Below, in pieces: positions 1 to 64,000 of a stretch of DNA of 64,000 nucleotides (positions are counted from its first letter, which is position 1; each line of letters starts with the position of its first letter). The notes under the pieces were generated by a model, which worked only from the letters and a program-made list of their open reading frames with translations, did no database searches and had not been told where the DNA came from. The position numbers were made by a program, and so were the translations under genes. Origin of the DNA: Candidatus Terasakiella magnetica (GTDB lineage: Bacteria > Pseudomonadota > Alphaproteobacteria > Rhodospirillales > Terasakiellaceae); assembly GCF_900093605.1 (NCBI RefSeq), contig NZ_FLYE01000001.1, forward strand, positions 620,001-684,000, read 5' to 3'.

Positions 1-52
1 GCATGCGAATCTTTCTAGCGCCATCATTGTCACGAAGCTCATTGAGTTTCAT
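1..52 (-). CDS. rplO: 50S ribosomal protein L15, N-terminal end only
   Basis: Partial gene cut by the left edge; 17 codons are visible. The ATG at 52-50 opens with MKLNELRDNDGARK, the typical start of bacterial L15, a large-subunit protein that binds 23S rRNA. It follows rpmD by 59 bp, the normal spc-operon order, and would continue towards secY outside the window. Confidence 0.9.
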   Translation of the reverse strand, partial: MKLNELRDNDGARKIRM

Positions 53-111
53 GTTTCAAATCCTTTAAAGTTTCTCGTAAGTTATCAAAAGAGGAAGGTG
101 TGCAAGACACC

Positions 112-294
112 TTACTCAACGATTTCCACGAGATGCTGAACTTTAGCAATCATGCCGCGAACTGAAGGAGTATCTTCAAGCTCAGAAACACGATTAATTT
201 TGTTCAAACCAAGGCCAACCAACGTTGCACGTTGATCTTTTTTGCGACCGATCGGGCTACCGACCTGTTGCACTTTAACGGTTTTCTTAGCCAT
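112..294 (-). CDS. rpmD: 50S ribosomal protein L30
   Basis: L30 is a small 23S rRNA-binding protein of the large subunit. The 60-residue product has the family length and the pattern [10 protein letters not shown], then [11 protein letters not shown], then a C-terminal [13 protein letters not shown]. It sits 6 bp after rpsE and before rplO, the standard spc-operon place, and is certainly cotranscribed with them. Confidence 0.95.
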
Positions 295-300
295 GTCTCA

Positions 301-891
301 TTACTCCTTTGCAGCAGCTTGTGCAGCCGCACCTGAGTCCCGACGCGCCACGATCTCACCGACTTTCTTACCACGCTTGGAAGCGATGGAACGCGGAGAG
401 AATGAATTCTGCAGCGCATCAAAAGTAGCTTTAATCATGTTGTTCGGGTTCTGAGTACCCATAGACTTCGCAACAACGTCTTGTACGCCCATTGTTTCGA
501 AAACTGCACGCATTGGGCCACCGGCGATAATACCAGTACCAGATGGTGCAGCACGCAGGATAACTTTACCTGCGCCGAAGTGACCCTTCACATCATGGTG
601 AAGTGTACGACCTTCGCGAAGCGGAACGCGGATCATGTTACGTTTTGCTTGATCAGTTGCCTTACGGATAGCTTCCGGAACCTCACGTGCTTTACCCGTG
701 CCGAAACCGACACGACCACGACCGTCACCAACGACGACCATAGCAGCAAATGAGAAACGACGGCCACCTTTGACCACCTTAGCGACACGGTTAATACCGA
801 CGAGCTTATCGATTAGGTCAGAATCTGCTTCCTGAGCCTTATCTTTGCCTCGGCCTTTACCGCGAGAGTTTTCTTTAGGATTACGTGCCAT
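301..891 (-). CDS. rpsE: 30S ribosomal protein S5
   Basis: S5 lies on the solvent side of the small subunit near the mRNA entrance and contributes to decoding accuracy. At 196 residues it is slightly longer than the E. coli protein. The N-terminal [20 protein letters not shown] and the later [11 protein letters not shown] and [11 protein letters not shown] segments are S5 signatures. The C-terminus has a low-complexity Ala-rich tail. It starts 14 bp after rplR and precedes rpmD by 6 bp in the spc operon. Confidence 0.96.
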
Positions 892-905
892 ATCTCATTC
901 TTCCT

Positions 906-1268
906 TTAGAACGACAGACCAGCTTCACGAGCAGCGTCAGCCAAAGCTTTCACACGCCCATGATAGCGGTAGCCACCACGATCGAAGACAACATCCTTGA
1001 TACCGGCTTTAACTGCACGCTCAGCAACCAAAGCACCAACTTTGGTAGCAGCATCAGTGTCAGCACCAGTTTTCAAGCTACCTTTGAGATCTTTCTCAAT
1101 GGAAGATGCAGCAACCAGAGTAACGCCATTAGCGTCATCAATGACTTGTGCATAAATGTGCTTGCTGGAACGGAAAACCGACAAACGTGGACGACCAGTA
1201 GCACGTTTGCGGATTTGGAAACGTACGCGTGACTTGCGACGTTCCTGAAGTTGTTTTGAATTTAACAT
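906..1268 (-). CDS. rplR: 50S ribosomal protein L18
   Basis: L18 binds 5S rRNA in the central protuberance. The product is 120 residues, the usual size, with [20 protein letters not shown] and a C-terminal [20 protein letters not shown] block typical of L18. Its ATG shares one base with the rplF stop codon (TAATG), so translation of the two is probably coupled. Confidence 0.96.
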
Positions 1269-1801
1269 TACTTCTTCTTCCCTTCCTTACGAAGGATGTA
1301 CTCACCCTTGTAACGTACACCTTTGCCTTTGTAAGGCTCTGGTGGACGGTAGCCACGGATTTCTGCAGCGATCTGACCGACCTTCTGTTTATCCGCGCCA
1401 GAGATCGTGATCTCTGTTTGAGATGGGCAAGCAATCTTCAGGTCAGACGGAATCGGCACGATTACGTCATGGGAGAAACCAAGTTGAAGCTCAAGGTTTG
1501 AACCCTTAACGGCGGCACGATAACCAACGCCTTGGATTTCAAGTTCCTTGGAGAAACCTTCGTTCACACCAATGACCAGATTGTTAATACGTGTGCGGGC
1601 TGTTGCCCACATTTGACGAGCGCGACGAGTGTCATTCTTCGGCGCAACGGTTACTTTGTTGTCATCCATAGACACAACAATTTCTTCCATTACAGAGAAC
1701 GTCAACTCACCGAGTTTACCTTTAGCGGCAACATCTTGACCGTTTACAGTAACTGTAACACCAGATGGCACTTCTACAGGGTGCTTACCAATACGTGACA
1801 T
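1268..1801 (-). CDS. rplF: 50S ribosomal protein L6
   Basis: L6 binds 23S rRNA near the GTPase-associated centre. The 177-residue product begins [15 protein letters not shown] and ends with [12 protein letters not shown], both diagnostic of L6. It lies 11 bp after rpsH and overlaps rplR by one base in the spc order S8-L6-L18-S5. Confidence 0.97.
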
Positions 1802-1812
1802 AGTATGCTCCC

Positions 1813-2211
1813 TTAGAATACTGTGCAGAGAACTTCGCCGCCAACATTGGCTTCGCGCGCTTCTGCATCAGACATAACACCACGAGGTGTAGTCAAAATA
1901 GAAATACCCAAGCCGTTGAAGACTTTTGGCAAATCGCTTACGCCAGAATACACACGGCGACCCGGTGTAGACACACGTTTGATTTGAGAGATGACAGGTT
2001 TGCCATCATAGTATTTCAGCTCAATACGTAGTTCGTCAAAACCGGCAGCGCCAGTAACTTTTTCGAAACCACGAATGTAACCTTCCCGTTTTAAAACATC
2101 CAAAACGTTCGCACGAAGCTTAGACGCAGGCGCATTTACAGCGCTTTTGCTAGCTTGTTGACCGTTACGGATACGGGTCAGCATATCCCCTAGGGGATCT
2201 GACATAGACAT
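1813..2211 (-). CDS. rpsH: 30S ribosomal protein S8
   Basis: S8 binds helix 21 of 16S rRNA, and in E. coli it is also the repressor of the spc operon. The product has 132 residues with [14 protein letters not shown] near the start and the C-terminal [18 protein letters not shown] block. The first ATG is preferred over the in-frame ATG two codons later because AAGGAG lies 9 bases upstream of the first. Whether S8 autoregulates here cannot be read from the sequence. Confidence 0.97.
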
Positions 2212-2223
2212 TATCGTATCTCC

Positions 2224-2529
2224 TTACCAGCTGGACTTAACAACGCCAGGCAGGCTACCAATTGAAGCAAGATCGCGGAACTTAATACGACACATCTTGA
2301 ACTTACGGTAGTTACCACGTGGGCGACCAGTGACTTCACAACGTAGACGAACACGGCTTTTAGACGCATCGCGCGGCATAGCGTTCAACTTGAACTGAGC
2401 AGCCATGCGTTCTTCGCCTGACAGATCACGGTTCATGATGGTCGCTTTTAGTTCTGCGCGTTTTTTAGCGTACTTGGCCACTTTGCGTTCGCGACTTTTA
2501 TTCTTTTCGACAGCACTTGCTTTAGCCAT
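2224..2529 (-). CDS. rpsN: 30S ribosomal protein S14
   Basis: S14 belongs to the head of the small subunit. The 101-residue length and the absence of a CxxC zinc motif (the C-terminal half reads [17 protein letters not shown]) identify the long, zinc-free form usual in proteobacteria. It lies between rplE (21 bp before) and rpsH (12 bp after). Confidence 0.96.
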
Positions 2530-2550
2530 AACTAAATTTCCTTCTATCGA

Positions 2551-3090
2551 TTACTTCGCGAACGGCATGTCGAATTTAGACAACAAAGCGCGAGCTTCGT
2601 CATCATTATCGGCCGTTGTGCAGATTACGATGTCCATACCACGGATAGCGTCTACTTGATCGTAGTCGATTTCCGGGAATACGATTTGTTCTTTGATACC
2701 CATGGCATAGTTGCCACGACCATCGAAAGATTTGCCATTCAGACCACGAAAGTCACGAACACGTGGCAAAGCGATGTTTACCAAGCGATCCATGAATTCG
2801 AACATCTGGTTACGACGAAGCGTAACTTTAGCACCAACTACTTGACCTTCACGAAGCTTGAAGCCCGCGATAGATTTAGTAGCTTTGGTTTTAACGGCTT
2901 TCTGACCTGTAATTGCTTCAAGTTCAGAAATAGCTGCGTTGATTTTTTTCTTATCAGCAGCAGCTTCACCAACACCCATATTTACAACGATTTTTTCGAG
3001 TTTCGGGATTTGCATTTCATTTGCATAACCGAACTCTTCTTTCATCGCAGAACGGATGGTAGAGTTATATACTTCTTTAAGACGAGCCAT
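2551..3090 (-). CDS. rplE: 50S ribosomal protein L5
   Basis: L5 binds 5S rRNA and contacts the P-site tRNA. The 179-residue protein carries [32 protein letters not shown] and the C-terminal [16 protein letters not shown], all L5 hallmarks. It follows rplX by 11 bp in normal spc order. Confidence 0.97.
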
Positions 3091-3101
3091 TATCCAATCC
3101 C

Positions 3102-3419
3102 TTAGCTGTCGATGACTTCGCCAGAAAGTTTCGCAACGCGTACTTTCTTGCCGTCTTCGAGAGTTTTGAAGCCAACGCGTGTTGCTTTGCCTTCTTTAGG
3201 GTCAACAATTGCGATGTTAGAAAGTGCAATTGCGGCTTCTTTTTCGACGATACCACCGGCTTGAAACTGGGTCGGTTTCGTATGGCGTTTCACCATGTTG
3301 ATACCTTGAACAACAGCTTTTGCATCAGCAACTTTAATGCTGAGAACTTCGCCTTGCTTGCCCTTGTCTTTACCGGTCAGAACGATAACGTTATCGCCTT
3401 TTTTGATCTTAGCAGCCAT
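3102..3419 (-). CDS. rplX: 50S ribosomal protein L24
   Basis: L24 is an assembly-initiating 23S rRNA protein with a KOW fold. The open frame extends to 3449, but the start chosen is the ATG at 3419, giving [20 protein letters not shown], the canonical N-terminus, and 105 residues. The longer reading would overlap the end of rplN. The one-base gap between the rplN stop and this ATG suggests translational coupling. Confidence 0.95.
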
Positions 3420-3420
3420 A

Positions 3421-3789
3421 TTAGAGTACCTCCGGTGCAAGGGAGACAATCTTCATGTAGTTACGACCGCGAAGTTCGCGTGTAACTGGGCCAAAGATAC
3501 GAGTACCGATAGGTTCACCCTGTTTGTTAATCAAAACAGCAGCGTTCTTATCGAAACGAATTACAGAGCCATCAGGGCGACGGATGTCCTTGGCAGTGCG
3601 AACGATAACGGCACGATGTACGTCACCTTTTTTCACACGACCGCGCGGGATAGCTTCTTTAACAGAAACGACGATAACGTCGCCCACAGAAGCCCAACGG
3701 CGCTTAGAACCACCGAGAACCTTGATGCACTGCACTCGGCGTGCACCGGAGTTATCCGCTACTTCCAAGTTGGTTTGCATCTGAATCAT
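3421..3789 (-). CDS. rplN: 50S ribosomal protein L14
   Basis: L14 forms part of the intersubunit bridge next to L19. The 122-residue protein has [18 protein letters not shown] and [18 protein letters not shown], both typical. A Shine-Dalgarno AAGGAAT precedes the ATG. It is the first gene after an unusually long 186-bp gap, so it marks the start of the spc-type transcription or regulation unit. Confidence 0.97.
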
Positions 3790-3975
3790 AGAATATTCCT
3801 TTTTCTAGATCCTGGTCACGAAATTGAGGAAGTCTAATGATTTAGACTTCCTCTATTTAAGACATACAAGAGGTCACTTGATGTCATGAGGTGCGATACC
3901 TAATCGCTTAGGCACCAACAGTCAAGACTTATCAAGAAATTTCTTGCTGCCGAGTAGTCGAGAAAGCTTAAAGAC
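3790..3975 (-). promoter_or_regulatory. rpsQ-rplN gap with three successive palindromes (S10/spc boundary)
   Basis: This is the only large gap inside the rpsJ-rplO run, at the point where E. coli separates the S10 and spc operons. Three dyads are visible: a perfect 12-bp stem with TGAT loop (3826-3837 with 3842-3853), a stem GGTGC/GCACC enclosing CTAA/TTAG (about 3890-3915), and a perfect 14-base palindrome (3933-3946). The 12-bp stem is not followed by a T-run on the minus strand, so it is not a clear intrinsic terminator. A TTGACT box is present in the minus reading, but its -10 is poor. RNA processing, attenuation or an S8 target are possible; the role is not established. Confidence 0.5.
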
Positions 3976-4212
3976 TTAAGCTTCCTCGGTAAGTACTTCC
4001 CAAGTTTTATTCTTGGAAATTGGTTTGGTTTCCTGGATTTTCACCAAGTCACCAATTTTGAACTGATTGTTCTCGTCGTGCGCGGCATACTTTTTAGAGC
4101 GCTTGATGAATTTTTTATAGAGCGGGTGTTTAAAACGGCGCTCTACTTTCACCACAACAGTCTTTTCTTGTTTGTCGCTAACAACAACGCCTTGGAGGAT
4201 ACGTTTAGGCAT
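3976..4212 (-). CDS. rpsQ: 30S ribosomal protein S17
   Basis: S17 is a primary 16S rRNA-binding protein. The ATG at 4212 ([18 protein letters not shown]) is chosen over a GTG one codon upstream; AAGGAG precedes both. The 78-residue protein has the family core [20 protein letters not shown]. It is the last gene of the S10-type block and is followed by the 186-bp structured gap. Confidence 0.95.
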
Positions 4213-4223
4213 CACTGTGCTCC

Positions 4224-4409
4224 TTAGGCTTTTTCGCCGATGACCGTCTTGATACGCGCGATATCGCGACGCACCTGACGGACACGAGCTGTGTTTTCCA
4301 ATTGACCGCTGGCTTGCTGGAAGCGCAAGTTAAACGCCTCTTTACGCAATTTCAACAGTTCATCCTTCAGCTCGTCAGAGCTTTTGGAACGGATTTCTGC
4401 AGCCTTCAT
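4224..4409 (-). CDS. rpmC: 50S ribosomal protein L29
   Basis: L29 sits at the polypeptide exit tunnel next to L23. The 61-residue helical protein starts [18 protein letters not shown] and contains [19 protein letters not shown], the L29 signature. It lies 2 bp after rplP and 11 bp before rpsQ. Confidence 0.95.
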
Positions 4410-4411
4410 AC

Positions 4412-4831
4412 TTATTCTCCTTCACCCAAACGGGTTACGAAGCGAGTGCGAACCGGCAATTTTGCGGCGGCCAATTCCATGGCACGCTTAGCAACATCAG
4501 CAGGAACACCTTCGATTTCAAACATGATACGGCCCGGCTTCACTTTACATGCCCAGAATTCTGGAGAACCCTTACCTTTACCCATACGGACTTCGGCAGG
4601 TTTCTTAGAAACTGGAACATCAGGGAAGATGCGGATCCATACACGACCGGCACGTTTCATGTGACGAGTCATAGCACGACGCGCTGCTTCGATTTGACGA
4701 GACGTTACACGCTCAGGAGTTAAGGCTTTCAAGCCGTAAGTCCCGAAGTTCAAAGTACTACCGCCTTTAGCATTGCCTTTAATACGGCCTTTATGCTGCT
4801 TGCGGAACTTTGTACGTTTTGGCAATAACAT
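4412..4831 (-). CDS. rplP: 50S ribosomal protein L16
   Basis: L16 organises the A-site tRNA elbow contact on the large subunit. The 139-residue product opens [16 protein letters not shown] and has [18 protein letters not shown] and [16 protein letters not shown], both diagnostic. It follows rpsC by 14 bp in the conserved S3-L16-L29-S17 order. Confidence 0.97.
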
Positions 4832-4845
4832 GATTAACCTCTCCC

Positions 4846-5529
4846 TTAGCGAGCCGCAGGCTGCGCATCAGCAGCAAGATTTTCGACTGCCATAGGATCG
4901 TGTTCCATGATCTCGCCTTTGAAGATCCAGACTTTCACGCCACACGCACCATAAGTGGTGTGACCTGTAGAAGTCCCGTAATCAACATTTGCACGTAGTG
5001 TGTGCAGCGGAACACGGCCTTCACGATACCATTCAGTACGCGCGATCTCAGCACCACCCAAACGGCCGGCACAGTTGATACGAATACCGAGTGCGCCAAG
5101 GCGCATGGCAGATTGAACAGAACGCTTCATTGCACGACGGAAAGAAACACGACGTTCCAATTGCTGAGCAATAGAGTCAGCAACAAGTTGTGCGTCCAAT
5201 TCCGGCTTGCGAATTTCAACGATGTTCAAACGAACGTCATTGCCAGTCATTTTTGAGAGGCGCTGACGCAACTTCTCAATGTCTTGGCCTTTTTTGCCGA
5301 TTACAACACCCGGACGAGCCGTGTGAATTGTAATACGAGCGCGTTTAGCTGGGCGTTCGATGACAACCTTAGCAACACCTGCCTGTGCGAGTTCTTTCTT
5401 AATTAACTCACGCAGTTCAAGGTCTTGGTGAAGTTTGCCAGCATAATCGCCTTTATCAGCGTACCAACGGGATTCCCAAGTACGGTTGATCCCGAGGCGC
5501 AGACCAATCGGGTTTACCTTCTGACCCAT
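4846..5529 (-). CDS. rpsC: 30S ribosomal protein S3
   Basis: S3 lines the mRNA entry channel. The 227-residue protein begins [20 protein letters not shown], has a KH domain around residues 40-110 with [15 protein letters not shown], and a C-terminal domain with [20 protein letters not shown]. Its ATG overlaps the rplV stop by one base (TAATG), so the two are probably translationally coupled. Confidence 0.97.
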
Positions 5530-5909
5530 TATGCTGTCTCCTCACGTTCACGAAGAATGATGCGCATGTTGCTCCATGGCTTCAAAATCTTTCCAACACG
5601 GCCACGGGCACGTGCTTTCCAGCGTTTCATTACCATAGCGCGACCTACAGAAGCTTCAGCGACAAACAAGTTGTCAACGTCAAGCTGGTGATTGTTTTCT
5701 GCGTTGGCGATAGCAGATTCCAAGATCGCTTTAACGTCTTTAGCGACGCGGCGTTTAGAAAATGCGAGTTCAGCAACCGCTGCAGAAGCGCTTTTGCCAC
5801 GGATTGAAGCAGCGACCAGATTCAGCTTTTGAGGGCTGATACGGATCATTTTGGCGCGAGCCATAGCCTCGTTATCGGCAAGGCGACGATCTGTCTTTTT
5901 CTTACCCAT
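5529..5909 (-). CDS. rplV: 50S ribosomal protein L22
   Basis: L22 extends a loop into the exit tunnel; changes in that loop give macrolide resistance in other species. The protein is 126 residues with [19 protein letters not shown] and the loop-region [16 protein letters not shown], and no obvious deletion. It lies between rpsS (3 bp) and rpsC (1-base overlap). Confidence 0.96.
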
Positions 5910-5912
5910 AAC

Positions 5913-6191
5913 TTATTTCCTTTTGGCTTTCTTGTCGGCAGCATGACCATAATAAGTACGAGTTGGTGAGAACTCACCGAACTTGTGACCAATCATGTCT
6001 TCTGTCACCAATACAGGGATGAATTTATTACCGTTGTAGACACCAAATGTCAGGCCTACAAATTGCGGCAGAATAGTGGAACGACGCGACCATGTCTTAA
6101 TGACATCATTGCGACCGGACTCACGTGCCTTCTCAGCTTTTGTGAGAAGGTAGCCGTCAACAAACGGTCCTTTCCATACGGAACGAGCCAC
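5913..6191 (-). CDS. rpsS: 30S ribosomal protein S19
   Basis: S19 pairs with S13 in the small-subunit head. The 92-residue protein reads [20 protein letters not shown] with later [20 protein letters not shown], all typical. The start is GTG, not ATG, supported by a strong AGGAGG about 7 bases upstream; no better in-frame ATG exists. It follows rplB by 11 bp. Confidence 0.96.
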
Positions 6192-6202
6192 GAGCCGGCC
6201 TC

Positions 6203-7033
6203 CTATTTCTTATGACGGCTGCGCATAATCAGCGCGTCCGTCTTCTTGTTGCTACGAGTGCGCTTACCCTTAGTAGGCTTACCCCAAGGAGTCACCGGAT
6301 GACGACCACCTGAAGTACGACCCTCACCACCACCATGTGGGTGATCGACAGGGTTCATTGCTACACCACGGACAGATGGACGCTTGCCAAGCCAGCGGTT
6401 ACGACCGGCCTTACCAAGTTTCACGTTCTGATGATCCGAGTTGGATACAGCGCCGATAGTTGCCATGCACTCACCGCGGATCAGGCGAACTTCACCAGAA
6501 CCGAGACGAAGCTGAGCGTACCCTTGGTCTTTACCAACGAGCTGAACGTATGTACCAGCAGAACGTGCGATCTGACCACCTTTACCAGGCTTCATCTCAA
6601 CGTTGTGAATGATGGTACCAACCGGAATGTTCGCGATAGGCATCGCGTTACCCGGTTTTACGTCAACGCGCTGACCAGACACAACAGTGTCGCCAACTTG
6701 CAGGCGTTGCGGAGCGAGAATGTAAGACAGTTCCCCGTCTTCGTAGCGGATAAGAGCAATAAAGGCCGTACGGTTTGGATCGTACTCAAGACGCTCTACT
6801 GTTGCCGGAACATCAAATTTCGCATTACGTTTAAAGTCGATGAAGCGATAACGACGCTTATGACCACCACCAATACGGCGGGATGTAATACGACCTGTGT
6901 TGTTACGGCCACCGCTCTTACGCAAGCCTTCAGTCAAAGCTTTGACTGGTTTGCCTTTGTAAAGATCGGAACGATCAACCAGAACCAAGCTACGCTGGCC
7001 CGGAGTCGTTGGTTTGAAGTTTTTCAAAGCCAT
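6203..7033 (-). CDS. rplB: 50S ribosomal protein L2
   Basis: L2 is a primary 23S rRNA-binding protein needed for subunit association and peptidyl-transferase activity. The 276-residue protein has the SH3-like and OB-like core and the strongly conserved C-terminal block [18 protein letters not shown] containing the functionally critical histidine. It lies 3 bp after rplW, in normal order. Confidence 0.98.
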
Positions 7034-7036
7034 GGT

Positions 7037-7360
7037 TTAGACCCCCGTCGTCACATCAATAGACTCACCTTCGGCGAGTGTAATGATTGCTTTTTTGACA
7101 TCGGAACGACGTCCCATGCGGCCACGGAAACGTTTGGCTTTACCCTTAGTGATAAGAGTATTAACCGCAGTTACCTTCACACCAAATACACTTTCAACCG
7201 CTTTACGAACTTCAATTTTGTTCGCATCCATAGGAACGCGGAAAGTTACTTGGTTGTGCTCTGACAGCAAAGTCGCTTTCTCGGTGATAACCGGCGAACG
7301 CAGTAATTCAAACTCACGTTCTTTAGAAACGGTTACTTTGCTTGCTAGATATTTTGTCAT
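7037..7360 (-). CDS. rplW: 50S ribosomal protein L23
   Basis: L23 sits at the exit tunnel and is the docking point for trigger factor and SRP. The 107-residue protein has [20 protein letters not shown] near residue 20 and [19 protein letters not shown] towards the end. Its start overlaps the rplD stop by 4 bases (ATGA), implying coupled translation. Confidence 0.96.
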
Positions 7361-7977
7361 GACAAGCGCTCCACCAATTTTTCGACTGCACCCTTGGTCA
7401 AGACCAATTTGTCAGCGCGCAGGATATCGTAAACGTTAGCACCTTGGCTCGGCAATGCATTGATACCCGGAAGGTTAGCAATTGCATTTTGGAAGTTGGC
7501 GTCAACGTCAGTACCGTCGATAAACAAAGCAGAAGTCAGTTCCAATATTTTCATTGTCGCTGCAGCTTCTTTTGTTTTCGGGGACCCGAATTTTGCATCG
7601 TCAACAACGATCAATGCACCGTCAGCAGCTTTTGCAGACAGAGCGCATTTTAGACCGAGTTTGCGAACTTTCTTGTTCAGGTTATGTGCGTAAGAACGAA
7701 CAACCGGACCATGAACAGTCGCACCGCCGCGCATTTGAGTAACACCTTTAAAGCCCTGACGAGCGTTACCGGTACCCTTTTGCTTGAACGGTTTTGTTTT
7801 AACGATGGCCAATTCGCCACGTGTTTTTACTTTGTGTGTACCGGATTGGCGACGTGCCAACTGCCAGTTAACCACACGGTGTAGAATGTCAGCGCGAGGA
7901 GCAATGCCAAAGATAGCATCGTCCAACTCGATATCGCCGACTTTCTTGTTTTCAAGACTAATTACGTCGCACTTCAT
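7357..7977 (-). CDS. rplD: 50S ribosomal protein L4
   Basis: L4 has a globular domain and a loop reaching into the exit tunnel; in E. coli it also represses the S10 operon. The 206-residue product contains [18 protein letters not shown] and [20 protein letters not shown], the tunnel-loop signature, and [17 protein letters not shown] at its end. No L4-dependent attenuator was identified upstream of rpsJ here. Confidence 0.97.
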
Positions 7978-7982
7978 GCCAC

Positions 7983-8708
7983 TTATTCCTCAGTCGTCTC
8001 TGGAGCAGCTTCTGCCGGAGCAGCTTCTGCAACAGGCGCAGTTTTCACAGCAGCCGGGAATGGAAGACCTTCTGGTGCATCACGCTTAACAGCGTCCTTC
8101 ACCAAAACGTACCCACCCTTGGCACCGGGCAGACCGCCCTTAACCATGATAAGACCACGCTCGCCATCAGTGGCGACGATTTCGAGGTTCTGAACAGTCA
8201 CACGCTTAGCACCCATATGACCTGCCATCTTCTTTCCTTTGAAGACGCGGCCAGGGTCCTGACATTGACCTGTGGAACCATGTGAACGGTGAGAGATTGA
8301 TACACCGTGAGAAGCACGAAGACCACCAAAGTTGTGGCGCTTCATAGCCCCTGCAAAACCTTTACCGATTGAAGTACCCGCCACATCGACGAATTGTCCA
8401 ACCACGAAGTGTTCAGCAGAAAGTTCTGCACCCACTTCAATAAGGCCTTCAGGTTCCACGCGGAATTCTGCCAGTTTGGCTTTCGGCTCCACCTTGTTAG
8501 CGGCGAAGTGCCCGCGCATGGGCTTGCTCACGTTCTTGACCTTGGCGCTACCAAATCCGAGCTGCACAGCAGTGTAGCCATCCTTGTCTTCGGTACGCTG
8601 CGCTACTACTTGAGTATCCACCTTCAATACTGTCACGCCAACATGGTTGCCGTTTTCAGCAAAAAGACGGGTCATACCCAATTTTTGCGCGATGAGACCA
8701 GATCGCAT
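7983..8708 (-). CDS. rplC: 50S ribosomal protein L3
   Basis: L3 binds 23S rRNA near the peptidyl-transferase centre. The ATG at 8708 gives [20 protein letters not shown], the alphaproteobacterial N-terminus, with AAAGGATT upstream; the frame is open to 8756, but that reading has no ribosome site. The 241-residue protein includes [20 protein letters not shown] and ends with an Ala/Glu/Pro-rich tail. Confidence 0.96.
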
Positions 8709-8721
8709 CTGAGCTAATCCT

Positions 8722-9030
8722 TTAAAGCTTAATTTCAACATCAACGCCGGACGCAAGGTCCAGCTTCATAAGCGCATCCACAGTCTGCGGCGTAGGGTCC
8801 ACAATGTCTAAAAGACGCTTGTGGGTACGCGTTTCGAACTGCTCACGTGATTTCTTGTTTACGTGAGGAGAACGCAGAATTGTGAAACGCTCGATACGAG
8901 TAGGTAGAGGAATTGGACCCTTTACCTGTGCACCAGTCCGTTTAGCAGTGTTTACGATCTCTTTAGCGGACTGATCCAGTACGCGGTGATCGAATGCCTT
9001 CAGACGAATGCGGATATTTTGGTGTTCCAT
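8722..9030 (-). CDS. rpsJ: 30S ribosomal protein S10 (NusE)
   Basis: S10 is a small-subunit head protein and, as NusE, a partner of NusB and NusG in antitermination. The 102-residue protein has [20 protein letters not shown] and [20 protein letters not shown], both fully typical. It is the first gene of the S10 block, and a good promoter lies about 120 bp upstream. Confidence 0.97.
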
Positions 9031-9148
9031 AGGAGTTTATTACCTAAAACAGACAACAAAAAAACCTCGACGTTCCCAATCCGTAATGGACCTGCGGAAA
9101 CCCCGAAGTACTCAACCCCTTAAATGGGGTGAAAGAGCGAATGGAGGG

Positions 9149-9177
9149 TTTATATGGGAAGCCTCCCCTTGATGCAA
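9149..9177 (-). promoter_or_regulatory. Sigma-70-type promoter of the rpsJ (S10) operon
   Basis: On the minus strand TTGCAT (9177-9172) and TATAAA (9154-9149) are separated by 17 bp. The resulting leader of about 110 nt contains an inverted repeat ACCCC/GGGGT (9114-9129). The promoter lies downstream of the tuf terminator, so the S10 block has its own start. Confidence 0.7.
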
Positions 9178-9228
9178 GGAGAAAGTGACTCTTTTTTTGA
9201 TTCTTTTTCAAATAGATAGCCCAAACGT

Positions 9229-9265
9229 AAAAAAGGCCCCTACCCTATGGGCAGGAGCCTTCTTT
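9229..9265 (-). terminator. Intrinsic terminator after tuf copy 1
   Basis: In the minus reading an AAGGCTCCTGCCC arm pairs with a GGGTAGGGGCCTT arm, followed directly by a run of Ts. It ends the rpsL-rpsG-fusA-tuf transcript. The arms are nearly the same as those after tuf copy 2 at 28957-28990. Confidence 0.85.
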
Positions 9266-9311
9266 AAAGACTTTGGTTTTGCGTATAAAACACGAAAAAC
9301 CTATAGGTCAA

Positions 9312-10496
9312 TTACTCTTCGATGGATGCAACCACACCAGAGCCTACTGTACGACCACCTTCACGGATCGCGAAACGAAGACCTTCGTCCATCGCAATCT
9401 CAGCCAGCAGTTCAACAGACAATTTGACGTTATCGCCCGGCATTACCATTTCAGTGCCTTCAGGCAAAGTGATAGAACCAGTTACGTCAGTTGTACGGAA
9501 GTAGAACTGTGGACGGTAGTTCGCAAAGAATGGCGTGTGACGGCCACCTTCTTCTTTTGTCAGAATGTAAACTTCACAAGTGAATTTCTTGTGCGGGTTG
9601 ATAGAACCCGGAGCAGCCAGAACCTGACCACGCTCAACGTCGTCACGTTTCAGACCACGAAGAAGAACACCAGCATTGTCACCCGCTTTTGCTTCATCAA
9701 GAAGCTTACGGAACATTTCAATACCAGTAACAGTCGTTTTCTGTGTTTCGCGCAGACCAACAACTTCAACTTCATCACCAACAACAGAGATACCAGTCTC
9801 AATACGACCCGTTACAACTGTACCGCGACCAGAAATTGAGAACACGTCCTCAATCGGCATCAAGAATGGCTTGGCTGTGTCCATTTCAGGCTGTGGGATA
9901 TGCTCATCAACAGCAGCCATCAGCTTAAGAATAGATTCTTTACCGATTTCGTCGTCACGGCCTTCAAGAGCAGCCAATGCAGAACCAGCAATTACAGGAA
10001 CGTCTTCGAAGCCATAGCTTTCGAGAAGTTCTGTGATTTCCATTTCAACGAGCTCGAGAAGCTCTTCGTCGTCAACTTGGTCAACTTTGTTCATGTAAAC
10101 AACAAGAGCAGGTACACCAACTTGGCGTGCAAGCAGGATGTGCTCACGCGTCTGTGGCATGGGGCCATCAGCTGCGTTTACAACCAGGATACCACCGTCC
10201 ATTTGCGCAGCACCTGTAATCATGTTTTTCACATAATCGGCGTGACCTGGGCAATCTACGTGTGCGTAGTGACGAGCTTCAGTTTCATATTCAACGTGTG
10301 CCGTTGAAATTGTAATACCGCGCTCACGCTCTTCTGGTGCTTTATCGATGTTTGCAAAATCAACAGCTTCGCCGCCGCTAACTTCAGCAAGAACTTTAGT
10401 GATCGCAGCAGTCAGTGTTGTTTTACCATGATCAACGTGACCTACAGTACCGATGTTGCAATGCGGTTTTGAACGGTCAAACTTTTCTTTAGACAT
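9312..10496 (-). CDS. tuf: Elongation factor Tu, copy 1
   Basis: EF-Tu delivers aminoacyl-tRNA to the ribosomal A site with GTP hydrolysis. The 394-residue protein has the P-loop [12 protein letters not shown] (residues 20-31), DCPGHADY, the NKVD guanine-specificity motif and the C-terminal beta-barrel domains. It is the last gene of the str operon, 43 bp after fusA. It differs from the second copy (29010-30194) only at residue 73: Glu here, Asp there. Confidence 0.98.
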
Positions 10497-10539
10497 TACT
10501 AAGTAACTCCAATTTTAAATAAGTCAGGAGTTGACTGGA

Positions 10540-12627
10540 TTAACCAGCCAACTTTTCTTTAATTTCTTCAGCAACGTTGTTCGGCACTTCTGAGTAGTGA
10601 TCGAACTGCATAGTGAACTGTGCACGACCCTGTGACAGGGAACGCAGGTTGTTCACATAGCCAAACATGTTTGCCAATGGTACGTGAGCGTCAACAACAC
10701 GAGCGATACCGCGTTGATCCATTGAGTTAACTTGACCACGACGTGAGTTCAAGTCACCAATGATGTCACCCATATATTCTTCAGGCGTCACAACTTCAAC
10801 CTTCATCATAGGCTCAAGAAGTTTAGGCGAGGATTCTCTCATACCTTCACGGAATGCAGCACGGGCTGCGATTTCGAAGGCAAGAACGCTGGAGTCAACA
10901 TCGTGGTATGCACCATCGAACAACTCAGCTTTAAGACCCACAACCGGGAAGCCAGCAATACAACCAGTGTCCATAGAAGTCTTCAGACCTTTTTCAACAC
11001 CTGGGATGTATTCCTTAGGAACGTTACCACCCACAATTTTGCTTTTGAATTCAAACTGTGATTCAGCATCTTCTGGAAGCGGACCGAAACGAAGTTGTAC
11101 GCGAGCGTATTGACCAGAACCACCAGATTGTTTCTTGTGAGTGTAGTCAATTTCAACTTCTTTACCGAATGCTTCACGGTAAGCTACCTGAGGTGCACCA
11201 ACGTTTGCTTCAACTTTAAATTCACGTTTCATACGGTCAACGAGAATGTCCAGGTGAAGCTCACCCATACCAGCGATAATTGTCTGAGCCGTTTCGTGGT
11301 CAGTTTTAACGCGGAAGGAAGGATCCTCAGCCGCCAAACGAGCAAGGGCAATACCCATTTTCTCTTGGTCAGCTTTTGTCTTAGGTTCAACAGCAACTTC
11401 GATTACAGGCTCTGGGAATTCCATACGCTCAAGAATAACTTGAGAGTCAGGAGCACAAAGCGTGTCACCAGTTGTTGTATCTTTAAGACCAACGATCGCA
11501 ACGATATCACCAGCAGTTGCTGATTTGATTTCTTCACGTTCAGCAGAATGCATCAACAACATACGGCCAACACGTTCTTTTTTACCTTTAACAGTGTTTG
11601 TTACGTAAGAACCGGCATCAAGTTTACCAGAGTAAATACGAGCAAATGTCAAAGAGCCAACGAACGGATCGTTCATGATCTTAAATGCAAGAGCAGAGAA
11701 TGGTGCGTCTTCAGAGTTTTCACGTTCGATTTCGATCGACTCGTCTTTCGCATCAACACCTTTAATCGCAGCAATGTCAGTCGGAGCTGGCATGTAATCG
11801 ATTACAGCATCAAGAAGTGGTTGAACACCTTTGTTCTTAAAGGCCGTACCACAAAGAACAGGAACGAATGCCAAATCAATTGTACCTTTACGGATACAAG
11901 CGATCAAAGTTTCCTCAGAAGGCTCATTACCTTCTAGGTAAGCTTCCATGGCAGCATCGTCTTGCTCAACAGCAGTCTCGATAAGTTGCTCACGATATTC
12001 AGCAGCTTTGTCAGCAAGGTCGTCAGGGATATCGACATAGTCGAATTTCGCACCGAGTTCTTCACCGCCCCAAACAACAGCTTTCATTTTGATCAGATCA
12101 ATGTGACCCGCATATTCAGCTTCAGCGCCGATTGGCAACTGAGTAACAAGCGGAACAGCACCAAGACGATCAACGATCATCTCTACACAACGGTAGAAGT
12201 CAGCGCCCATACGGTCCATTTTGTTGACAAAACACATACGTGGAACGTCGTATTTGTCAGCTTGGCGCCATACAGTTTCAGATTGAGGTTCAACACCGGC
12301 TACGGAGTCAAATACACAAACAGCACCATCAAGTACACGCAGTGAACGTTCAACTTCAATTGTGAAGTCAACGTGACCAGGCGTATCAATGATGTTTACA
12401 CGGTGATCGCGCCAGAACGTAGTTGTCGCAGCAGAGGTAATAGTAATACCACGCTCTTGCTCTTGCTCCATCCAATCCATAGTCGCGTTACCGTCGTGTA
12501 CTTCACCGATCTTATAAGATTTACCAGTGTAGTACAGAATACGTTCGGTAGTTGTCGTTTTACCCGCATCAATGTGTGCCATGATGCCGATGTTACGATA
12601 CTTTTCCAAAGGATATTTATCAGCCAT
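10540..12627 (-). CDS. fusA: Elongation factor G
   Basis: EF-G is the translocation GTPase. The 695-residue protein has G1 [16 protein letters not shown]3 DTPGHVDF and G4 NKMDRMGAD in the first 150 residues, then domains II-V with normal length and a C-terminal [15 protein letters not shown] segment. It is preceded by rpsG (15 bp) and followed by tuf, the standard str operon. Confidence 0.98.
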
Positions 12628-12642
12628 TTAGGAGATCCGATC

Positions 12643-13496
<854 letters not shown>

Positions 13497-13671
13497 AAGC
13501 AGTGTATTCCTTGACACACTCGCAACGTTTATAGCGCGCTCAAAACAATAAATCCAATGCTTGGGTATCCCCTTACATCGGTTGAATTTCGCGGATGCTA
13601 TAACGTTCCTGTTACAACAATGTGAAGCCTGACAAAAAAAAAGACAGACTCCACCACTCAATAGGCGCGCG

Positions 13672-13699
13672 ATATTATGGATTTTTGCGAAATTGTCAA
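13672..13699 (-). promoter_or_regulatory. Sigma-70-type promoter of the rpsL-rpsG-fusA-tuf operon
   Basis: On the minus strand a perfect TTGACA (13699-13694) is followed after 16 bp by TAATAT (13677-13672). It lies only 6 bp beyond the stop of the chemoreceptor gene and drives a leader of about 170 nt before rpsL. GC-rich bases follow the -10 box, as at stringently controlled promoters. Confidence 0.8.
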
Positions 13700-13705
13700 G
13701 AGAAA

Positions 13706-14851
13706 CTATATAACAGCCCGGGCCTTGGTCATAAACTCGTCAATACCGTCTGAGAGTTTGCGGGACTCATTCATGAGAACTTCGGTCTGGCCTTGAACCA
13801 GATGCGCCGCATCTTTGGTTTCTGCCGCCCCATCAGCCACATCCGCAATCTTGCTATTGACTTCACTATTGCCTGAAGCTGCCTGTTCAATATTGCGGGC
13901 AATTTCTGCGGTTGCAGCCGATTGTTCTTCCACAGCTGCGGAAACAGACGAATTAGCCTGTGCAATATAATCAATCTTAGAGACGATCTTTTCAATCCCA
14001 TCAACCGCAACAACGGTGGCGGACTGAATGGCCTTGATTTGCTCTTCAATATTATCAGTGGCTTCAGAGGTCTGTTTAGCGAGATTCTTCACCTCAGTTG
14101 CCACAACAGCAAAGCCTTTGCCGGCTTCACCAGCACGTGCTGCCTCAATGGTTGCGTTCAACGCCAGCATATTGGTTTGTTCAGAAATATCACGAATGAG
14201 ATTAATCACAGAAGAAATGGCACTCGAGGTTTCAGACAAGGTCTTTACCTGCCCTGAAATCTCCTGACTATTATCCTGTGCTTCCAATGTCATCTGTGAG
14301 ACATGGCCCACTTGAGAGCTGATCTCGGTAATAGAAGCGGATAGTTCTTCAGAGGCTGCCGATACAGTCTGCACATTAACAGATGCTTCTTCAGCAGCCG
14401 CAGCAACGGCCGTTGAATCCTCTGCCGTACATTCTGCCACACGTTCCATTCCACGTGCGGCATCTTCTACCTGTTCTGAAGTTTCGGTCACCGTATCGGC
14501 AACCATCAAAACTTCACCTTCAAATTCAAGTAAGGTCTCACCAAAAACATCAACTTTGTGGGACATAGCATCAACAGCGGCATTCACCTTCTGGCTGGCA
14601 ATTTCATAATCGCCAAGCATCCCGTCAGTCACGATCTTGCGCCAATATTTATTGTGCGCCACATGTTCGGTGCAAGCAGATGATTCCCGCATAAAGGCAT
14701 CACTGCGATCAATCACATCATTAATAAGGTAGAGCAATTCATCAAGCCCTGTCTCGCCACGGATATCGGTCACACGCACTTCAAAATCACCTTCAAGCAC
14801 TTGCTTGAGTTCGGCAATTGCATTTTGTATCTGATTAGAATTACCAAACAT
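13706..14851 (-). CDS. Cytoplasmic methyl-accepting chemotaxis protein, partner of the PAS protein
   Basis: This is a soluble chemoreceptor signalling subunit for CheA/CheW. The ATG at 14851 with GGGAG upstream gives 381 residues. No membrane segment is present. The N-terminal 100 residues are uncharacterised, followed by a long coiled coil with the receptor tip [20 protein letters not shown] and [20 protein letters not shown] at about residues 215-260, typical of MCP signal domains. It starts one base after the stop of the PAS gene 14853-15389, so the two are coupled. Together they look like one Aer-type energy-taxis receptor split into input and output polypeptides; the ligand or cofactor is inferred. 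Confidence 0.85.
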
Positions 14852-14852
14852 C

Positions 14853-15389
14853 TTACTCTCCCAACGACATAATGAAGTGATTATATTCCTTGCCACTGCC
14901 CCCAATGACTTCGACCGCCTTATTTAAAGCTGCCATCATGCCTTCTTTTGGAGAGTCATAGCTTTTTTCAAGCTGAAGAAGTGTGTCATAAAGCGGGATG
15001 ATCGCACTATCAATAACCTCGCGATTGGGCACACGACGATTACTGTGATACCCAACAATCTGACCATCAGTACCATAACTTGGTGTCACGTGGGCCAGCA
15101 CCCAATAATGATCCCCATTTACCGAACGATTGACAACGTAAGCAAAAATCTCATTGCCTTGAGAAATATTATCCCAAAGCAATTTAAAGACACAGCGCGG
15201 CATATGGGGGTGACGGATAATATTGTGGTTTTTGCCGACAGCCGCCTGCGCGGACATACCCGCTAATCGACCAAAGGTGCGGTTTGCATAAGTGATGATG
15301 CCTTTTGTGTCTGTCTTAGACACGATAACTTCATCTTTTTCAAAAAAACGCTCTTTTCCTGTTAATTCAGGATTCCCATAGAGTTGCAT
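14853..15389 (-). CDS. Aer-like PAS-domain sensor protein
   Basis: This is a single PAS domain of the aerotaxis-receptor class in a 178-residue protein. Residues about 20-120 contain [20 protein letters not shown] and [14 protein letters not shown], the latter close to the FAD-pocket segment NxxRHPDMP of Aer proteins, then [11 protein letters not shown]. No membrane segment or signalling domain is present; the output is presumably the chemoreceptor encoded one base downstream. FAD binding and redox sensing are inferred from the family. A purine-rich ribosome site precedes the ATG. Confidence 0.82.
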
Positions 15390-15762
15390 ATATCCCCCGC
15401 CCTCTTCATTTTTCTTAATTTAAGTCATCAGCAAAAAGCAAACACTCTAAGTTATGATCATGTCTTTCTCACCCTATGACATAATCACTAAAATGTTATT
15501 TTCTAATAGTTTTTGCCTGCACTTTTAAATAGATCATCACCAACAATACAAATTTTCGTATTTTGTGGAATGTTTTTCAACATAAATAGGTACTTTAGCA
15601 CCATAAAACATTCATTTTTGTAATTTAATAACCCTAAAATGTGACTGATACTACTATAGCGTTTTTTTATAACCCCCTATAAATACGAAAGAACATAACG
15701 CTCAACCTCTGAACGAAAGATTCGGATGTTTCTAATTTTAATAAAATTACCGCCCCACACAT
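15390..15762. other. AT-rich intergenic region between the rpoC terminator and the PAS gene
   Basis: No gene, RNA or convincing repeat is seen in these 373 bases, which are distinctly AT-rich compared with both neighbours. It must hold the promoter for the minus-strand PAS/chemoreceptor pair, but no strong -35/-10 pair could be chosen. A flagellar-type sigma-28 promoter was not recognised by eye. Confidence 0.6.
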
Positions 15763-15803
15763 AAAAAAAACCGGACAGAGCAGTAAGCCCCATCCGGTTT
15801 TTG
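15763..15803 (-). terminator. Intrinsic terminator after rpoC
   Basis: In the minus reading AAAACCGGA pairs with TCCGGTTTT around a 17-base loop, and eight T residues follow. It lies 24 bp past the rpoC stop and should end the rpoBC transcript. Confidence 0.85.
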
Positions 15804-15827
15804 TCTTAAAAGCTATGTTTAGCTTAT

Positions 15828-24222
<8,395 letters not shown>

Positions 24223-24472
24223 TAGGGTCCTCAAGTACATAAAATGTGGCTGGACAAATCATTGCATCGCTGGTCGCCGAACCCTTGATGCAAAATCAGT
24301 CCAAAACAGCCCTTCTAAAAAGGGCCAACTCCAAGAAATCTCTAACTTTATCGGCCACGGCGGGGCCTATCCGGGCTAGAGATGGAGGTCGCCTTTGCCC
24401 CAAAATTCAGACAAAGACAGCCGGGCCGGATCGAATCATCGATTCAACCCAGCCCAGCAATTTGTTGAAGGC
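24223..24472 (-). promoter_or_regulatory. Long untranslated leader of rpoB
   Basis: There are about 250 bases between the predicted rpoB promoter and the rpoB ATG, with no reading frame of note. The minus strand can form a GCCCTT/AAGGGC hairpin (24309-24325) followed by TGTTTTGG, a possible weak attenuator, and a GAATC/GATTC hairpin (24434-24446). Its role in controlling polymerase synthesis is inferred only. Confidence 0.4.
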
Positions 24473-24501
24473 TTTATATAGACAGCTTTCCCAAAGGTAA
24501 A
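24473..24501 (-). promoter_or_regulatory. Candidate promoter of rpoBC
   Basis: On the minus strand TTTACC (24501-24496) and TATAAA (24478-24473) are 17 bp apart. A separate promoter is needed because the rplL transcript ends at a terminator (25339-25373) and a plus-strand gene intervenes. Confidence 0.55.
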
Positions 24502-24598
24502 GGGGAAATAATGCATTAGATAATAGAAATGAACAGTTTGGTTTTTGAACTGATCTTGCTAAACTAAAATTAGGTAGTCCACCAGCAGGTAAAGAAAA

Positions 24599-25315
24599 AT
24601 GAAAAAGACAGCTGCCATTGCCCTTATTGCATGCCTTTTCACTCCTTTTGAGGCGACGAGCGCGCAAGAAGACTTTACAGACATCACGGTCGTGACCTCT
24701 TCTTTTAAGCCCTACAGCTATATGACAAATGGAAAACCCCATGGTATTTCCGTTGCACAGGCTCAAAAGATATTTAAGCAGCTGGATTTCAGCCCGCGTA
24801 TCCATGTGACCACATGGAAAAATGCGTATAAACAGGCCTTAAACAAGCCAAAGACCCTTATTTTCTCCATGATCCGCACCAAAGAGCGGGAAGACAAATT
24901 TCACTGGATTGGCAAAATTGCCAATGTGGAGGCTTACCTCTTTCGCCAAAAGGAAAATAATTACATTACACTTGAAGCACTCAAGGATGGGCTAAAATAC
25001 CGAACGGGTGCTTTGGAAAAAGATGCCAAAGGTAAATACCTTGCTAATAACGGCTATAAGCTCTGGCCCATCAGCTCGCAAAATGCTGGTGTGAAAATGA
25101 TCCTCGCCAACCGGATTGATATGATCCCGGCTGATATCAATTCCCTCAAACAAAGCCTCAAAGAACTTGGCTTGCCCAATGATGCTCTTGTTCCAGTTCT
25201 CAAACTCGAAGCAGTTTCTAAACCTGTCTATATTGCTTTTAGCAAAGACACGCCCCTCCCCCTTGTTGAGAAATTCCAAGAAGCGTACAAGCAGGTCTTC
25301 ATCAATAGCCATTAA
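24599..25315 (+). CDS. Periplasmic solute-binding protein, SBP_bac_3 (amino-acid/polar type), orphan
   Basis: This is a 238-residue exported protein. Residues 1-22 are a signal peptide (MKKTAAIALIACLFTPFEATS, then AQ), and the rest matches the extracellular solute-binding family 3 fold: ITVVTSSFKPYSYMTNGKPHGISVA near the start, then LIFSMIRTKERED, then a C-terminal PVYIAFSKDTPLPLVEKFQE. The gene lies alone on the plus strand between rplL and rpoB, with no permease, ATPase or sensor beside it. A shared hairpin separates its end from rplL. Ligand and partner are unknown; it may be a scavenged transporter subunit or a sensing protein. Confidence 0.8.
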   Translation: MKKTAAIALIACLFTPFEATSAQEDFTDITVVTSSFKPYSYMTNGKPHGISVAQAQKIFKQLDFSPRIHVTTWKNAYKQALNKPKTLIFSMIRTKEREDKFHWIGKIANVEAYLFRQKENNYITLEALKDGLKYRTGALEKDAKGKYLANNGYKLWPISSQNAGVKMILANRIDMIPADINSLKQSLKELGLPNDALVPVLKLEAVSKPVYIAFSKDTPLPLVEKFQEAYKQVFINSH

Positions 25316-25338
25316 TTAGGTTGCTTCCTCATTCACAA

Positions 25339-25373
25339 TAAAAAAGCGGCTCCCAATCGGGAACCGCTTTTTC
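25339..25373. terminator. Bidirectional intrinsic terminator between the solute-binding gene and rplL
   Basis: A 9-bp stem GCGGCTCCC/GGGAACCGC (one mismatch) with AATC loop is flanked by an A-run on the left and a T-run on the right, so it can terminate the plus-strand gene 24599-25315 and the minus-strand rplL transcript alike. Confidence 0.8.
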
Positions 25374-25404
25374 GCATTTAGATAAGCAAGAATGCTTAAA
25401 GAAA

Positions 25405-25779
<375 letters not shown>

Positions 25780-25835
25780 AGTTCATAACTCCTAGAACTT
25801 TAGTCTTCTGTAGAAATAAAATATTAAAAACGGTC

Positions 25836-26348
25836 TTAAGCTTCGCTTTTGCCGTAAGCACCAAATACGCGAGCCAACTGGCCAGCAGGTGCTTGAGAAA
25901 CAGCTGCAAGTTTCTGAGCAGGTGCTTGAAGCACGCCCACAAGCTTGCCACGCAATTCGTCAAGAGAAGGCATAGAAGCAAGTGCTTTTACACCGTTGAC
26001 GTCAAGCGCAGTTTCGTCCATAGCGCCACCAAGAATAACGAGCTTTTCGTTTTTCTTAGCAAATGCTACAGAAGCCTTAGCAGCAGCTACTGCATCTTCC
26101 GAATACGCAATGGCAGTCGGACCAGATAGCATTTCGCCAAGGCCTTCGAACTTGCTGTCAGCAAGAGCGAGTTTTGTAAGACGGTTTTTCGTAACCTTGA
26201 AACCTGCACCAGCTTCACGGACTTGCTCACGCAGCTCTTCCATTTCAGAAACTGTCAAACCACTGTAGTGGGCAACAACAACTGTAGAGCTGTTTGCGAA
26301 CACGTCGCGCATTTCTGCTACGAGTTCTTCTTTCTCGGTACGGTTCAT
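25836..26348 (-). CDS. rplJ: 50S ribosomal protein L10
   Basis: L10 forms the base of the L7/L12 stalk. The 170-residue protein has [20 protein letters not shown] and [13 protein letters not shown] in the rRNA-binding domain and a C-terminal helix for the L12 dimers. In other bacteria L10-L12 binds its own leader RNA; the long structured leader at 26349-26655 fits that mode. Confidence 0.96.
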
Positions 26349-26655
26349 GTCGTCTCCGATACTCTTTAGATACCCAGCTTAAAAAAACCAGATATCCGAT
26401 GGATAATGAACAAACGAAAACATTTCGCCTGCCCGGTTCCACTGTCTCAAATTGTCACAGAAGGTAAGTACTTAAGAGTGGCCCACAAGAAAGTGTGCAT
26501 CAAAATCTTTACTTCTGTCTGTGAAGGCAAATTTTAAACAACTTATAAAGTTGCACCTTCAGTCTTGGACAGTCACGAAAGGTCTTTCACCTTTCGATCA
26601 ACTCATGCCCCACCAAAGTGGGACATGAGAATCTCTTAATCTCTGAAGCGGGCTT
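26349..26655 (-). promoter_or_regulatory. rplJ leader, likely L10-type regulatory RNA
   Basis: These 307 bases between rplA and rplJ hold no gene. On the minus strand three stems are visible: CTCATG plus CCCAC pairing across TTTG (26601-26629), CGAAAGGT/ACCTTTCG (26576-26596) and CAACT/AGTTG around 26539-26553. None is followed by a T-run. Position and multi-stem structure match the known L10 leader that mediates feedback by L10-L12, but the consensus could not be aligned by eye. No strong promoter was chosen. Confidence 0.45.
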
Positions 26656-27351
26656 TTAGCCAACTACAGCAGCAATGTCAAGCTTAACGCCAACGCCCAT
26701 AGTAGAAGACACTGTTGCAGACTTCATGTATGTGCCTTTAGCGCCAGATGGCTTGGCTTTATTAATCGCACCGATGAACGCTGTAACGTTCTCAGCGATT
26801 TGCTCTTCAGAGAAGGAAGCTTTACCGATACCAGCGTGTACGATACCAGCTTTTTCAACGCGGAACTGAACTTCACCAGCTTTTGCGTTTTTAACAGCTT
26901 CAGTTACGTTTGGTGTAACTGTACCCAATTTTGGGTTTGGCATCAGGCCACGTGGACCAAGAACTTTACCCAAGCGACCAACAACAGCCATCATGTCAGG
27001 CGTTGCAATCACACGGTCAAAGTCCATCTCGCCGCCCTGAATTTTTTCCATCAGGTCTTCAGCACCAACGAGGTCAGCACCAGCAGCCGTTGCTTCTTCA
27101 GCTTTTGCATCACGTGCAAATACAGCGACACGCATGGTTTTACCCGAACCGTGTGGCAGTGCCACAACGCCGCGGACCATCTGGTCAGCGTGACGAGGGT
27201 CTACACCAAGATTTACAGCGATTTCGATTGTTTCGTCGAATTTAGCTTTTGCACCGTCTTTCACGATTTTAGAAGCAGCAGCAGCATCAAATGTTGCAAG
27301 CTTGTCCCAACCGTCGCGAGCGGCAGTTAAACGTTTACCAACTTTAGCCAT
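26656..27351 (-). CDS. rplA: 50S ribosomal protein L1
   Basis: L1 forms the mobile stalk that escorts E-site tRNA, and in E. coli it represses its own operon. The 231-residue protein has [34 protein letters not shown] and [18 protein letters not shown], all diagnostic. It is 4 bp after rplK. Confidence 0.97.
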
Positions 27352-27355
27352 GATC

Positions 27356-27784
27356 CTACTCCACTACCTCAACGCCCATAGAACGTGCAGAACCAGCCAA
27401 AGAGTTGACAGCTGCCTCAATAGTATTGGCATTCATGTCTTTAATTTTCTCTTCTGCGATCTCTGCAAGTTGAGCTTTGGTGATTTTACCAACAAAACCC
27501 TGACCAGTTGTACCGGAACCTTTTTTCAGGCCGATTTTCTTCTTGATGTAGAAGGATGCTGGTGGAAGTTTTGTTTCGAACGTGAACGTACGATCTTGGT
27601 AAGCTGTAATGACAACAGGAATCGGTGTACCCGGTTCCATTTTTTGTGTCGCAGCGTTAAACGCCTTACAGAATTCCATAATGTTCAGACCTGCTTGACC
27701 CAAAGCCGGACCCACGGGTGGGGACGGGTTTGCTTGGCCAGCAGCGATTTGCAGCTTGATGTAGCCTGCAACTTTTTTAGCCAT
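27356..27784 (-). CDS. rplK: 50S ribosomal protein L11
   Basis: L11 belongs to the GTPase-associated centre and is needed for RelA activation in the stringent response. The 142-residue protein has [20 protein letters not shown] and the C-terminal RNA-binding domain GTIEAAVN-like segment [24 protein letters not shown] precedes the ATG. Its promoter is nested in the nusG terminator. Confidence 0.97.
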
Positions 27785-27866
27785 AATAAACCTCAGTTTA
27801 TAGTGTTACTGGGTGCGTGGTCTGGCTTAGCTTTACCTCCCACGCGCAATGTTCGCTTTTATCCCT

Positions 27867-27901
27867 AAAAGCAAAACGCTGCGCCTTATACAGACGCAGC
27901 G
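27867..27901 (-). terminator. Intrinsic terminator after nusG, containing the rplK -10 box in its loop
   Basis: In the minus reading a perfect CGCTGCG/CGCAGCG stem (27901-27895 and 27883-27877) with an 11-base loop is followed by TTTTGCTTTT. The loop carries TATAAG, the -10 of the predicted rplK promoter. Confidence 0.7.
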
Positions 27902-27913
27902 AATTCTTGTCGA
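27885..27913 (-). promoter_or_regulatory. Sigma-70-type promoter of rplK-rplA (L11 operon)
   Basis: On the minus strand TCGACA (27913-27908) and TATAAG (27890-27885) are 17 bp apart, each five of six bases to consensus. The start would lie just after the nusG terminator loop, so initiation and termination signals overlap physically. Confidence 0.65.
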
Positions 27914-27932
27914 GTCAAAAACTCGAAATTCT

Positions 27933-28466
27933 TTAAGATTTTTCAACCTGGTTGTATTCCAGCTCTACCGGCGTTGAACGACCGAAGATAGAAACGGAAA
28001 CTTTCAGGCGGGCTTTTTCTTCGTCGACTTCTTCGACAAGGCCGTTGAACGAAGCAAAAGGACCATCTGTAACGCGAACTTCTTCGCCAACTTCGAAGGA
28101 TACAGAAGGACGTGGGCGATCCACACCTTCTTCAACCTGATGAAGGATACGGTTGGCTTCTTCTTCTGTGATCGGCGCAGGCTTGCCTTGCGCACCCAAG
28201 AAGTCAGTCACCTTGGCAGTGTTCTTCACCATGTTCCAAGTTTCGTCAGTCAACTGCATCTTTGCCAGAACATAGCCCGGGAAGAATTTACGTTTTGCGT
28301 TTACTTTGTTACCACGGCGCATTTCAACGACTTCTTCAGTCGGAACCAGAACCTGTTCAAAAAATTCTGATAGGCCTTTTTTCTCAGCTTGCTCAAGAAT
28401 AGATTCAGCAACCTTGTTTTCAAAGCCAGAATAAGCGTGGATAACGTACCAACGTGCTTGTGCCAT
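27933..28466 (-). CDS. nusG: Transcription termination/antitermination factor NusG
   Basis: NusG binds the RNA polymerase clamp and links it to Rho or to ribosomal S10. The 177-residue protein has the N-terminal domain ARWYVIHAYSGFENKVAESI and the C-terminal KOW domain with EEVRVTDGPFASFNGLVEEV. It lies 10 bp after secE, as in most bacteria, and is followed by its own terminator. Confidence 0.97.
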   Translation of the reverse strand: MAQARWYVIHAYSGFENKVAESILEQAEKKGLSEFFEQVLVPTEEVVEMRRGNKVNAKRKFFPGYVLAKMQLTDETWNMVKNTAKVTDFLGAQGKPAPITEEEANRILHQVEEGVDRPRPSVSFEVGEEVRVTDGPFASFNGLVEEVDEEKARLKVSVSIFGRSTPVELEYNQVEKS

Positions 28467-28476
28467 GGGTCTTACC

Positions 28477-28665
28477 TCAGTTAAAGATTGCTTTAACAGC
28501 CGTAGATAACAACTGATCTATGAGGAAAAAGAAAATCGCGGCCAAGAAAACCATGACAAAAACCATCCCCGTAGAAACAAACGTTTCTTTACGTGTTGGC
28601 CATGTAATCTTCTTTGCTTCTTGACGAACCTCTTGGGCAATTTTCGCCGGTCCTGACTTCGCCAT
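28477..28665 (-). CDS. secE: Preprotein translocase subunit SecE
   Basis: SecE clamps SecY in the inner-membrane translocon. The ATG at 28665 is chosen because AAGGA lies 9 bases upstream; a TTG three codons earlier is less likely. The 62-residue single-span form has the cytoplasmic helix EVRQEAKKITWPTRKET, the family signature, and one membrane segment (about residues 30-52, MVFVMVFLAAIFFFLI). Confidence 0.93.
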   Translation of the reverse strand: MAKSGPAKIAQEVRQEAKKITWPTRKETFVSTGMVFVMVFLAAIFFFLIDQLLSTAVKAIFN

Positions 28666-28712
28666 GACATCCAATCCTTAAGTTAAAATTGTGACGGATA
28701 CGTCAAATAAAA

Positions 28713-28788
28713 TGGCAGGAGTGGAGGGACTCGAACCCCCGGCACTCGGTTTTGGAGACCGATGCTCTACCAACTGAGCTACACTCCT
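28713..28788 (-). tRNA. tRNA-Trp (CCA anticodon)
   Basis: The minus strand folds into a full cloverleaf: acceptor arms AGGAGTG/CACTCCT, D-arm GCTCAGTTGGTAGAGC, anticodon loop CTCCAAA with CCA, and T-arm GGGGGTTCGAGTCCC. The 3' CCA is encoded. It lies directly before secE, an order common in bacteria. Confidence 0.96.
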
Positions 28789-28851
28789 ACAGTGTTCCCT
28801 TTAGGGACAACTCAAGTGCGACCGCGTCCTCTAAAACGCGAAAGCGGGCTC

Positions 28852-28880
28852 GTTATATCGCCTGCACCGCCCCCTTGCAA
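28852..28880 (-). promoter_or_regulatory. Sigma-70-type promoter of tRNA-Trp-secE-nusG
   Basis: On the minus strand TTGCAA (28880-28875) and TATAAC (28857-28852) are 17 bp apart, followed by a GC-rich discriminator (GAGCCCGC). The tRNA 5' end is 64 bases further on. Confidence 0.75.
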
Positions 28881-28956
28881 GTCCTAATGTCACCTTTTTG
28901 CAAAGTTTTTTCCTCTGCCTGTTTTCCCCGTAAAAACACCATGTCGTTCAAGAATC

Positions 28957-28990
28957 AAAAAAGCCCCCTACCCTTAGGCAGGAGGCTTTT
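28957..28990 (-). terminator. Intrinsic terminator after tuf copy 2
   Basis: In the minus reading an AAGCCTCCTGCC arm pairs with a GGTAGGGGGCTT arm, then a run of six Ts follows. It closes the tRNA-Tyr-tRNA-Gly-tuf transcript before the tRNA-Trp promoter. Confidence 0.85.
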
Positions 28991-29009
28991 CTATTAAGCT
29001 TTGCGAAGC

Positions 29010-30194
29010 TTACTCTTCGATGGATGCAACCACACCAGAGCCTACTGTACGACCACCTTCACGGATCGCGAAACGAAGACCTTCGTCCATCGCAATCTCA
29101 GCCAGCAGTTCAACAGACAATTTGACGTTATCGCCCGGCATTACCATTTCAGTGCCTTCAGGCAAAGTGATAGAACCTGTTACGTCAGTTGTACGGAAGT
29201 AGAACTGTGGACGGTAGTTCGCAAAGAATGGCGTGTGACGGCCACCTTCTTCTTTAGTCAGAATGTAAACTTCACAAGTGAATTTCTTGTGCGGGTTGAT
29301 AGAACCCGGAGCAGCCAGAACCTGACCACGCTCAACGTCGTCACGTTTCAGACCACGAAGAAGAACACCAGCATTGTCACCCGCTTTTGCTTCATCAAGA
29401 AGCTTGCGGAACATTTCAATACCAGTAACTGTTGTTTTCTGCGTTTCGCGCAGACCAACAACCTCAACTTCGTCACCAACAACAGAGATACCAGTCTCAA
29501 TACGACCAGTTACAACTGTACCGCGACCAGAAATTGAGAACACGTCCTCAATCGGCATCAAGAACGGCTTGGCAGTGTCCATTTCAGGCTGTGGGATATG
29601 CTCATCAACAGCAGCCATCAACTTAAGAATAGATTCTTTACCGATTTCATCGTCACGGCCTTCAAGAGCAGCCAATGCAGAACCAGCAATTACAGGAACG
29701 TCTTCGAAGCCATAGCTTTCGAGAAGCTCAGTGATTTCCATTTCAACGAGCTCAAGAAGCTCTTCGTCGTCAACCTGGTCAACTTTGTTCATGTAAACAA
29801 CAAGAGCAGGTACACCAACTTGGCGTGCAAGTAGGATGTGCTCACGAGTCTGTGGCATTGGGCCATCAGCTGCGTTTACAACCAAGATACCACCGTCCAT
29901 TTGCGCAGCACCTGTGATCATGTTTTTCACATAATCGGCGTGACCTGGGCAATCTACGTGTGCGTAGTGACGAGCATCTGTTTCATATTCAACGTGTGCC
30001 GTTGAAATTGTAATACCGCGCTCACGCTCTTCTGGTGCTTTATCAATATTTGCAAAATCAACAGCTTCGCCGCCGCTAACTTCAGCAAGAACTTTAGTGA
30101 TCGCAGCAGTCAGTGTTGTTTTACCATGATCAACGTGACCTACAGTACCGATGTTGCAATGCGGTTTTGAACGGTCAAACTTTTCTTTAGACAT
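29010..30194 (-). CDS. tuf: Elongation factor Tu, copy 2
   Basis: This is the second EF-Tu gene, 394 residues, identical to copy 1 except Asp for Glu at residue 73, where neighbouring synonymous bases also differ. P-loop, DCPGHADY and NKVD motifs are intact. The location, downstream of tRNA-Tyr and tRNA-Gly and upstream of tRNA-Trp-secE-nusG, is that of tufB in enterobacteria. Scattered silent differences show that homogenisation by gene conversion is not complete. Confidence 0.98.
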
Positions 30195-30252
30195 TTTTCG
30201 CCCTTGAAATCTAATTAAATAGCAAACACAAAAATGACCACGTAAGAAAAGT

Positions 30253-30326
30253 TGGAGCGGGTGAAGGGAATCGAACCCTCGTATTCAGCTTGGAAGGCTG
30301 CTGCTCTACCATTGAGCTACACCCGC
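30253..30326 (-). tRNA. tRNA-Gly (TCC anticodon)
   Basis: The minus strand gives acceptor arms GCGGGTG/CACCCGC, D-arm GCTCAATGGTAGAGC, anticodon loop CTTCCAA with TCC, T-arm GAGGGTTCGATTCCC and an encoded CCA. It lies between tRNA-Tyr and tuf copy 2 and is surely cotranscribed with them. Confidence 0.96.
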
Positions 30327-30391
30327 CTACTTTCTTTATTCCGCGCGGTCTCTTGCAGTATGTAACCTCACGCTATTTAACAGTCCCGAAG

Positions 30392-30476
30392 TGGTGGAGG
30401 GAGTTGGATTCGAACCAACGTAGGCATAGCCAGCGGATTTACAGTCCGCCCCTTTTAGCCACTCAGGCATCCCTCC
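30392..30476 (-). tRNA. tRNA-Tyr (GTA anticodon)
   Basis: This is an 85-base class II tRNA on the minus strand with acceptor arms GGAGGGA/TCCCTCC, anticodon loop CTGTAAA (GTA), a long variable arm (GCTGGCTATGCC region) and T-arm GTTGGTTCGAATCCAAC. The 3' CCA is encoded. It is the first gene of the tRNA-tuf transcript. Confidence 0.96.
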
Positions 30477-30515
30477 ACGAGAAGGGACCGTCAAATTAAC
30501 ATGACGCGTCGGGAG

Positions 30516-30544
30516 GGAATATGGAAAAAACGCCCCCCTGTCAA
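30516..30544 (-). promoter_or_regulatory. Sigma-70-type promoter of tRNA-Tyr-tRNA-Gly-tuf
   Basis: On the minus strand a perfect TTGACA (30544-30539) and TATTCC (30521-30516) are 17 bp apart, with a GC-rich discriminator (CTCCCGACGCG) after the -10, a feature of stringently controlled stable-RNA promoters. The tRNA-Tyr 5' end lies 40 bases on. Confidence 0.7.
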
Positions 30545-30642
30545 CGCCAAAAGATAGATATATTGCGAAAAAATATAATTGTTTCTTTCTGAGCCGCCTC
30601 AGCCTATGGTTTTGTCCCATTTCAACCGATAGATTCCAAGCC

Positions 30643-31503
30643 ATGAGTAAACAAAATAAACGCCGTCCAAACCAACATAAACGCAAAGCTGCCCCTCAAG
30701 GCAAACGTCATGATGGAATCGCAAAACACTCCACGGAAAAGAACTATAGCGACAAGCCCAAAGGCCCGCCGTGGCTTTATGGGCGCCACGCCGTGATTGC
30801 CGCCTTGCAAAACCCAAAACGCAATTGCCATCAGCTTGTGGTTAGCGAAGAGTTTATCAAATCTCATGGCAGTGAGCTTGATGAAGCGCTTAACGCAACC
30901 GAGCGCCATCGCCCTGCCCCGCAAGTCTTAGATCGACGTGAAATTGAAGACTTGTGTCGCGGCGGTGTCCATCAAGGCATTGCCCTTCAGCTTGATCCCC
31001 TGCCCCGCCAAAACCTGGAAGATATTCTTGAAGAACTTGCAGACACCCCCAATGCCTTGGTGGTCGCGCTTGATCAAGCCACAGACCCGCAAAACATTGG
31101 CGCAGTCTTGCGCTCAGCCGCGGCCTTTGGTGCCTCTTGCGTGATGATCCCGGAAAAGAATGCCCCTGAAGTCACCCCAGCCATGGCAAAAGCGGCCTGC
31201 GGTGCGCTTGAACGTATCCCTTTTTTGCGCATCACCAACCTGTCGCGCAGCCTTGATCAATTAAAAGAAGAAGGCTTCTGGTCCGTCGGGCTTGATGGTT
31301 ATGCCGAGACCATGCTCTCTACGGTGGATATGAAAGGCAAAACGGTTCTGGTGATGGGCTCAGAAGGCAGTGGCCTGCGCCGCCTGACCAAAGAAAAATG
31401 TGACTTTCTGGCAAAAATCCCCATTTCCCAAGCTGTTGAAAGCCTGAACCTATCTAATGCAACCGCCGTTGCCCTCTATGAAATTGCCCGCCAACGCGGC
31501 TAA
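30643..31503 (+). CDS. rlmB: 23S rRNA (guanosine-2'-O-)-methyltransferase, RlmB/TrmH family
   Basis: SPOUT-class enzyme that uses S-adenosylmethionine to methylate a ribose in 23S rRNA (G2251 in E. coli). The 286-residue protein has a basic, disordered N-terminus (about 1-40), an RNA-binding domain starting at GPPWLYGRHAVIAAL, and the three knot motifs: DQATDPQNIGAVLRSAAAFG, VLVMGSEGSGLRRL and LNLSNATAVALYEIARQ. The exact target base within the family is inferred. It is divergent from tRNA-Tyr and followed by tRNA-Thr. Confidence 0.9.
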   Translation: MSKQNKRRPNQHKRKAAPQGKRHDGIAKHSTEKNYSDKPKGPPWLYGRHAVIAALQNPKRNCHQLVVSEEFIKSHGSELDEALNATERHRPAPQVLDRREIEDLCRGGVHQGIALQLDPLPRQNLEDILEELADTPNALVVALDQATDPQNIGAVLRSAAAFGASCVMIPEKNAPEVTPAMAKAACGALERIPFLRITNLSRSLDQLKEEGFWSVGLDGYAETMLSTVDMKGKTVLVMGSEGSGLRRLTKEKCDFLAKIPISQAVESLNLSNATAVALYEIARQRG

Positions 31504-31553
31504 AGCACAAACCCATAAAAATGAAAAAAATCGATAAATGCATAAAAAGGCAC

Positions 31554-31582
31554 TTGCACTCTTAAACCCATTGAGCTAATTT
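31554..31582 (+). promoter_or_regulatory. Sigma-70-type promoter of tRNA-Thr
   Basis: TTGCAC (31554-31559) and TAATTT (31577-31582) are 17 bp apart, followed by GC-rich CCGCCCGC. The tRNA begins 31 bases after the -10. The layout is the same as at the tRNA-Trp and tRNA-Tyr promoters. Confidence 0.65.
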
Positions 31583-31613
31583 CCGCCCGCTTCCTAAGGG
31601 ATGCAACACATAT

Positions 31614-31689
31614 GCCTCTATAGCTCAGTTGGTAGAGCAACTGATTTGTAATCAGTAGGTCCGCAGTTCGAGTCCGCGTGGAGGCACCA
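31614..31689 (+). tRNA. tRNA-Thr (TGT anticodon)
   Basis: Full cloverleaf on the plus strand: acceptor arms GCCTCTA/TGGAGGC, D-arm GCTCAGTTGGTAGAGC, anticodon loop TTTGTAA with TGT, T-arm CGCAGTTCGAGTCCGCG, encoded CCA. It stands at the border between the housekeeping block and the sensory block. Confidence 0.96.
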
Positions 31690-31696
31690 GAATTTT

Positions 31697-31737
31697 CAAA
31701 GGCTTAGCAGTTTTCTGCTAGGCCTTTGTTCATTTTT
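31697..31737 (+). terminator. Intrinsic terminator after tRNA-Thr
   Basis: Arms CAAAGGC-TT-AGCAG and CTGCT-AG-GCCTTTG close on a TTTT loop and are followed by TTCATTTTT. It starts 8 bases after the tRNA 3' end. Confidence 0.75.
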
Positions 31738-32028
31738 GGGACACGCCTAGGGCACAACATGCCATTAATCAACAACTCGCTGCTTTGAAATAGCTTAGTA
31801 CTTAGGCTCACAATTTGACATCTAACATCCCCAGTTACCTTTCATTCGGGCTCCAAATACCATTGACATAGATTGCTTCCAATAAAACCAAGTGGACAAA
31901 GTCGTTCACTCATCCAATTTAGAAGAAATGTTACTTTTATTGTATTGCCTATTAAACCTTGAATAACTTATCGGTTGTGATAGCGTCCAATAGAAATGCT
32001 TCTTGTACAAATGAGTAAGGAGAAAGTA
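31738..32028. other. AT-rich gap downstream of tRNA-Thr
   Basis: No gene was found in about 290 bases. A short direct repeat of the form GGGACAC / GGGCAC occurs at 31738-31754. TTGACA occurs at 31863-31868 but lacks a well-spaced -10. There is no integrase gene and no second copy of the tRNA 3' end, so an attachment site is not supported. The promoter of the following operon should lie here. Confidence 0.5.
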
Positions 32029-33033
32029 GTGATAACTCGCAAGTTCAATTTAATGATTGTTGCTTTCTTAGTCTGTTGGAGCATGGTCGGGAAACTATAT
32101 GCCGAGGATATGGTTAAAACGATCTATCTGGTGACGTGGCGTGGCTTTGAAGAGGGGTGTGAAGGTTTCAAGGAATACCTTGATACCCGTGGCATCAAAT
32201 ATAGGCTGGTGCATAAAGACATTGCACGAGACAAAAGCAAACTGCCGGGCATTGTTCAGGATATTAAATCCACAAAACCCGATCTGGTTGTGACTTGGGG
32301 CACCTCTGTCAGTGTTGGTGTCTTGGGAACTTACGACAATGCGGATAGTTCTAATCATATTACGGAAATTGCGTCTGTATTTATGTTTCCAACCAACCCA
32401 CAGCGCAGCAAACTGGTTAAAGATTACAGCACCCCCAGACGCAATGTTACAGGCGTTCGATATGTCTTGACCGAACAACAGCAACTTACAGCCGCGCTTG
32501 CAAGTTTGTCTTTTAAGAAGATGGGCATTATTGAGAACCGCGATGAAATCAATGTCGTAAACTCTATCAATTCCATGAGGCAGGCCGGCAAAGCGTCAGG
32601 AGTTGATATTTTAGTTGAGGCTATTGCAAAAACGACTGAGAAGGATGAAACCCTTAGCACGCTGAAAATAGCATTGAAGAAATTGAAGGCTTCTGGTGCG
32701 GAGTTGATTTATTTCCCGCCAAGCTCTTTATTGAACAGCTATTCTCAGGAATTTACCTCTATGGCGGTTGAGTTGGGCTTGCCGATTTTCTCTTCCGGTC
32801 AAAACCCGGTGCGTGAAGGAAAGGCGGCAATCGGTGTTGGGGTGCCTTATCGACAAACAGGGAAAAGGGCCGCCGTTCTGGCTGAAAAAATTCTGGCAGG
32901 TTCAAAACCCGAAGACTTATCAATTGATGCACCGGAGGAATTCGGGGTCGTGGTCAATATGTCAGTGGTGAATGAGTTGGGGCTAAAAGTATCCCCAGAC
33001 ATTCTATCTGTTGCTGAAATTGTACAGAATTAA
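32029..33033 (+). CDS. Periplasmic ABC-type substrate-binding protein (ABC_sub_bind family), orphan
   Basis: This is a 334-residue exported binding protein of the tryptophan/purine-type ABC_sub_bind family. A GTG at 32029 with AAGGAG 6 bases upstream is the best start; an in-frame ATG at 31996 lacks a ribosome site. The signal peptide spans about residues 1-25 (LMIVAFLVCWSMVGKLYA, then ED). The mature part has two lobes with KPDLVVTWGTSVSVGVLG, RRNVTGVRYVL and the late AAIGVGVPYRQTGKRAAVLA, the family hallmark. No permease or ATPase is nearby; the next gene, 6 bp on, is a membrane sensor phosphatase. A role in ligand sensing is therefore inferred. Confidence 0.82.
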   Translation: MITRKFNLMIVAFLVCWSMVGKLYAEDMVKTIYLVTWRGFEEGCEGFKEYLDTRGIKYRLVHKDIARDKSKLPGIVQDIKSTKPDLVVTWGTSVSVGVLGTYDNADSSNHITEIASVFMFPTNPQRSKLVKDYSTPRRNVTGVRYVLTEQQQLTAALASLSFKKMGIIENRDEINVVNSINSMRQAGKASGVDILVEAIAKTTEKDETLSTLKIALKKLKASGAELIYFPPSSLLNSYSQEFTSMAVELGLPIFSSGQNPVREGKAAIGVGVPYRQTGKRAAVLAEKILAGSKPEDLSIDAPEEFGVVVNMSVVNELGLKVSPDILSVAEIVQN

Positions 33034-33039
33034 TAGCTA

Positions 33040-35220
33040 ATGCAAGTAATCAATAGAGAGCACAATATCAGCACCAACAGCAATCGTCGCACATTTTATG
33101 TGGTGACCCTCGTGGTTGGTTTTGTTCTGATTGGATTGATTTATCTTTATGCACAATCACTGAAAAATGATGTTGAAGCCGTAAATGCTCGCAATAATCA
33201 GCAAGTTTCGTCAAACATTCTGGTGCTCAAAAACCATATAAAGAATCTTATCCTATATACTGAGGTTCTTGGCCGCCTTGAAGCAAAAGCAAGCATTGAG
33301 AATGCAGAGAAAGCAAATGATTGGGCACAAAAAAACTTTGAGTCCTTTTTGATCAATGTTCCTGAACTCTTTGGTTTTGCTTTAGTGGAAAAGGGGCAAA
33401 TCTTGTTAAAGGCGGGATTTCAGGAAAATGATATTCCTGATGAGCTGATTATTTCACTGGGGAAACCTAAAAGCATCTTTCCTGCTCGCCTAGAGGTCAG
33501 AAAAGAAATTTCGACAAAACAAAGTAAGTTAAGACTCTTGCCTCTGACGCAACGCATTGTGCAGGACAAGAGAAAAATTTTTGGTGTTGTCTTATTAAGT
33601 GCACCAAAAATAGAAGAACTTATTAAAAATGCCAATGAAGAAAATATTATTCATTCCTCTCTTGTTGATAATGCCGGACGGGTTCTTGTATCAGGCCACA
33701 AGGGTCAGACTATAACAAAAGCGCAGGATGAGCTTAGCAGCCTTTTAAATAAATCAGTGCTGGGTTTTTCTGATGTGATTGCTTCTGAAAAAGGTCTGGC
33801 AGGCAAGGAGATAAATTACCTAGCAGTGCCCGTATCACCATTTCCGATCAACCTGATCGCGATCTATAGACCCGTCATGCTTTTTGCAGAACAGATTAAT
33901 AAGATTGTTATTTTCTCTGTCATTGTCATTTCAGCCTTTTCTATTTTTGTATTCTTTTTCTATCGCACCAGTACAAAACTTGATGCGCACCAAGGACACC
34001 TTGAAAGCCTTGTTGAGGAAAGAACCCAGGAACTGGAAGAAAGAACGGGGCTTTTGCAAACCGTTTTAGCCTCCATGACAGTCGGGATTGTTGCCTTTAA
34101 TAAAGATTTGAAGTTGATTGCTTGGAATAAGCAATTTTTAAAAATTAGGGACTACCCTGAAGAGCTCGTTAAGATTGGGACTGAGTTCTCAGTATTGATG
34201 GATTTTGACAGTCAACGCCACGAATTTGGTGATGAATTACCTGAGCTTTCAACCCTCGATCTGATTGAACGTTCAAAACGATTTGAGTATCACGAGTTTG
34301 AAAGAAAACGCCCTGATGGCAGATATATTGAAGTCAGAGGGGGGCCAATTCCCGGCGGTGGGTTTGTAAGCACCTACACGGATATTTCAGAACGTAAAGA
34401 AAATGAAAAAATGTTGCGTGAAGCCTATTCGATCATTTCAGATAGCATTGATTATGCCGCAAACATTCAGCGTTCTATCTTGCCCAACATCCATAAGTTT
34501 GCAGACATATTTGAAGATTACTGCGTCTTTTGGGAGCCTCGTGACCGTGTGGGGGGAGACATGTATTGGGTCCGAAAATGGGGTGATGGTGATCTTATTT
34601 TATTGGGTGACTGTACAGGGCATGGCGTCCCCGGTGCCTTTATGACCCTTATCGTTACAGGTGCGCTTGATGGAGCTTTAGATCAAGTCGAGCCCGGAAA
34701 TGTAAGTGCACTTCTTCAATACATACATCAAAATGTTCAAAACTCATTATCTCAAGATCAAGAACATGGCACCTCTGATGATGGGCTTGAAGTCGGCGCC
34801 TGTTTTTTATCGAAGAACCATAAAGAACTAACTTATTCAGGGGCTCGTTTCTCATTATTTAAAATTGAAAATGATGAAGTGGTGGAGATTAAGGGGACCA
34901 AAAAAGGGATTGGATATAGGATGATACCTTATGATCAAAACTATCCCAGTCATTGCATTGAGTTAAATGACACTCAATCATTCTTTTTAACAACAGATGG
35001 GTTAATTGATCAAATTGGCGGAGAGAGGAAAAGAATGTTTGGCAAAAAACGCTTTAAAAACCTCTTGTTATCTCTGCGGGGAGTTCCTTTATTTGAACAA
35101 AAATTTAGAATTTTAGAAGCTGTTGCAGACTATCAAGGATATGAAATCCGTCGTGATGATATGGCCTTAATCAGTTTTAAGGTCAAGCAAGATCAGGATA
35201 ACCATGACTACATCATATAA
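33040..35220 (+). CDS. Membrane sensor with PAS and SpoIIE/PP2C phosphatase output
   Basis: The 726-residue protein has TM1 at about 19-38, a periplasmic domain to about 285, TM2 at about 287-308, a coiled coil (LESLVEERTQELEERTG), a PAS domain (about 337-450) and a C-terminal PP2C domain of the RsbU/SpoIIE/SiaA type (about 470-720). Metal-binding residues are intact: GGDMYW, LGDCTGHGVPGAFMT, TTDGLIDQ and RRDDMALI. Such enzymes dephosphorylate serine or threonine on partner-switch regulators. It follows a binding protein by 6 bp and overlaps the receiver gene by 17 bp. The periplasmic domain may dock that binding protein (inferred). Its best local substrate candidate is the SiaC-like protein at 35685-36062. 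Confidence 0.85.
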   Translation: MQVINREHNISTNSNRRTFYVVTLVVGFVLIGLIYLYAQSLKNDVEAVNARNNQQVSSNILVLKNHIKNLILYTEVLGRLEAKASIENAEKANDWAQKNFESFLINVPELFGFALVEKGQILLKAGFQENDIPDELIISLGKPKSIFPARLEVRKEISTKQSKLRLLPLTQRIVQDKRKIFGVVLLSAPKIEELIKNANEENIIHSSLVDNAGRVLVSGHKGQTITKAQDELSSLLNKSVLGFSDVIASEKGLAGKEINYLAVPVSPFPINLIAIYRPVMLFAEQINKIVIFSVIVISAFSIFVFFFYRTSTKLDAHQGHLESLVEERTQELEERTGLLQTVLASMTVGIVAFNKDLKLIAWNKQFLKIRDYPEELVKIGTEFSVLMDFDSQRHEFGDELPELSTLDLIERSKRFEYHEFERKRPDGRYIEVRGGPIPGGGFVSTYTDISERKENEKMLREAYSIISDSIDYAANIQRSILPNIHKFADIFEDYCVFWEPRDRVGGDMYWVRKWGDGDLILLGDCTGHGVPGAFMTLIVTGALDGALDQVEPGNVSALLQYIHQNVQNSLSQDQEHGTSDDGLEVGACFLSKNHKELTYSGARFSLFKIENDEVVEIKGTKKGIGYRMIPYDQNYPSHCIELNDTQSFFLTTDGLIDQIGGERKRMFGKKRFKNLLLSLRGVPLFEQKFRILEAVADYQGYEIRRDDMALISFKVKQDQDNHDYII

Positions 35221-35584
35221 GTTTTATGTTGTTGATGATGACCCACTGGTTCTCGAGTTTATCTCCAAACTCCTAACAAAGGCCGGCCATGAGGTACGGT
35301 TGAATGTATCCAGCCTTGAAGCACTGAATGAACTATACGATTATACACCTGATTGTGTCATCTCTGATCTAATGATGGCGGGGGTAGACGGCCTTGAACT
35401 CACGCGTGAATTACGTTCCCGCCTATCTTCTCAGCAAACAAAAATCGTTCTGATAAGCGCGAACAAAAACGAAATCTGGCGCATAAAGGCCGCATCCCTT
35501 GGCGCAAATGGTTATATCTTGAAGCCGATAAATTCAAACCAATTTGTTCATCAGGTTACCACGATTATTGAAAACATTGATTAG
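35204..35584 (+). CDS. CheY-like single-domain response regulator
   Basis: The 126-residue stand-alone receiver domain has acidic pocket VVDDDP, phosphoacceptor Asp in CVISDLMMAGVDG (about residue 53), the switch Ser in VLISAN and Lys in LKPIN, all intact. It has no output domain. Its start overlaps the phosphatase gene by 17 bp, so expression is coupled. There is no cognate kinase in this three-gene unit; it may bring phosphorelay input to the Sia-type cluster or regulate the phosphatase directly (inferred). Confidence 0.85.
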   Translation: MTTSYKFYVVDDDPLVLEFISKLLTKAGHEVRLNVSSLEALNELYDYTPDCVISDLMMAGVDGLELTRELRSRLSSQQTKIVLISANKNEIWRIKAASLGANGYILKPINSNQFVHQVTTIIENID

Positions 35585-35591
35585 CTGCTGT

Positions 35592-35619
35592 GCTTCTGTT
35601 GTGGGTCATGAACAGAAGC
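35592..35619 (+). terminator. Hairpin between convergent receiver and siaC-like genes, possible terminator
   Basis: A perfect 9-bp stem GCTTCTGTT/AACAGAAGC with a 10-base loop starts 7 bases after the receiver-gene stop. The following TTAAAATCT is a weak T-tract, so termination is likely but not certain. Confidence 0.45.
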
Positions 35620-35684
35620 TTAAAATCTAATAAGATACATTCGCGTCACCCCAAAAAAAGTTATTCTTTTTCTTGGAGAAAAAA

Positions 35685-36062
35685 CTATTCCTTCTCGATA
35701 AGCTTGAACTCAGCATGTTTGATATCTTCGGCTAACATTTCGCCTTCTTCACCAAGGTCTTCATCGTCAAAATGCCATTCAATAATGACTTTATTGTCGT
35801 TTGTTGTCGTTTGGTCCAGGAGTTCAAACAAATTGAAGATCACACGAGATGAACTGCTATTGAAATATTCAAGATCAAAAATGAAGACAATTTCACTGGA
35901 TTTTTGTTCAGCCAAGTGCTCTTCCAGTTTTCCTATGAGTTCACCATAAAAACAGGTGACATCTTCCATAAAGGACTCACCTGAAAGTTTAAAAGTGTTT
36001 TCTGAAAACTTGAAATCGACCGCTGGGTAGTTCTCTGTTCCAGCTAACTTAATATTTTCCAT
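35685..36062 (-). CDS. siaC: SiaC-like regulator (DUF1987), phospho-switch protein
   Basis: The 125-residue protein begins MENIKLAGTENYPAVDFKFS and has SGESFMEDVTCFYGEL and FDLEYFNSSSSRVIFNLFEL, the arrangement of DUF1987/SiaC. In Pseudomonas aeruginosa, SiaC is phosphorylated by SiaB on a threonine in the matching loop, dephosphorylated by SiaA, and binds the diguanylate cyclase SiaD. Here that loop carries four serines (residues 69-72) in place of threonine. The ATG at 36062 is preferred to a TTG at 36077. It is 18 bp after the siaB-like gene. No siaD neighbour is present. Confidence 0.8.
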   Translation of the reverse strand: MENIKLAGTENYPAVDFKFSENTFKLSGESFMEDVTCFYGELIGKLEEHLAEQKSSEIVFIFDLEYFNSSSSRVIFNLFELLDQTTTNDNKVIIEWHFDDEDLGEEGEMLAEDIKHAEFKLIEKE

Positions 36063-36080
36063 TGTTTTTATTCCCAAAGC

Positions 36081-36656
36081 TCACGCGTATGCTTTCAAAT
36101 AGAAATACTTATGTAAATCATCATGAGGTTTAAACTCGAAACTAAAACCACCAGAAGCCCTTCTGGCGATATCTATTAACCCAAGACCAGCCCCCTTACT
36201 CCCTTGCGGTGCAGGTTTCTTAATAGCCTCTTTATACTTTAATTTCAAACCTGCAGAGTCCAAGTTCTGAATTTCTTTTAGTGAACGTTCAATTCGAACG
36301 GCATCTTCATTGTAAACAATATTGCCACAACAAACATAGTACCTGTCATTCGTCTTACCAATTAACACAAAGCCATGGCGCAATTCATCTGCTTCTTGTT
36401 GGGTTTCAAGATCATTCTCAACTGCCGAAAGAACACCTTTTGAATAGCGGATAATATTTTGAACTTCTTCAACAAATATAGCAAAAATTGCTCTTGATAT
36501 TTTTTTATCAACTTTGACTAAATCGAGCTTTTTCTTGACCATTTTTCCGGCGCTGAGCAGCAAGTCCTCAGTCACATAGCCCGAATAGTAAAAGAAGATT
36601 TCCTGTTCGTTCAAGTCAGATTGAATGCCATGTATTTTATCGAAATCTTCCATCAT
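36081..36656 (-). CDS. siaB: SiaB-like protein kinase
   Basis: The 191-residue soluble protein resembles the SiaB family of kinases with a GHKL-like fold. Visible blocks are YYSGYVTEDLLLSAGKMVKK, FAIFVEEVQNIIRYSKG (helix with the Glu-Asn N-box-like pair) and a glycine-rich GSKGAGLGLIDIARRASG (about 153-170) for the nucleotide lid. In P. aeruginosa it phosphorylates SiaC. The ATG overlaps the siaA-like stop in ATGA, with AGGA upstream. Kinase activity is inferred from family and neighbours. Confidence 0.8.
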   Translation of the reverse strand: MMEDFDKIHGIQSDLNEQEIFFYYSGYVTEDLLLSAGKMVKKKLDLVKVDKKISRAIFAIFVEEVQNIIRYSKGVLSAVENDLETQQEADELRHGFVLIGKTNDRYYVCCGNIVYNEDAVRIERSLKEIQNLDSAGLKLKYKEAIKKPAPQGSKGAGLGLIDIARRASGGFSFEFKPHDDLHKYFYLKAYA

Positions 36657-38551
36657 GCTCTTCCTATCTTAAAGCCAATGATAGCAACATCGTCACGACG
36701 TAGCGCATCGCCTTGATGCTCCATAAGTGCCTCTTGAATTTCTTTCACCTGATCTTTCATAGGTAAAGCATGCACTTTTAATAGGAGCTCCTGAAAACCT
36801 TTTTTACCGAGGCGTCTTTTTGTTTTTGAGCTTTTTTGATCCAATGCCCCGTCTGTCGTCAGATAATACTGTGCCGTTGGTGACGCGCTTATTTCTATAT
36901 TTTCATAAACGTAATCAGCAGGTATTTCACGATAGCCAAGACCTCGTCGTCCGCCTTTAATGGTTTTGACTTCCCCATTCTCAACAATAAGCAGATCAAA
37001 TTTAGCCCCAACAAAGCTAAGCTTATTTTTCTTTGGTTCTATATAGCAAACACCTAATTCTAACCCATCATCGGCAAGACCTTCACCATTATCTTGCCCA
37101 AGTGATTGCTGTAAGAGTTGGTTCATTTTACCTATTAGGGAAGAGATATCTCCAATTTCAACCTCAGAAATAGCGCGTTCAAGCGCGCCTGTTGAAATTA
37201 AAGTCATGAAGGCACCAGGTACGCCATGGCCTGTGCAATCGCCAAGAGACATTAAGACACCATCTCCCCACTCGTAGAACCAATAGACGTCCCCACCAAC
37301 CACATCTCTTGGCTCCCAAAATATGAAGTGATCTTCAAATGCTTCAATAAGGAATTCTCTATTTGGCAAAATGGATTGTTGGATCTTACTGGCATACAGG
37401 ATGCTGTTGGAAATATTAAGAAAGGCTTCTTTCAATTTTGTTTCAGCATTTCTTCGTTCTGTGACATCACTCACAACAATAATTGCCCCGCCATCTGGCA
37501 TATCGTTTTTACGTGAGGATAAAACCCGTCCCTGATGTGTTGTAGATTCCCATTCTTTAAAGCCATTTTCTTTAATTCGTTGAATACGAGTTTCGACAAG
37601 GTCCTGAATTTCACCTTCGCCCAAGCTTCCAATATTTGCTGCAACCATCAGGGTTTCTTCAAGAGGCTTGCCAAGCTCAAAATTACTTTTATCTATACCC
37701 GTCATTGAGGTGAAGCGATCATTGAAAAGTGTAAAATGGAGGTCCTTATCCACCGTATACAAACCATCTGACATACCTGTGAGCGCCGCACTAAGCTGAG
37801 CTTCTTTTGCCTCGATCTTCTTCTCATATGCTTGCGAGGCACGCATATAGTTTTTAAACATTCGAAATACAAAGAAGAGAGTTACCGTCAAAATAAGAAC
37901 TTGGATTACGGAAGTAATAATCAAAGAATAAAAGGCAAAATTTGATTGTTCATCAGCCTCAACAAAGACATCACGACTTCGCTGCAGGAGCATTTGACCA
38001 AAGATGTCTAATGCTTTTTGTAACTGGGCATAGTTTTCTTTTTCCTGACCCGTCACACTGATGAATGCAGCTATTCTCACACCTGTATTGATATAATAGA
38101 AGGTTCTAGAAACAGCCTCTTTGTAAGTGGCCCAAGAATTGAGAATATTGAGATATGCATCTCGCAGCTCAGTTTCTTCAGCACTCGCACTTTCAACAAT
38201 GGCTTTCCATTTTATGAGTTTCTGGTCCAGCTCATTCACCAACAGGTCATAGCGCTCTTTTATTTCGTTGACGCTTTTACGGTTAGGCGCAGAAACCATC
38301 TCCATGGATAAAATGCGCACATCCGCAATTGGTGTTTTTATTTTTCTTGAAAGGTTATCGAGATTAAACGCGGCTTTGTTGACAACCTCAATTGATTCAT
38401 CAACATCCTGAATACTGGAAAGGTTGTACAGGCTTTGGCCAATCAGAAGAAGTGTCGCGATTACCAACAGAAAGGTAATTCTAAGTGACAGAGAGCGTTC
38501 CCATTTTTTCGCTGATTTCACTTCCCCGTTTTCTGGGGTTTCAGTACTCAT
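36653..38551 (-). CDS. siaA: SiaA-like membrane sensor phosphatase (PAS plus SpoIIE/PP2C)
   Basis: The 632-residue protein has TM1 at about 24-42, a helical periplasmic domain with KTPIADVRILSMEMVSAPNR, TM2 at about 205-228, PAS at about 250-370 and a PP2C/SpoIIE domain from about 385 to the end, with GGDVYW, LGDCTGHGVPGAFMT, TTDGALDQ and RRDDVAII intact. It is closely similar in the output domain to the protein at 33040-35220. It is joined to a peptide-type binding-protein gene upstream by an ATGA overlap and to the siaB-like gene by another, so all four genes form one operon. Confidence 0.85.
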   Translation of the reverse strand: MSTETPENGEVKSAKKWERSLSLRITFLLVIATLLLIGQSLYNLSSIQDVDESIEVVNKAAFNLDNLSRKIKTPIADVRILSMEMVSAPNRKSVNEIKERYDLLVNELDQKLIKWKAIVESASAEETELRDAYLNILNSWATYKEAVSRTFYYINTGVRIAAFISVTGQEKENYAQLQKALDIFGQMLLQRSRDVFVEADEQSNFAFYSLIITSVIQVLILTVTLFFVFRMFKNYMRASQAYEKKIEAKEAQLSAALTGMSDGLYTVDKDLHFTLFNDRFTSMTGIDKSNFELGKPLEETLMVAANIGSLGEGEIQDLVETRIQRIKENGFKEWESTTHQGRVLSSRKNDMPDGGAIIVVSDVTERRNAETKLKEAFLNISNSILYASKIQQSILPNREFLIEAFEDHFIFWEPRDVVGGDVYWFYEWGDGVLMSLGDCTGHGVPGAFMTLISTGALERAISEVEIGDISSLIGKMNQLLQQSLGQDNGEGLADDGLELGVCYIEPKKNKLSFVGAKFDLLIVENGEVKTIKGGRRGLGYREIPADYVYENIEISASPTAQYYLTTDGALDQKSSKTKRRLGKKGFQELLLKVHALPMKDQVKEIQEALMEHQGDALRRDDVAIIGFKIGRA

Positions 38552-40278
38552 TTATCGGCACCTTTCATGTTCACGCGTTGAATTTTTAAGGGCTTCTGTC
38601 TTATTGAAGGCAGTGGTTTATCCCCACGTACCGACCAGTGATGATCCGTTACCTCAACATCTCGCAAATAGACAAAGGCTGACTGTCCGGGGGTATAAAC
38701 AACTTCTTTGTTCACAGCATAGACGCTGTTCGGTGTTGGCAAGAACACCATTAAATTTCGTTCATATATATATTTGATAAACTTTGACAGGAAGGGCTGA
38801 TAGTCCTGAGATGTCACATTCAATCTAAGAAGTTCATCAGTTAAATTTGTCAATTCAGTATTCTTGGGAATGGTGGACCAAGCGTAAAAGGGGCGATAGA
38901 CAAAGAAGGCTGCCCACGGGTGAGTAAACCAATCATAATTCCCCCACAGAAGCAGGTCCCAAGTGACATTATTTTCATTTTTGTAGGTATGGAGAAGTTG
39001 ATAGAAAACGTCCTTTTCACTGCTCACGACTTTGAGCTCTAATTCGATATGAACTTGGGCGAGAAGGTACTGAATATCTTTTACAAGAAAGAGAAAACTC
39101 TCTTGGGTCAATAAACTGATTTTGAGAGGTTTACTCTCGTCATAACCCTTTTCGCGTTGATATGATTTGACGATCTCAGTGAGTGCTTTTTGGGATTTAT
39201 CATGTGTCCTGTCATATTCCTGAAAATAATCTGACAAGTCGTCAATTGCTTCTGACACTTTATAAAAATTAGGAGAAACCATTGTTGGAGAAAGCTCTCC
39301 CTCACCCAACATGGATAAGTTCAATAGATCTTCTTGATTGATCGCATTGTTGATCACAAAACGTATCTCAGGGTCCTGCATCGCCAAATTGCCATTTAAC
39401 ATATTGAAATGCATAGCATAATTGTTCAATGATGGTGTAATAGACAATTTCGCAAAGGGGGATAAAACTGTGTCGACCTGATCAGCAAAGGGAACAGGCG
39501 TTATATCAATTTCTCCCTCACTAAAGAGGGCCTTCTCCTTTGCCGATTGAATTGCGAGATCATTGTAAATTGTGATTGTTTCAACTTTAGCAGATTGTTC
39601 CCCCCAATAATTGGGGTTGGCTTTTAGAACAACTTTTGGAGATCGCCGATCTCCTTCGACATATCCTTCAGTTAGAATATAGGGCCCAAGACCATATAGT
39701 CCCGGTTCTGCGAGATTTGGACAAGTTGGCTTCCCATTCCAGCCGAATTTTTCTAAATAGGGAACCGTGTAAAACTGGAGCCAGTTTGCATCATGTAAGA
39801 AAACACCGTAAGGCTCACTTAAATGAAAACGCACCGTAAAATCATCAACTTTCTCGACTTTGTTCAACAGTTCGGAAAGTCTGGAAAATGAAAATGGAGC
39901 TTTTTGGAAGTACTCCATATTTATCAGGACTGCATCTGCGTTGAAGGGCGTACCATCTTGAAAAGTCACATCTGTTCGTAATGAAAATTCCCATACCTTG
40001 TCATCAAAGCTCTTGTGAGAGGTCGCCAAATCATATTGCCAACCTTTATCATTATCAGCAGGCCTGACGAGAGAAGAATTTACGGCATGGGAAACGGCCA
40101 GATAAGGCAAGTTTGGAATGAAAAGCTTAACATGAGAACCGGGTTTAAATTTACCGGATACTTCTGCTGGTGCCGGATCGTTGGAAAGCCCAATATCCGG
40201 TGCATTATTTGCATTAGAAATAGATGTGAGAAGTGAAAAGCTTAAGGCTAAAACACTTAGTGCTTTTAATAACTTCAT
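38548..40278 (-). CDS. Periplasmic binding protein, SBP_bac_5 (oligopeptide/DppA type), orphan
   Basis: The 576-residue exported protein has start ATG at 40278 with GGGAG upstream; the open frame reaches 40362. A signal peptide covers residues 1-23 (LSVLALSFSLLTSISNA). Family-5 features are WEFSLRTDVTFQDGTPFNAD at about 95-115, AEPGLYGLGPYIL, and VVLKANPNYWG. There are no permease or ATPase genes. Its stop codon overlaps the start of the siaA-like sensor by 4 bases, a very tight link that argues for a sensory partner of SiaA. Ligand unknown; peptides, nickel or haem are possible for this fold. Confidence 0.85.
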   Translation of the reverse strand: MKLLKALSVLALSFSLLTSISNANNAPDIGLSNDPAPAEVSGKFKPGSHVKLFIPNLPYLAVSHAVNSSLVRPADNDKGWQYDLATSHKSFDDKVWEFSLRTDVTFQDGTPFNADAVLINMEYFQKAPFSFSRLSELLNKVEKVDDFTVRFHLSEPYGVFLHDANWLQFYTVPYLEKFGWNGKPTCPNLAEPGLYGLGPYILTEGYVEGDRRSPKVVLKANPNYWGEQSAKVETITIYNDLAIQSAKEKALFSEGEIDITPVPFADQVDTVLSPFAKLSITPSLNNYAMHFNMLNGNLAMQDPEIRFVINNAINQEDLLNLSMLGEGELSPTMVSPNFYKVSEAIDDLSDYFQEYDRTHDKSQKALTEIVKSYQREKGYDESKPLKISLLTQESFLFLVKDIQYLLAQVHIELELKVVSSEKDVFYQLLHTYKNENNVTWDLLLWGNYDWFTHPWAAFFVYRPFYAWSTIPKNTELTNLTDELLRLNVTSQDYQPFLSKFIKYIYERNLMVFLPTPNSVYAVNKEVVYTPGQSAFVYLRDVEVTDHHWSVRGDKPLPSIRQKPLKIQRVNMKGADK

Positions 40279-40390
40279 TCTGCTCCCATCGATCATAGTT
40301 GATACATTCAGATAAGCTAAAATGACTATATCAAACCTCAAACGATAAGTATATACGTACATATGAGCTGAAGTTAACGCCTCTCCTTCT

Positions 40391-40437
40391 GGGGTCAGAA
40401 CTTATTAAAGGAATGATTTTCCCTTTCTTAAAGTTAC
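40391..40437 (+). repeat. REP-like solo repeat downstream of the hybrid kinase gene
   Basis: GGGTCAGAACTTATTAA (40392-40408) matches 15 of 17 bases of the terminal repeat of the element at 44786-45052. Adjacent arms AACTTATTAAAGG and CCTTTCTTAAAGTT (40399-40411, 40422-40435) form an imperfect hairpin that may also serve as terminator for the kinase gene. Confidence 0.5.
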
Positions 40438-40438
40438 C

Positions 40439-43400
40439 CTAGTCTTTTAGAATATGGACCTCTTCTTTCAAGACTTCATTAATGGTCTTGATCAAATCCA
40501 CCCAGTTAAGAGGTTTGGAGACATAGGCATTTACGCCCGCTTCAAAATAACTTTCAATATGTTCTAATACGGCATCTGCGGTGACGGCAATAATTGGGAT
40601 ATTGCCTTTATCGCTTTGCATTTTGCGAATTTGACGCGTCGTTTCTGGCCCATCCATTTCTGGCATACGCACATCCATCAAGATGAGATCGAATGTATTT
40701 TTCTCATCCGTATAAATCTCTAAGGCTTCAATCCCATTGCTCGCGACCTGAACGTCATGACCATAGGCCCCAAGGAATTTTTGAATGATGAGCTGGTTGA
40801 CACGATTGTCTTCTGCCAGCAGCAAATTAAGAGGGCGCTGCGCTTTATAACAATTGGCTTGAGCGTTTTGTGGTTCCGGCGCCACTTCGCTTTGCGCCAC
40901 CTTATAAGGGACCTCAAACCAGAAGGTACTGCCTTTACCCAACTCACTTTGCACACCAATGCGCCCGCCTAACAACTCGCTTAAACGCTTACTGATAGCA
41001 AGCCCAAGGCCCGTGCCTTCATATTTTCTGGAGATGGAAGCATCAGCTTGGGTAAACTCAGAAAACAGCATATTCAATGTGTCTTCGCTCATGCCAATGC
41101 CTGTATCGGCCACTGTAAATTTAAGGAATTCATCGCCCTGATCTCTTTGCACAATTTCAGCACTGATCCGCACTTCACCTTCATGGGTGAATTTATGGGC
41201 ATTGCCGATCAGGTTGAGTAAAATCTGTCGAATACGTGTTGGGTCAGAACAAACCGTTTCAGGGAAACCTTCAGAAAACGCGAGTTTCTTTTCAATATGC
41301 TGATCTGTTTTGCGACGGTGATTAAAGACAGAGACCACTTCTTCCACAAGGTCTTTCAGACGAAAATCGATATGCTCAATTTCCATCTTACCGGCTTCTA
41401 GCTTTGACATGTCCAAAATGTCATTCACCACACGCAATAAGGCATGTGTGGAGTTTTTAATGCGATAAACTTTATCGCGGCTGTCTTCTTCCAGTTCATC
41501 TTCAAGCAGCAAATCAGCAAAACCCAGCACGCCTGTCATTGGGGTGCGCAACTCATGGCTCATAGACGCCAAAAACTCTGATTTCACCTTATTGGATGTT
41601 TCGGCCTTATCTTTTGCAATGATATTTTCTTCTTCAATCCTTTTGCGCTGAATTAGACCAGCCAAGGTTGAGGCCACGTTCATAATTAACTGATGTTCAT
41701 GATCTGAAATTTCATGACCTGCAGGTAAATAAAGATTAAGTACCCCTAAAAGCTTATCTTCATATAAAAGTGGAATACAGGCATGGCCATGATTATTTAT
41801 ACCCTCAAAACTAATCTCATGATCCGCATCCAAACAAGTCTTATAAATAACTTCACGTGTTTGAGCCGCACGCCCACATAGGCACGTCCCTAAAGACAGC
41901 TTTTCACATTGTGATTTAATCTGAGGATGGAGCTTATGCTCGGCAACCATGACCAGTTCGTCAGTACTTTCATCATATAAAAAGACAGACCCCATCCCCA
42001 GGAGCTCAAGATTTTCGCGCTGTAAGATCAAATGCAGGGCCTGATCCAAGAGCTCATGTAACCCATGTGATGAAAGAGACAGGGAGAGGATTTGAGAAAT
42101 AAGTTCATGATCAGCAAACAGAGATCGTGCTTCTTGTTCAGCTGCTTTAAGCGCTGTCATGTCAGAAATAATGCCCACGAAATGGAGCTGGTTGTCCACT
42201 TGCATCTGACTAACAGCGAGGCGTGCAGGAAAGAGGGTGCCGTCTTTTTTCTGCGCATGTACTTCACGTGCCTTGCCAATGACTTTTGCCACTCCGGTTT
42301 CAAGGAATTGGTCTATATAGCTGTCATGCTTGTGTTTATCTGGCTCAGGCACAAAGACGGACAGGTTTTGGCCCACCAGCTCCCCTCTGGCATAACCAAA
42401 CAGGGCTTCTGCGGCATCATTGGCAGACAGAATTATCCCATTGCTGTTGGCTGTGATAATCCCATCAAGTGCTGTATCAATAACGGTGCGCGAACGTCTG
42501 GCACTTTCTATCAAGGCCTTACGGGCTTCTACCCTTTCGGTAATATCTTGAATGGTCCCGCTTGAGAAAAGGTTCTCCCCCTTGGGGCCAAAGATATGTT
42601 CACATCTTTCATGGACCCAACGGACCTGCTGATCATCAAGACGAATAATGCGATATTCCACATCATAACTATAGTTACCCGTCAGTGATTTTTTATATTC
42701 ACGGCGGGTAAACTCAAGGTCATCGGGGTGAATGGCTGACTTATATGTGGTATAAGAAGGCTGAGCAGCATCAAGGTCCGCCCCAATTAAATGATAGGTT
42801 TGATCAGACCAAAACACGCTCTGGCCTGTGCGATCATATTTCCAGCTGCCGATTTGGGCAATGGTCTGCGCCTTTTCCAAATCTTCCTCGCGAAGGGAAA
42901 TATCAGAAGACCAACGGCTCACAGCGCCAAGCGTTTTGCGAAAGGAAACAAAGACAATACTGCCAAAAGCCAAGACAATTGCCAAAGCAAAATAAAAGCC
43001 CTGAAGCTGACTTTGGCCCATAATTTCCGTCACATCGCTTGAGACTTCAACAATGCCGCGCACATCATGGAGTTGCCAATCCGTTTTCGGGCTTTCAGGA
43101 TGAGAGTTATGACAACTGACGCAAGCCTCGCTCGCCATCGTATCAGCAATAGCAACACGCACGATAACCCGCCCGCCTTCATCCACACGCTCAACGTATG
43201 GAGCTTGTGCGTCCTTATTTAAAGCCTGCCATGCCTTTTGCCCAAAAGGGTCGCTCTCTCTGCCCGTGCGGTTCTTAAATGGAAATGGACTATAAAAATC
43301 TAGATTAAATTTCTCATCTTTTGAAAGATCACTAAGGTCATTCACCATGCTTGCGGGTAAAGGAATTCTATTTTTCTTCCCCATATGATCCGCACTTACA

Positions 43401-43627
43401 GTGATATCATTCTCACCTTCCATTATTTTACGAACCACATTAACAGTGTAATAACTTCGTAGAGTTTTCACCTGCTTTGCCAACTGGCCTGCTGTATTTA
43501 TAGCATGTTCTTCTGCACTTTTTTGTGTGAAATAAGGAAAGATAAAAAAGGCTGCGCAAGCAAATACAACAACAGCAAGCAACTGAATCGGCATCAATTG
43601 CCAGGCAAGGTTTTTATCTTTTTTCAT
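40439..43627 (-). CDS. Hybrid sensor histidine kinase: haem-c sensor (DUF3365)-PAS-PAS-GAF-HisKA-HATPase-REC
   Basis: About 1062 residues from the ATG at 43627; a GTG 4 codons earlier is possible and neither has a clear ribosome site. TM1 at about 10-32, a periplasmic DUF3365/Tll0287-like domain with CVSCH at 169-173 (c-type haem motif), TM2 at about 208-228. Then two PAS domains (about 260-370, 390-500), a GAF domain (about 510-670), HisKA with MSHELRTPMTG (His about 689), HATPase (GTGLGLAISKRLSELLGG) and a receiver with LILMDVRMPEMDG (Asp about 982). No DNA-binding output. The sensor half is paralogous to that at 45056-47803. Redox, NO or oxygen sensing through haem is inferred. Confidence 0.88.
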   Translation of the reverse strand: MKKDKNLAWQLMPIQLLAVVVFACAAFFIFPYFTQKSAEEHAINTAGQLAKQVKTLRSYYTVNVVRKIMEGENDITVSADHMGKKNRIPLPASMVNDLSDLSKDEKFNLDFYSPFPFKNRTGRESDPFGQKAWQALNKDAQAPYVERVDEGGRVIVRVAIADTMASEACVSCHNSHPESPKTDWQLHDVRGIVEVSSDVTEIMGQSQLQGFYFALAIVLAFGSIVFVSFRKTLGAVSRWSSDISLREEDLEKAQTIAQIGSWKYDRTGQSVFWSDQTYHLIGADLDAAQPSYTTYKSAIHPDDLEFTRREYKKSLTGNYSYDVEYRIIRLDDQQVRWVHERCEHIFGPKGENLFSSGTIQDITERVEARKALIESARRSRTVIDTALDGIITANSNGIILSANDAAEALFGYARGELVGQNLSVFVPEPDKHKHDSYIDQFLETGVAKVIGKAREVHAQKKDGTLFPARLAVSQMQVDNQLHFVGIISDMTALKAAEQEARSLFADHELISQILSLSLSSHGLHELLDQALHLILQRENLELLGMGSVFLYDESTDELVMVAEHKLHPQIKSQCEKLSLGTCLCGRAAQTREVIYKTCLDADHEISFEGINNHGHACIPLLYEDKLLGVLNLYLPAGHEISDHEHQLIMNVASTLAGLIQRKRIEEENIIAKDKAETSNKVKSEFLASMSHELRTPMTGVLGFADLLLEDELEEDSRDKVYRIKNSTHALLRVVNDILDMSKLEAGKMEIEHIDFRLKDLVEEVVSVFNHRRKTDQHIEKKLAFSEGFPETVCSDPTRIRQILLNLIGNAHKFTHEGEVRISAEIVQRDQGDEFLKFTVADTGIGMSEDTLNMLFSEFTQADASISRKYEGTGLGLAISKRLSELLGGRIGVQSELGKGSTFWFEVPYKVAQSEVAPEPQNAQANCYKAQRPLNLLLAEDNRVNQLIIQKFLGAYGHDVQVASNGIEALEIYTDEKNTFDLILMDVRMPEMDGPETTRQIRKMQSDKGNIPIIAVTADAVLEHIESYFEAGVNAYVSKPLNWVDLIKTINEVLKEEVHILKD

Positions 43628-43885
43628 AGGACCAGACACAAAAAAACAAACGAATTATGTAAGACCATACTAAAGTAACGCCTAAACTGCAAATTTCATT
43701 TAATGTAATATATCGTTGTATTTATTACGTTAAAATAAAGCTCATCACGTTTAGGACCAATCTGAGGTTTAATCTTACATCTTCTCTTTAGGAAGCAGTT
43801 GACAAGATTAGTTAAAACTGAAAATCTCAAAATAATTCTAAATGGCAACAGCTAAGAATTTGTGCCTGAGACATAAGGAAACCTG

Positions 43886-44788
43886 ATGCAGCGCATCGCT
43901 TTTTTATTCTGCTTTTTAATAAGCTTGCACCTCCCTTTGCAGGTGAAGGCAGATAATGAGGAGATTTCCGCCTTAACACAGGAAATTACACATCATTTTA
44001 TTTCTGTGTTGAAACTTATGAAGACACAGGGCTCACAAATCACAACCTACTGTGAAGACTGTGCCCATAGAATGAAGCCCCGTCATGTTTTCCAACGGGC
44101 AATGGACATTGACCATCACCTGACCACCTTCCTTGAAATGCATGGGTTTCAGGCCGAATATACCCAAGAAATTGCCATTAAAGACTATCAACTCGAAGAT
44201 ATTGTCGAGCTACTTTATAATATTGAAAATAAAATTGAAGCTGTCACAACTGCCGTTGGGCTACAAATCAATCATAGTGGTTTAAAATTCAATCCTGCCA
44301 TTAGAAGAAACTTGTTCAACCTTCTGGATCGTATTGAAATTTTCTTGCTCAATATGGGCAGCCCCTCAGTAAAACCATATGTGGTTTATCAAAAGGCCGT
44401 GATGATCCGACAGTTTGTTGAAGGTTTATGTCGCGATAATCTTTGCGATCAGGTTGAAGAAACCAAGATCGAAATGCTTGCCCCCAAGCTCCCGCTTGAA
44501 GCCTATAGAGAAGCCAATAAGTTCATCGTTTCCCTGAAGAAATATATGGATAAGAACCAGCTTAAAATAGAAGGCGGTGTTACAGCCCCTAAGATCGTCC
44601 CGGAAATGATCACGCCACGCATTGTGAACAGAACATGCAGCGTGATCCTGGCTGATTTAATTGCCCTTCACCATCACTTAAACGGTGACAGTGTAATCAC
44701 AAGACCCGTAACTGACAAAAACATCAGTCCAAAACATGTCTGGCATCAACTTAATTATGCCAGACGGGTCTTAGAAGCTCTCACTTAG
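43886..44788 (+). CDS. Secreted protein of unknown function with three internal repeats
   Basis: I do not recognise a family. The 300-residue product has a signal peptide (residues 1-22, LFCFLISLHLPLQVKA, then DN) and is otherwise helical and soluble. Three repeats end in a common motif: KPRHVFQRAMDIDHHLTTFL (about 65-84), KPYVVYQKAVMIRQFVEGL (about 172-190) and SPKHVWHQLNYARRVLEAL (about 281-299), each preceded by a helix with ITHHFISVLK-, IEIFLLNM- or ADLIALHHHL-type sequence. A CEDCA pair and a C-terminal-half RDNLCD are the only cysteine sites; CEDCA is not a haem motif. AAGGAAACCTG precedes the ATG. It lies between two haem-kinase genes on the opposite strand, so a periplasmic partner role is conceivable but unproven. 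Confidence 0.75.
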   Translation: MQRIAFLFCFLISLHLPLQVKADNEEISALTQEITHHFISVLKLMKTQGSQITTYCEDCAHRMKPRHVFQRAMDIDHHLTTFLEMHGFQAEYTQEIAIKDYQLEDIVELLYNIENKIEAVTTAVGLQINHSGLKFNPAIRRNLFNLLDRIEIFLLNMGSPSVKPYVVYQKAVMIRQFVEGLCRDNLCDQVEETKIEMLAPKLPLEAYREANKFIVSLKKYMDKNQLKIEGGVTAPKIVPEMITPRIVNRTCSVILADLIALHHHLNGDSVITRPVTDKNISPKHVWHQLNYARRVLEALT

Positions 44789-45052
44789 GGTCAGGACCTA
44801 TTAATTTATTGAGTTTGGCAGAGATGAATTTGAAGAAGGATTAGGCATACTCCCCGCAGAAGTACGTGTACTTTAAGGGGTGTATAACGACAGCTTTCTT
44901 CAAATTCATCCTGTCCCTTCGGGATTTATTAAAAATGCCACAAATACAGCGTCAAAGACTTTTGAAAGTACAAGTACTTCCTGCAAGTCATTTCCTTGCC
45001 TTGTGGCATTTTTAATAAACCAAACACATTAAATTAATAGGTCCTGACCCTA
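44786..45052. repeat. 267-bp MITE/REP-like element with perfect 23-bp terminal inverted repeats
   Basis: Terminal repeats at 44786-44808 and 45030-45052 are exact inverted copies (TAGGGTCAGGACCTATTAAT plus TTA). Inside are two further perfect stems: 15 bp (44823-44837 with 44896-44910) and 19 bp (44925-44943 with 45001-45019). Each stem encloses a palindrome AAGTAC-NN-GTACTT (44860-44873 and 44966-44979). No reading frame is carried. The plus-strand gene's stop codon is the first three bases of the left repeat, and the right repeat ends 3 bp before the stop of the convergent kinase gene, so the element fills the whole gap and probably doubles as a two-way terminator. Confidence 0.85.
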
Positions 45053-45055
45053 GGG

Positions 45056-47803
45056 TTAAAGACTGTAGCGTTTTTCTAATTCAGTCTTACTGTCTTGAAC
45101 CAGTTGTTCAGTGGCCTGTAAAATGTGCCAAGCCTCATTACCTTCCCCCAGCTCAATGCCGCCTTCTAAAGCCTCAGCCTGTTCACCGATGGCTTTTAGC
45201 CCCATGGTTAAGGCCACGCCTTTTAAACTATGAGCTTCTTTTTTTAAGGCGGCTGAATCGGCTTCTTTAATAGCGACTGAAAGTTTCTCAAGACGTTCTG
45301 GCATTTTGTTAAACAAGCTGCCCAACAACATCTCAATACTTTCTTTATCAAGGTCTTCTTCACGCCCGTAAAGGAAGTCCCAATCAACCACAGAAGAACC
45401 TTCATCTTTCTTCTCAGAAGGCAGTGCTGTTTGAGGCACACTCATATCCTGACTTTCAAGACCAAAAGTCTGGGCAATGGCATCATAAAGTTCCTGCTTA
45501 TCAATCGGTTTTGCCAAATACTGGTTCATCCCAGCCTGAAGGCATTTATCTGCATCACCTTTCATGGCATTGGCAGTCACGGCAATAATAGGAATATTAC
45601 ACTTTGGGGCATCAAGTTTTCGAATTTCACCTGTGGCGGTATAACCATCCATATTGGGCATTTGCACATCCATAAGGACAAGATCATAAGGGATGGTTTT
45701 CACCGCCTCTACAGCCTCAAGTCCATTGCCGACAACATCACTATGGTGACCCATTTTGCGCAAGAAACCCGTAACCACTTCTTGGTTCACATAATTGTCT
45801 TCTGCCACGAGAATGCGCAAACAAGTTTCAGAAACCAGCTCTTTTTGCTTAGGCTGTTGATAGGTTTCTTTCTGTTGAGAGCCGCCTGTGCCAAATAATC
45901 CCAACAAGGTGTTATAGAGATTAGATTGATGCACAGGTTTGGTTAAAAAGGCGTCTGCCCTTTCAATGACTTTTTCGCGCTCCACATCCTCTTTGTGAAT
46001 GGATGAGGCAAAGATCACTTTTACATCTTTATAAGCCTCATCAGCCTGAAGAAATTCAATCATTTCCAAACCTGATTGATCAGGCATCTGAACATCCAAC
46101 AACAAGAAATCAAAGGCCTGATTTTTCAATGCTGACTGTGCATCTAAAACAGATTGTGCGACAGAAGGCTTCACGTTCCAGTTTTCAAGCTGGCGGGCAA
46201 AAATTTCACGATTGATTGGATTATCATCAACGATTAAACCATTTAAGGCCTTATCCCACTGTTTGGGCTTATCCTTCACAGGCGCATCCACAAGCGGTGT
46301 TGCCTGATGTAGCGGAACTTCAAACCAGAAAGAACTTCCTTGGCCTAACTCACTATCCACACCGATGCGACCATCCATCAATTCCACAAGTTGCTTACAA
46401 ATCGCTAAACCAAGCCCTGTGCCGCCAAAGCGACGCGCAATTGAGGAGTCCACTTGGCTAAAGCTGCTAAAGAGCTTTTCCTGATGGTCTTGAGAAATCC
46501 CAATTCCGGTATCACGAATGATAAATTTCAAATATCCTTGATCGCTTAATTCCACGGCAAGAGAAACCCCGCCCTGCTCGGTAAATTTAATAGAGTTACC
46601 AATCAGGTTCAGCAGGATTTGACGCAAACGCCCTGAATCCCCTTCATAATAAGGTAAAACTTCTGAAGTGACGATATAGGCAAGTTCGATATTCTTTTCA
46701 TAAGCGCGCGGTCCCAGAAGCTCAACCACTTCTTCAATCAAAGTTCTCAGCTTGATTGTTTCCATCTCAAGCCTCAAGCGCCCAGCCTCCATTTTTGAAT
46801 AATCAAGAATGTCATTAATGATATGAAGCAGGGCTTCACCAGAGCCTCTAATCGTCTCTGCATAATGTTTTTGCTGCTTAGACAGTTCACTTTCAAGGAG
46901 TAGGCCTGTCATCCCAATCACGCCATTCATCGGTGTGCGGATTTCATGGCTCATGGTCGCAAGGAATTCTGACTTTGCCTCACTGGCTGCATTGGCATGT
47001 TCTAGGGCACTGCGTAAATCTTTATCTTTCGCACTTAGAGAAACATTGGCTTGGGCCAAACGCTCTTTCTCATCATTAAGATGGTCCAATACCGTCTTGT
47101 TTCTTTTAAGCAGCAAGGCCACAGCAGAAAATGTAATGATCAAGAAAACACTAAAGGCAAGCACCAGATAGGCAAACCAGATATCACCGCGCCCTGCCAA
47201 ACTTTGTTCAGGAACAGTGACCACCTGAACACCCCGCACATCACCAATTTTCCAATCATTCTTCGGTGTGTCGGGATGCGCGTTATGACAGGCCACACAG
47301 GCTTCGCCCATAATGATCGGAGTGGCGAACTTTAGTTTTCGTTCTGCATTTTCATCCAGTAGCTCATAAAAAGATTCATCAGGCGTTTGTGAAAAATACG
47401 CCAGGGCTTTTTTTGTAAAAGCGCCAATCTGGCGATCTTTGCGCCATGGGAAAGGATATTCACTGCCTAAGGAAACATGCAAACGCGTATCTGTACCATT
47501 TAGAAATTGCACGAGGTCAATTGAGAAGGTCGCCGGAATGGGAATGGCATTTTCCTTACTCGCATATTCGTGCGTGACCTCAATTGCATCAGTATGGATA
47601 TTGTCCAAAATGACGTTGGTATAAAACGTCCTAAAGGAAGAGATTGCCTGAGAATAAGATTTTGCTGCAATCATCAGCGCAGCATTATCCGTATTCTTGG
47701 TATAGACATGGGCAAGAAACAGAATAACAAATGCAAGAACGAGCGAGGCTGCCGTTAAAGTCACCGCAATCCTTGCCTCAATACCCCCTAAGAATTTGAT
47801 CAC
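45056..47803 (-). CDS. Hybrid sensor histidine kinase: haem-c sensor (DUF3365)-HisKA-HATPase-REC-REC-HPt
   Basis: The 915-residue protein starts at a GTG (47803) with GAGG upstream. TM1 about 11-31, periplasmic DUF3365 domain with CVACH at 169-173, TM2 about 208-232. Then HisKA with MSHEIRTPMNG (His about 284), HATPase (FGGTGLGLAICKQLVELMDG), two complete receivers (LLLDVQMPDQSG and LVLMDVQMPNMDG) and an HPt domain with EAHSLKGVALTMG near residue 855. It contains a whole phosphorelay in one chain, with no PAS domain. It follows a small membrane sensor protein by 35 bp in an operon led by a PhnD-like binding protein. Confidence 0.9.
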   Translation of the reverse strand: MIKFLGGIEARIAVTLTAASLVLAFVILFLAHVYTKNTDNAALMIAAKSYSQAISSFRTFYTNVILDNIHTDAIEVTHEYASKENAIPIPATFSIDLVQFLNGTDTRLHVSLGSEYPFPWRKDRQIGAFTKKALAYFSQTPDESFYELLDENAERKLKFATPIIMGEACVACHNAHPDTPKNDWKIGDVRGVQVVTVPEQSLAGRGDIWFAYLVLAFSVFLIITFSAVALLLKRNKTVLDHLNDEKERLAQANVSLSAKDKDLRSALEHANAASEAKSEFLATMSHEIRTPMNGVIGMTGLLLESELSKQQKHYAETIRGSGEALLHIINDILDYSKMEAGRLRLEMETIKLRTLIEEVVELLGPRAYEKNIELAYIVTSEVLPYYEGDSGRLRQILLNLIGNSIKFTEQGGVSLAVELSDQGYLKFIIRDTGIGISQDHQEKLFSSFSQVDSSIARRFGGTGLGLAICKQLVELMDGRIGVDSELGQGSSFWFEVPLHQATPLVDAPVKDKPKQWDKALNGLIVDDNPINREIFARQLENWNVKPSVAQSVLDAQSALKNQAFDFLLLDVQMPDQSGLEMIEFLQADEAYKDVKVIFASSIHKEDVEREKVIERADAFLTKPVHQSNLYNTLLGLFGTGGSQQKETYQQPKQKELVSETCLRILVAEDNYVNQEVVTGFLRKMGHHSDVVGNGLEAVEAVKTIPYDLVLMDVQMPNMDGYTATGEIRKLDAPKCNIPIIAVTANAMKGDADKCLQAGMNQYLAKPIDKQELYDAIAQTFGLESQDMSVPQTALPSEKKDEGSSVVDWDFLYGREEDLDKESIEMLLGSLFNKMPERLEKLSVAIKEADSAALKKEAHSLKGVALTMGLKAIGEQAEALEGGIELGEGNEAWHILQATEQLVQDSKTELEKRYSL

Positions 47804-47838
47804 TCTCTTGCCTCTTATTTTTTAATTTTCGCAATCGC

Positions 47839-48507
47839 TTATGCTTGGCTTTTTCGATATAGGCCAACCCACATCAAGAGTGTGATACATAAGCCAATCC
47901 CACTCAAGCCAATAATCAAACTCGACTTCAAACTTGTCAGCAAGGCTTGGGTATTTCTCACCTCACGTGTGCGATCCGTGTAAATTTCAACGACACCTTT
48001 AATCTGGCCTCGTTTATTACGAATGGGGACATAGGAAGAAACCAAGTCTTTATCAAAAACCATCTGATCAATGGCTGAAAATTTCCCTTTATGGGTAATC
48101 TGGCTTCCGATTCCACCTTGAGAGGCCGTTTGAAAGGCCGGGTTATCTTTTCGAGTTTGATTTATTTGTGCATGTTCTGTTGAAAACAGCGTCAAGCCCG
48201 CCATACTGAAAAGCTTTACTTTCAAAACGTCCGTTCCCAACATGAAAGTTCTGATCTTTGTATCAATCAGGCTCAAGACTTCACCCTCGACACCTTCTTT
48301 GCGGTTATCAATATCTAAAACGCCACTGATTTCGGGAAAAATCTCATTCACAAAAATCTTTGTTACGGTTTTATTAGCCGATTGGGTCGTTTGCGTAACG
48401 GACTGTTTTAGCAAATCCTGTGTCATTGAGGTCACGATAAAATACAACCCGACAAGCGCTGCATAACAAAGAATAACCATCAAAATAATATTTCGAGAAT
48501 GTGCCAT
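47839..48507 (-). CDS. Membrane protein with a periplasmic sensor domain and no output domain
   Basis: The 222-residue protein has TM1 at about 7-27, a periplasmic domain (about 28-193) and TM2 at about 195-217, ending four residues later. The periplasmic part contains LKVKLFSMAGLTLFSTEHAQ, SSYVPIRNKRGQIKGVVEIY and a final TDRT-type segment, the layout of Cache-like sensor domains that normally continue into HAMP, GGDEF or kinase modules. Here nothing follows. It may be a detached input module for the kinase encoded 35 bp downstream or the one 124 bp upstream. The family assignment is tentative. Confidence 0.7.
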   Translation of the reverse strand: MAHSRNIILMVILCYAALVGLYFIVTSMTQDLLKQSVTQTTQSANKTVTKIFVNEIFPEISGVLDIDNRKEGVEGEVLSLIDTKIRTFMLGTDVLKVKLFSMAGLTLFSTEHAQINQTRKDNPAFQTASQGGIGSQITHKGKFSAIDQMVFDKDLVSSYVPIRNKRGQIKGVVEIYTDRTREVRNTQALLTSLKSSLIIGLSGIGLCITLLMWVGLYRKSQA

Positions 48508-48631
48508 GAGATACCTAAGCTGTCATTTCAAACTGTGTCATTAATCTATATTAACCTAATGTAAATCACCATAAAGAAGCAATTCATTGTTCACCTATCC
48601 TCAATCTAAAGATAAATGAATGCCTCTATGC

Positions 48632-50848
48632 TCAAACATAGGCTTTTAAAACTTCTTCTAAATCTTTCAGCTTAATCGGTTTTGGGATAAATCCATCCAT
48701 ACCAGCATCATGGCATTTATCACGATCTTCCTGCATCGCATTCGCCGTTAATGCTACAATCGGGATATCCTTTGCTTCCATACTTAGTTTTCTAATTTCC
48801 TGTGTCGCCGTGACCCCGTCCATCACAGGCATCTGCATGTCCATCAAAATCAGATCAAATGTTTCTTGTTGCACCAGATTTAACGCTTCAAGGCCGGTTT
48901 CGACCAATGCGTGCCTGTGGCCTAATTTCTCAAGATACATTCTAACGATCTCTTTATTGACATCATTATCTTCTGCAACCAGTACCTTCAACGATTTGGT
49001 TGAAGCACTGTTGACACGATTTTGCATAATCGGGCGCTGACTTGATGGGGCGCATTGTTTTTCTTGTTTAACCAATGGCAGGCTCAGCCAGAAACGGCTT
49101 CCTTCACCAATGATACTATGAACGCCAATTTCACCGCCCATCAAGTGAACAATCTTTTTACAGATCGCAAGCCCAAGACCTGTTCCGCCATACTTGCGCG
49201 TAATACTGCCATCGGCCTGACTGAAGCTATCAAAAACCATATCCTGATTTTCAATCGGAATGCCAATGCCGCTATCTTGTACAACAAACATGAGATGGCC
49301 TTCGCCTTGCTGGCTGACAATAATCTTAACGCCCCCATCATGGGTAAATTTAATCGCATTCCCAACAAGATTGAGCAAGACCTGACGAAGGCGACCCGGG
49401 TCACTATGATAAGCCCCGAGGGTTTCCCGCTCTATATCCACACTCAGTGAAATATTTTTTTCGACGGCACGCGTTTTAAGAAGATTAACCACCCCTTGGA
49501 CCAGTTTGTCCAAATCAAAAAGAACATTCTCTAAAGAAAGCTGACCGGCTTCAATTTTGGAATAATCAAGGATATCGTTGATGATGGTCAGCAACGCATC
49601 ACCGGAACCACAGATGGTTTCGACATAGGTCTTTTGCTCATCATCTAAGGGGGTTGTCTGCAACAAATCTGCCGTGCCGATAATGCCGTTCATCGGGGTT
49701 CTAATCTCATGGCTCATGGTGGCCAGAAAATCTGATTTTGCCCGGCTGGCGAGGTTGGCTTTTTCCAAAGCTTCATTCAGCCTAATCTCATCACGTTTTC
49801 GTCTGGTAATATCATTGATGATGGTCACATATTTCACATCATCACTAGCCACATCCATCTGGTTAATTGAAAGTTCAATAAAGACTGTTGAGCCATCCTT
49901 TTTAACCGCACTTAATTCACGTTTGGCTTTTATGACACGTTCCATATGGATTGGATTTTCCATATAGGCTTGATGGTTCATTTTATGCAGGCCATCTTTT
50001 AAAAAGATGGAAATATTTTCACCGATCAACTCTTCAGCTTGATAACCAAAAATATGGCGGATCGCCGGATTTGCATCATGGATGATACCCTCTTTATCAA
50101 AGACGACAATGCCGTCTAGAATGTTTGAAATCACCCCTTCCAGATAGAGTTTTTGCTCATCCAAAAGCTTATGAGCGTCTTTCAATTTAGAAGACATCAC
50201 ATTAAAGCTATTGCCCAACTGACCAATCTCATCGCTTGATTTGATCTCAACTTCATGACCAAGCTCACCATTAACCAGACGCTCTGTTGCTGCTTTCAAA
50301 GACAGGATTTGCCGTGTAAGGTAGGTACCTAAAACAAAGGAAAACAGGGCAACAAGGATTATCTCAATAATCGCGATAATGGTTGCTTTATTTCGTGTAT
50401 CAGCAAGAACCTGATTAAGCTCGCTTGCCTCAATCCCGATCTCAACCCGCCCTAAGAAAAAATCCCCTTCGCGAATATCTGAAAAAGTATCATAAACGCC
50501 ATCAAGCTTGGCTTCCTCAAGACTACGGTCTGCTTTAAAAGTAACAGACAGGGCCCTGTCGTCGCCCATTTCAACGAGAATATCTTTTTCACTATCTAAA
50601 ATACGGACATACACCATCCCCGGATTTTTCATGACCGTTTCTGCAAAACTTTCAAGCGTTGCAAGGTCACTTTCAATCACCGCATCCTGCGTTGTTGCCG
50701 CAAAGATATTAGATGTAGAGGTGCCGTATTTAACAAGTTCGTTATCAAGGGTTGAACTAAAGACATTGAGGCTCATCATAATCAAAGCGAGTAATAAAAA
50801 CCCTTCGATTATGGCAATTCCAATAATTGTTTTGAGCCGCAACGACAT
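48632..50848 (-). CDS. Hybrid sensor histidine kinase: periplasmic sensor-HAMP-PAS-HisKA-HATPase-REC
   Basis: The 738-residue protein has TM1 at about 8-32, a short periplasmic domain of about 120 residues, TM2 at about 154-178, HAMP (about 178-232), PAS (about 240-355), HisKA with MSHEIRTPMNG (His about 378), HATPase (YGGTGLGLAICKKIVHLMGG) and a receiver with LILMDMQMPVMDG. All phosphorelay residues are present. It starts 24 bp after the PhnD-like binding-protein gene, which argues for ligand delivery from that protein to the periplasmic domain (inferred). Confidence 0.9.
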   Translation of the reverse strand: MSLRLKTIIGIAIIEGFLLLALIMMSLNVFSSTLDNELVKYGTSTSNIFAATTQDAVIESDLATLESFAETVMKNPGMVYVRILDSEKDILVEMGDDRALSVTFKADRSLEEAKLDGVYDTFSDIREGDFFLGRVEIGIEASELNQVLADTRNKATIIAIIEIILVALFSFVLGTYLTRQILSLKAATERLVNGELGHEVEIKSSDEIGQLGNSFNVMSSKLKDAHKLLDEQKLYLEGVISNILDGIVVFDKEGIIHDANPAIRHIFGYQAEELIGENISIFLKDGLHKMNHQAYMENPIHMERVIKAKRELSAVKKDGSTVFIELSINQMDVASDDVKYVTIINDITRRKRDEIRLNEALEKANLASRAKSDFLATMSHEIRTPMNGIIGTADLLQTTPLDDEQKTYVETICGSGDALLTIINDILDYSKIEAGQLSLENVLFDLDKLVQGVVNLLKTRAVEKNISLSVDIERETLGAYHSDPGRLRQVLLNLVGNAIKFTHDGGVKIIVSQQGEGHLMFVVQDSGIGIPIENQDMVFDSFSQADGSITRKYGGTGLGLAICKKIVHLMGGEIGVHSIIGEGSRFWLSLPLVKQEKQCAPSSQRPIMQNRVNSASTKSLKVLVAEDNDVNKEIVRMYLEKLGHRHALVETGLEALNLVQQETFDLILMDMQMPVMDGVTATQEIRKLSMEAKDIPIVALTANAMQEDRDKCHDAGMDGFIPKPIKLKDLEEVLKAYV

Positions 50849-50872
50849 TAATATTACCCCTTGAACTCGAGC

Positions 50873-51688
50873 TTAAAGCTCGTTCAATTTCAGGCTTCTC
50901 ACATCATTCCAATCGGCATCTTGTGCCGCAATAAAGCCTTTGAGTTTCATCTTACCCACCATGGCAAGCCCCTGCTCTGTTGAGCCAAGGTCAACCAATG
51001 CCTGCTGCACAGCTTTTACAAGCTCGCCATCAACACGTTTATGGGCGGCAATGGCATGCGGGGTATAGCCATCTGTTGTCCAGAGAACGCGCAAATTATC
51101 GCGCACGTGCTGCTTGGTATTTTTAAAGGTACGCACAATACCACCACCGGCAACCATACGCCCTTTCACCACATTCAAATAAACAGAGTCATGAGAAGAC
51201 ACGTACTTAGGCGTAATGTTAATGCCGTTGGCTTTCATAAAGCCGCGCGGTAAAAGACTTGCCGCAAAAGCTGCAGGTGATGGGAAAGCAAGTGTGTGCC
51301 CATCAAGTTCTTCCAGCTTTTGCAAAGGGCTATCTTTTTGGACGACCACAACCCCTTTAATACGTTTATCTTTTGCCCGCGCAATGGCGTTATAACCGGA
51401 ACGTTCATGATAAACCGTATAGTGATACGGGTTCATATAAGAGAAATCGGCTTTTTCTTCTTCTAAACGCTTCTCAAATGTTGGAATATTTTTTGCTGTT
51501 GAAAGCTTAAATTTCTGACCTGTCTTATCTGAGAGATATTTTAAAATAGGTTTCCAGATTGCTGCCGTCTTGCTTGCAGATTGCTGCGGTACAACCGAGA
51601 AAGTATACACTTTATCACTTGCAAACGACACAGTTGTAATTGTACTACAAGAAACAAAAACAGCCATTAGTTTCAAAAACTTATTCAT
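50873..51688 (-). CDS. PhnD-like periplasmic binding protein (phosphate/phosphonate type), orphan
   Basis: The 271-residue exported protein has signal peptide residues 1-23 (LMAVFVSCSTITTVSFA, then SD). The PhnD-family core is clear: FSVVPQQSASKTAAIWKPIL, KADFSYMNPYHYTVYHERSG, DGHTLAFPSPAAFAASLLPR and the late RVLWTTDGYTPHAIAAHKRV. There is no phnC/phnE transporter gene. It heads an operon with two hybrid kinases and a membrane sensor. PhnD-type domains are used for sensing in the TtrS tetrathionate kinase, so a sensory role with an oxyanion or related ligand is plausible but not shown. Confidence 0.85.
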   Translation of the reverse strand: MNKFLKLMAVFVSCSTITTVSFASDKVYTFSVVPQQSASKTAAIWKPILKYLSDKTGQKFKLSTAKNIPTFEKRLEEEKADFSYMNPYHYTVYHERSGYNAIARAKDKRIKGVVVVQKDSPLQKLEELDGHTLAFPSPAAFAASLLPRGFMKANGINITPKYVSSHDSVYLNVVKGRMVAGGGIVRTFKNTKQHVRDNLRVLWTTDGYTPHAIAAHKRVDGELVKAVQQALVDLGSTEQGLAMVGKMKLKGFIAAQDADWNDVRSLKLNEL

Positions 51689-51719
51689 TTAAACATCCCC
51701 TTGTTCAAAACAGGTATTG

Positions 51720-51749
51720 AGCATAGGGGATTTACGTAAAAGAAATCAA
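51720..51749 (-). promoter_or_regulatory. Candidate promoter of the PhnD-like/kinase operon
   Basis: On the minus strand TTGATT (51749-51744) and TATGCT (51725-51720) are 18 bp apart, ending 31 bases before the ATG. AAGGGGAT supplies the ribosome site. Confidence 0.4.
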
Positions 51750-51821
51750 CATTAATGATTTGCCCTATACCAATGAACCTCCCCTTAAAGCCATAGACAG
51801 AGAAGCTTGATATTTTTTTAA

Positions 51822-52463
51822 TCAGCCGCCAACCAAAACAGAAGCCGCAAGCTCTTCAGCTTCTTCTTTCGTCATGCCTGCTGCTGAAATGGCTAACTCT
51901 TCCAGATCATTGGCCTCGGGTGTTGAGTTTTGCAAGATATAAGCACAACGCTTAATGACTTCAGCCTGACTTTTAGGCACCATTACCCTCACCTCTACAA
52001 GCTCAACATCATCATTAATGGACTCATCCAAAGTCTCTTGCTGTGCCATGATGCCTTGACCATAGGGGCCATTAACATAAGGCTCGATATGTTTATCAAC
52101 ATTCATAATATGGTCGATAAGCCAGTTTTGCAGAAAATCATTCAACTTTTCACGGTCAATCTTATCAGGGTCTTCCTCAAAGATTTTACGCACCGCATAA
52201 ACCACCTTTTTCAAGTGATGGTGAATGGCTTTATGCTCTGCAAACTTGGGGTAGCCCTTTTCTTTCATCAACTGTTCTTCACGGGCAAAATGCGAAGACA
52301 CATACTGATACAAGAAGTGAATAGACTCCGTCATATTCTCAGCAGGCTGGTTTTCATCAATCGCAGTGCGCAGCTTGAATACCTCATTGAACAAGCTGAG
52401 ATGATCAGCATCAACAAGTGGAATGCCTATTTTATAAGGGGTAAAGTCAAAGTCCTGAGCCAT
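51822..52463 (-). CDS. Bacteriohemerythrin with a C-terminal extension
   Basis: The 213-residue protein has a four-helix di-iron oxygen-binding domain in residues about 1-130. Expected ligands are visible in order: DADH (residue about 20), HFAREEQLM (His and Glu), EHKAIHHHLKK, and HIMNVDKHI. The remaining 80 residues form an unassigned C-terminal part with VRVMVPKSQAEVIKRCAYIL and an acidic helical end. Hemerythrins bind O2 reversibly for storage, delivery or sensing. It sits upstream of nothing obvious but is next to a c-di-GMP phosphodiesterase gene 33 bp away on the same strand, with which it may be cotranscribed. Confidence 0.85.
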   Translation of the reverse strand: MAQDFDFTPYKIGIPLVDADHLSLFNEVFKLRTAIDENQPAENMTESIHFLYQYVSSHFAREEQLMKEKGYPKFAEHKAIHHHLKKVVYAVRKIFEEDPDKIDREKLNDFLQNWLIDHIMNVDKHIEPYVNGPYGQGIMAQQETLDESINDDVELVEVRVMVPKSQAEVIKRCAYILQNSTPEANDLEELAISAAGMTKEEAEELAASVLVGG

Positions 52464-52496
52464 TAAAGCTTCTCCAGTTTTGCGGCTTTATCATTA

Positions 52497-54182
52497 TTAT
52501 TGCGCCGCGATATGTTTTTCTCGGTACTCTAAAAATTGTTCTACGGGAAACGGTTTTGCGTAATAATAGCCTTGGGCAATATTGCAACCAAGTTCCTTAA
52601 TTTTATCCGCGGTCTCACTTGTTTCAATGCCTTCAGCAATAATGCGCAAATTCAATGCATGCCCCAAACGAATAACCGTTTCTACAATCGCTAAATCAGT
52701 TGGATCTTCCAGACAGTTTTTGACGAAAGACTGATCAATTTTCAATTTATTAATTTTGAAAAGCTTTAAGTAGCTTAACGAGGAATGCCCCGTGCCAAAA
52801 TCATCAACCGCGATGGTAAAACCGTGCTCATTAAGATCGGCGAGTGTCTTGGCTGCATCATCTACATTTTGCATGAGTGCCGTTTCCGTAATTTCCAACT
52901 CCAGCATATTGGCCGCAACATTATATTGACGCAAAATACCAATCAGATAGCCGGAAAAATTATCTTTTGTCAGCAAAGCCGCAGAAATATTAACCGCTAG
53001 CTTCACGTCTTCAACGCCATTTTCTTTCCAATAAGAAAGCGTGCGACAGGCTTGATTAAGCGACCAATCTGTTAGATCAACAATAAGCCCTAATGCCTCT
53101 GCAATGGGAATGAACTCTGCAGGGGAAATATAGTTACCTTTTTTCGTAGGCCAACGAATGAGGGATTCTGCCCCAATAATTTGCCCTGTGGACATATCAA
53201 ACTGAGGCTGCACCACCATGCGAAACGGCATTTCATCCACGGCTTCATGAAGCCTTTGCCCAATATCCGTGCGATAGCGCATACGCTCCCCAAGTGCGGG
53301 GTCATAAACAGCAAAACTGTCTGAAGGATTACCTGTTGCTAAGTGAAGCGCAATATCCGCACGCTCAATAAATTCCGATGATGTTTTTGCACTTGCAGGC
53401 AGGTCACTTATGCCAACCAATCCATCTGAGTAAATATTACCCTGTGGGCTTGGTAAAGGTGCGCGAATACAGTTGAATATATCCTCTGCCGCTTGATGGA
53501 TATCAACAGTTTCATGGGCAGGTATTTGATAATGAACACTTAATTGCCAGGGTCCCGTTGAATAGACACTACTACCAAGCGGGAGTTTTTCAATTAAGCG
53601 ACGGCCATAGCCCTGAACGAAAGATCGAATAACCCTATGGCTAAAGGTTCCGATAAGTTCTTTTAAGCCCCACACATCGACCATCGCTAAATAGCCATGA
53701 ACAGTTTGGCTCGAGATCATTTCATTTAAGCGCTTATGTAAGAAAGAACGATTTGGCAAACCCGTTTCAGAATCAAAGTAAAGGAGTTTAACCCGTTCAG
53801 AATCACTTTCTTTATCATGGGATAAATCTTTAAAAATAAAGAGGATCTCTTCATTCTCGACATCTGTTTGAGCATGGGTGCGCAAAAGCACAAAGAAGGT
53901 ATCGCCACTACGATTGAGCGCAAAGGTTTCTCGTTCTTTATCCATACGCGATACGAGTGAGGAAAAGCTTTTATCTTTTGAAAATTGCTTAAAGCTGGTG
54001 TCATAATCAGGAAAAAGCATCGCAACCTGTCGGCCAATGACTTCATCCTTGCCATAACCAAACATGGTCTCAGCCGCTTTATTAAAATCTTGAATTTGCC
54101 CTAAAGCATCTGTTGTGATCACAGCATCAAATGACAGCTGAGAAATTCTATGCGCAGCTGATTTTTGATCTACATTTACCAC
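52497..54182 (-). CDS. PAS-degenerate GGDEF-EAL protein, probable c-di-GMP phosphodiesterase
   Basis: About 561 residues. A GTG at 54182 with AGGG upstream is preferred; a GTG at 54215 has no ribosome site. PAS (about 10-125, FDAVITTDALGQIQDFNKAA), then a GGDEF-like domain (about 135-285) in which the active-site motif reads TGPWQLSV, so cyclase activity is lost. The EAL domain (about 300-555) has AESLIRW in place of EAL plus LAVNIS, LEITETALM, VDDFGTGHSSLSYLK, LKIDQSF and IAEGIET, so metal and substrate residues are essentially complete. It has no membrane segment. It probably hydrolyses c-di-GMP under PAS control (inferred). Confidence 0.85.
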   Translation of the reverse strand: MVNVDQKSAAHRISQLSFDAVITTDALGQIQDFNKAAETMFGYGKDEVIGRQVAMLFPDYDTSFKQFSKDKSFSSLVSRMDKERETFALNRSGDTFFVLLRTHAQTDVENEEILFIFKDLSHDKESDSERVKLLYFDSETGLPNRSFLHKRLNEMISSQTVHGYLAMVDVWGLKELIGTFSHRVIRSFVQGYGRRLIEKLPLGSSVYSTGPWQLSVHYQIPAHETVDIHQAAEDIFNCIRAPLPSPQGNIYSDGLVGISDLPASAKTSSEFIERADIALHLATGNPSDSFAVYDPALGERMRYRTDIGQRLHEAVDEMPFRMVVQPQFDMSTGQIIGAESLIRWPTKKGNYISPAEFIPIAEALGLIVDLTDWSLNQACRTLSYWKENGVEDVKLAVNISAALLTKDNFSGYLIGILRQYNVAANMLELEITETALMQNVDDAAKTLADLNEHGFTIAVDDFGTGHSSLSYLKLFKINKLKIDQSFVKNCLEDPTDLAIVETVIRLGHALNLRIIAEGIETSETADKIKELGCNIAQGYYYAKPFPVEQFLEYREKHIAAQ

Positions 54183-54313
54183 GTTAATCGCCCTAAAAAA
54201 CCTACTAATCCCCACATAAACTAATAGTAGAAAAAACCATTCCCCTCAATCCTAAATAACGATCATAAGGAAAAAACTTCAAACTCATAACGTAAGGGAA
54301 TATTTCAAGCAGA

Positions 54314-54390
54314 TGGCGCACCCTAGAGGATTCGAACCTCTGACCTTCGCCTTCGGAGGGCGACGCTCTATCCAGCTGAGCTAAGGGTGC
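54314..54390 (-). tRNA. tRNA-Arg (CCG anticodon)
   Basis: The minus strand forms acceptor arms GCACCCT/AGGGTGC, D-arm GCTCAGCTGGATAGAGC, anticodon loop CTCCGAA with CCG, T-arm AGAGGTTCGAATCCTCT, and an encoded CCA. It is a single tRNA inside the sensory block. Confidence 0.96.
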
Positions 54391-54412
54391 AGCTCTTAGG
54401 TTTACGGCGCGC

Positions 54413-54441
54413 ACCATACAAGAGGCTTATGACCACGTAAA
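54413..54441 (-). promoter_or_regulatory. Sigma-70-type promoter of tRNA-Arg
   Basis: On the minus strand TTTACG (54441-54436) and TATGGT (54418-54413) are 17 bp apart, followed by GCGCGCC. The tRNA starts 22 bases after the -10. Confidence 0.55.
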
Positions 54442-54552
54442 GAGAACGATTTAAGATTTTTTATCTTTTTGCGCTGTCTGACTTGCCCGTAAGGCTAAAG
54501 ACCACTACTCTATTTTTAACGATAATTTATAAATGACTTAAAACAGGGTCAA

Positions 54553-56436
54553 ATGTCAGACTACACAGGCTTTAAAGAATTAACGCCGGAAACGATGCTG
54601 ATCGTTCAAGCCCTTGACCAGTTGGATCAAGGCTTCAGTATTTTTGATGCTGATCTCAAACTTTGCCTGTTTAACAAACATTTTCAAAGCCTGTTTAAAT
54701 ATCCTGATGATTTCCTTCAAATCGGCATGCCCATTGAAAAAATCATCCGCTATAACCTTGAGCATAGCAAACACCCCCATGCAAAAGAAGAACTTCTGCT
54801 CAAGCAACGCTTAGAGCATATCAAAGAAAAAACCACAGAAAACATCATACGTATGCGCCCCAATGGCATTGTTGTGTCAATAGCCACAGCCCCCCTGCCC
54901 AATGGGGGAATTGTGGCGACCTATAAAGATGTAACAGAAACCTATAATGCCAAAAAAGAGCTGGAAAAACGCGAAGCCCAATTTCGAGGTTATCTAGAAC
55001 TCAGCCCCGTGGGCGCAACCCTTGTTGATCTTAATGGTAATATTCAATATGCCAACACACGCTTGATGAAGATGTTTGGCTACAGCCTTGAAGAAATCAA
55101 CGATGTCAGCGTTTTAGATTTCTATGCCAATCCTGATAGCCGCGTTGAATTGCTCGCCTCTCTTCAAGCCAATCAAGGGCCAGCCACTTTTCGTTTTTTG
55201 GGCAAAAAGAAAGATGGGTCCACCTTCCCCATGGTCCTCACCTCTCAGATTGTCGAGTTGGATGGCAGCAAGAAAATTTTCAGCTGGCTAATTGATATTT
55301 CCGATATTACCGAAGCCACAAAAACCATTCAGCATTTAAGTGAACAGAATAAACTTATTCTTTCTGCTGCTGGCGCTGGTATTCTTGGGGTTGATAATCA
55401 TAATATCATTCAGTTTATTAACCCGGCCGCAGCCCAGCTGTTAGGCTATGGCACGGATGAGCTCAAAAACAAATCTCTCTTTAATCTGATTGATGATGAA
55501 GAGGTTTTGCCGGATCAATATATAGACGATCCCTATATTGCCGAAAGCGAAATTCGCTGTAAATCAGATCGCAAAATCCCTGTTAAATTCACCATCTCGC
55601 CCATCAAAAATGAAGAAGGCACCAGCGGTAAGGTATTTGTATTTGACGATATTTCTGATCGCATTGCCGCAGAAGAAGTCTTGCGCCAAGCCATGAAAGA
55701 TATTGAAGCCACCAGTCAGGCCAAGTCGCACTTTCTCTCAACCATGAGCCATGAGCTGCGCACCCCGTTAAATGCCATCCTCGGTTTTGCACAAATTCTT
55801 TCAGGCAATTCTGAGAAAAACCTGACAGGACAGCAACTCACCTTTGTTGATCATATGTTTAAAGCAGGTGAACACCTTCTTAAGCTGATCAACGAAGCCA
55901 TTGATATTGCCGCCATTGAAAGCGGCAAAGTCAGCCTGTCAATGCAATCCATTGAAGTCACTGAAGTCTTCAAACTCTGCATCAATCAAAATCTGGAGTT
56001 CGCTGAAAAGAACGACGTCCGCTTGAATATTAAAAGCACGACTAAAGAAAAACTCTATGTGATTGCCGATCAAGCACGCCTGCAACAAATCCTGATGCAC
56101 CTTATTTCCAATGGCATTAAATACAACCGCAAAGATGGACAGGTCAGCCTAGAATGTGAACGCACTGATAATGACAAAATCCGCATCAAAGTCAGCGATA
56201 CGGGCATTGGCATTTCAAACAGCGAACAACTGGATATTTTTGAACCCTTTAACCGCCTTGATATCCATACAAAAGAGATTGAAGGCACAGGACTGGGGCT
56301 TACAATATGTCGCCACCTTACTCAACTTATGGGTGGGCAAATTGGATATACAACAACAAAAAATAAAGGCAGTTGTTTCTGGATTTCCCTGCCCTGCTCA
56401 GATGAAAATACTCCCCTTATTATCAAAGACATCTGA
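54553..56436 (+). CDS. Soluble multi-PAS sensor histidine kinase
   Basis: The 627-residue cytoplasmic kinase has PAS_7-type domain at about 15-125 (LDQLDQGFSIFDADLKLCLF), second PAS at about 133-250, third PAS at about 258-370, HisKA with MSHELRTPLNAILGFAQIL (His about 399) and HATPase (about 505-620, EGTGLGLTICRHLTQLMGG). No membrane segment and no receiver. The next gene, 110 bp on, is a REC-HD-GYP regulator, the likely phosphotransfer partner, so the pair would couple a cytosolic cue to c-di-GMP breakdown (inferred). Confidence 0.88.
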   Translation: MSDYTGFKELTPETMLIVQALDQLDQGFSIFDADLKLCLFNKHFQSLFKYPDDFLQIGMPIEKIIRYNLEHSKHPHAKEELLLKQRLEHIKEKTTENIIRMRPNGIVVSIATAPLPNGGIVATYKDVTETYNAKKELEKREAQFRGYLELSPVGATLVDLNGNIQYANTRLMKMFGYSLEEINDVSVLDFYANPDSRVELLASLQANQGPATFRFLGKKKDGSTFPMVLTSQIVELDGSKKIFSWLIDISDITEATKTIQHLSEQNKLILSAAGAGILGVDNHNIIQFINPAAAQLLGYGTDELKNKSLFNLIDDEEVLPDQYIDDPYIAESEIRCKSDRKIPVKFTISPIKNEEGTSGKVFVFDDISDRIAAEEVLRQAMKDIEATSQAKSHFLSTMSHELRTPLNAILGFAQILSGNSEKNLTGQQLTFVDHMFKAGEHLLKLINEAIDIAAIESGKVSLSMQSIEVTEVFKLCINQNLEFAEKNDVRLNIKSTTKEKLYVIADQARLQQILMHLISNGIKYNRKDGQVSLECERTDNDKIRIKVSDTGIGISNSEQLDIFEPFNRLDIHTKEIEGTGLGLTICRHLTQLMGGQIGYTTTKNKGSCFWISLPCSDENTPLIIKDI

Positions 56437-56546
56437 GCATTTAATAAAATTTTCTTTATTATTAAGAAAGTCTTTTGGCAAGACCATGACAGGTGTGCTA
56501 GAAACTTAGGCAAGTATTAAAAAACGACGGCGCCAGGGAGAGCCGG

Positions 56547-57629
56547 ATGGCTGTAGAGATAAAGACCCTTAAAGATTCAAAAATTCTTGTTGTTGATGAC
56601 AATCCTTCCAACGTTTTGTTGCTGGAAGCTTTGTTGCAGCAAGAAGACTATCATAATATCAGCAGCACAACCGACCCGACCCAAGTCAGAAGCCTGCATG
56701 AAGAAAATGACTTTGACCTGATCCTCCTTGATATCCAGATGCCGCGCATGAACGGGTTTGAAGTGATGGAACAGCTCAAAGAACATCATGCCCAAGATGA
56801 CTATCTGCCCGTTCTGGTTCTCACCGCACAAACCGATATGGAAACACGCCTGCGCTCGCTTGATCTGGGTGCACGTGATTTTGTGACCAAACCTTTCCAG
56901 CATGCTGAAGTGCTGCAACGTATTCATAACTCGCTTGAAATTCGCCATCTCTATAAGCAGCAAAAAGAATATAGCCACACATTGGAAGAAAAAGTCCATG
57001 AAGCAACGGCTGAGCTGAGAAAATCCCAGCTGGATATTATTCGTTGCCTTGGTCGTGCAGGTGAATATCGCGATAATGAAACAGGTGAACATGTTATTCG
57101 CATGTCAAAATCCTGTCAGGCACTTGCTCTTGCCTGTGGCCTTTCTGAGCGCCATGCCGAACAGATCCTTTATGCCAGCCCCATGCATGATGTGGGCAAG
57201 ATCGGCATTGCGGATAATATCTTATTGAAGCCGGGCAAACTCACCCCTGAAGAATGGAAAACCATGCAAACCCACGCACAGTTGGGTGCAGGTATTTTAG
57301 CCGATAATGAGTCTGAAACAGTCCAACTGGCGCGCACCATTGCACTATCACACCATGAAAAATGGGATGGTACAGGCTATCCTAATGGATTGAGTGGCGA
57401 GGACATTCCAATGGAAGGTCGAATTGCTGCAATCTGTGATGTCTTTGATGCACTCACCTCCTGGCGACCATACAAAAAAGCATGGACGGTTGATGAAGCC
57501 ATTGCATTTCTAAATGAAAATGCAGGTACTCATTTTGACCCGAACCTTGTGCCAAAATTTGTTGAGATTTTACCGCAAGTTCTGGAAATCCGTGACGAGC
57601 ACCAAGATACAATCCAAGAAGCTGTTTAA
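56547..57629 (+). CDS. REC-HD-GYP response regulator, c-di-GMP phosphodiesterase (RpfG type)
   Basis: The 360-residue protein has receiver domain at 10-125 with VVDDNP, LILLDIQMPRMNG (Asp about 64) and FVTKPF; a short helical linker; HD-GYP domain at about 165-345 with HDVGKIGIADNILLKPGKL and HHEKWDGTGYPNGLSGEDIP, all metal and GYP residues present. This class linearises c-di-GMP when phosphorylated. It is 110 bp after the PAS kinase and 3 bp before the DUF3572 gene. Confidence 0.9.
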   Translation: MAVEIKTLKDSKILVVDDNPSNVLLLEALLQQEDYHNISSTTDPTQVRSLHEENDFDLILLDIQMPRMNGFEVMEQLKEHHAQDDYLPVLVLTAQTDMETRLRSLDLGARDFVTKPFQHAEVLQRIHNSLEIRHLYKQQKEYSHTLEEKVHEATAELRKSQLDIIRCLGRAGEYRDNETGEHVIRMSKSCQALALACGLSERHAEQILYASPMHDVGKIGIADNILLKPGKLTPEEWKTMQTHAQLGAGILADNESETVQLARTIALSHHEKWDGTGYPNGLSGEDIPMEGRIAAICDVFDALTSWRPYKKAWTVDEAIAFLNENAGTHFDPNLVPKFVEILPQVLEIRDEHQDTIQEAV

Positions 57630-57632
57630 TCC

Positions 57633-57911
57633 ATGAAACAGGAACAGGCAGAGGTGATTGCACTACAGGCGATCACTTTTATCAGCAGCGAAGAACGCGC
57701 GCTTCATGGCTTTCTTGCACAATCAGGGGCCGGGATTGATGACCTTCAATCCAACCTCACCGACCCTGCCTTCTTGGCTGGCATTTTGGACTTTCTCTTA
57801 TCAGATGAAAGTGCCTTGCTGGTTTTTTGTGAACAAGCTGAAATTGAACCACAATTGATTGTCAGTGCACGACGTGCCCTGCCCGGTGCTGAAAACCTTT
57901 GGGATGGTTAA
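57633..57911 (+). CDS. DUF3572 family protein
   Basis: The 92-residue acidic helical protein (ALQAITFISSEERALHGFL, then a leucine-rich middle) is of the DUF3572 type known from alphaproteobacteria, where it often neighbours divK/pleD-type regulators. Function unknown. It starts 3 bp after the HD-GYP gene, so it is probably translated with it. Its TAA stop overlaps the stop of the convergent GGDEF-EAL gene in the shared bases TTAA. Confidence 0.75.
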   Translation: MKQEQAEVIALQAITFISSEERALHGFLAQSGAGIDDLQSNLTDPAFLAGILDFLLSDESALLVFCEQAEIEPQLIVSARRALPGAENLWDG

Positions 57912-60100
57912 CCCTTATCCTCAATCAACATCTGTCTGAACTTTTCAACGCTACATGGGCGCGAGAATAAGAAGCCTTGCACTTCATCACAGCCTTCGCG
58001 CGCTAAAAACGCACGTTGCAGTTCGGTTTCCACGCCTTCTGCTAACATGCGCAAACCAAGGGCACGCCCCAGCTCCAGCATAGCGCGTACAATAGCTTCG
58101 GCCTCTTTATTCCTACCAAGATCATCAACGAAAGCTTTATCAATTTTGATCATATCAAAGGGGAAGCGGCGCAAATAGGCGAGGCTGGAATAGCCAGTAC
58201 CGAAATCGTCCATCGCCAGATGCACCCCCATATCGCGCAGCAAATCAAGGCTGTCTTCGGCTTTTTCAGGGTTGCGCATAACAAGATTTTCCGTCAGTTC
58301 CAACTCAATATTAAAACCGGGTTGACCAATCTCGCTATAGACCCGCGCCAAGGCTTCATGGATTTCATGATTTCTGAACTGACGAGCCGATACATTGATT
58401 GAAATACGAAGTGTCTTGCCAATTTCTTCATGCCAATGCATGGCTTCTTTAGCAGCTTCTCTAAGCACCCATTCGCCAATATCCACAATCATGCTGGTTT
58501 CTTCAGCAATATGGATAAAATCAACCGGGTTAATCACCCCCTGTTCTGGATGGTGCCATCTTAACAGAGCTTCAGCGGCAATAATCTTTCCCGTTGCCAG
58601 CTCAAAAATTGGCTGATAGACCAGCTCAAATTCCTGACGATCAATCGCTTTATGCAGATCATTTTCAATCTGTAAACGGCGCATGGCTCGCTCTGTAAGG
58701 TCTTGCGTGAAAAAGCAGAAACTGCCTTTTTCCGTTGCTTTGGCAAGATACATAGCGCTGTCGGCATTTTTCATCAGCGTGTCAACGTCCGTGCCATCTT
58801 GGGGATACATGGCTACCCCCACACTACAGCCCACATGTAAGTCCTGCCCCTCATGGCAGTAGCTTGTGGCGACTTCTTCTGTTAAGCGCTGTACGATATC
58901 AGTGACATGATCTTCACTTTCAGGTGCAAACAATAAGACAACAAACTCATCCCCCCCCAATCGGGCAACCGTATCACCGCTGCGTACCGTATTGGAAATT
59001 TTACGCCCCGTTTCACAAATCAGTTGATCCCCGACATTATGGCCCAAGGTGTCATTAATCGTCTTAAAATTATCAAGATCGATAAAGAGTAACGAAAGCA
59101 GGCGATTATCACGCCCCGCATGGGCAATGGCTTGTTTTAAACGATCGGTCAGCAGGTTACGGTTTGCAAGGCCTGTTAGCGCATCATGATTTGCCTGAAA
59201 TTCTAACTTGGCTTCATATTGCTTTTGATTGCTCACATCTTGCAATGTCTCCACCGCGCCAATGACACTACCATCATCTGAATGCAGTGGTGCTGCGGTA
59301 AAATAAAGCCATTTTGGACCGGGTTTAAAGTTTGGGAAATAATCCGTTGCTTCCCAACCATCCGCAATCAAAGGAGACGCCGCCCAAATACCTTTATAAT
59401 ATTCACTGAGTTCTGAATATTTATGTTCCATGGCCAAATCAGCCAGCACGGGGCGTTCTTTATCGTAAAATGCTTTCCACTGGTCTTTGGTCCCCACGAT
59501 ATCTTCGGCCTTGGTTCCAATAATAGACTCACACGCCTTATTCCAGTGGGTCACCACATGTTCATCATTCAACACAAACATGGGGACCGGGCAGCCGTCC
59601 ACCACTTCAGAAAGGATTTTCTGGTTTTTCTTTAAAGAGGCTTCTGAGCGTTTTTCCCTTGTGATATCACGCAATGTTTCAACCGCACCAATGATCTCGC
59701 CATTGTCATCCTTTAAAAGCGCCGCTGTAAAGGAAAGCCATTTCCCCCCATCTGGAAAATGGGGAAAGAAGTCCTCTGCTTCCCATGCACCGTCAATAAT
59801 TTCAGATTTGTGATATTTGCCTTTATAATGTTCTTCAATCCCCTTTTCCTGATCCTCAAGAACAAGGTCCGCCATCGTGGGGCGTTCTTCGGGGTAAAAA
59901 GGATGCCATGCCTTTTGGGTGCCAAGCATTTCCTCAGCACTCACACCAGTAACTTTTTCACAAGCCGCATTCCAGTGAATAACCCGGTGGTCTTTATCAA
60001 TTACAAATGTCGGTACAGGTGTACTCTCAACGACTTGAGAAAGAATGCCCGCACCTTTATTTTTCTGATCCAATATCTCTATCTCAGGCAGATTAGTCAT
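57908..60100 (-). CDS. PAS-PAS-GGDEF-EAL dual-domain c-di-GMP enzyme
   Basis: The 730-residue protein has no membrane segment. Two tandem PAS domains (about 15-150 and 165-300) are clear duplicates, each with a WNxACExxxG start and a GAVETLRD/GAVETLQD end. The GGDEF domain (about 310-470) has an intact RLGGDEFVV. The EAL domain (about 485-725) has AEALLRWHHPEQG, LELTENLVM, MDDFGTGYSSLAYL, IKIDKAF and LAEGVET. Both cyclase and phosphodiesterase activities are possible; which dominates is unknown. It is the only local gene with an intact GGDEF motif. Confidence 0.9.
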   Translation of the reverse strand: MTNLPEIEILDQKNKGAGILSQVVESTPVPTFVIDKDHRVIHWNAACEKVTGVSAEEMLGTQKAWHPFYPEERPTMADLVLEDQEKGIEEHYKGKYHKSEIIDGAWEAEDFFPHFPDGGKWLSFTAALLKDDNGEIIGAVETLRDITREKRSEASLKKNQKILSEVVDGCPVPMFVLNDEHVVTHWNKACESIIGTKAEDIVGTKDQWKAFYDKERPVLADLAMEHKYSELSEYYKGIWAASPLIADGWEATDYFPNFKPGPKWLYFTAAPLHSDDGSVIGAVETLQDVSNQKQYEAKLEFQANHDALTGLANRNLLTDRLKQAIAHAGRDNRLLSLLFIDLDNFKTINDTLGHNVGDQLICETGRKISNTVRSGDTVARLGGDEFVVLLFAPESEDHVTDIVQRLTEEVATSYCHEGQDLHVGCSVGVAMYPQDGTDVDTLMKNADSAMYLAKATEKGSFCFFTQDLTERAMRRLQIENDLHKAIDRQEFELVYQPIFELATGKIIAAEALLRWHHPEQGVINPVDFIHIAEETSMIVDIGEWVLREAAKEAMHWHEEIGKTLRISINVSARQFRNHEIHEALARVYSEIGQPGFNIELELTENLVMRNPEKAEDSLDLLRDMGVHLAMDDFGTGYSSLAYLRRFPFDMIKIDKAFVDDLGRNKEAEAIVRAMLELGRALGLRMLAEGVETELQRAFLAREGCDEVQGFLFSRPCSVEKFRQMLIEDKG

Positions 60101-60287
60101 GTTTTATCGTTATTTTACCAATCATCATGCGCAATCACTTAAAAAAGGACAAGGCTTAATTTTAAAGAAAGAGAGCCAAAAGTGATAATTACACACAACG
60201 ATATGATGAAAAATTATATACAACCATTCTATCGTGCTTACCTAATGCTTCAATGCAATCTTATCGCGTGATTTTTAAGGATATCCT

Positions 60288-60317
60288 TTGACAGGGGCTA
60301 AGGGCTTCATATTTAAT
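60288..60317 (+). promoter_or_regulatory. Candidate promoter of the TorT/TorS-like pair
   Basis: A perfect TTGACA (60288-60293) is followed after 18 bp by TTTAAT (60312-60317). The ATG with AGGAAGGT lies 34 bases after the -10. The TTG of the -35 box is in frame with the gene but is not a start. Confidence 0.6.
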
Positions 60318-60350
60318 AAAAGCAATGAAATAAAACAGGAAGGTGCATTC

Positions 60351-61328
60351 ATGAAATATTCCATAAAGACTTCATTCCATCTTCTCTTTGTACTTATTGC
60401 CTTAGGCTCATTGCTTACGTTTGGCTCAAAAAGCACTCTGGCTAAAGATACATTTATCATTGGTTTCTCCCAAGCTACCACGACGGAGCCATGGCGTTTG
60501 CTGTTTAACCAAGAAGCACGTTCAGAAGCCGCAAAACATCCAAATGTGACTTTACTGGTCAGAAACGGGCAAGATAGCGTGCCTAAACAAGTCGCTGATA
60601 TGGAAGAGTTCATCGCTCGCAAAGTCGATGCTATCCTCATTTCTCCTAAAGAAGCTGATGGCCTAACAGCAGTGGTCAACAAAGCCTTTAACGCTGGCAT
60701 TCCGGTTTTCGTTCTTGACCGCGATATCAGCAATGACCACTACACCCAATTTATCGGTGGTGATAATATACTGATTGGGCGCACAGCGGGGGCTTATGCG
60801 GTTGAGCTTCTGGGCGGTAGGGGCAAAGCCAAAGGAACGATTGTTGAGATTTGGGGCGGTATGAAATCAACACCGGCCCATGATCGCCATAATGGTTTTT
60901 GGGAAGTCGTGTCAAAAGAAGCAGGCATCAAACTCCTGAACAAGGCTGAAGATGGCGACTGGAAACAGGATAAAGCCTATGAAATTGCCGCAAATGCTAT
61001 GGAGGCCCACGATAGAATTGATGTGATCTATGCCCATAACGACCCGATGGCCTATGGTGCCTATTTGGCTGCAAGTGATATAAAACGTGAAAAAGACATT
61101 GCTTTCATTGGGATTGATGCCATCCCCGGTGAAGGGGTTATGTGGGTGCATGAAGGTAAACTAGATGCAACTTTCCTTTATAAAACACCTGGTGCAGATG
61201 CAATCCGCCAAGCCCTGATGTTTCTTCAAGGCAAAGAAATTGATAAGCGCCTGACTTTACCCACACAACGCATTACATCCAAAAATGCCAAAGACATCCT
61301 TCTCAAACACAAGCTAATCAAGCCTTAA
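60351..61328 (+). CDS. Periplasmic sugar-type binding protein (Peripla_BP_4/RbsB fold), sensor-linked
   Basis: The 325-residue exported protein has signal peptide about 1-30 (LLFVLIALGSLLTFGSKSTLA, then KD, shown in part). Type I binding-protein features are FIIGFSQATTTEPWRL, VDAILISPKEADGLTAVVNK, IPVFVLDRDIS, FIGGDNILIGRTAGAYA and VIYAHNDPMAYGAYLAA. There are no transporter genes. It is 3 bp before a kinase gene whose periplasmic domain is long and helical, the same arrangement as TorT (binding protein) and TorS (kinase). The ligand is not deducible. Confidence 0.88.
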   Translation: MKYSIKTSFHLLFVLIALGSLLTFGSKSTLAKDTFIIGFSQATTTEPWRLLFNQEARSEAAKHPNVTLLVRNGQDSVPKQVADMEEFIARKVDAILISPKEADGLTAVVNKAFNAGIPVFVLDRDISNDHYTQFIGGDNILIGRTAGAYAVELLGGRGKAKGTIVEIWGGMKSTPAHDRHNGFWEVVSKEAGIKLLNKAEDGDWKQDKAYEIAANAMEAHDRIDVIYAHNDPMAYGAYLAASDIKREKDIAFIGIDAIPGEGVMWVHEGKLDATFLYKTPGADAIRQALMFLQGKEIDKRLTLPTQRITSKNAKDILLKHKLIKP

Positions 61329-61331
61329 GTA

Positions 61332-63230
61332 ATGAATAAGGGTGAAGCAAACATAATCAGGACACGGCTCCTTATTGCTTTTAGCAGTATTGTCGCGCTT
61401 GTTATTGTGGCTTCTACCGTCGCATTAATTGCCTTTGACATGTTTGGGGGCGTCGTTGAAAATGCCACCACAAAAACCCTGCCCCGCATGGCGGCAACCA
61501 TTCGCCTATCAGAACGAGCAGCCCTCATTGCCGCGGGCGCCCCTAAAATTGCTCTGGTTAAAACTCATAAGCAAGTCATCAGTGAGATTACCCGCCTGTC
61601 TAAACATTACAATGACATGCGCCAATCCCTGAATATGTTGGGCCAAGACCAAGATACGGAGCAATTTGATCATTTTGAGAAAAACAGTGAACGTATCTGG
61701 GGGCTGACCTTAAAAATCCGCCAATTAACCCATCGCCGCATTGACCAGCGCACGGTTCATCAAACCATTATGAAGGATGTGCACAATCTACAAAATGAAC
61801 TTGCCGATGTGCTTACCCCGCTTATTTATGGGGTGACCTCCCTGACCCGCCTTCAAGGCAGTCGAACAGCCCACCAAATTTCAAGAAGGATACAAAAATC
61901 CAAAGACAACTCTGAGCTTAAGGATACAAAAAAGAAAATCACCGGACTGACAGATTACGCCCTGCATAATATTGAATATGCCATGGCGATCAGAAATAAT
62001 TCCACATTAATGGTGAGCCTGTTAAATGGTGCTGCGCAAATCACAGATGCTCACCTACTGCCTGCATTACAAAACCAGTACATTCAATCTTTCAGTGACT
62101 TCAGCCATGCCATTGACGCCTTCCTTCAAGGACCACTTGCTGAACGAAACCCGATTTTAAAAGAAAATATTAAACAGCTTAAAACCCGTTTCAACAGCTA
62201 TATTCTTGGCGACAAAAACCTTTTTTCAGTAAAGCAGGATGAGCTTGAAACCGACCATGAAATTGAGCTTATTTTAAATGAGCAACGCAGCCTGACTGAC
62301 CTTATTTTCATCCTGTCACAAAGCACTGTCTCTGCGGTTGAAAATAACATCGAAGAGGTTCAAATAGAGCTGGTCGGCACGTTAAATAAAAGCGAAGTCG
62401 CCATCATTACTGTGGCAATTATTTGCGTCTTCCTTGCCTTTTTCATTATTTACCAAACCCATATCATTTTAATCAAACATCAAGAAGACATGCGCCAAGC
62501 CAAAGAAACAGCCGAACTTGCCAGCCGTGCAAAATCTGAGTTTTTAGCCAATATGTCCCATGAATTGCGCACCCCTTTAAATGCCATTATCGGTTTTTCA
62601 GAAGCTATCAAAATGAAAATATTCGACCCGGTAAAAGATGCGGAAAACTACGATGACTATATCAACAGCATCCATATATCCGGGGTACATTTGCTGGATG
62701 TTATCAATGATGTACTGGATGTTTCGCGCATTGAGGCTGGAAAATTCACCCTTGAAGAAGAAGATGTTGACCTTAAAGAAGTCGTTGAAGCAAGCTTACG
62801 CTTGGTCAAAGATCGCGCCTATCAAAGTGGCGTAAAGCTCACAACTAAAGTGGATGAAGGGCTCCCGCTAATTTTTGCCGATAAAACCCGCTTGAAACAA
62901 ATCTGCATCAACCTGCTGTCCAATGCGGTTAAATTTACAGAAGAAAATGGTCAGGTCAGCGTCACGGTTTGTGCGCAACAAAATGGCAATATTTTGCTGG
63001 AAGTCACAGACAGTGGCATTGGCATGACCCAAGAAGAAATTGAAAAAGCCCTTGAAGTCTTTGGACAAGTTGAAAGCCAGCTTTCAAGAAGCCATGAAGG
63101 CACAGGCCTTGGCCTGCCTCTTGTGCAATCTCTTATTCGCCTGCATGGCTGGGGCTTTAAAATTGAAAGTGACAAAGGTAAGGGGACGAAAGTTTCCATC
63201 CCCATTACCCCTGAGCGTATCAGACTATAG
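61332..63230 (+). CDS. TorS-like sensor histidine kinase with a long helical periplasmic domain
   Basis: The 632-residue kinase has TM1 at about 10-32, a periplasmic domain of about 320 residues that is almost entirely helical (two helical bundles as in TorS), TM2 at about 357-380, a short coiled linker, HisKA with MSHELRTPLNAIIGFSEAI (His about 409) and HATPase (about 515-628, HEGTGLGLPLVQSLIRLHG). Unlike E. coli TorS it has no HAMP, receiver or HPt domain, and no response regulator gene is adjacent. Coupled to the upstream binding-protein gene with a 3-bp gap. Confidence 0.88.
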   Translation: MNKGEANIIRTRLLIAFSSIVALVIVASTVALIAFDMFGGVVENATTKTLPRMAATIRLSERAALIAAGAPKIALVKTHKQVISEITRLSKHYNDMRQSLNMLGQDQDTEQFDHFEKNSERIWGLTLKIRQLTHRRIDQRTVHQTIMKDVHNLQNELADVLTPLIYGVTSLTRLQGSRTAHQISRRIQKSKDNSELKDTKKKITGLTDYALHNIEYAMAIRNNSTLMVSLLNGAAQITDAHLLPALQNQYIQSFSDFSHAIDAFLQGPLAERNPILKENIKQLKTRFNSYILGDKNLFSVKQDELETDHEIELILNEQRSLTDLIFILSQSTVSAVENNIEEVQIELVGTLNKSEVAIITVAIICVFLAFFIIYQTHIILIKHQEDMRQAKETAELASRAKSEFLANMSHELRTPLNAIIGFSEAIKMKIFDPVKDAENYDDYINSIHISGVHLLDVINDVLDVSRIEAGKFTLEEEDVDLKEVVEASLRLVKDRAYQSGVKLTTKVDEGLPLIFADKTRLKQICINLLSNAVKFTEENGQVSVTVCAQQNGNILLEVTDSGIGMTQEEIEKALEVFGQVESQLSRSHEGTGLGLPLVQSLIRLHGWGFKIESDKGKGTKVSIPITPERIRL

Positions 63231-63231
63231 C

Positions 63232-64000
63232 CTAGATCACATCTTCCAAATCATCAATAAAGCCAGACACCACATTAAGGCCACGCTTCCAGAAATCTGG
63301 ATCAGACGCATCCAGACCAAAGGGTGCTAACAACTCTTTATGACGTTTTGAGCCACCAGCGGCCAACATATCGCGATATTTACCTTGGAAACCCTCATGA
63401 CCATTTTGGAACACATCATAAAGGGAATTCACCAGACAATCGCCAAAGGCATAGGCATAAACATAAAAAGGCGAATGGATGAAATGGGGAATATAGGCCC
63501 AGAAATGCTTATATTCATCTTCATATCTAAAGGCTGGACCTAAGCTTTCAGTTTGTACAGACATCCAAATCTCACCAAGGCGATCAGGCGTTAACTCACC
63601 TTTTTTGCGCTCATCATGGACTTGGCGTTCAAAATCACAAAAAGCCACTTGCCGCACAACGGTGTTGAGCATGTCCTCCACTTTGCCTGCCAGCATAATG
63701 CGACGGCGTTTTTCATCACTTTCTTTATCCAACATAGAGCGAAAGGTCAGCATCTCCCCAAAGACAGAGGCTGTTTCTGCCAAGGTCAGGGGTGTATCAG
63801 CCATCAAGGGGCCTTGGTCTGCAGCTAAGACCTGATGTACACCATGACCGAGCTCATGGGCCAATGTCATCACATCACGCACCTTGCCATGATAATTCAG
63901 CAAAATATAAGGATGCGCTGATGGCGTTACAGGATGGGCAAAGGCACCACTGTCCTTACCTGCGCGTGGGGGTACATCAATCCAGTTTTCATCAAAGAAA
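63232..64000 (-). CDS. pepF: Oligoendopeptidase F-type M3 metallopeptidase, C-terminal part
   Basis: The gene runs off the right edge; the frame stays open to 64000, with no start in view. The zinc site HELGHGVHQ is followed by ETASVFGEML carrying the third ligand Glu, as in M3-family peptidases. Upstream residues NWIDVPPRAGKDSGAF fit the pepF active-site domain. Cytosolic oligopeptide cleavage is the family role. Its TAG stop is one base from the stop of the convergent kinase gene. Confidence 0.9.
   Translation of the reverse strand, partial: FFDENWIDVPPRAGKDSGAFAHPVTPSAHPYILLNYHGKVRDVMTLAHELGHGVHQVLAADQGPLMADTPLTLAETASVFGEMLTFRSMLDKESDEKRRRIMLAGKVEDMLNTVVRQVAFCDFERQVHDERKKGELTPDRLGEIWMSVQTESLGPAFRYEDEYKHFWAYIPHFIHSPFYVYAYAFGDCLVNSLYDVFQNGHEGFQGKYRDMLAAGGSKRHKELLAPFGLDASDPDFWKRGLNVVSGFIDDLEDVI

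Follow-up and report, generated by a model that had tools for sequence, protein, structure and literature searches.

Binding-protein genes beside two SiaA-like phosphatases at a Sia-type locus of Candidatus Terasakiella magnetica

The window, a stretch of 64,000 nucleotides from Candidatus Terasakiella magnetica whose own positions are used below, holds two gene groups that face each other between 32029 and 40278. Gene order, strands and families are those given in an earlier sequence-only reading, and the main family calls each lie above the curated Pfam cut-off. On the plus strand, the first gene (32029..33033) encodes a periplasmic binding protein, SBPX, of PF04392 (ABC_sub_bind; Pfam 4.1e-26). 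Its start is the GTG chosen in that reading, with an ATG at 32011 as the alternative; the N-terminus carries a hydrophobic segment at residues 6-24, and the closest solved structure is 6hni (3.6e-12). The next gene (33040..35220, plus strand) encodes PP2C-a, a membrane phosphatase that the tree places in the SiaA-like clade (Pfam PAS_7 6.9e-31, SpoIIE 1.8e-15). It is laid out as a transmembrane (TM) segment, an extracytoplasmic sensor, a second TM segment, PAS_7 and a PP2C/SpoIIE domain, with hydrophobic segments at 16-42 and 278-312; an AlphaFold model of the sensor (mean pLDDT 43.5) was too poor for a fold search. The unit ends in a lone receiver domain (REC; 35204..35584, plus strand; Pfam Response_reg 2.1e-25) that retains the acidic pocket and the Lys. 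The tight packing described earlier is present, with a 6-bp gap between SBPX and PP2C-a and a 17-bp overlap between PP2C-a and the receiver.

The minus-strand operon begins with SBP5 (38548..40278), a binding protein of the dipeptide/nickel type (SBP_bac_5; Pfam 1.6e-42) that has an N-terminal hydrophobic segment and counts DppA/NikA-type proteins among its PDB matches. On the same strand lies a SiaA-like phosphatase, PP2C-b (36653..38551; Pfam SpoIIE 1.6e-18, PAS_7 5.6e-24), here called SiaA, in which two TM segments (hydrophobic at 19-47 and 203-233) flank a weak four-helix-bundle match (4HB_MCP_1, 6.7e-4, below the cut-off) and are followed by PAS_7 and PP2C domains. An AlphaFold model of its N-terminus (mean pLDDT 56) was likewise too poor for a fold search. 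A SiaB-like kinase (PF19788; 36081..36656, minus strand; Pfam 1.5e-39; PDB 6kko_A, 2e-19) and a SiaC-like switch protein (DUF1987/SiaC; 35685..36062, minus strand; Pfam SiaC 1.6e-32; PDB 6k4f/6kko, 4.6e-9) complete the operon. SiaA, SiaB and SiaC all match solved Pseudomonas aeruginosa proteins (for SiaA, PDB 6k4e at 6.9e-51), which bears out the Sia identity that had been proposed. The operon had been described as joined throughout by ATGA overlaps. These are found at SBP5/SiaA and SiaA/SiaB, but SiaC follows the SiaB stop after a gap of 18 bp: its probable start is the ATG at 36062, where the N-terminus is consistent with the SiaC alignment, so only two of the three junctions are ATGA overlaps. 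The binding-protein gene that had been called fused is operon-linked, not gene-fused.

As had been claimed, PP2C-a and SiaA are paralogous, with 40% identity across their PAS and PP2C domains (query residues 195-630), and the acidic PP2C motifs are intact in both. Among the ORFs at 28-45 kb, no ABC permease or ATPase genes were recognised near SBP5 or SBPX. Both are thus binding proteins without transporter genes of their own, each encoded beside a putative receptor.

On the tree, the catalytic domain of PP2C-a lies nearest to that of a protein at locus L140 into which two SBP domains are fused; a lone receiver comes after it and shares 42% identity with the focal receiver. One scan of genome contigs returned a single relative, L013, where REC is fused to PP2C and is followed by SiaB and SiaC. 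The phosphorelay input proposed earlier for the focal receiver was considered, but no kinase could be assigned to it. The gene immediately upstream of SBP5, also on the minus strand (40439-43639), encodes a hybrid histidine kinase (Tll0287-like, PAS, GAF, REC), a possible partner of the receiver.

Linkage to binding proteins proved to be a recurrent trait of SiaA-like phosphatases in the focal genome and in its order. In the focal genome, SpoIIE/PPM proteins gave 17 matches, and SiaC and SiaB are present in four copies each; a tree of PP2C domains assigns 12 of the 17 to the SiaA-like group. A binding protein is fused or adjacent to 10 of these 12, compared with none of the five other SpoIIE/PPM proteins (Fisher p 0.003). 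Adjacency was scored in loci picked by SiaA or SiaC similarity rather than by the presence of a binding protein, with background genes drawn from these loci only; on this footing an adjacent binding protein occurs at 8/12 SiaA-like phosphatases and at 14/208 other genes of the same loci in the focal genome, and at 11/50 and 14/683, respectively, in relatives. With fusions included, the count in relatives rises to 21 of 50. Since the main family calls exceed their cut-offs and binding proteins are enriched near SiaA-like phosphatases, the pattern at the focal locus exceeds chance. Binding-protein-like genes also adjoin other sensors in this genome (L206).

One SiaA-like phosphatase (L016:12496-15201, G000:C44) has, by eye, a long multi-helix, transporter-like N-terminus, and Pfam named its SpoIIE part only; in another (L019:7813-11115, G000:C45) the sensor is a Reg_prop/Y_Y_Y propeller, and an SBP_bac_3 gene lies upstream. 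SBP-fused SiaA-like phosphatases lie on the small contigs C15, C16 and C6 (L020, L021 and L022), one of which bears a recombinase-like ORF, a hint of mobile elements. At L192, L193 and L200, PF04392 binding proteins are found close to PP2C proteins of another type (at L192, SpoIIE with HATPase_c_2), together with MFS-containing membrane proteins.

The two focal pairs differ in their conservation. A search of 199 genomes of the order gave nothing close to SBP5, the best partial match being 38%, and no binding-protein neighbour was seen for the nearest SiaA kin (L102, L106 and L108; clade support 99/96), the L106 contig ending inside the phosphatase gene. On present evidence, the SBP5-SiaA pairing is therefore private to the focal genome. 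Cross-genome conservation of binding-protein/SiaA adjacency had been suggested earlier as a check: the linkage in general recurs, but this pair was seen in none of the other genomes searched, an outcome that the earlier reading had listed among its grounds for refutation. The nearest relative of SBPX (66% identity, genome G010) overlaps or abuts a hybrid kinase gene (L186) whose first ~330 residues are 47% identical to the PP2C-a sensor region, with strong homology stopping near the PAS domain. Judged from these alignments, the SBPX-sensor unit appears to have been retained while its output was exchanged, phosphatase in one genome and hybrid kinase in the other.

The earlier proposal that two inputs converge on one SiaC finds indirect support in gene counts. 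Among 297 genomes of the order, SiaC exceeds its cut-off in 74 and a SiaA-like PP2C is present in 73, with an overlap of 73, a statistic that ignores phylogeny, presence and absence covarying within families f1, f18, f21 and f22; the lone SiaC genome without a SiaA-like PP2C (G061) is 81% complete. One genome (G007) has five SiaA-like phosphatases for one SiaC, and in four others (G020, G084, G124 and G138) the ratio is 3:1. As at the focal locus, two phosphatases surround a single SiaB/SiaC pair at L016, L092 and L130, with binding proteins, and at L108, where no binding protein was seen. The facing two-phosphatase layout itself repeats at L092, in another family, with fused and adjacent binding proteins. 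The counts are consistent with convergence, and the choice of SiaC as the substrate of both phosphatases is our inference.

The focal SiaC carries the motif YFNSSSSR, which aligns with P. aeruginosa YLNTSS and places a Ser, a phosphorylatable residue, at the T68 position. Across the aligned set of the order, the residue at this position is Thr with GGDEF-type (SiaD-like) loci and Ser with others. In the same alignment the focal protein has changed residues at SiaD-contacting positions, including an acidic stretch, DDEDLGEEGE. It is a divergent protein on a long tree branch whose placement is not firm, and the idea that it groups firmly with other SiaC proteins lacking effectors found no support in the tree.

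Elsewhere in the order, the neighbours of SiaC are class III adenylate cyclases, histidine kinases, hybrid kinases, GAF-HD proteins and GGDEF proteins, and these enzymes have in common an N-terminal stalk of ~70 residues with a near-invariant SDR. The GGDEF protein at L114 aligns with SiaD (7e6g), and its stalk SDR falls on the SiaD 'RISDR' segment, the docking helix for SiaC. SiaD residues S82, D83 and R84 contact SiaC, and SiaC T68 contacts S82 and Q86 (PMC8457831); phosphorylation of T68 and its effect on SiaD binding have been described (PMC7647112, PMC8457831). The adenylate cyclase stalk alone gave no convincing solved relative, its top matches being coiled-coil chance matches, and some GGDEF-effector stalks score weakly (L131). 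Stalk and SiaC nevertheless occur together in 69 of the 297 genomes, the exceptions being five with SiaC only and one with a stalk only. A same-genus genome without SiaC (G003) also has a stalk protein.

Only three stalk proteins are found in the focal genome. Contig C2 encodes two of them, an adenylate cyclase and a histidine kinase, and C43 encodes the third, a GAF-HD protein. On C2, SiaB and SiaC are followed by the class III adenylate cyclase and the histidine kinase, which bear the same N-terminal stalk (L014:7295-8323 and 6294-7295, G000:C2). The GAF-HD protein (L206:7884-9869, G000:C43) has a SiaC-type stalk and no SiaC gene beside it. Neither SiaD nor any other stalk effector is present at the focal locus, so the output of the focal SiaC, if it runs via stalks, must act in trans; given the effectorless locus and the divergent protein, this SiaC may also have another partner.

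We interpret the locus as a Ser/Thr partner switch of the Sia type in which periplasmic binding proteins gate the phosphatases, a reading to which we give as much belief as doubt. Ligand-loaded SBP5 would contact the periplasmic domain of SiaA, as DppA does with Tap, and SBPX would contact the PP2C-a sensor; such contact would activate or shut off the PP2C domains on the cytoplasmic side. SiaB would phosphorylate SiaC at the Ser in the T68 position, and both phosphatases would strip that phosphate. Dephosphorylated SiaC could then dock in trans on the C2 adenylate cyclase, the C2 histidine kinase and the C43 GAF-HD protein. The lone receiver may also have a role in the switch.

Because the focal genome has four SiaB/SiaC pairs, two of them without an adjacent phosphatase, PP2C-a could serve another SiaC. 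The locus would then hold two separate back-to-back pathways, with SBP5, SiaA, SiaB and SiaC forming one switch and SBPX, PP2C-a and the receiver acting on a different SiaC (the copy at C1:48k, on C2 or on C44) or another substrate. We consider this possible though rather doubtful: the units are convergent and transcribed separately, and the tree puts PP2C-a and SiaA into separate small clades, yet PP2C-a lies inside the SiaA-like clade, L092 repeats the facing arrangement, and genomes with one SiaC hold several SiaA-like phosphatases. A different objection concerns the output. That the focal SiaC is a satellite switch, which competes for stalk effectors or no longer binds them and has its partner elsewhere, for example in the neighbouring hybrid kinase, would account for its divergence, its altered SiaD-contact positions (the acidic stretch among them) and the missing stalk gene. 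It retains the YFNSSS docking and phosphorylation motif, however, and several other divergent SiaC proteins that have no effector gene next to them share genomes with stalk proteins; we consider a satellite role unlikely.

It seems more improbable still that the binding proteins serve transporters encoded elsewhere while the phosphatases sense through their own domains. P. aeruginosa SiaA has been reported to sense membrane perturbation by its own sensor region (PMC12834913), and SBP5 lacks conserved linkage. Against this, transporter genes flank neither binding protein, both genes are tightly packed against their phosphatase genes (an overlap or a 6-bp gap), many SiaA-like phosphatases contain a fused SBP domain, and the SBPX-sensor pairing survives a swap of output.

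Taken across the order, the switch gated by binding proteins would be part of a modular many-to-few network, an extension on which we are evenly divided: many SBP-gated phosphatases would act on few SiaC proteins, and these on a transferable N-terminal stalk carried by several enzyme types (adenylate cyclase, histidine kinase, GAF-HD protein and diguanylate cyclase). The Sia systems described so far would be one instance of this network. The repetition of the scheme in relatives suggests that many outside signals are funnelled through few switches into different second-messenger and kinase outputs. If so, a periplasmic nutrient-sensing input is added to a Ser/Thr partner switch that has been studied mainly in the biofilm control of one pathogen, and the SDR stalk becomes a sequence tag that predicts enzymes under SiaC control. 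It would also become testable how several phosphatases work on a common switch protein and how one switch feeds cAMP, c-di-GMP and histidine-kinase outputs. Open-licence PMC papers, searched with limited terms, so that absence is weak evidence, gave no report that links SiaC to adenylate cyclases or describes an SBP-gated SiaA.

Partner switches of the RsbU/SpoIIE type combine a PP2C phosphatase, a GHKL-type kinase and STAS-like switch logic. The focal locus is alike in all three, but its switch is a SiaC (DUF1987) protein and its effectors would be stalk-bearing enzymes rather than sigma-factor control. E. coli DppA touches the Tap receptor, and DppA-Tap and LuxP-LuxQ are both SBP-assisted receptors. 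The focal locus resembles them in having the gene for an orphan binding protein next to that for a two-TM receptor; SBP5 is a member of the DppA family, and the weak match in the focal SiaA is to a four-helix bundle. The principle of receptors assisted by binding proteins is described in PMC9602780; here the output is a PP2C phosphatase, not a chemoreceptor or kinase, and SBP contact is proposed. In GlnH-GlnX-PknG of Corynebacterium glutamicum (PMC9769921), control of Ser/Thr phosphorylation has likewise been proposed for a periplasmic binding protein together with a membrane protein; as described there, a kinase is controlled via a separate membrane protein, whereas the focal membrane protein itself bears the phosphatase. 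Closest in the switch itself is SiaABCD of Pseudomonas aeruginosa (PMC7647112, PMC8457831, PMC12834913), with which the focal locus shares the SiaA PP2C phosphatase, the SiaB kinase, the SiaC switch and the conserved motif around T68. Unlike that system, it has no SiaD and has Ser in place of T68, its binding-protein gene overlaps siaA, and opposite the operon lie another SBP-linked phosphatase and a lone receiver.
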